Shown here piece by piece: positions 1 through 33,436 of a stretch of 33,436 nt of DNA; the stretch's first letter is position 1; each line of letters starts with the position of its first letter. Source of the stretch: Syntrophobacteraceae bacterium (GTDB lineage Bacteria > Desulfobacterota > Syntrophobacteria > Syntrophobacterales > Syntrophobacteraceae); assembly GCA_013314815.1 (NCBI GenBank), contig JABUEY010000034.1:1-33436 (forward strand). The letters run 5' to 3'. A program made the position numbers and the translations under genes. The notes beneath the pieces are model-generated. The model had not been told where the DNA came from. It made no database searches and saw nothing but the letters and a program-made list of their open reading frames with translations.

Positions 1-24
1 GTCCTTTATCCCGTTATCGACCCC

Positions 25-480
25 TCACGCTTCGTGTTCCCGGAACTCCGGTCGTGCCAGGTGGTTGTGAATGGCTGCCTGAAGAGTTTCCGCGGCCAGA
101 AACGCACAGTGACGATGATCTTCCGGAAGTCCTCCCACGAATTCGAGGATGGCGTCTCCATCGATAAGAGCCGCCTCGTCAATGCTCCTGCCCGCCGCCT
201 TCTCGGAAGCGGTCGCTCCGCAGACGATACTCGCACCGCAGCCGTCCGTAAAGAAGCTCGCCTGCTCGATACGGTCTTTATGAATCTTCAGATAAACTTC
301 CATGGTTTCGCCGCAGGGGCCGGTGATTCGAGCGGAAGAAGTCGGGGACGGCATCCTTCCGAACAGACTCATATTGACATGAAAAGTGAGAGCCCCCTCC
401 CCGCTGTTCCCATAGGTTTTCCCCGTCACCCTGGACACTTCCTTTTCAAGCCAGGTTCCAAATGCAGGCTTATTGCTCAT
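25..480 (-). CDS. NifU/IscU-like iron-sulfur cluster assembly scaffold protein
   Basis: Predicted cytoplasmic scaffold on which Fe-S clusters are built before transfer to apoproteins. The 151-residue protein has the three ligand-type cysteines of the IscU/NifU N-terminal domain in their usual settings: C56 in GPCGETMEVYLKI, C81 in TDGCGASIVCG and C125 in RHCAFLAAETLQAAI. A fourth cysteine, C87, is extra. The position of the IscU aspartate after the first cysteine holds glutamate (CGE). It is a stand-alone U domain without the C-terminal Nfu part of full NifU. The start at 480 follows an AGGAGAAAGG ribosome site; an in-frame ATG at 516 would add 12 basic residues and lacks a good site. No iscS or nifS is visible in the window, so the partner desulfurase is unknown. 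Family assignment is firm, the specific client is not. Confidence 0.88.
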   Translation of the reverse strand: MSNKPAFGTWLEKEVSRVTGKTYGNSGEGALTFHVNMSLFGRMPSPTSSARITGPCGETMEVYLKIHKDRIEQASFFTDGCGASIVCGATASEKAAGRSIDEAALIDGDAILEFVGGLPEDHRHCAFLAAETLQAAIHNHLARPEFREHEA

Positions 481-615
481 CGCATCCTTTCTCCTCTTTC
501 GAATTCCAGCGTGCACTCGAGCCGATTTCCAAACGCCCTCTTTCCACCAGTGAGGTAATCACCCGATAGAGCAGGCGGCCTCCGGGCAGTAAAGGCAATT
601 CTTGTTCTCATACAT
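470..615 (-). pseudogene. Possible small cysteine-rich ORF upstream of the scaffold gene, frameshifted
   Basis: An ATG at 615 preceded by AAAAGG opens an 18-residue ORF (CLYCPEAAC, a CX2CX4C pattern) that stops at 559. In another frame the same strand continues as VITSLVERGRLEIGSS and on to a TAA at 470-472, overlapping the scaffold start by 11 bases. One extra G in the GGG run near 562-564 would join both parts into about 48 residues. The Cys motif, the ribosome site and the overlap with the next gene are visible. That they form one gene is inference, and I do not recognise the family. It could be chance coding potential. Confidence 0.3.
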
Positions 616-817
616 CTTCGACCTTTTCCATCGTGGATCCGAGGTTGGGACAAGAGAGGGCTTCGGGCTCGGCCTGGCAACTGTAAAGGCCATCGTCGAA
701 GGGCACGGAGGTCGCGTTTTCGTTGCGAGCCAGCCGGGCAGAGGGTCCACCTTTACCGTGCTTCTCCCCAAGCATGCGCAGGCGGAGCGGCATCTCGGGG
801 AGGAAGAGCAGGCCTGA
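593..817 (+). pseudogene. Remnant of a sensor histidine kinase (C-terminal ATPase part)
   Basis: The reading frame opens only at 593, after a stop at 590-592, and begins directly in IFDLFHRG, the F box of a histidine-kinase ATPase domain. It continues through the G2 box GFGLGLATVKAIVEGHGG and the last strands (VASQPGRGSTFTVLLP). The dimerisation helix, phospho-accepting histidine, N box and G1 box are all missing, so it cannot be a working kinase. No response regulator lies beside it. It is best read as the 3-prime scrap of a two-component gene left by deletion or rearrangement. Between its end and the helicase (818-1184) I see no gene, only a repeat fragment at 1074-1093. Confidence 0.75.
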
Positions 818-1073
818 AGGGAATAGCAGAGCCTGGCCGAACGAGAATTGCTCTGAGAATCCTCCGGCTGCAGCCCCTGAATCCTGGACAGGATACCGCC
901 GTGATGTGTGATCCACGAAACAGTGCATTCTGCAGGAGCCTGCCCGGTGCAGGAGATTGATAAATCTCTTTAGGCTTCACCCGCTGTTCGCATTTCTGAT
1001 GCCATCGCTTTCCAAACCCTGGTTCCTTTCGCAAGGATAAAGTAAAATTGGCTCTTCCGGCAAGTGCATGAAA

Positions 1074-1093
1074 ACTCGTTCGCCGGATGAACC
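1074..1093 (+). repeat. Composite repeat family, copy R1 (terminal module only)
   Basis: ACTCGTTCGCCGGATGAACC matches the end of copy R5 (22831-22850) at 19 of 20 bases. Only the terminal module is recognisable here. It lies upstream of the helicase gene, inside the possible upstream reading frame. Confidence 0.6.
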
Positions 1094-1213
1094 GCAAAAA
1101 CGATGTTCTGGATGGCAAAACGGATCTTCAAGCGCCTGCGACCATGGCATCCACCAGGAAAGACTGAAGCTCGATTGGACTTTCATGGAACCGACCGCTG
1201 AACAGAAAAGGCC

Positions 1214-2965
1214 GTGATCGAAGACAAACACCGTGTGATCCGCATCAATGCCCGCGCAGGAAGCGGCAAGACGACCACGCTGCGCATGCTGGCCACCGGA
1301 AACACATCGGCACGAATCCTCTACCTGGTATTCAACCGCAAGGCCAGGGAAGAAGCCCAGGCGACGTTCCTTTCCAATGTCGATGTCCACACAGTCCATT
1401 CTCTCGCCTATCGTTATGAAGGATACAAATGGGGCAAGTTGAAGGACCTCTCTCCGGCGGATCTGCTCCCGGCTTTCAGGAGAACGAACGAACCACAGCT
1501 GCTTGCCAGGATCACCTGCGACTTTCTGCTCTTTATTATGAATTCGCCTCTCGAACAACTCGAACATGCTGCGGCCGGTTTCAAAAGAATGCTCCCCGAC
1601 GAAGCACAGAGCATTTTCAAAAGGAACCAGGCCGAAGTGATCCGCTGCGCCCGCCAGGCCGCCACCGACTGGTACCGGGGAAACAAACCGTGCCCGCACG
1701 ATTTTTATCTGAAGCTTTTTCACAAGTCAGGTGAATTTTATCGCGTCCTCGACAGCTACGACATGATCCTTGCGGACGAAGCCCAGGACCTTTCCGAAGT
1801 GATGACGGACGCACTCGGTGCGTCCAGGAAGCGCATCGTCATTGTGGGGGATTCTCACCAGCAGATCTACGGCTTCCGTTACGCCATAGACGCCATGCAA
1901 AGACTGTCCAGCGACCGTGAATACGAACTGACGTTAAGCTTCAGGTTCGGCAAACCTATCGCCGACCTGGCCATCCTGTTCGTCAGAGAAGCCAAGGGCG
2001 ACAACGCCTTTCGCATCGAGGGAAATCCTGGAGTTCTTTCCCGGATTACCCAAAGAGAAATCCCTCCCGTCAGAAACTGCGCCATACTCAGCAGAACGAA
2101 CCTCTCCCTGTTCTCCACCGCCGTTGGACTTCGCAGCCGGGGCATCAGGTACCGGTTCGAACGGGACATCGACAAGGTGCTGTGGCAGACCCTCGACGTC
2201 TATTGGCTGGCACAGAGGGAAAAGCGGAAGATCCGCAGCGACTGGATCCGATCCTTCGAAAGCATGGAGAGTCTGGAAAGATACGCCGACAACTGCGACG
2301 ACTTCCAGGTCAAGAGCATCGTCCGCATTGTCAGGCGCCACGCTGCGGACTTCCCTCACATCATATTCGAAATGAACGGCATGAGCAGGAAAGACACTGG
2401 AGAAACCGATCCCCACCGCGTTGTTCTCTCCACCATACACGTATCCAAGGGGCAGGAATACGCCAGGGTGTTCATGGATCCCGACGTGGCCGATACCCTG
2501 ACTGCAACGGAGAAGCTCGACGGTGTGAAGTCCAAGGAGGAGGCGAACGTCGCCTATGTCGGTTTCACACGGGCTGCTGAGCACCCGTTCCTGCCGGCTT
2601 CATTCCAAGACCTGTTGAGTGACAGATGGAAAGATTTTCTCCAAGGTTTCACAAGCACGAAGAAAGTCTCCCGTGCCTCGAACCCACCGCTCCTTTACGG
2701 GTCTTCCGAAAGGAGAACCAGCTCCTCGCACGGCAACACGAAGTCCGGGAGATATGGTTCGGCAGCCTCCCGTGCAGGATATCGAGAAACCTGGAATCGA
2801 CAAAGCAATGAACTAGCTGAGCGTACAAGACCCAAAATCGGCGATCGAGTGGCAACTTTTCGTGGATCCGGAACCGTTGTGGAGATATCCGGAGAATTAT
2901 GCTTCGTGGATCTCGACGGTCAGATCGGAAGGCTGTGGGAACGACTCTCGAACCTCAAGCATTGA
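1214..2965 (+). CDS. UvrD/FBH1-type superfamily 1 DNA helicase
   Basis: ATP-dependent 3'-5' DNA helicase of the UvrD/Rep superfamily, closest in layout to FBH1-type proteins, probably acting in recombination or repair. Visible motifs: Walker A GSGKT at residues 16-20; DEAQD of Walker B near 187-191; GDSHQQIYGFRYA near 211-223; LSFRFG near 241; the STIHVSKGQEY motif near 407-417; and VAYVGFTRAAE (motif VI) near 447-457. The C-terminal 45 residues (KIGDRVATFRGSGTVVEI) resemble the Tudor-like tail of UvrD. In this frame the protein begins at GTG 1214 and lacks the Q motif. That motif (PTAEQK) is present immediately upstream, from ATG 1185, in another frame; one extra A in the AAAA run at 1206-1209 would join them. 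So this is either a frameshifted gene, a sequence error or a protein started late. Neighbours give no functional link. Confidence 0.85.
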   Translation: MIEDKHRVIRINARAGSGKTTTLRMLATGNTSARILYLVFNRKAREEAQATFLSNVDVHTVHSLAYRYEGYKWGKLKDLSPADLLPAFRRTNEPQLLARITCDFLLFIMNSPLEQLEHAAAGFKRMLPDEAQSIFKRNQAEVIRCARQAATDWYRGNKPCPHDFYLKLFHKSGEFYRVLDSYDMILADEAQDLSEVMTDALGASRKRIVIVGDSHQQIYGFRYAIDAMQRLSSDREYELTLSFRFGKPIADLAILFVREAKGDNAFRIEGNPGVLSRITQREIPPVRNCAILSRTNLSLFSTAVGLRSRGIRYRFERDIDKVLWQTLDVYWLAQREKRKIRSDWIRSFESMESLERYADNCDDFQVKSIVRIVRRHAADFPHIIFEMNGMSRKDTGETDPHRVVLSTIHVSKGQEYARVFMDPDVADTLTATEKLDGVKSKEEANVAYVGFTRAAEHPFLPASFQDLLSDRWKDFLQGFTSTKKVSRASNPPLLYGSSERRTSSSHGNTKSGRYGSAASRAGYRETWNRQSNELAERTRPKIGDRVATFRGSGTVVEISGELCFVDLDGQIGRLWERLSNLKH

Positions 2966-3117
2966 AAGGTTGCCTGCAGACGTCCCGTCCCTCCGCCTTC
3001 GCACTGCAAGTACTGTGTGGAGAGCGGGTTGCCCCCCTCTGGAACGTCCGGGAATGCCGGTCGGTGGAAATGAGAAGTCTGAGGGATTGAACATCCAGAA
3101 ATCCGTTCCGTTCCCCC

Positions 3118-3145
3118 TTGATTTATTTGCGAAGGGTGTTATAGT
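3118..3145 (+). promoter_or_regulatory. Sigma-70-type promoter of the cold-shock gene
   Basis: TTGATT at 3118-3123 and TATAGT at 3140-3145 are separated by 16 bases. Transcription from about 3152 would give a leader of about 138 nt, a length in keeping with the long cold-responsive leaders of cspA-type genes. Confidence 0.55.
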
Positions 3146-3289
3146 TCTGAGTCAATGCTGATTGAGTTCGATATTTCGGGTTATGCAGGAAATCGGTCTT
3201 TCGCCAGTGCAAAAGTGCGGTTTCGGAGTAACTCAAGTACCGCACCAGAGCAGAAGTCAAAAACCACAATTCAAGGAAGGAATCAAGAA

Positions 3290-3490
3290 ATGGCGGAAGG
3301 TCGAGTAAAATGGTTCAATGACAGCAAGGGGTTTGGGTTCATCGAAACGGACAACGGAAGTGACGTGTTTGTACACTATAGTGCCATTGAAGGTGAAGGA
3401 TTCAAGTCCCTGAGTGAAGGGGAAAGGGTCAGTTTCGTCGAGGAAAGAGGCGCCAAGGGGCCCCAGGCATCGAAGGTAAAAAGACTCTAG
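3290..3490 (+). CDS. CspA-family cold-shock protein
   Basis: A 66-residue single cold-shock domain that binds single-stranded RNA or DNA and acts as an RNA chaperone in the cytoplasm. RNP1 (KGFGFI, residues 13-18) and RNP2 (VFVHYS, residues 26-31) are intact, as is the opening GRVKWFN. The length is usual for the family. The start at 3290 has AAGGAAGG nine bases upstream; the reading frame is open further upstream to 3155, but that stretch has no cold-shock similarity and serves as leader. It is monocistronic, with its own promoter and a hairpin after the stop. Which paralog it is, and whether it is induced by cold, cannot be told from sequence. Confidence 0.95.
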
Positions 3491-3520
3491 TCCCTGCACG
3501 TCCATCAGGACAAGGATGTT

Positions 3521-3549
3521 ACGGCCGGAGCTCGTTGGGTTCCGGCCGT
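3521..3549 (+). terminator. Hairpin terminator after the cold-shock gene
   Basis: ACGGCCGGA (3521-3529) pairs perfectly with TCCGGCCGT (3541-3549) around an 11-base loop, followed by TCTGTTCC. The U tract is weak. Confidence 0.6.
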
Positions 3550-3616
3550 TCTGTTCCTCGGTGTCCAAGTCCATCTCCGGATATTCAAGATGCCGGCAGC
3601 CCTCCCGCACCTGTCA

Positions 3617-3685
3617 TTAGATCCAGAAAATCATCATCAATCCGAGTGCGATCAGTATTATCCCGAAAAAAACCGTCCACCTCAT
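3617..3685 (-). CDS. Tiny single-helix membrane peptide (22 aa)
   Basis: The peptide MRWTVFFGIILIALGLMMIFWI is one hydrophobic helix with an Arg near its N-terminus, as in many small bacterial membrane proteins. GGGGGAG lies four bases before ATG 3685. The frame is open upstream, but the longer version (from 3913) shows no recognisable domain. Function unknown. Hydrophobic character and ribosome site support it; it could also be chance. Apart from this peptide, the stretch 3550-4132 holds no other gene that I can support. Confidence 0.4.
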   Translation of the reverse strand: MRWTVFFGIILIALGLMMIFWI

Positions 3686-4132
3686 AGCTCCCCCTGTCGA
3701 TTTTCCAGAATGTTTCTCACCGGCGGATATCAGCGCTAACCCGCCGGTCCCGAATAATCTTGCATGACCTTTCATTCTATCATACTGGATTTCGATAATT
3801 TTCCCAGATCCAATTTCAGCATTCGGGAATAGATGTCGGCACGATTCACCGGCCGTGGTTTGCAGACAACTGATTGAACAAGCTTCCACGGAGACCCCTA
3901 TGACTTCTGCCATAGTGATCCGAAACCGAACGGGCCAGACAGTCTTGGGGATTGCGCCGCATGGGCACGTGATGCACAGGAGAGGGAATCAACCAAAAGA
4001 CATCTGAAAGAATGTGCTCAGATCGAAAGATATCTGCAAATAGAGGATGACAAATGGATTTTGACGTTCTAGACTTTTATGTTACCCATACAACCTGTCA
4101 CCGTGTCGCAGGGGCAACCTGGATCGTTAATG

Positions 4133-4160
4133 CCCGATAGGGCCTCAGTCATCGGGTTTT
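4133..4160 (+). terminator. Hairpin with U tract upstream of the PEPCK gene
   Basis: CCCGAT (4133-4138) pairs with ATCGGG (4151-4156), followed by TTTT. No plus-strand gene ends close by. It lies about 260 bases before the PEPCK start, so it may be a leader attenuator or an orphan terminator. I see no gene between it and 4418. Confidence 0.4.
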
Positions 4161-4417
4161 GAAGAATATATGGCATTCCTCCTTCGTATGGCAGTGTGTT
4201 CGGCTCCCCCGTTCCGGCGGGCATTTGACAAGAACCCGGGACTCATTTGCCGGATGCCCCGCGGTTCACCGCAATGACCGCACACCTTGTACCCAGTCGT
4301 GTTTCAGCGAGACGTCTCCTGCAATGATGGCGATGCAGTTCAGGCATGGAACCCATCCTCCCGGGAGGGTTCTGTGATTTCCTGTTGAACCGATGGATCG
4401 TTAAAAGGACTGATATC

Positions 4418-6265
4418 ATGGAAATACCAATTACAGGCTGCAGAACAAACCACGAGGAACTCCTGAAGTGGATTCGAGAGAACGCTGAGTTGTGCAAACC
4501 GGACCGTGTTTATATTTGCGACGGTTCCCAGGCGGAATACGATGATATCTGCAACCAGATGGTTCTTTCGGGGACCTTCATACGACTCAACGAGGAGAAG
4601 CGACCCAACAGTTTCCTGGCCCGTTCCGACCCCCGGGACGTCGCCAGGGTGGAAAGCCGAACCTATGTGTGTTCCCTGAACAAAACATACGTGGGCCCCA
4701 CCAACAACTGGATGCATACACACGAAATGAAGGACAGGCTGAGAGTCCTGTATGATGGCTGCATGCGGGGCCGTACGATGTATATCATCCCGTTCAGCAT
4801 GGGCCCGCTCGGGTCTCACATTTCCCATATTGGAGTGCAGATCACGGATTCTCCCTACGTTGTCGTGAACATGCGGATCATGACCCGCATGGGTCGCGGG
4901 CCCCTGGAAGTGCTCGGCGAGAGGGGATCCTTTGTCCGCTGCATACATTCGGTGGGGGCTCCTCTGCAGCCGGGGCAGAAGGACGTTCCGTGGCCCTGCA
5001 ACCCAGACAACACCTATATCACCCATTTTCCCCATGAACGATCGATCTATTCCTTCGGAAGCGGCTACGGCGGGAATGCACTCCTCGGCAAGAAGTGCTT
5101 TGCATTGAGGATCGCCTCGGTAATGGCAAGGGATGAAGGCTGGCTGGCGGAACATATGCTGATCCTGGGAGCGGAGAGTCCGTCCGGCGAGAGGACCTAT
5201 GTGGCAGGAGCTTTTCCCAGTGCCTGCGGTAAAACCAATTTTGCCATGATGGTGCCTCCAAGGGGCTTCGAGGGCTGGAAAGTCTTCACCGTCGGCGACG
5301 ATATTGCCTGGATCAAGGCCGACGCAGAAGGAAATCTGCGTGCCATCAACCCTGAAGCGGGCTTCTTCGGAGTGGCTCCCGGCACTTCCATGAAATCCAA
5401 CCCCAACGCCATGCTGACCCTTAACAAGAACTGCATCTTCACCAACACGGCCCTGACCGACGACGGGGATGTCTGGTGGGAAGGGATGACGGACCAGCCC
5501 CCGGAGCATCTGATCGACTGGACCGGCCAGGACTGGACACCCGGCTGCGGTCGCCCTGCCGCCCATCCGAACGCCCGTTTCACGGCACCCGTTACCCAGT
5601 GCCCGACCTTCGACCCGGAATGGGACAACCCTGAGGGGGTACCCATCAAGGCCTTCATTTTCGGAGGGCGCATCAGCAGGAACGCTCCCCTTGTCTACCA
5701 GTCCTTCAACTGGACTCACGGCGTCTATATCGCCGCCACGATGGGATCGGAAGCTACAGCGGCGGCCGAGGAGAGCCTTCCCGCCATGAGACGTGACCCC
5801 ATGGCTATGCTGCCCTTCTGCGGCTACAATATGGCCAGCTATTGGAACCACTGGCTGGACATCGGCCGTCATCTGCCGGATCCGCCTCGCATATTTCGAG
5901 TCAACTGGTTCCGGCGAGGCAAGGACGGTTCCTTTCTGTGGCCCGGATTCGGAGAAAACATGCGGGTCCTCAACTGGATCATCGATCGTGTCCACGGCCG
6001 CGGATACGGCGTGGAGAGTCCCGTGGGCTATGTACCGCGCCTTCGTGACATCTGTTGGGAAGGCCTGGACTACGACCCGCAGAAGTTTTATGAACTGATG
6101 TCCGTGGATCGTGACGAGTCCGTCAAGGAAGCCAGGGACCACGAGGAACTCTTCGATCTGTTTTACGACCGCCTCCCGACAGAATTTCTCCACTTGAGAG
6201 AGCTCTTTAAATCCCGGCTGTGGCGATCGCCGGAGGTTTGGAAACTCGCCAGGGAAACCCACTGA
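4418..6265 (+). CDS. pckG: Phosphoenolpyruvate carboxykinase (GTP)
   Basis: Converts oxaloacetate and GTP to phosphoenolpyruvate, CO2 and GDP, the entry step of gluconeogenesis. At 615 residues it has the length of the GTP-dependent class. The class signature FPSACGKTN, with the P-loop and active-site cysteine, lies near residues 264-272. Also visible are the metal-site stretch [20 protein letters not shown], the second nucleotide motif VGDDIAW, and the GGR...PLVYQSFNW segment. ATG 4418 has AAAAGGA eight bases upstream; an in-frame ATG at 4346 would add 24 residues without a site. A strong hairpin follows the stop. In a syntrophic or autotrophic anaerobe the enzyme would connect C4 acids to sugar synthesis, which is inference from lifestyle. 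Confidence 0.96.
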
Positions 6266-6272
6266 CCCCTTT

Positions 6273-6296
6273 CCCCGGCAGCCTCGGCTGCCGGGG
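6273..6296 (+). terminator. GC-rich hairpin after PEPCK
   Basis: CCCCGGCAGC (6273-6282) and GCTGCCGGGG (6287-6296) form a perfect 10-bp stem with a CTCG loop. No U tract follows, so it may act as an mRNA 3-prime stabiliser as much as a terminator. Confidence 0.55.
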
Positions 6297-6345
6297 AAGC
6301 CCATGATCGGCTTTCTGCCGGGCCTGAATGCAAAGGAAGGATACC

Positions 6346-8109
6346 GTGACAAGACTGGGATGGACGGCGACCATCGCGGCCGTATCCATTCTATACCTCT
6401 TCGGGCTGAACGAACCCGGTCTGAACGACGGAGAAGCCATGTTCGCGCAAATTCCGCGGGAGATGCTTCTCCGGGGGGACTGGATCACTCCTCGATTGAA
6501 CGGAACACCCCACTTCGACAAGCCCCCTCTTATCTACTGGCTCATCGCCATCACTCAAACGGTAATCGGCAAATCCGAATTCACTGCCCGCCTGTGGCCG
6601 GCTCTTTGCGTCATCGCAGCCGTGCCTGTGGTCGCAGCCATCGGCCGGTATCTTTACAGCTCCCGCGCCGGCTGGTTCAGTGGAGTCATCTTCGCTTCGT
6701 CGCTGGGGATCTTCCTCTTCGGTCGCCTCGCCATGACCGACTCCATCGTCGTACTGCTCGTCTGCCTGTCCATATTCTGCTACGTCAAGGGTTGCATGGA
6801 AACTCATGACCTGCGGGCTGCCTGGGTATGCCTGCTCTTTGCCTGCCTGGGGCTGGGAGCCCTGACCAAGGGGCTGGTGGGCGCTGCGCTGCCCGCCGGC
6901 GTCATCATGGTGCATGCCGTACTCAGCGGTGCATGGAAGAAGATGCTCTCCTGGCCGATACTGATCGGCCCGATCGTTGCCCTCGCTGTCGCAGGCCCCT
7001 GGTACGTTGCGGCGGAAACGGCCAACCCGGGCTTTCTCGATTATTTCTTCCTCAGGGAGCATCTCCAGAGATTCACCGGGCAGCGCTACCCGGCCGACGA
7101 ATTTGTCCCCCTCCATCTTTTTCTTCTCTTCACCTTCATGTGGACCTTCCCCTGGGCCACAGTGCTGCCCGCCGCGGTTTCCCGGACGGCACGGCGGCTT
7201 TCCCGCTCCGGCTGGCGCACATCCCCCGACCTCCTGCCCGTTGTCTGGACGGTCTTCATCCTGACCGTTTTCGGATTTTCACGATCGAGACTCGAATACT
7301 ACAGCCTTCCGGCGGTTCCCGCCCTGGCCCTCCTCCTGGGGAACTGGTGGAACGACTTCGCCTCCCCGGACAAATGTGAGGCCATCGCTCGTGGAGCCCG
7401 GCGCAGCCTTGTCGTTTCCACGTGGCTTGTGGCGGCGGCAGCTCTGGCGGCCCTCGCGATCCTCGGCCCGTTCCAGGATCTGGTATTTCGAACCTTTTCC
7501 GCCTACTGGCCCACAGTCGGGTGGGAACCGGGTGCCGAACAGATATCCATACTCGAACGAATGAGGGTTCCCGCCATTGCCGCGTTTTCCTCGTGCGCCC
7601 TTGCCATCGGCTGTGCCGCGTGGGCGGCCGGGAATCATCGCCCTAAAGCCGCTTTCTCCTTCCTGGCCGCCCTGACGGTTCCGCTTTTTGCCCTGGTTCA
7701 CTGGGGGTTCGAAGCTGTGGAACCGTTTCATTCCACTCGACCCGTCGCACGAATCGTTCAACAGCACTCGAACCCCGTCGACGTCCTGGCCTACCAAGAA
7801 CCCTACGAATACATGTGGATAGGCGGGATCACCTATTACACCGAACGCATGGTTCACGTGCTCAAGGATCCGCGGTTCGAAAACGCCCCAGCCAAGCGCA
7901 GGGAACCTCCCGAACGTTTCCTGGATGAAAAGGATTTTCTGCAACTGTGGCATTCGGAACAGAGGGTTGTGGCCGTAGTGGAATCGGGAAGTCATTGGAA
8001 AGACCTTCTCGAATCCTCGAACCGCGGTACGGTGGTGGGCTCCCTCGGAGGACGCATCGTGGCCGTCAATGAAAATGACGTTCAGGAGAAGGAGGAGTCC
8101 CGCCCCTGA
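6346..8109 (+). CDS. GT39/ArnT-like membrane glycosyltransferase
   Basis: Integral membrane transferase of the PMT/ArnT superfamily that uses a polyprenyl-phosphate sugar donor on the periplasmic face; the acceptor could be lipid A, protein or another glycan. The first periplasmic loop is typical: LNDGEAMFAQIPREML followed by GDWITPRLNG and FDKPPLIYW, holding the acidic residues of the family. About ten to twelve hydrophobic segments follow, then a soluble C-terminal domain of about 120 residues. GTG 6346 is chosen because AAGGAAGG ends five bases before it; an ATG at 6328 lies upstream of that site. It starts 80 bases after PEPCK behind the hairpin and is probably separate. It converges on the following methyltransferase. 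The family is clear, the substrate is not. Confidence 0.88.
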   Translation: MTRLGWTATIAAVSILYLFGLNEPGLNDGEAMFAQIPREMLLRGDWITPRLNGTPHFDKPPLIYWLIAITQTVIGKSEFTARLWPALCVIAAVPVVAAIGRYLYSSRAGWFSGVIFASSLGIFLFGRLAMTDSIVVLLVCLSIFCYVKGCMETHDLRAAWVCLLFACLGLGALTKGLVGAALPAGVIMVHAVLSGAWKKMLSWPILIGPIVALAVAGPWYVAAETANPGFLDYFFLREHLQRFTGQRYPADEFVPLHLFLLFTFMWTFPWATVLPAAVSRTARRLSRSGWRTSPDLLPVVWTVFILTVFGFSRSRLEYYSLPAVPALALLLGNWWNDFASPDKCEAIARGARRSLVVSTWLVAAAALAALAILGPFQDLVFRTFSAYWPTVGWEPGAEQISILERMRVPAIAAFSSCALAIGCAAWAAGNHRPKAAFSFLAALTVPLFALVHWGFEAVEPFHSTRPVARIVQQHSNPVDVLAYQEPYEYMWIGGITYYTERMVHVLKDPRFENAPAKRREPPERFLDEKDFLQLWHSEQRVVAVVESGSHWKDLLESSNRGTVVGSLGGRIVAVNENDVQEKEESRP

Positions 8110-8223
8110 AGGAGGTTTCTTCCATCGACAACTGGTCAGGCGGGCTCGGACGCGGCTGGGGGGCAGCGGATCGCGCACCGGGCCCGGAGTTCGATGTCCG
8201 ATCGTCCGCGCACGCAACATTCC

Positions 8224-9087
8224 CTACGGCATCTTGCGATAGACCTCGTGCCCCCAAAGCCATCCATCCTGCCAGACCCTGACGAAGCCCCGTGCCTGGA
8301 GTTCCTTCAGAGTCGGCTGGAAATCGAGAATGATGTGGTGAGGCCGGTCTTCATCGGCTTCCGCGTGAAAACGGCCGAAAAGGAACCCTCCCTGCTTCAG
8401 GGCTCTGTCCACATCTCGCACCGTCTCCACGGGATTCACCAGGTGCTCGAAAACGTCCATGGCCGTTATGAAGTCGAATGCGGCTTCAGGAAGCCTGCTG
8501 TTCTTGAGATCAAGATGCACTGAAGGAAGACCTCTCCGCTCAAACCGCCAGGAACTGAAATCCAGCGCCGTCGAACTGATGTCGGCCAAGGTCACCTCCA
8601 TCCCATGTCGAGCGAAAAGGATGCCTCCGGAGCCCACTCCGGACCCGAAGTCCAGGCATCTTCCGCATTCATGGCGCTGAGCGAGCTTCAACGCAACCAC
8701 GTAAGCCAGGGGTGACAGGTCATCCGCCAGCGTGTGCCACCACATGAGCTCGTAGATCATCGCCCGGCTCTGATCGTAAAACTGTTCCACCGATTCCTTG
8801 TCGATGGTGTCGACCTTCTGCTGCCATTCCCCCTTGATGTGAGCGAGAGCCTGGCAGCACAGCCTTTTGATTTCCGTGGAGTCGTTTCGCCCGAGGTACG
8901 ATCCGATCTCAGAAACGACACTCTCCTGCAGGTCTTCAAAGCCCTCCAACAGCAGGGCGTCCTCCCATATTCTGCGATATTCTCCCACCAGGCTGTCCTG
9001 GATCCGGCCGAATTCGTCGGCGGAAAGCCTCCCCTCTTCAACCTTTCCCCACAGCTTCTTCAGCACATCGGGCAGAAGATCTTCCAT
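8224..9087 (-). CDS. Class I SAM-dependent methyltransferase with helical N-terminal domain
   Basis: A 287-residue protein with an all-helical N-terminal half (1-135, rich in charged residues) and a Rossmann methyltransferase domain. SAM motif I is CLDFGSGVGSGG (144-155), the post-I acidic strand is VTLADIS (165-171), and motif IV-like FDFITAMDVFEHL lies at 204-216. The EHL context is common in UbiG-like and related small-molecule methyltransferases, but the substrate cannot be named. ATG 9087 has AAAAGGA eight bases upstream. It stands alone, convergent with the glycosyltransferase gene. The stretch 9088-9458 beyond its start holds no gene that I can support. Confidence 0.75.
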   Translation of the reverse strand: MEDLLPDVLKKLWGKVEEGRLSADEFGRIQDSLVGEYRRIWEDALLLEGFEDLQESVVSEIGSYLGRNDSTEIKRLCCQALAHIKGEWQQKVDTIDKESVEQFYDQSRAMIYELMWWHTLADDLSPLAYVVALKLAQRHECGRCLDFGSGVGSGGILFARHGMEVTLADISSTALDFSSWRFERRGLPSVHLDLKNSRLPEAAFDFITAMDVFEHLVNPVETVRDVDRALKQGGFLFGRFHAEADEDRPHHIILDFQPTLKELQARGFVRVWQDGWLWGHEVYRKMP

Positions 9088-9458
9088 GCGTTTGTCCTTT
9101 TCTGTTGGAATCGAAATCCCGTGACCTGAACTCAGCCTGCTCTGCCGTCTTCCTCACCATGTCCGCTCTGTCGCCGCATAGACACACTCCACCTGCCCGT
9201 ATGGGACCGTTCCTTTCGATCAATACGACCGGACCGGGACATCCTGGTACATGACATCGCCGCAGCATTCTCCGGAAACAGGAGCAAGGCAGGCATGTGC
9301 GGCAGGTTGAGGAAGCCCGGCGTTTGAGGGTGGCGGAAATGGTTCCTGTCATGACTCGTATGGAGTCACCTTAGCACGCCTTTGGTTCGAGTTTAAATGA
9401 ATACCTGAGTGAAATGAATTCTGCGGGTTGAAAGGACGGGTGTCGTGTCCTCATGATC

Positions 9459-9480
9459 GGGCAGGCAGTCCGCCCTGCCC
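9459..9480. other. Intergenic palindrome
   Basis: GGGCAGG (9459-9465) pairs with CCTGCCC (9474-9480) around an 8-base loop. It is a perfect 7-bp stem in the gap between the methyltransferase and tpx genes. Role unknown. Confidence 0.4.
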
Positions 9481-9527
9481 GGTGCATCGGGCAAGACAAG
9501 CGGTAGTCTTCCCTGCGGGACGGGACA

Positions 9528-9565
9528 AAACGGCAGGCGGCCGCAATCCTGCGGCAGCCGCCTGC
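9528..9565 (-). terminator. Branched hairpin terminator after tpx
   Basis: GCAGGCGG (9533-9540) pairs with CCGCCTGC (9558-9565) and encloses a second stem CCGCA/TGCGG (9541-9545, 9550-9554). On the minus strand it is followed by GTTTTG. It lies just after the tpx stop. Confidence 0.65.
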
Positions 9566-9610
9566 AAGAGACATATCGGATGAAAAATTGAATTACAGAG
9601 CCTCAGCCCG

Positions 9611-10132
9611 TTACTTGCCCAGGCATTCGGCTACGGCTTTCAGAGCCGCATCGTAATCGGGTTCATGAGTGATTTCCTTCACCAGTTCCACGTACCGCAC
9701 CGTCCCGCCTCGGTCGACAACGAAAACGGCTCTGGCCAGCAGACGCAGTTCCTTGATGAGGACTCCGTAGTTCATGCCGAAGCTCGCATCCTTGTGATCG
9801 GACAGCGTCGTGACATGACTGACCCCCGCCGCCCCGCACCAGCGCTTCTGGGCGAAAGGAAGATCCATGCTGATGGTGAGGATGACCACGTCGGAACCGA
9901 GACCGGCCGCTTCGGAGTTGAACCGGCGGGTTTCCATGTCACATACGGGCGTATCGAGGGACGGAACCGATGAAAGGACCAGCACTTTGCCGCTGTAGGA
10001 AGACAGGTTGACGGGGGCCAGGCTGTTATCGAGGGCCGCAAAATCGGGGGCCTTGTCCCCGGGCCTGACTTCATTCCCCAGCAGTGTGAGTGGATTTCCC
10101 TGAAAAGTGACTGCGCCGGAGCGTTCTGTCAT
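9611..10132 (-). CDS. tpx: Thiol peroxidase Tpx (atypical 2-Cys peroxiredoxin)
   Basis: Reduces hydrogen peroxide and alkyl hydroperoxides at the expense of thioredoxin. The 173-residue protein has the Tpx layout: FQGNPLTLLG near the start, the peroxidatic cysteine C64 in SLDTPVCDMETRRF, and the resolving cysteine C99 in AQKRWCG, close to positions 61 and 95 of the E. coli protein. The conserved SMDLPFAQKRW loop is also present. ATG 10132 follows AAGGAG by six bases; the frame is open to 10240, but that stretch has no family similarity. It has its own terminator and sits 322 bases from the gene before it, so it is probably a single-gene unit. In an anaerobe it would serve in oxygen-stress defence. 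Confidence 0.95.
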   Translation of the reverse strand: MTERSGAVTFQGNPLTLLGNEVRPGDKAPDFAALDNSLAPVNLSSYSGKVLVLSSVPSLDTPVCDMETRRFNSEAAGLGSDVVILTISMDLPFAQKRWCGAAGVSHVTTLSDHKDASFGMNYGVLIKELRLLARAVFVVDRGGTVRYVELVKEITHEPDYDAALKAVAECLGK

Positions 10133-10454
10133 GAGCTTCTCCTTCTTCGACAATGATTCTGCATCCCTTGAGGGTTGATTCCCTGCCATTGGTTTTCGAA
10201 GTTGCTGTTCTGTCCCGCATCCCCCATTCGGGGCTTTCAACTGACCGCTTTAATAATAATGCGTTCCACTCAAGTCAACTTCATCAGGCGGATTATGAGG
10301 CAGGGATCGCGAAGATCCGGCGAAGCGGCTTCACCCGGATCACCTTGTTCACATTGTTCGTCCTTCCGTCGAGTGCACTGAACAACCGCAGTGCGCTTCG
10401 CGTTTCTCATGGCAGAAGACATGAGAGAAGGCACAGAGGGCACTCCTGGACGCT

Positions 10455-11327
10455 TTACTTTGCATGCCCATAATACTTTTCTTCGGTCTGCTGGATTTCG
10501 GCGAGCCCGACCAGGTCATTGAAGTCGTCAAACAGGATCATGCGATCCTGTAGGTTTTCCAGGTCCCCGGTGCGCAGTAGAGCGTCAAAGAAACGGCTCA
10601 CCGCCTGAGCAATGACGTACGTCGCCGCTGTCGGGTAAATGGCCAGGGAGAATCCGATTTCCTGCAGTCGCTCCGCGGTAAGAACAGGAGTCTTCCCGCC
10701 CGGAACCATGTTGGCCAGGGTGGGGACACGGATTTCCCGGGTTATCGCAGACATCTGCTCCACGGTTTCCGGCGCCTCCACGAAGATGAAATCGGCTCCT
10801 GCATTCACATACCTGTGAGCCCTTTCCAGGGCGTCATTCAAACCGTTTACGGCAATGGCATCGGTCCTGGCCACGATGACAAAATCCGGATCGATACGGG
10901 CATCCACGGCCGCCTTGATCTTGGCCTCCATCTCGAACACGGGGATCACCTGTTTTCCGGACATGTGTCCGCAACGCTTCGGAGCCACCTGGTCCTCGAT
11001 AATCAGCGCCGCCACTCCCGCTTTTTCGTGCAGCCTGACCGTGCGAACGACGTTGGTCACGTTTCCGTGCCCGGTATCGCCGTCCGCAAGAACGGGAAGT
11101 TCCGTCGCGTCGGCAATGCGCCAGGCACAGTCGACCATCTCCGAGAGACCGAGCAGAGAAACATCCGGCTTGCCAAGCAATGCCGCGGTATTGGCATACC
11201 CGGCGGAACACACCGCCTTGAATCCGGTCTTCTGAGCGATTCTCGCACACAAGGCATCGTGAGCGACGGGCACCATCAGTATTTTCTCTTCCATTACGTG
11301 ACGCCTGAACAAAGCTGTCTTCTTCAT
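10455..11327 (-). CDS. Isocitrate lyase / PEP mutase family enzyme
   Basis: Member of the (beta-alpha)8 superfamily that cleaves or forms C-C or C-P bonds at 2-oxo acids. The 290-residue length fits 2-methylisocitrate lyase, 2,3-dimethylmalate lyase or oxaloacetate decarboxylase rather than true isocitrate lyase. Key features are ADGDTGHGN (81-89, Mg2+ site), IIEDQ (109-113) and KRCGH (117-121, the mobile-loop catalytic cysteine signature of lyases). The cysteine loop argues against a phosphonate mutase. There are no prpC or prpD neighbours, so a methylcitrate-cycle role is not supported by context. ATG 11327 is preceded by a G-rich AGGGGGGAC site. It lies 77 bases downstream of the AbrB-ArsM gene on the same strand, and joint transcription is possible. 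Confidence 0.82.
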   Translation of the reverse strand: MKKTALFRRHVMEEKILMVPVAHDALCARIAQKTGFKAVCSAGYANTAALLGKPDVSLLGLSEMVDCAWRIADATELPVLADGDTGHGNVTNVVRTVRLHEKAGVAALIIEDQVAPKRCGHMSGKQVIPVFEMEAKIKAAVDARIDPDFVIVARTDAIAVNGLNDALERAHRYVNAGADFIFVEAPETVEQMSAITREIRVPTLANMVPGGKTPVLTAERLQEIGFSLAIYPTAATYVIAQAVSRFFDALLRTGDLENLQDRMILFDDFNDLVGLAEIQQTEEKYYGHAK

Positions 11328-11404
11328 GTCCCCCCTGTCTCCTCCCGTTTCAACCGCTGGATTCCTCTCACACGACGGGTATCCCATGAACAAACCAGCG
11401 GCGC

Positions 11405-12538
11405 TTAAGGCTTCACCGCCGATACCGCAATGCTCACTACCGATCCGGCCGGGTCCGCGGAATCTTCACCTGAAGCATTCCAGGCGTCCAAAACCTCCCG
11501 GGCGACAGGATCGGAAATCACCACTTCAGCCGGGAAAGCATTTTCGCGCAAAACACGTATCCCCTGAAAACCCGCACTCCCGATGGCGGCAAGATAATCC
11601 TCCTTCATCACCGCACCCGCCACACAACCGACATAAGCTTCCATGGATTGCCTCACCGCCTCGGGAATCTCCTTCAACAATACGATATCCGAGACCATCA
11701 GCCGCCCGCCGGGCTTCAGCACCCGGAAAGCCTCCCGAAACACCTGCTCCTTCTCGGGCGACAGGTTGATCACGCAGTTGGATATCACCACGTCCACGCA
11801 ATCATCGGGAACAGGAAGATGTTCGATCTCCGCCAGCCGGAATTCGACATTCGAATACTCTCCCCGAAGCGCATTGAGCCTTGCCTTTTCAATCATCTCG
11901 GGAGTCATATCCACCCCGATGACCTTTCCCTCGCTTCCCACTTTCCGCGCAGCGAGAAAACAATCGAACCCCGCTCCCGAACCCAGGTCCAGCACAATAT
12001 CCCCCTTATTCAGGGCAGCATGCGCAAGGGGGTTGCCACAGCCGAGTCCAAGGTTTGCGCCTTCCGGCACCGACCCCAATTCTTCCTCTCCATACCCCAG
12101 CTTCCTGCTGATATCCCCTGCTGGATCCTCGCCTCCACAGCAGGAGGTGCTCCCCCCGCAGCAGGGTGCATTTTCGAGTGCAACCTTCGCATAGCCCGTT
12201 CGTACTGCCTTCTTAACTTCTTCAGGCTTCATCTCGCGAGTCTCCTTTCCAGACCTTTCTCCGCCTTCAACCCCTTTCAATACCGGCTCCAGAAAATCCC
12301 TGACATGATCCTCGAGGTGCCGAGCCCTGATCAAAGTCAGGCAGCACACCTCCCCGTCTTTCAGCCAACTGACGACAGCAAGCTTATCTCCCGAACGGAT
12401 GCCCGCCCTGTCGCGCAACTCCTTGGGCAGCACCATCTGCCCCCTTTCATCTATGGAAACGATGGATTCGATGCGGCAGCAGTCCCCTCGATCCAGGTCC
12501 AGACTGCAACTCGACTTTTTCACACGCCTGTTTCCCAT
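11405..12538 (-). CDS. arsM: AbrB-type domain fused to arsenite S-adenosylmethyltransferase
   Basis: The C-terminal two thirds (from about 103) form an ArsM enzyme that methylates arsenite with SAM: the CC pairs at 126-127 and 133-134, VPEGANLGLGCGNP, motif I VLDLGSGAGFD (182-192), and the arsenic-site cysteines in SNCVINL (C254) and VGCVAGA (C305). Residues 19-90 form an AbrB/MazE-like swapped-hairpin domain (ESIVSIDERGQMVLPKELRD, then GDKLAVVSW and a VCCL strand), closely like the AbrB-type protein found beside hgcAB in mercury methylators (from memory). The in-frame fusion has no stop between the parts. M103 at 12232 has its own GGAAAGGAG site nine bases upstream, so a free ArsM may also be made. 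A palindrome resembling an ArsR box lies upstream. No arsR or arsenite pump gene is in the window. Confidence 0.88.
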   Translation of the reverse strand: MGNRRVKKSSCSLDLDRGDCCRIESIVSIDERGQMVLPKELRDRAGIRSGDKLAVVSWLKDGEVCCLTLIRARHLEDHVRDFLEPVLKGVEGGERSGKETREMKPEEVKKAVRTGYAKVALENAPCCGGSTSCCGGEDPAGDISRKLGYGEEELGSVPEGANLGLGCGNPLAHAALNKGDIVLDLGSGAGFDCFLAARKVGSEGKVIGVDMTPEMIEKARLNALRGEYSNVEFRLAEIEHLPVPDDCVDVVISNCVINLSPEKEQVFREAFRVLKPGGRLMVSDIVLLKEIPEAVRQSMEAYVGCVAGAVMKEDYLAAIGSAGFQGIRVLRENAFPAEVVISDPVAREVLDAWNASGEDSADPAGSVVSIAVSAVKP

Positions 12539-12575
12539 GCCCTGCTTCTCCAGCTGTTCTCACCAGGTCGAGAAC

Positions 12576-12610
12576 ATTTTTATATTCTGAATCATCTGAT
12601 TTTTCTGATT
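12576..12610 (-). promoter_or_regulatory. Possible ArsR-like operator and -10 element for the AbrB-ArsM gene
   Basis: AATCATCTGATT (12590-12601) is an inverted repeat of AATCA with two bases between the arms, and a second TCTGATT follows at 12604-12610. On the minus strand TATAAA lies just downstream (about 12577-12582), about 40 bases from the ATG. The AT-rich palindrome at a promoter is reminiscent of ArsR/SmtB operators. No ArsR is visible, and the -35 is poor. Confidence 0.3.
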
Positions 12611-12704
12611 CCTTTGACTTGATGAAATCTATATCATTGCAGCTCAGACATCAAGCTGATTGGCAGTCGTCATGAAATTTTTCCAGTGGAGTGTGAAGTA
12701 AGAA

Positions 12705-12726
12705 AATTCAGGTTCATCCGGCAGAC
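12705..12726 (-). repeat. Composite repeat family, copy R2 (terminal module, inverted)
   Basis: On the minus strand this reads GTCTGCCGGATGAACC followed by TGAATT, the same terminal module and flank as the left end of R4 (17823-17837 inverted). It directly abuts the RAYT transposase scrap. Confidence 0.6.
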
Positions 12727-12814
12727 TTCCAGGAGCCGTGGGCTCACAAGGAACATAGTCGTAACCGGGCAGGCGAATGGATTGTCGTTGATGTCTGTCC
12801 TGGCGGCAGTTCAT
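12727..12814 (-). pseudogene. N-terminal scrap of a REP-associated (RAYT, Y1-type) transposase
   Basis: From ATG 12814 the first 20 residues include RHQRQSIRLPGYDY, which matches the hallmark N-terminus of REP-associated tyrosine transposases (R-R-S-I-R-L-x-G-Y-D-Y). The next expected segment (GAYFVT and the HUH motif) is absent. The reading frame runs instead through a few unrelated residues into repeat R2, where the terminal GCCGGATGAACC is translated as LPDEP. No downstream catalytic tyrosine is found, so this is a dead fragment. RAYTs mobilise REP-type palindromes, so its position between repeats R2 and R3 is telling. Identification rests on a short motif recalled from memory. Confidence 0.55.
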
Positions 12815-12987
12815 ACCCCGAGATCCTCCCTGTATGCGCCCATCGAGAGCCCAATGGGTTTGCGGCGGCGTCCCGCAGGGGCGCGGTATCCTGCAGGGGC
12901 ATTTCTTGCCGTGGAGGCGGTTTTCCCATGGGGGAGGCCGTTCACCGATGTTTTCAGTCTGGACGATTGCGCCTGCTCGCAGGTGCA

Positions 12988-13095
12988 TGGGTTCCCGCCT
13001 TTTGGATGACGCTGTTGCGGGAATGACGGTGGGATGCGGGAATGACGATGTTGTGGGTATTCCACCTTTGTGCGACGATGGTGCGGGGACATGCT
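12988..13095 (+). repeat. Composite repeat family, copy R3
   Basis: Starts with GGTTCCCGCC. It holds two GCGGGAATGACG units (from 13017 and 13037), then GTATTCCACCTTTGTGCGAC, the block also found in R4 and R8, and ends in diverged sequence. The gap 12815-13230 otherwise shows no gene. Confidence 0.7.
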
Positions 13096-13230
13096 CGTCG
13101 AAGGAACCAGGATTCAGGCGGGCAATGAACCTGTTCTACGGTCCTTTGCCCGCCTGGAATGTAGTCCATCGAGATGGGCTTCACCGCTCGAAAGGCGGCT
13201 GAAGGCCATTTTCATTCTAATACCGCTCTA

Positions 13231-13770
13231 TTACCGCAGCAACTCGTACGTTACGGGAGTTGCGTTCATGATATTGTCGATGGAGGCTCCCCGTTCGAAT
13301 ATATCCTTGAGGAATGCTTCCTTTTCCGTCGGGGACAGGTTCGAATCGAATTGAACACCGATCTTCAACCCGGCAAAACCGGCTCGTTTCTCCGTCGGGA
13401 TTCCCATTGCCCTGGAGAAATCGATGTCGCCTTCCACCGTAACCTGGATGTTTTTCACTTCCATCTTTTTCTGCATGGCGAGAAACTGGATGGTTGATAC
13501 GACGCAGGTTCCCAGTGAGACTGCGAGCATCTCGGGAGGAGTGGGTGCGGTATCGTCTGCGCCGAACGCCTTGGGTTGATCCACCCGGACCACATGATCG
13601 CGAACCTTTGCCTCCACAGTACGGTTCCTCACCTCGTTCACCGAAACCTTTACGCTGTAAGGAACCATTCCTTCCTTGCCGGCCGTGGACGCTCCGGTGG
13701 TCTCCTGTGCCGAATGGGCAACAACCACGGACAGGAAGACGAAGAGAACGCAGGTCACCATTTTCTTCAT
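13231..13770 (-). CDS. OsmC-family protein with signal peptide
   Basis: OsmC/Ohr proteins are usually cytoplasmic two-cysteine peroxidases. This 179-residue member has a clear signal peptide (MKKMVTCVLF, hydrophobic core to about residue 18, likely cut after AHSA), so it should act in the periplasm. The OsmC fold is visible: PTPPEMLAVSLGTCVVSTIQ with cysteine C89, then VTVEGDIDF and LKIGVQFDSNLSPTEKE. The region where the second cysteine normally lies reads GASIDNIMNATP and has none, so classical disulfide peroxidase chemistry is doubtful. It starts 33 bases after the DUF169 gene and is probably cotranscribed with it. What it does in the envelope is unknown. Confidence 0.85.
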   Translation of the reverse strand: MKKMVTCVLFVFLSVVVAHSAQETTGASTAGKEGMVPYSVKVSVNEVRNRTVEAKVRDHVVRVDQPKAFGADDTAPTPPEMLAVSLGTCVVSTIQFLAMQKKMEVKNIQVTVEGDIDFSRAMGIPTEKRAGFAGLKIGVQFDSNLSPTEKEAFLKDIFERGASIDNIMNATPVTYELLR

Positions 13771-13803
13771 ACGAAATCCATCCCTTCATCGTCTGAAAAA
13801 ACT

Positions 13804-14625
13804 TCACGGTTTGGAATCCACAAGCGACCGCCAGGTGGGCCTTCCCAGAAAACTTCCCTCCACGTTCCCCTCCATTTCCAGGAACATCTCCCAGGGCATG
13901 GCAAAGGACACGTATTCTGAGCCGAGGAGAGTCCGGACATACTTCCTGGCCGATATATCCGTCAATCCAACGACCGCCCTCGGTTTTTTTGATTTTGCCT
14001 CCCTGAAGGGAAGCAGGCCTATGGTCTGGCACCCTGCGGCCCATGGAATGATCACGTTCTCCATGCCTTCCCTGCCGTAATTGGCAAGGATGACCAGGGC
14101 CGACAATTGATCGGGATTCGCCAGGAAAACCACTGTCTCCGGCTTCTCGATATCGAGATCGATTTCTGCGAGTGGCTTGAAAAGCACGTAGGCGGAAGTG
14201 ATTTCCGTGATGGGAAGCTCCCGCAGCCACTGCTCCACCAGTTCGGGCCTTTTGACATAACCTTCGCCATGAAGAAAATTCTCCGCAAATTCCTTTCCCG
14301 CGCCGCTTTCCAGCGCCTCGCCCACCTGCTTTCCCTTCTCCCACCGGATGTTTCCGGAAGAAAGGAAATAGGTGAAGCAATCGACTCCACCCGGAAAGTG
14401 CAGGTAGGTATTTCCAAACCCCAGCCCCACGCCGCCTCCCCAGCAGCCGTAGGTTTCGCGGTCAAAGGCGGCGGATTTCCCCCTGGCGGCATTGGCGAAC
14501 ATGAACATGACGCAGCCCCATTTGCCCTTCTTGAACTGCAGAGCGTTCTCCGGCTTTGAATCCGCCGTGAGGACGGCAACGGGAGCGTACCTGAGTCCAA
14601 CGGCTTCGGCGATCTTCGATTTCAT
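13804..14625 (-). CDS. DUF169 family protein
   Basis: A 273-residue protein of the DUF169 family, common in anaerobes and methanogens and of unknown biochemical role. Recognisable stretches are GLRYAPVAV near the start, KWGCVMFMFANAARGKSAAFDRETYGC with two cysteines, the glycine-rich CWGGGVGLGFGN, and a C-terminal half with DQLSALVILANYGREGMENV and a GCQTI cysteine. The conserved cysteines suggest a metal or cofactor site, which is inference. ATG 14625 has a strong AGGAGGAGGTGAG site; the frame upstream to 14850 is open but overlaps the decayed regulator gene. It sits between the tetR relic and the osmC-like gene, all on one strand, pointing to one regulated unit. Confidence 0.85.
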   Translation of the reverse strand: MKSKIAEAVGLRYAPVAVLTADSKPENALQFKKGKWGCVMFMFANAARGKSAAFDRETYGCWGGGVGLGFGNTYLHFPGGVDCFTYFLSSGNIRWEKGKQVGEALESGAGKEFAENFLHGEGYVKRPELVEQWLRELPITEITSAYVLFKPLAEIDLDIEKPETVVFLANPDQLSALVILANYGREGMENVIIPWAAGCQTIGLLPFREAKSKKPRAVVGLTDISARKYVRTLLGSEYVSFAMPWEMFLEMEGNVEGSFLGRPTWRSLVDSKP

Positions 14626-14743
14626 GAACTCACCTCCTCCTCCTGGTTTGTCGATTCTCCTGGAACAGCCTCTTTCCCCCTGTCTTGAGCGGGCATCGGA
14701 CAATTGGCCGCCTTCCGGAACAGTAAACCCCACCGGAAGATCC

Positions 14744-15379
14744 TTATGCCTTTCCTGCCCGTGCGGTCTCTCGAACACCCCCCAACGAAAAGCACGCAAT
14801 CTAGTCCGTAAACCGCTCGATATCGGCGGGATCGAAGTCCGCAGGGCCAAGAGCCGCCATCACATGTTTGCCCGTAAAATGATGCAGGCACTGTCCTACG
14901 ATGCTCATGGCACAAAGAAACGTCACTCTTCCCTCTCTTTCGGCCGAACCCTCTTGGCGGATCATTTCGCCGACGATGCCTGACAGGTATGTGTAGAGAG
15001 GCCGTATCGAGCTTTGAACCACTCGATCCAGAGCCGGGCTCGGATCGGCAATCTCCCGGGCCATGAGTTTTCCATGCCAGGCAGGGATCCCTTCATCCAG
15101 CATGCGCTGCAGGAACGAACGAATGAAGGCTCGAAGCTTTTCCTCGGGCCCCGCTCATTCTCCAAGCCCCAGGTCGGGCGGGTACTTCTTCACCGCAGTT
15201 TGATGCAAATGATCGAGGACTGCGGTGTAGAGTCCCTCCTTATCCCGGAAGTGATAGTTCACGGCACCGACATGGACTCCCGCCCGGCTGCAGATCTCCC
15301 TGACCGTCGCCGACCTGAACCCGCGACGGGCAAACACCTCCCCCGCCGCCTCAATCAGCCTTGCCTTCGTTCGATCCAT
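14744..15379 (-). pseudogene. TetR-family regulator (CecR-like) interrupted by two in-frame stops
   Basis: The N-terminal TetR helix-turn-helix is perfect (VREICSRAGVHVGAVNYHF), with GGAGGT before ATG 15379. After residue 74 an in-frame TGA (15155-15157) interrupts the gene. The same frame then continues as PEEKLRAFIRSFLQRMLDEG and the CecR/YbiH-type ligand domain (AMSIVGQCLHHF). A second in-frame stop, TAG at 14801-14803, is followed by IACFSLGGVRETA, the expected last helix, to a TAA at 14744. Overall length (211 codons before the final stop) fits the family. Two nonsense codons without frameshift suggest recent decay. The 74-residue N-terminal piece might still bind DNA weakly. Selenocysteine is unlikely, since the TGA lies in a linker. 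Confidence 0.8.
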
Positions 15380-15403
15380 CGAAACCTCCGTGAAACAGGA
15401 GAA

Positions 15404-15441
15404 CCAAACTCATGTTTGGAACATCTGTTTTATTTTGTCAA
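15404..15441 (-). promoter_or_regulatory. Promoter with overlapping palindromic operators for the tetR-DUF169-osmC unit
   Basis: On the minus strand a perfect -35 TTGACA (15441-15436) is followed after 18 bases by AAACAT (15417-15412). Two palindromes cover the -10 area: ATGTT-TGG-AACAT (15412-15424) and CCAAAC-TCAT-GTTTGG (15404-15419). This is the arrangement expected for autorepression by a TetR protein. The rest of the gap to 15701 shows no gene. Confidence 0.5.
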
Positions 15442-15701
15442 GAATCTTCGAAGGCTGCCACAAACCAAGAAACGCAGTCTCTCGGCTTTTCCCATGCCAT
15501 TCGCCTGAGTCCACCGGACACGATTGTTTCGATTCATGGTGCCGGGAAGCATGTGTTTTGTGCAGGGCATTCATGGCGGCATTTCGGCTCGGCACGTTGG
15601 AGGGAGTGCAAGAATTGCGGAGCAGTATTAATTTGTTGACGAGTAGAACATCATGCACGTCGACGGGCCGCTTCGAGCCGCTCAAGCGAAGGAGAACCGT
15701 A

Positions 15702-16763
15702 ATGAAATCCGACGAAATCAAGGACAGGATCATGGGCACTATCCTGGGGACCCTCATCGGGGATGCTCTGGGAGTGGGCCCCCACTGGTATTACGACCTC
15801 GACGCGTTAAGGCGCGATTATGGGACATGGATCAGCGACTACACGGCGCCACTGCCTCACCGTTACCACGCCGGACTGGAAGCGGGGATGAATTCTCAAA
15901 CCGGGCAGGTTGTCGCGTTTCTACTCGAATCGATCGCCACCAACGGCGGATACGTCGAGGAAGATTTCACCTGGCATCTCGACGGACTTTTCGCGACCCT
16001 GGACGGAACCCCCCACGGCGGACGCTATACCGATCATGCCATGCGTGACGTGTGGAAGGCCCGAAAGGAGGGAAGGGCCTGGAAGGCGGCGGGAAGCTTT
16101 GCCGACACTGCGGAAGCGGCCATTCGAGTTCCGGTGATCGCCGGAAGGTACTGCGGGGATTTTGGAAAGGCCCTGTCGAACATCCTTTCCAATGTGCGGA
16201 TCACTCACATCGACCCGTTTATTGCGGGCCAGTCTACCGCATTCGGACTTGTTGTCCATGCCCTGGTGAACGGTGTGCCTCTGGAGGATGCTCCCGGGTT
16301 CATCCGGTCCGAGGCGAACAAGGCTGGAGTTTCCCTCGCGGTTCCTCTTGTCCATCCTGCTTACGCCGGAACCGGGGAACCGGGATCTTTCACCGAAGAA
16401 GTCCCTTTTATTGATGCGGTGCTTCAGCCTGCATGGGTCCATGCGGCCGCCCGTGATCCGGCAGTGAAGATCGAACCGGCCTGGGCGGCCTGCAGGCTCT
16501 TCGGCCTGGCGTGTACTCTCGGTTTCATGCTTCCAGCCGCTTATTATTTCGCTTCCCGGTTCGAAGGGGATTTCGAGTCCGCCGTGCTTTCCGCGATCAA
16601 CGGTGGGGGCAACAACATGGCTCGGGCAGCCCTGGCGGGAGCCGTATCCGGAGCGATGACCGGGCTGTCCGGAATACCCGAAAGATTCATTTCCGGGCTG
16701 GCGGGTCACAAGCATATCCTCGTGCGTGCATCGAGGATCGCCGACGATGCCGTAGACCACTGA
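15702..16763 (+). CDS. ADP-ribosylglycohydrolase-fold protein with altered metal sites
   Basis: A 353-residue protein of the ADP-ribosylglycohydrolase / J1-crystallin family, all-helical and probably cytoplasmic. The N-terminal helix MGTILGTLIGDALG (11-24) is typical, as are the inner FGKALSNILSNV and the C-terminal AINGGGNNMARAALAGA. Active hydrolases carry a T-D-D-T motif after the first region and G-G-D-T-D-T near the end, which bind two Mg2+. Here the corresponding stretches read NSQTGQ (64-69) and GGGNNM (near 302-307), so most acidic ligands are gone. It is probably either a binding protein or an enzyme of changed chemistry. ATG 15702 has AAGGAG seven bases upstream; the open frame before it is non-coding. 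It converges on the next gene. No ADP-ribosyltransferase or dinitrogenase reductase gene is nearby. Confidence 0.8.
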   Translation: MKSDEIKDRIMGTILGTLIGDALGVGPHWYYDLDALRRDYGTWISDYTAPLPHRYHAGLEAGMNSQTGQVVAFLLESIATNGGYVEEDFTWHLDGLFATLDGTPHGGRYTDHAMRDVWKARKEGRAWKAAGSFADTAEAAIRVPVIAGRYCGDFGKALSNILSNVRITHIDPFIAGQSTAFGLVVHALVNGVPLEDAPGFIRSEANKAGVSLAVPLVHPAYAGTGEPGSFTEEVPFIDAVLQPAWVHAAARDPAVKIEPAWAACRLFGLACTLGFMLPAAYYFASRFEGDFESAVLSAINGGGNNMARAALAGAVSGAMTGLSGIPERFISGLAGHKHILVRASRIADDAVDH

Positions 16764-16823
16764 AACCGTCCTGAAAAGAAACCGTCCCTGCCATCCCGGT
16801 CCGCCCCTCCCCGGAAAGACCGG

Positions 16824-17642
16824 TCAGATCAGGTTCGCCGTGAGGTAGTCCAGAGTCGCGGGGAGGTTCAGTTCCACTGTCGAGATGAACTGCAGACTGA
16901 TACGGCCCTCCGACATTCTGCATTCGTGCAGGTGACCGCCGTGGTTGAGTTCCGAGTTGAGAAAATGGAGATGATACCCCGGACTGGCCAGGGACTTGAT
17001 GAATTCGGGAGTGTAAAAGCCGATGACGGTACCCCTCGTTTCGTGATACTCGAAAACCCTGGGAGTCACTTCCTGTATGGGGCGGTGGTTCTCCTGTCTG
17101 GGCACGGACCACACTTTCACGTAAGGAAAAGTACCTTCGATGCGGATGGCGTAGAACATGTTGACCGAAGGAATCAGGCGGTACAGGAGATTCTTGAATG
17201 CCGCATGATCCAGTTCGCCTTCAACGTCTTCTACGGTCGTCGGGTCGAAGAACGTCACGCAGGCAAACGGGGTCTGGACACTGTCGCTGACCGGGTGAGC
17301 AAACCCGTCGTCTTTTAACTGGTAGACCTGTCCGTCCAGCAGGATCATCTCTCCATCCAGGTCATTGAAGGTACCCACCCCGAAATCTCCGTGCATCTTG
17401 ATCTCGCCAAGTGTAGTGTTCTCTTCGTAAACTCCTTTCAGTAAGGCACTCATGGGAGCCGACAGGTAGACATTCCTGCTCTTGCCGTCCATGGGCAGGA
17501 ATCTTCTGATCGCACGCTCGATGAGTTGTTCCTCCGACAGGCCTGTGTTCCGTGACGCAAGAGCAAGCATCTCACACAGGTCCCCGGGAAGGGAGACCGT
17601 ACACGTTCCCGGATCCAGTTTCAGTTCATCTCGTGTGTTCAT
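16824..17642 (-). CDS. Ribbon-helix-helix domain fused to alpha-acetolactate decarboxylase
   Basis: Residues 55-272 match alpha-acetolactate decarboxylase (AlsD/BudA), which turns acetolactate into acetoin and CO2: SALLKGVYEENTTLGEI, HGDFGVGTFNDLDGEMILLDG, TPFACVTFF, and the Zn ligands H224, H226 (YHLHF) and H237 (GGHLHE). The first 50 residues are not part of that family; TVSLPGDLCEMLALASRNTG followed by LSEEQLIERAIRRFL looks like a ribbon-helix-helix (CopG/Arc) DNA-binding unit. ATG 17642 is better spaced from AGGA than ATG 17651. No acetolactate synthase or acetoin gene is adjacent, so the source of substrate is unclear. Decarboxylase assignment is firm; DNA binding by the N-terminal part is inference. 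Confidence 0.87.
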   Translation of the reverse strand: MNTRDELKLDPGTCTVSLPGDLCEMLALASRNTGLSEEQLIERAIRRFLPMDGKSRNVYLSAPMSALLKGVYEENTTLGEIKMHGDFGVGTFNDLDGEMILLDGQVYQLKDDGFAHPVSDSVQTPFACVTFFDPTTVEDVEGELDHAAFKNLLYRLIPSVNMFYAIRIEGTFPYVKVWSVPRQENHRPIQEVTPRVFEYHETRGTVIGFYTPEFIKSLASPGYHLHFLNSELNHGGHLHECRMSEGRISLQFISTVELNLPATLDYLTANLI

Positions 17643-17822
17643 CTCGTTCATCCTGTGATGTTCTTGTTTCGGGAAGACCGATCACGGTTGCAGGCGTTGA
17701 TTCCTGGATCCATTTTACATCTTGTCCAGTTCAAATCAAATGGAAGAATTCCGAACGAATGCCCTGTTTGAAGAACGTCTGCCCGGGAGCCCGGCAGAAA
17801 AGTTTCGGCCGGATCACCGGGA

Positions 17823-17998
17823 GAATTCAGGTTCATCCTGGAAACGAGTACCTCCGGTGCTTTTCACGCATGCGGTGCCATTCGCGAAAAACCTCGTTGG
17901 CATCGGCAGCTCATTTGCGGAAACGATGCTGTTGCGGGTGCATTCCACCTTTGTGCGACAACTGTCCGGCTACGCATTTGCCGGATGAACCATAATTC
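17823..17998. repeat. Composite repeat family, copy R4, with terminal inverted repeats
   Basis: The ends GAATTCAGGTTCATC (17823-17837) and GATGAACCATAATTC (17984-17998) are inverted copies at 13 of 15 bases. The left arm is an inverted copy of the R5 tail (CGTTTCCAGGATGAACC with the GGAGGTACT block). The right half holds ATTCCACCTTTGTGCGACAA and CTGTCCGGCTACGCATTTG. At about 176 bp without coding capacity it looks like a small non-autonomous element. It fills most of the gap 17643-18050. Confidence 0.7.
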
Positions 17999-18056
17999 AG
18001 CCCCTCGTCGACCGGCTTCCCAGTTCATTTGAACTCGCACTTCGGAGTGGAAGCCC

Positions 18057-18084
18057 TTTACGTTGCGGAAATGCAGTGTAATAA
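18057..18084 (+). promoter_or_regulatory. Candidate promoter of the clostripain-like gene
   Basis: TTTACG (18057-18062) and TAATAA (18079-18084) are separated by 16 bases. Transcription from about 18091 would make a leader of about 168 nt. Confidence 0.35.
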
Positions 18085-18130
18085 TGTGTTATCAAGTGTG
18101 GTGTTTTTTGACTGGAGAGTACGGAGCCAC

Positions 18131-18212
18131 CAGGACGCAACGCCGGTGAGATGGCAGGTGTCCTCAGGCATAATCCCTGAATTGGAGTCCGTGTTGCCTG
18201 GATTCCCCCAGG
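18131..18212 (+). promoter_or_regulatory. Structured leader with alternative hairpins
   Basis: AGGAC (18132-18136) pairs with GTCCT (18160-18164), enclosing GCC/GGC (18142-18144, 18153-18155). CAGGCA (18165-18170) pairs with TGCCTG (18195-18200), whereas CCTGG (18197-18201) can instead pair with CCAGG (18208-18212). The last two stems share bases and exclude each other, as in an attenuator. I do not recognise a known riboswitch class. Confidence 0.3.
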
Positions 18213-18258
18213 TTCAACGTCCTTTCCACGACGGCGGTACCGTCCCGGAGGGTCAGGA

Positions 18259-19455
18259 ATGCTAACGAGAATAAAGACGATCCCAGTTCTTCTGAGTCTT
18301 CTGCTGCTGATTTCGGTTTCGCCTGTGATTCACGGAATCTGCCAAGCCGAAGTGAAAGAATGGACCTTGCTTGTATACCTGAACGGCAACAACGAAGACG
18401 ATGAACTCGTGCCCCTCGTCCTCAATCAACTGGAGCAGGCAGGTACCACCGCCCATATCAATGTCGTCGTCCAGTGGGCCGGTCTTTCGGAAGGCCATGT
18501 CCGGCGTGCACTCGTTGTCAGGGACAGTGATCCACGTATGTTTACCTCGCCGGTGATCGATGATCTGACCGGCACGGACATGGGACATTGGCAGAGTCTG
18601 GTCGAGTTCATCCGGTGGGGTGTGACGAACTATCCCGCAAGACATTATTTCATCGGCATGAAGTGTCCGGCGGCTCCATGGCCCGAGGGACTGAGTGTGG
18701 ACGCCACAACGGGCAGTTCGATGACGTTCCAGGAATTGGGGCAGGCCCTGGACGAAGCATCCCGATTCATCGGCAGGAAGATCGACATCTTCGGAATCGA
18801 TGCGGGCCTCGTTCAGATGATCGAACTTGCCTGCGAACTGGAAGATTCGGTCGAGATACTCGTGGCATCCCAGGACACGGCTCCGGCCGGAGGATGGCCG
18901 TACGAAAGGTTTTTGAACGAGTGGACCAGGAACCCGGGTGCGACTCGACATGCTGTGGCGGGGATGGTGGTCGGCGAATACATCCGGGAAGCGCACAAGC
19001 ACGGCCCCGCGACCCTTTCGGCTCTCGAACTGTGGAAGTTGAGATCCTTCAAAAGGACAATGGGGGAGCTGGTGGAGTCCATGATGAGTGCGGATGCCGA
19101 ACAGCGCGAAATCATTCTCACGGTTGCGGCATCGAGCAGGAGATTCAAAGGCACGAACCAGGCGGATCTCATCGAATTCATCAACAGGCTGGCAATCGGA
19201 GCCATAAAGAATCCGACGATCTTTCAAGGCATGCCTCTTTTCCTGAAAAGGCTGCTTGTAGTCGACTACACCACCCGAAACATGTTCGTTTCCAATGGCA
19301 AGACCCCCCCGGAACACAGGACAAACGGCATTTCCGTCTGGCTGCCCGGAAGCGGGGATGCTTACGAGGCGCATGCTCAGGAATACGAATCTCTAAGATT
19401 TCACAGCGGCACGGGCTGGAACAATCTCCTCAGGCACCTCCTCGATCGCCCGTAA
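18259..19455 (+). CDS. Secreted clostripain-like (peptidase C11) protein lacking catalytic residues
   Basis: A 398-residue protein with a signal peptide (1-30, cut near CQA) and the C11/clostripain fold: KEWTLLVYLNGNNEDDEL (34-50), DIFGIDAGLVQMIEL (176-190) and ASQDTAPAGGWPYERF (203-218), which matches the SEE..PG.GWPY segment of active members. The catalytic pair is missing. The His-Gly expected after the FIGM strand is replaced by KCPA (135-138), and the cysteine of the DACLM motif is glycine (G183). It is therefore probably not a protease but a binding or structural relative in the periplasm. ATG 18259 has GGAGG seven bases upstream. It seems to be a single gene, with promoter, long leader and terminator hairpin. 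Confidence 0.82.
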   Translation: MLTRIKTIPVLLSLLLLISVSPVIHGICQAEVKEWTLLVYLNGNNEDDELVPLVLNQLEQAGTTAHINVVVQWAGLSEGHVRRALVVRDSDPRMFTSPVIDDLTGTDMGHWQSLVEFIRWGVTNYPARHYFIGMKCPAAPWPEGLSVDATTGSSMTFQELGQALDEASRFIGRKIDIFGIDAGLVQMIELACELEDSVEILVASQDTAPAGGWPYERFLNEWTRNPGATRHAVAGMVVGEYIREAHKHGPATLSALELWKLRSFKRTMGELVESMMSADAEQREIILTVAASSRRFKGTNQADLIEFINRLAIGAIKNPTIFQGMPLFLKRLLVVDYTTRNMFVSNGKTPPEHRTNGISVWLPGSGDAYEAHAQEYESLRFHSGTGWNNLLRHLLDRP

Positions 19456-19488
19456 GTAAGGATGGTTCAGTGCAGATGCCAGAACAGG

Positions 19489-19519
19489 GAAAGAGCCGCA
19501 GGATTCCCGCGACTCTTTC
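19489..19519 (+). terminator. Hairpin terminator after the clostripain-like gene
   Basis: GAAAGAG-c-CGC (19489-19499) pairs with GCG-a-CTCTTTC (19509-19519), with one mismatch. A pyrimidine-rich stretch follows. Confidence 0.55.
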
Positions 19520-19583
19520 TCTGCTCTCTGATATGTAAACCCGCCCCTGCTGTCAGCGGCGATGACTCCGGCTTTCACACCGG

Positions 19584-19805
19584 TCAGGAAACGTAGTCCT
19601 CGTTGACATACCGGCCCTCGAGGAGAGTGATCAACTGCTCATCCTCTTCCACTTCCAGTCCTGCATCGACTCCCCAGTCCACGGCAAGCCTGTCGGAGTA
19701 GATATCTCCACCCCCTCCGATCAGGTCTGCATGAGATTCAACATCCAGACCGGTCATCCACAAGGGCCTTCCCTGCTTCCTCAATTCACTGATATTCAGT
19801 TCCAT
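19584..19805 (-). CDS. Small acidic hypothetical protein (73 aa)
   Basis: I do not recognise a family. The 73-residue product is strongly acidic in its second half (VEEDEQLITLLEGRYVNEDY) and has a glycine run LIGGGGDIY in the middle, without signal peptide or membrane segment. ATG 19805 has GAGGGG six bases upstream. Codon choice looks like its neighbours, and no better ORF occupies the stretch. It faces the end of the clostripain-like gene and has no operon partner. Acidic small proteins of this sort may be inhibitors or adaptors, but nothing here shows that. Confidence 0.5.
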   Translation of the reverse strand: MELNISELRKQGRPLWMTGLDVESHADLIGGGGDIYSDRLAVDWGVDAGLEVEEDEQLITLLEGRYVNEDYVS

Positions 19806-20308
19806 GGCTGCCCCTCGCTTTACATATATCCCGCATTGGGATAGTTATTATCATCAAATAAGCCTTCCTTGCTTTGACGGTAACTTAAGCATGATCCTGC
19901 TGTTGTCAATATTCGAACTCCGGTTCTGTTCCTTTATTGGGACGCTGTGTGGCTCCCCGATTTGAAACCCGTTGGAATCAGCAGTTCCTCTTGACAAAAG
20001 GACAGGTATGTCAGTGCGCAAATCCCCAGCATCCTGGCAGCCTCTTTCTGCTGGCTCAATCGCCTCTTCCGTCAACTTCCGCAAACTTCTTCAAGAACCA
20101 CCCTCCACGACTCCTGCAACAACTCCGTCCGTCTCATCAGCGACTTGCCGGACCCAACACCCTCGAGAACCGGACCGCTTGCGTACTGCAGGTGCAAACA
20201 TTTCATAGTTCTTTTGGCATCTTCTCATAAAGACACGTGGCCGAAGGATTCAGCAGGGAATAGGGAGCCAAGATCATAGATCTTTATGGCGCGATCTGCG
20301 CTTGGACT

Positions 20309-20455
20309 GGATTCCCGCCTTTTGCGGGAATGACGGTGTGAGTTTCGCGGGAATGACGGTGTGAGTTATGAGGGAATGACCGTGTGATGCCGAATGGCGT
20401 TGTGATGCCATCGATCCCTTGCGTAAGAAAGCATCGGAGTACCCGTTTATGAACC
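20309..20455 (+). repeat. Composite repeat family, copy R6
   Basis: Begins with CTGGATTCCCGCCTTTTGCG, the 8-bp palindrome ATTCCCGC/GCGGGAAT. Four GGAATGAC-type units follow, and it ends in CGATCCCTTGCGTAAGAAAG, then GGAGTACCCGTTTATGAACC, a diverged form of the R5 tail. The remainder of the gap 19806-20490 shows no gene or RNA that I can recognise. Confidence 0.75.
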
Positions 20456-20492
20456 CAACTTGCCTGCTCCTGACGGTGGAATCAGAAATTTC

Positions 20493-20521
20493 TTGACAAT
20501 CGGAGCCATTCGATACGTAAT
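20493..20521 (+). promoter_or_regulatory. Strong sigma-70-like promoter with long leader
   Basis: A perfect TTGACA (20493-20498), a 17-base spacer and CGTAAT (20516-20521). Transcription would start near 20529, some 310 bases before the methyltransferase. The leader (20529-20838) shows no convincing ORF on either strand and might hold a small RNA or regulatory leader. Confidence 0.45.
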
Positions 20522-20838
20522 AATAATATATCTCAAATTCAATCATCATTTCTTGGTACGGCACAATCGAGGCTTCGACTGCACTGCACACCGTAAGGTT
20601 CTGACCGCTGAAGTGTTTTGTTTCTTGCGGCTCCTGTCGTTCCGGAATGGGAAATGGCCCACGGTCGCCCCGGGGATTCGCCTCCTGCGAGACGAGCGTT
20701 GCCTGGCGCACCTGAGGACACTTCGAGCTTTCCGTTCCGCCATTTCCCGTAAGTGCCAGATCGAGACTCGGCTGGATGTGAACGACGAAGATGGTGTGCG
20801 CGGACTCTTCGGGGTTCACTCCAAGGGAAAAGGAGTGC

Positions 20839-21447
20839 ATGCACGTGACGGACTGGGCGAAAGATTCGGTTCCATCAGCGCAGGGAGAATGCAACGGAAG
20901 GACCTTCGACGGCCCGGCAGCCCTCCTGGTGGAATTCAGCCGTCTTTTTGCACCCGGCAGTCTGCCCGGGCCGATACTTGACCTGGCATGCGGAGACTGC
21001 CGAAACGGCATCTTTCTCGCTCGCAGGAACCTGCCCGTTGTCTGCTGCGACAAATCGCAGGAAAGCCTTGAACGCGCTCGTGAGGCCGCCCGCGAATCCG
21101 GAGTGACTGTTCGAATCCGGAGGGTGGACCTTGAAATGGAAGGATCGAATCCCCTCGAACAGGACTATTACGGAGCGATCCTTGTTTTCCGTTATCTCCA
21201 CAGACCTCTTTTCCCCTCTATCAGAAGCGCGTTGCGCGAAGGGGGAATCCTTGTCTATGAAACCTACACCACTTTGCAGCCCATGTTCGGAAAGCCGCAC
21301 AACCCTGCTTTTCTGCTGGAACCCGGTGAGTTGTTCGATGCCTTCAAGGACTGGGAAATCATCCATTATTTTGAAGGAATCAAGGAAAGCCCGCGCAGGG
21401 CGGTGGCCCGGATCATCTGCCGCAAACCCTTGCGCGGTGGCGGATAG
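20839..21447 (+). CDS. Class I SAM-dependent methyltransferase (TehB-like)
   Basis: A 202-residue Rossmann methyltransferase. Motif I is ILDLACGDCRNGIFLA (46-61), followed by the acidic strand VVCCDKS (67-73) and an EGGILVYETYT motif near the C-terminal strands; the last part (KPHNPAFLLEPGELFDAF) is typical of the TehB/tellurite-resistance-type subgroup of small methyltransferases. The substrate cannot be named. Two starts compete: ATG 20839 lies only three bases after AAGGAG, whereas GTG 20845 lies nine bases after it and may be the true start (200 residues). The PilZ gene follows 171 bases downstream on the same strand. Confidence 0.8.
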   Translation: MHVTDWAKDSVPSAQGECNGRTFDGPAALLVEFSRLFAPGSLPGPILDLACGDCRNGIFLARRNLPVVCCDKSQESLERAREAARESGVTVRIRRVDLEMEGSNPLEQDYYGAILVFRYLHRPLFPSIRSALREGGILVYETYTTLQPMFGKPHNPAFLLEPGELFDAFKDWEIIHYFEGIKESPRRAVARIICRKPLRGGG

Positions 21448-21618
21448 CAGTGATGATCGAGCCACGACCGGTTTGTGTGCCGCCGCATGTCCACACAAGA
21501 GATCCGGCGACAGCAGACGCGGTGTGCGCCGGCGTGCAGAAGCGGTTTCATTGTGCACGTTCGGGTTAAAGCTGTTCCGTGTTCTTCCTGCATCCGAATT
21601 CTTGAAAGGGAATGTTCC

Positions 21619-21975
21619 ATGAACAGGAGAAGCTTCACGAGGGTACCATTTCAGGCCGATGCCGTCGTCAGGCACCGGGACATGGAGATCAGAGGACGGG
21701 TGAAGAACCTGAGTCTCGACGGGTTTCTTCTGGAAACATCGGAGAAGATTCCCCTTGATGAGCCGATTCAAGGCAGGCTGTTCATATCCAACGGTTCCAC
21801 GGAGTTCCTGACCGATTTCAAGGGGACAGTGGTCAGCCTGGCGGACAATGCTATGGGGATTCGCTTCTCGGGCATGCATGTGGACTCCTTCGTCGGTCTG
21901 CGCAAGATCATCGAGTCGATGCTAGATGACGAAGAAAAAATGAGGGCGGAACTGACCGGCAGACAGCACGGATGA
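21619..21975 (+). CDS. PilZ domain protein (c-di-GMP receptor)
   Basis: A 118-residue single PilZ domain that probably binds cyclic di-GMP. Both binding motifs are present: RSFTR (4-8, the RxxxR motif) and NLSLDG (30-35, the D/NxSxxG motif), followed by the beta-barrel strands and a C-terminal helix (GLRKIIESMLDDEEKMRAE). ATG 21619 follows GAAAGGG; the frame is open upstream from 21475 but shows no similarity. It is a stand-alone receptor without output domain, so it would act by binding a partner protein such as a motility or polysaccharide component. No such partner is adjacent; the convergent membrane protein may or may not be related. Confidence 0.88.
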   Translation: MNRRSFTRVPFQADAVVRHRDMEIRGRVKNLSLDGFLLETSEKIPLDEPIQGRLFISNGSTEFLTDFKGTVVSLADNAMGIRFSGMHVDSFVGLRKIIESMLDDEEKMRAELTGRQHG

Positions 21976-22006
21976 GACTTGCGGAAAACCTTTCCCGGCC
22001 GGATCT

Positions 22007-22465
22007 TCAAGCCGGCATTCCCCCCCGCCCTATCCACGCTTGCCAGTGATCGTACCTGGGGAAGTAGACAACCATTCCAAGCAGCGATAGAAGAAAGAGG
22101 ATGTAGAAATCCCTTGGGAGTCCACCCACGAGAAACAGGACCAGCCCCAGGCCGGCTGCAATTTCGCACAGACCGAAGGTGATGACGGTCGCGATCCTCA
22201 GCCTGCTCACGAAGGTCCTGAGAGTATCCTGTGGGGATTTTTTCAGTACGGCCTTTCTTGTCATTCGGATCCCGAAGAGGATCATCACGGCGACGATATA
22301 GAAGATCTCGCGCAACCTGTCGACGTGTTGAGGGGCAAAGCCTTCGAAGGGCTTGTAAGCGAAGGAAAAGTATTCCACAACCCCCGCAAAAAACAACACC
22401 GCACCGATGAAGGCTCCTGCGACGGTCGCCGTCACCCGATGTTCCTTCTTCACATCGACGTTCAT
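22007..22465 (-). CDS. Four-helix membrane protein of unknown function
   Basis: A 152-residue integral membrane protein with about four transmembrane segments: roughly 12-35, 53-67, 91-114 and 119-135. Charged loops lie at 68-90 (RKAVLKKSPQDTLRTFVSRLR) and in the tail. The segment after the first helix (YFSFAYKPFEGFAP) is probably extracytoplasmic. I do not recognise the family with certainty. ATG 22465 has AGGAGG seven bases upstream. The frame is open to 22948, but that extension translates repeat R5 and is not real. Convergent with the PilZ gene, 31 bases apart. Confidence 0.75.
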   Translation of the reverse strand: MNVDVKKEHRVTATVAGAFIGAVLFFAGVVEYFSFAYKPFEGFAPQHVDRLREIFYIVAVMILFGIRMTRKAVLKKSPQDTLRTFVSRLRIATVITFGLCEIAAGLGLVLFLVGGLPRDFYILFLLSLLGMVVYFPRYDHWQAWIGRGGMPA

Positions 22466-22629
22466 CGCCGATCCTCCTTTCTGAAGATCTTCCTCATGAT
22501 CGACCGACAGGGTACCGTCACCGGCAAGGGTGCCACGGACATCCTGCAAATGGGCGGGTCCCGGTAACTGGTGCAGATTTTGTGCTTTTAGCATCCCGAC
22601 GCTTTCGCGGTCAATGCCCATGCAGGCCC

Positions 22630-22850
22630 CGGTCTTTTCGCGGGAATAACGTTGGGATGCGGGAGTGACGTCGTGATGCTGGAATGACATTGGGATTTTC
22701 GCGGGAATAACGTTGTGGTACAGAATGACGTTGGGATCTTCGCAGGAATGACGTTGTGATGTCGAATGACGTTGGGACGCCGTCGATTCTTTGCGTGAAA
22801 AGCAGCGGATGCGTAAAAAACGCCGGAGGTACTCGTTTGCCGGATGAACC
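22630..22850 (+). repeat. Composite repeat family, copy R5 (longest)
   Basis: Seven degenerate tandem units of 18-22 bp, consensus about GCGGGAATGACGTTGGGAT, run from 22640 to about 22780. The tail follows: CGATTCTTTGCGTGAAAAGC, CGCCGGAGGTACTCGTTTGC and CGGATGAACC. It sits immediately upstream of the EamA start. The gap 22466-22629 has no gene. Confidence 0.8.
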
Positions 22851-22866
22851 TTATTTTTCATATCGC

Positions 22867-23889
22867 ATGCAGGCAGCAAGTCCAAACATCCCCTCATCCG
22901 CAGGACGAAACGGGAATGGCTCGGAGCAGCAGGCGAACATCGGATCACATCCGGAAAACCGCCCGGTCGAACCGATCATCTACGCCAAGTTGTTCCTTAC
23001 GGCGGTCATCTGGGGAGGAACCTTCGTGGCGGGGCGGATCCTCGCCGGGGAGGTCGGACCGTTTTCGGCATCCTTTCTTCGCTTTGCGGCGGCTTCCTTC
23101 TTTCTGTTCCTTTTCGCCGCGAAATGCTTCGGAAGGTTGCCAGTGCTGGAACGCGGCCAGTTTTTCACGGTTTTTGTCCTCGGCATGACGGGAGTCTTCG
23201 CCTACAATGTTTTCTTTTTTTCCGGGCTGAAGACGGTCGATGCAGGCCGGGCATCTCTCATCATCGCCACTCAGCCCGCCTTTATCGCTCTTTTCTCGCA
23301 CCTTTTCTTCCGGGAACCACTGGGTTCACTGAAGGTGCTGGGAATAGCCCTGTCCATTTCCGGAGCGTTCGTCGTCCTTTCGCGAGGAAATTTCTCCGAT
23401 CTGCTGAACGGAGGGATTGGCGCCGGCGAGATCTACATTTTCGGATGCGTGGCCAGCTGGGTCTGTTATTCCCTCGTCGGCAAGGTGGCCATGAAACGGT
23501 TGCCGCCTGTAGTGGCGGTGGCTTACGCCTGCGGCATGGGAGCCTTGTGCCTTCTTCCCGCCGCTCTTTTCGAAGGGGTCGTAAACGACAGCCGCCATTA
23601 TTCCCTCTCGGCATGGCTCGCCGTTTTCTATCTCGGACTTTTCGGCTCCGCCGTGGGCTTTATCTGGTATTACGAAGGCATCCGGTCCATCGGTTTGTCC
23701 CGGGCAGGTATTTTTATCAGCTTCGTTCCCGTCAGTTCTGTGGCCCTCGCCTGTCTCCTTCTTCACGAGGCCCTGGACGCTTCCCTTTTTGCCGGTGGGG
23801 TCCTCGTCGTTGCGGGAGTCTTTCTCACCGCCAGGTCTCCGGGCATCCCCCTGCAGGCCCCGGCCTTCACACATCCACCCAGGCGCTAA
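22867..23889 (+). CDS. EamA (DMT-superfamily) transporter
   Basis: A 340-residue membrane protein with ten predicted helices in two EamA repeats, the usual drug/metabolite transporter layout. Typical stretches are LTAVIWGGTFVAGRILAGEV (first helix), ATQPAFIALFSHLFFREPL (end of repeat 1), YYEGIRSIGLSRAGIFISFVP and the last helix LFAGGVLVVAGVFLT. It should export small metabolites or amino acids across the inner membrane; the substrate cannot be told. ATG 22867 is the only start in frame near the domain, gives a 37-residue hydrophilic N-terminus and has no good ribosome site. It begins 17 bases after repeat R5, which may have displaced the original 5-prime signals. Confidence 0.85.
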   Translation: MQAASPNIPSSAGRNGNGSEQQANIGSHPENRPVEPIIYAKLFLTAVIWGGTFVAGRILAGEVGPFSASFLRFAAASFFLFLFAAKCFGRLPVLERGQFFTVFVLGMTGVFAYNVFFFSGLKTVDAGRASLIIATQPAFIALFSHLFFREPLGSLKVLGIALSISGAFVVLSRGNFSDLLNGGIGAGEIYIFGCVASWVCYSLVGKVAMKRLPPVVAVAYACGMGALCLLPAALFEGVVNDSRHYSLSAWLAVFYLGLFGSAVGFIWYYEGIRSIGLSRAGIFISFVPVSSVALACLLLHEALDASLFAGGVLVVAGVFLTARSPGIPLQAPAFTHPPRR

Positions 23890-23964
23890 ATTCGCTTCGG
23901 CGTGCGCGTTCTCTTCTTTCACCCGTGGCCCGTGCATCCGCCAACCCCTTCCCGGTACTTCAGG

Positions 23965-24007
23965 CTTTTGTTAACCTCTTGACTTTCACCTTTTGTTCAC
24001 CTAACCT
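23965..24007 (+). promoter_or_regulatory. Promoter and putative LexA operators of the lexA-imuB-dnaE2 operon
   Basis: CTTTTGTTAACCT (23965-23977) and CTTTTGTTCACCT (23990-24002) are direct repeats identical at 12 of 13 bases, with a 25-bp period. Between and under them lie TTGACT (23979-23984) and, 17 bases on, TAACCT (24002-24007). A repressor bound at the repeats would cover the whole promoter, as expected for self-repression by LexA. Confidence 0.55.
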
Positions 24008-24013
24008 ATAGCC

Positions 24014-24040
24014 AGCACCCGGGTGGATATGCCGGGTGCT
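24014..24040 (+). other. Hairpin at the 5-prime end of the lexA transcript
   Basis: AGCACCCGG (24014-24022) pairs with CCGGGTGCT (24032-24040) around a 9-base loop. No U tract follows. It would be at the very start of the lexA message, or may end the EamA transcript. Confidence 0.45.
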
Positions 24041-24077
24041 GCAAGATTACGGTCGAGAACCGAAGGAGTCCAAAGCC

Positions 24078-24698
24078 ATGACACTCACCCCCGCCCAGGA
24101 AAGGGTCTACCGGTTCGTACAGGACTACCTGCAGCGGCACGGGTACTCCCCCAGCTATGAAGAAATACGCCGGCAACTCGGCTTCAGGTCGCTCAACGCT
24201 GTTTTCAAGCACCTGAAGCAACTGGAGGAGCGGGGATATTTACGGAGTCCTCCCAAGAACCGCAAGCGCGCCATTGAACTTCTTCCTCTGCGATCCGGTT
24301 CCATGTCCATTCCCTTCCTTGGAGTCGTCGCTGCCGGAACGCCCATTGAAGCCGTCGAGGTACCCGAATCCATCGAAGTTCCCGAGAGTTTTCTCGGGAA
24401 CGGCAGTAATTTCGCCCTGCGGGTGCGGGGAGATTCGATGGTGGAGGAAGGAATCCGCGAAGGAGATATCCTCATCGTCACGCGGCAGGTCCAGGCCGAA
24501 AACGGGCAGACCGTGGTGGCTCTTGTCCGTGGGGAGGCGACGGTCAAGAAATTCTATCGGAACGGGGATGAAGTGGAACTGAGGCCGGCGAACAGCCGGA
24601 TGCAACCCATCCGGGAGCAGGCCCGGGACGTGGAAATCGTGGGAACGGTGGTGGGACTGCTGCGCAACTACCGGCAGCGCCCTCTCCGTTCACCCTGA
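24078..24698 (+). CDS. lexA: LexA-type SOS repressor
   Basis: A 206-residue LexA with both domains. The N-terminal winged helix-turn-helix (1-70) includes TPAQERVYRFVQDYLQRHGY and SYEEIRRQLGFRS. The self-cleavage site is A86-G87 (VVAAGTP), and the serine-lysine dyad is S120 (RGDSMVEEGI) and K157 (GEATVKKF). RecA-stimulated cleavage should lift repression of its own operon. ATG 24078 follows GAAGGAG by nine bases. It is the first gene of an operon with imuB (42-base gap) and dnaE2 (11-base gap). The recognition helix differs from E. coli LexA, which fits the non-canonical repeats in its promoter. It may be a second, cassette-specific LexA; the rest of the genome would tell. Confidence 0.95.
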   Translation: MTLTPAQERVYRFVQDYLQRHGYSPSYEEIRRQLGFRSLNAVFKHLKQLEERGYLRSPPKNRKRAIELLPLRSGSMSIPFLGVVAAGTPIEAVEVPESIEVPESFLGNGSNFALRVRGDSMVEEGIREGDILIVTRQVQAENGQTVVALVRGEATVKKFYRNGDEVELRPANSRMQPIREQARDVEIVGTVVGLLRNYRQRPLRSP

Positions 24699-24740
24699 AG
24701 TCCATGCCGAGAAGATCCCCGCCCCGGGGGAAGAGGAGCC

Positions 24741-25964
24741 ATGGAACGCAGCATTGTTCATCTGAACATTCCCGATTTTTACACCGGCATGGAAGAGTTA
24801 CGGCGGCCGGAACTGAAGAAGCACCCCCTGGTGCTGGCGGAACCGGCGGTTCGGTCCGTGGTACAGGGAGTAAACGACGCCGCTCGAAGAGAAGGAATCC
24901 GGGAAGGCATGCCTCTCGGCCATGCCCGGCGCATCTGCCGGAGGGCACTGGTTGTTCCTCCCGATCTTCGCTTCTATGGAGAAGTACACCGGAGCATCCT
25001 GCAGGAATTTGCCCGTTTTTCACCCCTCGTGGAAGGGCCCCTTCCCGGCCGGTATTTCGTGGACCTCACGGGAACCCGGCGCCTCTGGGGGCCGGAATCG
25101 GATACGGCCTGGCGCATGGAAAGACTCCTAGCCGACCGAAAGGGGCTGCACGCAAGAGTCGGCCTTGCTTCCAGCAAGCTCGTCAGCCAGGTGGCTGCAG
25201 GCTGTATCACTGCCGGAGATTTGAGCCGCATCTTTCCGGGGGGTGAAACATCCTTTCTGTATCCTCTTCCCGTAAACCTTCTTCCTGGAGTCGGTGCCGT
25301 TACCGCGTCCAGGCTCGCCGACTTCAATATTCAACAGGTCGGCATGCTGGCGTCCATCCCCGCGGAATCCCTTGCCGGCGTTTTCGGGGCGATGAGTACC
25401 CGCCTGCTGCGCATTGCCCGCGGAATCGACCCGACCCCTGTACTTCCCTTCCGGGAAGCCGCCCGTTTGACCCTGGTGCACCATTCGGATCGAGATGAAA
25501 TAGACAGGGAGAAGCTGGAAGCTCTCCTGTTTGTGCAGGTGGAGGAAGCGTGCTGGAACCTGCGGGTTCATAATCGCCGCCCCGGCAGGTTTGCCCTGGA
25601 AATCCGCCACGCCGACGGTGTAACCGCAAAAACCCGGCATCTTCTGCCTGTAAACGCGGTGCATATCGATCAGAGGCTCTTCCGGTTCATGCTTCCCGCA
25701 TTCAGGCGACTGATCGAACGGCGTGTAGCCGTCCGCCGCATTGTGCTGGAATTTTCGGATTTTTCCATCCCCTTTCGGCAGATGCCCCTCTTTCCTTGGG
25801 AAAACGATTCGTTCGAGGAAGACCGGCAGTTGCAGAAGGCCCTGGACGACATCCGGCGGCGTTTCGGAAAGCAGATCATATGCTGGGGGAAAACGGCGGT
25901 CATGCATCGATCTTCGCCCGGGCAGAGAGATCTTCCGAATCGATCCGGCCCGGGGGGGTTCTGA
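24741..25964 (+). CDS. imuB: ImuB-like catalytically inactive Y-family polymerase
   Basis: A 407-residue Y-family protein aligned with DinB over the palm, finger, helix-hairpin-helix (LLPGVGAVTASRLADF, 180-195) and little-finger regions. All three catalytic carboxylates are replaced. DinB D8 corresponds to N9 (IVHLNIPDF), and D103-E104 to G103-R104 (EGPLPGRYFVDLT). It therefore cannot polymerise and fits ImuB, the bridging subunit of the mutasome. A sliding-clamp motif QMPLF lies at 347-351, as in other ImuB proteins. It lies between lexA and dnaE2, the classical damage-inducible cassette. No imuA is present. The ATG is preceded by GAAGAGGAG at rather short spacing. Stop and dnaE2 start are 11 bases apart, so translation is probably coupled. 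Confidence 0.88.
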   Translation: MERSIVHLNIPDFYTGMEELRRPELKKHPLVLAEPAVRSVVQGVNDAARREGIREGMPLGHARRICRRALVVPPDLRFYGEVHRSILQEFARFSPLVEGPLPGRYFVDLTGTRRLWGPESDTAWRMERLLADRKGLHARVGLASSKLVSQVAAGCITAGDLSRIFPGGETSFLYPLPVNLLPGVGAVTASRLADFNIQQVGMLASIPAESLAGVFGAMSTRLLRIARGIDPTPVLPFREAARLTLVHHSDRDEIDREKLEALLFVQVEEACWNLRVHNRRPGRFALEIRHADGVTAKTRHLLPVNAVHIDQRLFRFMLPAFRRLIERRVAVRRIVLEFSDFSIPFRQMPLFPWENDSFEEDRQLQKALDDIRRRFGKQIICWGKTAVMHRSSPGQRDLPNRSGPGGF

Positions 25965-25975
25965 AAGGAAGCGGC

Positions 25976-28900
25976 ATGGAAGAAACCTTCGTTCACCTGC
26001 ACGTGCATTCGCACTATTCCATGATGCGCGGAGCGAGCTCCGTGCAGGCGCTCTGTAAAGCCGCGGTTGAGGCCGGATTCCGGCATCTCGCTCTGACTGA
26101 CACCAACGGCTTCTACGGGCTCGTCAACTTCCTGGAGGCGGCAAAAAATTTCGGCATACGCCCTATTGTGGGTGCGACGGTTGAAACCGAAACGGGAAAA
26201 GCCGTTGTTCTCGCCAGAACGGCCCGCGGCTACGAACTGCTGTCCGACCTGCTCAGCCGGCGCCACCTGGACGAAAATTTTCATCTTGTCCGGGCATTCC
26301 CCGAGGCCCCCGAAGACCTCGCCGTGCTGAGTTCCGATCCCGGCATTGTCAAGGCTCTGCGGTCCCGGGCGGCATGCCGCGTAGAAGTCGTTCCGGGCCC
26401 TTCGGGCCGCAAAGCCCTCCACGTGGCCACCGCCCTGGGAATTCCTCCCGTCGCCACCAATGCCGTCTATTTTGCACACCCGGACGATTATCCCATCCAT
26501 CGCCTGATGCGGGCCATCGATCTCAATCGCACGTTGAGTTCCCTTCCAGCCGAGGAAACCGTTCAGCCCGGCCAGTGGCTGAAGCCGGAGGCGGAGATGG
26601 CCCGGCATTTTCCCAATGCCCCTGAAGCTCTTGCCAACACGGGCAGGCTTGCTGGAGAATGCCTCACGGCCTGGGACCGTTTCTCCACAGTTTTCCCTTC
26701 CTACCGCGACTGCCGCGACGACCACTTCGCCGTCCTTGTCGACCGCTGCCGCCAGGGAATCATCCGGCGCTACGGACGAACCGAACCGGCCATCGAGGAA
26801 CGCCTTGCCGAAGAACTGGACCTCATCCGGTCCAAAGGCTACGTGGACTATTTTCTCGTGGTGGCGGACATCGTGGGAAGCCGCCCGATCCACTGCGGCC
26901 GGGGAAGCGCCGCGGCAAGCCTGGTGAGCTACCTCCTGGGGATCACTCACGTGGACCCCGTCCGTCACCGTCTTCTTTTCGGCAGGTTCCTGAATCCCGA
27001 ACGCAAGGATCACCCGGACATCGACGTAGACTTTCCATGGGACGAACGGGACGATCTGTTCGACGAAGTCCGGCGCTGCCATGGTCCGGAGAGGATGGCC
27101 CTGGTAGCCAACCACACGGGCTTTGCGGCACGGGCGGCGGTGCGGGAGGTGGCCAAAGTCTACGGAATTCCGGCTCCGGAAATCAGGGAGGTGACTCGAA
27201 GGATGAGCTTCTGGACACACCCGGAAGATCTCCGGCATCGCATACAGAACCATCCCAAATTCCGAGGATTCCCCCTCGATCCTCCCTGGCCGGAAATCAT
27301 CGACCTGGCAAGCCGCCTGGAATCCCTGCCCAGGCATCTTTCCACCCATTGCGGGGGAGTCATCCTCGTGCCGGACCGGGTGTCCCGTTATGTGCCCGTG
27401 CAACGCAATGCAAAGGGAGACCTGATTATCCAGTGGGAAAAGGACCAGGCTGAAGCAGCCGGGCTGGTAAAAATCGACCTCCTGGGCAACCGCTCCCTGG
27501 CCGTCATCCGGGATACCCTGGCAGCCATAGAAGAAAACACGGGAAAGGCGCCGGATTACGCCGCCCTGAACCCCGTCGACGACTCCGCCACGCAGGACCT
27601 GCTCAGGCGGGGAGATTCCATGGGGGTCTTTTACGTGGAATCTCCAGCCATGAGGCAGCTTCAGCAGAAAACACGGCGCGGCGATTTCGAACACCTCGTC
27701 ATTCATTCCTCCATCATCCGGCCCGCCGCCAACCGATACATTCGCGAATACATCCGGCGCCTGCATGGAGCGCCTTACGAGCCGCTCCATCCGAGCATCG
27801 CGGATCTCCTGGCGGAAACCTACGGCATCCTGGTTTACCAGGAAGACGTGGTACAGGCGGCCATGATCCTGGCCGGGTTCAGCTGGGGGGAGGCGGACAG
27901 GTTAAGAAAAGTGATCAGCAGGAAAAGCCGGGAACAGCTGTCCCAATTCCGCCTCCGCTTTTCCGACGGCTGCGCCGGGCGGGGCATACCTCGAAAGGTA
28001 GTGGACGCCATCTGGGAAATGTTCACCTCCTTTTCCGGGTATTCCTTCTGCAAGCCGCACTCCGCGTCCTACGCCCTTGTCAGCTTCAAATCGGCCTATC
28101 TCAAGGTTCACCACCCCGCTGAATTCATGGCGGCGGTGTTGAGCAACGGCGGAGGTTATTACAGCACGTTCGCCTATATTTCCGAAGCCCGCCGCATGGG
28201 CATAACCGTGCTGGGGCCGGATGTGAACGAAAGCCGTTGGAATTACCGGGGGAAAGGGGAAACCATTCGAATGGGACTGCAGCAGATCCGGGGAATCCAC
28301 CGGGACACGATCGATGCTCTGCTGGAGGAACGAAGCCGGAACGGCCCCTTCGTTTCCATCGACGACATCCTCGATCGGCTGAACATTCCTGCGTCGGACG
28401 CCGCTATCCTCGCAAGAAGCGGTGCGATGGATTCCCTTGCAGGAAATCTAAACCGCCCCCAGCTCCTGTGGTTTCTGGAATCACGCCTGAGGGGCGGTCC
28501 GTTTTCCCGGAATGAAGCGAGGACGGCACAAAGAATCCTTTTCCCCCGATCCCGCATGCCGTTTGACGTCCCTCCCCTGCCGGACCTGGCTTCCCACCAG
28601 AAATGGCGGCAGGAAGTGGACACCCTGGGCTTCGTGTTGTCCGTTCATCCTTTGACGGCGATCGAACCGTCCCTGCGAAAACTCCGCTGCCCCATCGTGC
28701 CCGCTTCGGACCTGGCACGGCACGTGGGGCGGAGGATCCGTGTACTGGGCTGGCCCATTACGCGCAAGGAAGTGTTCACCAGGGAGGGGGAATCCATGGA
28801 ATTCGTTTCCTTCGAAGACCGGACGGCCATTTACGAGTCGGTTTTTTTCCCTGGAGTCTTCCGGCGCTTCTGCCAGGACCTGGACATGAATCGAGCGTAC

Positions 28901-29071
28901 CTGCTGCTTGGAGATGTGGAGAGTGAGTTCGGTACGGTGAGCCTGACCGTGCGGCAGCTGACCAGGATAAACGAACGGCCGGGCGGTATCAGCAGTGGAC
29001 CGCCAGCCAGACGGTCTTCCCGTTCGGATCCGTCCATTCCACTCTGTGCTTCCGATGGGCGGGGATGTTGA
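25976..29071 (+). CDS. dnaE2: Error-prone DNA polymerase DnaE2 (ImuC)
   Basis: A 1031-residue C-family polymerase of the DnaE2/ImuC class, which does error-prone synthesis past lesions. Domains in order: PHP (VHLHVHSHYSMM, 6-17), palm with GRGSAAASLVSYLLGI and the catalytic PDIDVDF near 347-353, third aspartate in KIDLLGN near 499-505, fingers (RLRKVISRKSREQ; FCKPHSASYALVSFKSAYLK), helix-hairpin-helix (GLQQIRGI), and a C-terminal OB fold (RRIRVLGWPITRKEVFTREG). The length is typical for DnaE2, shorter than replicative DnaE. ATG 25976 follows AAAGGAAG and sits 11 bases after imuB. The last 27 codons (28989-29071) overlap the convergent cupin gene; the tail there (PPARRSSRSDPSIPLC) is not family-like. 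Activity should depend on ImuB for access to the clamp. Confidence 0.95.
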   Translation: MEETFVHLHVHSHYSMMRGASSVQALCKAAVEAGFRHLALTDTNGFYGLVNFLEAAKNFGIRPIVGATVETETGKAVVLARTARGYELLSDLLSRRHLDENFHLVRAFPEAPEDLAVLSSDPGIVKALRSRAACRVEVVPGPSGRKALHVATALGIPPVATNAVYFAHPDDYPIHRLMRAIDLNRTLSSLPAEETVQPGQWLKPEAEMARHFPNAPEALANTGRLAGECLTAWDRFSTVFPSYRDCRDDHFAVLVDRCRQGIIRRYGRTEPAIEERLAEELDLIRSKGYVDYFLVVADIVGSRPIHCGRGSAAASLVSYLLGITHVDPVRHRLLFGRFLNPERKDHPDIDVDFPWDERDDLFDEVRRCHGPERMALVANHTGFAARAAVREVAKVYGIPAPEIREVTRRMSFWTHPEDLRHRIQNHPKFRGFPLDPPWPEIIDLASRLESLPRHLSTHCGGVILVPDRVSRYVPVQRNAKGDLIIQWEKDQAEAAGLVKIDLLGNRSLAVIRDTLAAIEENTGKAPDYAALNPVDDSATQDLLRRGDSMGVFYVESPAMRQLQQKTRRGDFEHLVIHSSIIRPAANRYIREYIRRLHGAPYEPLHPSIADLLAETYGILVYQEDVVQAAMILAGFSWGEADRLRKVISRKSREQLSQFRLRFSDGCAGRGIPRKVVDAIWEMFTSFSGYSFCKPHSASYALVSFKSAYLKVHHPAEFMAAVLSNGGGYYSTFAYISEARRMGITVLGPDVNESRWNYRGKGETIRMGLQQIRGIHRDTIDALLEERSRNGPFVSIDDILDRLNIPASDAAILARSGAMDSLAGNLNRPQLLWFLESRLRGGPFSRNEARTAQRILFPRSRMPFDVPPLPDLASHQKWRQEVDTLGFVLSVHPLTAIEPSLRKLRCPIVPASDLARHVGRRIRVLGWPITRKEVFTREGESMEFVSFEDRTAIYESVFFPGVFRRFCQDLDMNRAYLLLGDVESEFGTVSLTVRQLTRINERPGGISSGPPARRSSRSDPSIPLCASDGRGC

Positions 29072-29309
29072 CCCAGTCTCCGGGATTCAGAACCAGCACC
29101 TCGTCCGATCCTTCCAAACGCAGCCCGGCGCTCCCCCGGATCACCATCACCCATTCGTTCCAGTCCTGATCGTACCAGAAGCCCTCGGGACTTGAATGGC
29201 CGCAGGATACGATTCTTTCGATGCGTACCGTACCCGTGTCGAACAGATCTTCGAACATTTCTTCGGGAACATCCGCGGGGATATCGGAAAAAAGGCTGTG
29301 AACCTTCAT
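28989..29309 (-). CDS. Cupin-domain protein
   Basis: A 106-residue single cupin barrel. The core is DQDWNEWVMVIRGSAGLRL (motif 1 region) and NPGDWVNIPAHRKHRVEWT (motif 2), a pattern seen in small cupins often annotated as phosphoribosylaminoimidazole-independent, substrate-unknown proteins. Motif 1 lacks the HxH pair of metal cupins, while H residues in PAHRKH remain, so metal binding is uncertain. ATG 29309 has GGAGG 13 bases upstream; an in-frame TTG at 29315 has the ideal seven-base spacing and may be the true start. Its 3-prime end overlaps the end of dnaE2 on the other strand by 83 bases. Confidence 0.75.
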   Translation of the reverse strand: MKVHSLFSDIPADVPEEMFEDLFDTGTVRIERIVSCGHSSPEGFWYDQDWNEWVMVIRGSAGLRLEGSDEVLVLNPGDWVNIPAHRKHRVEWTDPNGKTVWLAVHC

Positions 29310-29401
29310 GAACAAACCATGGCCTCCAGGCGGACGGTCCAGGAAAGACCTCCGGACAATCCGTACCGGGAGCGGACAAAGAAGTCCGGCTCCACCTGCC
29401 G

Positions 29402-30151
29402 TCAATCGAGAATAAACTTCCAGGCGCAAAACCATTCGTCCGGATGCTCGTCGGGAGGACATCCCACACATTCGGTCCGAATGCGGGAATCGATGCTGGA
29501 AGCAAAATACGGATATTCGATCATCCCAGCGGACTTGCAGGGATAATCCGGCAGGCCCCTGCGCTTTCTCGCCACCTGTACGCGGCAATCCTCCATGCGG
29601 AAGATGAAGCTTTTCCCGTCCGCATCCACGATGGACTGCCTGTTGATGCGTGCATACATGCGAAAGCCGAGTGCCGCCTTGAGGCCGTCGAGGCCGGGTG
29701 ATTCGGGAAGAGCCAGGAGCTGCTTGATCCTGAACGCTTCATAGGGCGAAAAACTCGACCAGCACGCATCGTTACACAGCTTGGCCGTGTCCATGCCGGA
29801 CCGCTTCTCAACCGCCTGGAACCACACTCCGTCGTTTGCCAGCCAGTTCACACAAACGGCATCGAGGACTCCCAAAAGCTGCTCTCTGCTCATATCTTTC
29901 AATGCCCTGGGAACCCCGTCTTCCACCTGGAAACCAAGGACCGACGAGAGCCTTCTCAAGATGATGTTCCACGCCAGGTCTCCCGCCTCACCTTCCACTT
30001 CGATGGATCTTTCCGCTCCCAGACGCTCTTCCACCTGGCGAAACCAGTACCCGTAATGGATGAGAGTGCGACGGAACCCTTCCATGACCCACCGCACCAG
30101 TTCCTCCTGGGACAGATCGTCAAAGCTCCCCGGTATCCTCTTTTCTATCAT
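29402..30151 (-). CDS. DUF6125-like cytoplasmic protein
   Basis: A 249-residue soluble protein that resembles the DUF6125 family (named from memory). The N-terminal 130 residues are helical (EELVRWVMEGFRRTLIHYGYWF; DAVCVNWLANDGVWFQAVEK). The C-terminal part carries the family-like cysteine pattern: MEDCRVQVARKRRGL, YPCKSAGMIEYPYFA, and TECVGCPPDEHPDEWFCAWKF. The CxxC and the later Cys suggest a metal site. ATG 30151 follows AGGAGA by four bases. The cupin gene lies 92 bases downstream on the same strand. Function unknown. Confidence 0.7.
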   Translation of the reverse strand: MIEKRIPGSFDDLSQEELVRWVMEGFRRTLIHYGYWFRQVEERLGAERSIEVEGEAGDLAWNIILRRLSSVLGFQVEDGVPRALKDMSREQLLGVLDAVCVNWLANDGVWFQAVEKRSGMDTAKLCNDACWSSFSPYEAFRIKQLLALPESPGLDGLKAALGFRMYARINRQSIVDADGKSFIFRMEDCRVQVARKRRGLPDYPCKSAGMIEYPYFASSIDSRIRTECVGCPPDEHPDEWFCAWKFILD

Positions 30152-30205
30152 AGTCTCTCCTGATGATCTCCTGAAGGTTGAAAAATCCCTGCGTCGGCCC
30201 CTGAA

Positions 30206-30272
30206 GGTTCATCTGTGCGACAACCGTCCGGTTTAGCGACAGTTGTCCGGGTACGCCTTTGCCGGATGAACC
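30206..30272. repeat. Composite repeat family, copy R7, short with perfect terminal inverted repeats
   Basis: A 67-bp element bounded by GGTTCATC (30206-30213) and GATGAACC (30265-30272), a perfect 8-bp inverted pair. Inside are TGTGCGACAACCGTCCGG, GCGACAGTTGTCCGGGTACG and CCTTTGCCGGATGAACC, as in R4. It lies in the gap between the DUF6125-like gene and glnA. Confidence 0.7.
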
Positions 30273-30373
30273 ACTCTGAATACGGCGGTCCGGCCGATGG
30301 GGTTATGAGAAGCTACATGAAGAGCCTGAGGGAGATCAAGAGAAATGGCAACGGCGGATTTCAAAGAAATGAT

Positions 30374-30425
30374 CCGCCGCAAAGGCGGGAAAACCTCTGC
30401 GGGACACTCCCTCCAACCGAGGGAG
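30374..30425 (-). terminator. Tandem hairpins after glnA
   Basis: CTCCCTC (30407-30413) pairs with GAGGGAG (30419-30425), and CCGCC (30374-30378) with GGCGG (30384-30388). On the minus strand the second hairpin is followed by ATCATTTCTTTG. They lie 60-110 bases after the glnA stop and probably end its transcript. Confidence 0.5.
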
Positions 30426-30487
30426 GTCCCTGCAGACATTCCAGGAAAACGATTCCGGTCGGTCGTTCCTTCTGAAGTCAGGCGGCT

Positions 30488-31900
30488 CTAAATGTCGAAG
30501 TAGAGCTTGAATTCATGGGGATGAGGCCGCATGCGCACGGCATCCACTTCATGCAGGCGCTTGTATTCGAGCCACATATCGATCACATCTTCGGTGAACA
30601 CATCGCCCTTGAGGAGGAATTCATGGTCCTTTTCGAGGGCGTTCAGGGCTTCTTCGAGCGAGCCCGGAGTCGAGGGAACATTGGCCAGTTCTTCCGGGGT
30701 CATGGCATAGATGTCCCTGTCGAGCGGTTCGCCGGGATCGATGCGGTTTTCGATGCCGTCGAGAGCAGCCATGAGCAGGGCGCTGAATGCCAGGTACCCA
30801 TTGCATGAAGGATCCGGGAACCGGACTTCGAGGCGCTTGAGCTTGGGCGAAGGAGAATACATGGGAATACGGACCGAGGCGCTCCGGTTCCGGCTCGAAT
30901 ACGCCAGGTTCACAGGAGCTTCATAGCCTGGTACCAAGCGTTTGTACGAGTTCGTGGTCGGGTTGGTGATGGCACAGATGGCGGCGGCATGCTTCAGAAC
31001 GCCGCCGGCAGCATAGAGGGCCATCTCGCTGAGCCCCGCATACTTGTCTCCGGCAAAGAGAGGCTTGCCCTCCTTCCATATGCTCATGTGAATGTGCATG
31101 CCCGACCCGTTGTCTCCATACAGCGGCTTGGGCATGAAGGTCACCGTCTTGCAGTTCCGCCTGGCCACGTTCTTGATCACGTACTTGTACCACTGCAGAT
31201 TGTCGCCCATCCTGACAAGGGGAGCGGCCTTCATGTCGATCTCCGCCTGCCCTGCAGTGGCCACTTCGTGGTGCTGACATTCCACGGTCAGCCCCACCTG
31301 CTGCATCATCATGACCATCTCGGTCCGCAGGTCCTGCTGAGAATCGGTCGGAGGCACGGGGAAATAGCCTTCCTTGTGCCGCGGCTTGTATCCCAGGTTC
31401 GGGTTCTCCATTCGCCCGCTGTTCCAGATGCCTTCCACCGAATCGATGTGATAGTATGCAAACTGGCTCGCGCTGTCATAACGGATGTCATCGAAGATGA
31501 AGAATTCAGCTTCCGGGCCGAACCATGCCATGTCACCGATCCCGGTGAACTTCAGATAATCTTCCGCCTTCTGAGCGATATATCTCGGATCGCGCGTGTA
31601 CCTTTCCTTGGTAACCGGATCCACCACGTTGCAGATCATCGTCAAGGTCGGAACCGCCATGAACGGATCCATCACCGCAGTGTCCGCATCCGGAACGATC
31701 AGCATATCGCTCGCGTTGATGGGCTGCCACCCGCGGATACTCGATCCGTCAAATCCGTAGCCGCTTTCGAAATCCGATTCACCCAACTCCTCGATCGGCG
31801 TTGTGAAATGCTGCCAGGTGCCGATGAAATCCAGAAACTTGAAATCGACCATCCTTGCGCCCTGTTCTTTTGCAAAAGCCAGTACCTCTTTTGGGGTCAT
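30488..31900 (-). CDS. glnA: Glutamine synthetase type I
   Basis: Condenses glutamate and ammonia to glutamine with ATP; a cytoplasmic dodecamer. The 470-residue protein has all class signatures: FDGSSIRGW (50-58), the metal site [20 protein letters not shown], and [10 protein letters not shown]398, in [12 protein letters not shown], matches the tyrosine adenylylated by GlnE in type I-beta enzymes, so covalent control is expected. ATG 31900 has AGGAGG about seven bases upstream; an ATG at 31930 would place that site inside the gene. A sigma-54 promoter precedes it. The neighbour on the same strand upstream is glnD, whose product sits at the top of the same control cascade. Confidence 0.97.
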
Positions 31901-31953
31901 ACCTGTTCCTCCTGAAAATGAATTGTCCATTCAACCGGGTCATATCCTGTAAA

Positions 31954-31969
31954 GGCAAATTCCTTGCCA
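31954..31969 (-). promoter_or_regulatory. Sigma-54 promoter of glnA
   Basis: Reads TGGCAAGGAATTTGCC on the minus strand: TGGCA at -24, five bases, TTGC at -12. This matches the consensus TGGCAC-N5-TTGCA except at its two outermost variable bases. Transcription would start near 31943, giving a leader of about 43 nt. It implies control by an NtrC-type activator. Confidence 0.75.
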
Positions 31970-32147
31970 AACCCGTGATCTGCTCAGCAATAATGATCCC
32001 TGGAGCCCCCACGGCTGCAGAAAGGCCTCACCTTCCACCGGTCCAAGATGCCTTTCCAAGAAAAAGATCTGGAAAACCGTACAAATATGTAATTCACAAT
32101 GCCGCCACTCCCATTCAAAGACCTCCCCCGTCGAGCAACTCAGCCGA

Positions 32148-32210
32148 TAACCTATTGAATTTTAATTTAAATCTTCACAAACGCCCCTCGATTATTGCTT
32201 TTGTACAAAA
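32148..32210 (-). promoter_or_regulatory. Possible IHF site and activator palindrome upstream of the sigma-54 promoter
   Basis: ATTCAATAGGTTA (32148-32160, minus strand) matches the IHF consensus WATCAA-N4-TTR with one mismatch. TTTTGTACAAAA (32199-32210) is a perfect 12-bp palindrome some 230 bases upstream of the promoter. The spacing of activator site, bend and -24/-12 promoter is typical, but the palindrome does not match the enteric NtrC box. Confidence 0.4.
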
Positions 32211-32356
32211 ATGTAACCTTTTCGGGGCATCGCGCCTTGTCCAACAATAAGACGAAGAACTTTTCATGCGGGAAGTATGGTATTTCCCGATGAAGTCTTT
32301 TGTCTGCCTGCCCTGATGTCCACAAGGAACTGTTTGGCCATGCACGGTTACCCTTC

Positions 32357-32515
32357 CTGGATTCCCGCCTTTTTGCGGGAATGACGTGGTGATGCCGAAT
32401 GACGTGGTGCCGAATGACGTTGTTGCAGCGATGACCTTGTTGCGTGAATGACGCGGTTGCAGGTGTATTCCACCGCTGTGCGACAACTGTCCGGGTACGA
32501 GTCTGCCTGAAGAAC
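32357..32515 (+). repeat. Composite repeat family, copy R8
   Basis: Begins with CTGGATTCCCGCC and the palindrome ATTCCCGC/GCGGGAAT. Five to six GAATGACG-type units follow, then TATTCCACCGCTGTGCGACA and ACTGTCCGGGTACGAG with a diverged end. It fills the gap between glnD and the glnA control region. Confidence 0.75.
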
Positions 32516-32531
32516 TGCAAGTATTGGGTGT

Positions 32532-33434
32532 TCAATCCAGGAGGGAGAGGCATTTCAAGAGGGCGTCCCGTGTTTTTTCGTGCATCTCGTAGTCCATCAG
32601 CTTGTTGCCGTTCAAATCCGTGACGTAGAAAACGTCGGCCACCTGGGCACCGGGCGTCGAAATCTTGGCCAGCTGGATGGTCAGTCCGAGTTCATAGAGC
32701 GTATTGGTGATGGAATGAAGGACACCGGGCCGATCCCTCGTGTACACCTCGATGATGGTGTAGAAATCGGAAGCGTCTTCATCGATGAGCACCCTGTCGT
32801 TTTTTCGTGGAAGGCCCTTCGGCCTCAGGAAGGAGGGCTTTCGCTTGTTGATGAGGATTTCATCCAGGTAGGAACGATCTGTCAGGGATCGCACCAGGTC
32901 GACTTTGACCTTGTTCCAGAGTTCGTCGGGATGCAGGGGGTCGGGAAGGCGTTCGACGATGAGGACGTCGAGTGCAATTCCTGACTGACGGGTAAATATA
33001 TCGGCGGAGAGGATGTTGAGGCCTCGAGCCCACAGCGCGCCGGTGATCATGGCAAAGAGCCCGGGGCGGTCGCGGGTGGCCACTGTAACCTGCCACATCT
33101 CACCTTCGGTCTGCCTCGCACGCATGACGAGGTCCTGCCCAGGCAGTTCCTGTTCCATCGAGAAGTGTTCAAGAATGGAATCCGGATCCTGGGAGAGGAT
33201 ATAGCGAAACGAGAGTTTATCGAACCATGTTCGAATCTTCCGCCTTTCCTCTTCGTCTTTCACCCTGGCCAGAACCTTTTCGGCAACCCGTTCCGAACGT
33301 TCCTTCACGTCATCCGTCTTCATTTCACCGCGAAGGAGGACTCTTTCCACCTTCACGAACAGTTCCCTGAGAAGGGAAGCCTTCCAGGTGTTCCAGGCTC
33401 CTGGCCCCGTGGCCCTCGAATCGGCGATGGTCAG
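32532..33434 (-). CDS. glnD: PII uridylyltransferase/uridylyl-removing enzyme GlnD, C-terminal part
   Basis: Senses glutamine and adds or removes UMP on PII proteins. Only the last 300 residues are in the window; the frame is open through the right edge at 33436. The visible part starts in the HD-domain end (LTIADSRATGPGAWNTWK...LLRELF, a GlnD hallmark). It continues with a linker and two ACT domains: WQVTVATRDRPGLFAMITG (from about 33095) and YTIIEVYTRDRPGVLHSITN (from about 32762), which bind glutamine. The nucleotidyltransferase and most of the HD domain lie outside. It ends 632 bases before glnA, with repeat R8 and the glnA control region between, so the two are probably transcribed separately. 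Confidence 0.93.
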   Translation of the reverse strand: MTIADSRATGPGAWNTWKASLLRELFVKVERVLLRGEMKTDDVKERSERVAEKVLARVKDEEERRKIRTWFDKLSFRYILSQDPDSILEHFSMEQELPGQDLVMRARQTEGEMWQVTVATRDRPGLFAMITGALWARGLNILSADIFTRQSGIALDVLIVERLPDPLHPDELWNKVKVDLVRSLTDRSYLDEILINKRKPSFLRPKGLPRKNDRVLIDEDASDFYTIIEVYTRDRPGVLHSITNTLYELGLTIQLAKISTPGAQVADVFYVTDLNGNKLMDYEMHEKTRDALLKCLSLLD

Positions 33435-33436
33435 CA

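Follow-up and report, generated by a model that had tools for sequence, protein, structure and literature searches.

The window, the whole stretch of 33,436 nucleotides of DNA that we analysed, comes from a draft genome of 245 contigs (97.7% complete, 2.3% contamination). It carries on the forward strand an open reading frame of 398 amino acids that starts with ATG and contains no internal stop (18259-19455). The product matches the Pfam family PF03415 (Peptidase_C11) over its full length, with an E value of 3.9e-24 and 86.3 bits against a cut-off of 25.8. This is the sole Pfam family matched at E values up to 1, and the C14 p20 domain of the pseudo-orthocaspases (C14B) was not found at that limit. 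The gene is also the only C11 match in the genome, in which no second copy was found. The N terminus has Lys or Arg near the start and, as read by eye, a possible AxA-like site at the CQA/EV junction. The coordinates of the gene and of the features discussed below are given in Table 1.

Table 1. Features of the C11 locus, with positions in the window and residue numbers of the window protein.
Feature	Position	Strand	Basis
Promoter-like site TTTACG-17-AATAAT, weak (9/12)	18057..18085	+	Sigma-70-like match
Pseudo-C11 (clostripain-fold) protein, apparently secreted, 398 aa	18259..19455	+	Pfam, alignment, model, fold comparison
Probable signal peptide, residues 1-31 (hydrophobic run 7-21)	18259..18351	+	Sequence by eye, hydropathy
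Former catalytic-His motif, residues 135-141 KCPAAPW, C136 preceding P137	18661..18681	+	Alignment
Shortened zymogen-linker (activation) loop, residues 142-147 PEGLSV	18682..18699	+	Alignment with 67 relatives; literature
Former catalytic-Cys motif, residues 181-185 DAGLV, D181 kept	18799..18813	+	Alignment, literature
S1-side loop, residues 202-215 VASQDTAPAGGWPY; S204, P209, G212, W213, P214, Y215 kept; E208 to A	18862..18903	+	Alignment
Terminator-like hairpin separating the C11 gene from the convergent 73-aa ORF	19481..19527	+	z -2.5/-5.4 on the two strands

An acetolactate decarboxylase gene lies upstream of the C11 gene on the opposite strand, and downstream a 73-aa reading frame without any Pfam match (19584-19805, reverse strand) converges with it. 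No functional partner is suggested among the neighbours within the window, and the gene stands alone. A preliminary description of the locus had given the gene its own promoter and a terminator, and each of these holds in part. Four promoter-like sites were found, against a mean of 1.0 (SD 1.2) in shuffles, but the sigma-70-like matches, the tabulated one and a second at 18146-18174, are weak, at 9 of 12 positions. The hairpin past the gene is strong, with arms of 23 nucleotides each (19481-19503 and 19505-19527), but it has no T-run and for that reason was not listed by the terminator scan. An antisense reading frame of 370 amino acids (18262-19374, reverse strand) spans nearly the whole C11 gene and is probably a by-product of codon usage.

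When the protein is aligned with 12 homologues of its phylum, the column of the catalytic His is occupied by Pro137 and that of the catalytic Cys by Gly183. Where the relatives read W-N/D-H-G, the window protein has Lys135-Cys136-Pro137-Ala138, and DAGLV stands in place of DACLM. The preliminary description had placed KCPA at the His position and DAGLV at the Cys, which is correct when the His column itself is read as the Pro. In PmC11 the catalytic residues are His133 and Cys179 and the S1 residue is Asp177 (PMC4850288); these align with Pro137, Gly183, and Asp181, respectively. A compensated frameshift was considered as the origin of KCPAAP and rejected, as the other two frames, read by eye, contained no HG motif.

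It had also been asked whether Cys and His are absent in all orthologues; nearly all of the relatives read keep them. We took a census of 212 distinct homologue ORFs, defined as ORFs of at least 100 codons matching a profile built from the collected homologue set. Both residues were kept in 206, one had His and Ser (L028), and five, consisting of four gapped rows and one with X, were unreadable at one or both columns. Among all homologue ORFs read, the window protein alone had both His and Cys replaced, and in the 67 closest rows (at least 155 bits) columns 137 and 183 were H and C at a frequency of 1.00. Because H and C stand at these columns in so many of the homologues, the replacement of the dyad is more than chance. 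The census should be read with its sampling in mind: loci from genome_contigs were found by a pattern demanding Cys or Gly at the catalytic position and are biased towards Cys, whereas the whole-genome searches used the window protein as the query and are free of that bias. It includes loci from the phylum of G436 and the class of G336, and leaves out many weaker matches of the search through the Bdellovibrionota phylum and some from other whole-genome searches. Loci from the order of the best match were retrieved after the census, although their places were already known from the Bdellovibrionota-phylum search.

The loss extends to the zymogen linker. Between Trp141 and Asp148 the window protein has six residues and no Lys or Arg, while the interval in the 67 relatives is 7-31 residues long (median 17) and contains Lys or Arg in 63 of them; the feature is not absolute, as the other four lack these residues and still keep the dyad. 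PmC11 cleaves itself at Lys147, 14 residues past its His (PMC4850288), and the linker of clostripain is described as removable, reportedly electropositive and gating the substrate pocket (PMC11296011). The joint loss of gate and dyad is what would be expected of a protein without need of zymogen control.

The 67 closest relatives define 67 columns with at least 90% conservation, 49 of which are kept and 18 changed in the window protein. Eight of the changes are in the His and Cys loops (W135, H137, G138, G140, D144, I145, C183, and M185); outside them, the S1 loop has lost G203 and E208, the loop past the first strand has lost L47, and seven more changes lie elsewhere. The retained columns include D181, A182, S146, D148, W141, S204, P209, G212, W213, P214, and Y215 together with the core, and VASQDTAPAGGWPYERF occupies residues 202-218. 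The P1-specificity Asp is thus present: D181 is invariant in the 67 relatives and corresponds to the P1 determinant of PmC11 (Asp177) and clostripain (Asp229) (PMC4850288, PMC11296011). Glu208, by contrast, has become Ala; this column is 96% conserved and aligns with a pocket residue of PmC11. The proportion of conserved columns changed was 8/15 (53%) in the His and Cys loops vs. 10/52 elsewhere (Fisher P = 0.013), with the loops defined after the changed columns had been seen, and became 6/13 vs. 10/52 (P = 0.053) when the dyad columns were removed. This clustering should be regarded as suggestive rather than strong. For comparison, L041, a row with the dyad intact and a branch of equal length, has changed 3/15 of the loop columns and 8/52 of the others.

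The preliminary description regarded the C11 fold motifs as intact and proposed a structure prediction as a check, and this recovered the clostripain fold. The AlphaFold2 model of the window protein has a mean pLDDT of 90.6 and a pTM of 0.89; as the alignment given to AlphaFold consisted of relatives that keep the dyad, these values indicate that the sequence is compatible with the fold and are not proof of folding. VIA-align placed the predicted model on clostripain (9cip_B) with Z 39.4 and an rmsd of 2.2 over 346 residues, and on three further full-length secreted C11 structures with Z 34-36; Foldseek concurs. The predicted model has the clan CD alpha/beta/alpha fold of the C11 structures. 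No solved structure was close in sequence, the best phmmer E value being 0.055.

The closest relatives found for the window protein come from outside its own phylum. In the class of the window genome, C11 matches occurred in 4 of 55 genomes, its own included, the best of the others having 28% identity and 75 bits; in its phylum, 46 of 395 sampled genomes matched, the best other at 31% identity and 89 bits. The Bdellovibrionota phylum (that of G439) gave matches in 99 of 290 genomes, about 60 of them at 160-270 bits and with at most 42% identity, and in the order of the best match 35 of 55 genomes had matches at E values up to 1e-50, none nearer than the 42% relative. In the phylum of G436, a record named Elusimicrobia, 7 of 247 genomes matched with E values of 1e-40 or below (top score 182 bits), and in the class of G336, 7 of 42 matched with E values of 1e-20 or below (top score about 90 bits). 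Searches by eight-residue patterns found no close orthologue, with no hit encoding a relative in genome_contigs or viral_contigs, and phages gave zero matches to C11 relatives. Plasmids gave 56 matching records, kept outside the catalytic-residue census, all below 60% identity and the best with an E value of 1e-15 at 26%. The nearest relatives are therefore single-domain C11 proteins of the Bdellovibrionota kind, and the window genome belongs to another phylum. Two genomes, G571 and G551, have two copies of this type, in tandem in G571 (C3:91655-92818 and 93028-94188).

In the tree, the window protein groups with these single-domain Bdellovibrionota-type proteins with support of 100/94, on a branch of 1.8 changes per column compared with a median end branch of 0.42. 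Nesting inside the active subfamily is not secure: when the other 66 rows are forced into one group, the log-likelihood falls by 7.8 units (p-AU 0.25), and the window protein may be their sister instead. By parsimony, descent from an active ancestor would follow in either case. That the gene moved between phyla is the likeliest explanation, the direction not being proven. The contig itself looks native to the window genome. Segments of 9-13 kb of the window have tetranucleotide correlations of 0.95-0.97 with the remaining contigs; a piece made up of the C11 gene and about 3 kb of flank per side reaches 0.93, where the genome's own contigs give 0.92-0.98 and five Bdellovibrionota stretches 0.51-0.86. 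The neighbouring acetolactate decarboxylase has relatives with 53-58% identity within the same family as the window genome.

A gene that has lost its active site may be maintained or may be on its way out. The codon usage of the C11 gene (0.108) lies within the range of 16 window genes (0.057-0.170), and its GC content by codon position is like that of its neighbours. In simulations of neutral point mutation, 3.7% of the runs remained free of stops at 0.1 mutations per site, with 20% of residues changed; at 0.2, 0.3, and 0.5 mutations per site, where at least 35% of residues were changed, 0 of 300 runs did at each rate. Judged by these sequence features, the window protein is very probably both maintained and proteolytically inactive. 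The claim of a maintained, noncatalytic secreted member is supported by the fold, a frame still open despite long divergence, the host-like codons, and the coordinated loss of the catalytic parts. The possibility of a recent dead allele, raised in the same description, fares differently: relatives do keep Cys and His, but the closest is only 42% identical, too distant for the window protein to be a newly dead allele of an enzyme nearly identical to it. Across everything searched the window protein appears as a singleton, its dead state lacking independent conservation, and the long branch of 1.8 fits a general relaxation too.

One rival is a horizontally acquired gene in decay, its active site lost first and its frame still unbroken. 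The branch length, the orthologues not found, the change of 10 of the 52 conserved columns that lie in neither the His nor the Cys loop, and a gene alien to the phylum would all agree with decay. We nevertheless consider it improbable, given a confident full-length predicted fold, the 42 of those 52 columns that are kept, and a run of 398 stop-free codons with host-like usage and a flanking hairpin.

The explanation that we favour, and regard as the probable one, is a fixed secreted pseudoenzyme, i.e., a maintained inactive protein that would act by binding of some kind. Its ancestor would have belonged to the active single-domain C11 subfamily that characterises Bdellovibrionota, or to a neighbouring branch, and would have been transferred into the lineage of the window genome. 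There, constraint on the catalytic and self-activation machinery would have been lost while the fold stayed under selection. Once exported, the protein would use the former substrate groove to bind a peptide or another protein outside the cytoplasm. Active C11 zymogens have this groove covered by a basic linker; with the linker nearly absent, the groove of the window protein would be open from the start, and after binding no cleavage would be possible, with Asp181 still at the groove base. The role that we infer is that of a peptide binder or a scaffold. That the former groove is the binding site is a tentative reading of the aligned residues: peptide binding agrees with the retention of Asp181 and the loss of the gate loop, but without E208 the groove may be unable to bind basic side chains, which counts somewhat against it. 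Surfaces other than the groove may be in use. The narrowest version, a permanently open peptide receptor in which dyad and zymogen gate were lost together and the Asp that reads Arg or Lys was kept, is rather doubtful; if true, the protein would trap basic peptides or protein tails beyond the cytoplasm and leave them uncut.

Binding could alternatively be directed at proteases. A regulator or decoy that holds active proteases, substrates, or inhibitors, of its own cell or of neighbours, would resemble the pseudo-caspase c-FLIP-L. It has a precedent in clan CD, where cFLIP-L pairs with caspase-8 (PMC6426788), and the fold is retained in the predicted model. The genome, however, offers no active C11 partner, so that the partner would have to be another protein or that of another cell, and we give the decoy only a small chance. 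Far less probable is a re-invented hydrolase with a migrated active site, built on the gained Cys136 and His110 or on other residues. Cys136 adjoins the old His position, replacing the N, D, or S of the 67 relatives, and His110 replaces a D found in 55 of them; residue 110 precedes the helix descending to strand 127-135 and, as inferred from this, may lie at the edge of the active site. However, the His loop has also lost its turns at G138 and G140, and a pair of the C136/H110 type is found in zero relatives. An assembly or binning artefact, either sequencing errors in the motifs or a foreign contig, could be suspected from a contaminated draft and a gene alien to the phylum, but at least eight loop columns and a short loop within an open frame cannot be errors, and the matching tetranucleotides and the same-family relatives of the acetolactate decarboxylase leave this the least credible explanation.

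A fixed pseudoenzyme would be ordinary in kind, as pseudoenzymes are common, and unusual in the C11 family. The single-domain Bdellovibrionota-kind proteins (e.g., L138, L118, and L119; about 60 genomes) resemble the window protein in length, likely secretion, and single domain, and have 33-42% identity to it with a common conserved core. Unlike the window protein, they have His and Cys in place, retain Glu208 in most cases, and carry a linker that is longer and in most of them basic. Clostripain (9cip) and PmC11 (3uws) share with it the clan CD fold and the P1-specificity Asp, but both are active enzymes that are specific for Arg/Lys, have the His/Cys dyad, and process themselves at the linker, whereas the window protein has neither the dyad nor a self-processed linker. 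We found no published dead C11 protein in the open-access literature. Dead members are documented in a neighbouring clan CD family, the orthocaspases: pseudo-orthocaspases of Cyanobacteria and Alphaproteobacteria lack the His-Cys dyad but retain the fold along with an acidic specificity pocket, and in most unicellular Cyanobacteria the pseudo-orthocaspase is the sole orthocaspase of the genome (PMC6426788), just as the window protein is the sole C11 member of its genome. As bacterial clan CD proteins without the dyad, these are a close parallel. They differ in being of family C14B and widespread, with HC to YS the commonest replacement, while the window protein is a C11 singleton with HC to PG and a short linker loop. 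A C11 protein that lost dyad and gate in one lineage offers a natural way to tell the parts of the fold kept for catalysis from those kept for binding.

The one other altered homologue, L028 (G175; an ORF from 1444 on the forward strand), comes from the same phylum. Its Cys is replaced by Ser (DASIM), as the Cys of the window protein is lost, but its catalytic His is kept, and with about 22% identity to the window protein it represents a separate lineage. Going by these residues, it is possibly an enzyme with a Ser nucleophile or a second dead or altered C11 lineage.

Elsewhere in the window, genes for a LexA-like repressor, an IMS/ImuB-type polymerase, and a DnaE-type polymerase follow each other (24036-29071, forward strand), a trio that we take to resemble a mutagenic repair cassette. 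Two homologues of the window's ADP-ribosylglycohydrolase, L217 and L219 (in G023 and G024), each have one in-frame TGA inside the match, possibly a selenocysteine, a frameshift, or an end-of-gene effect.
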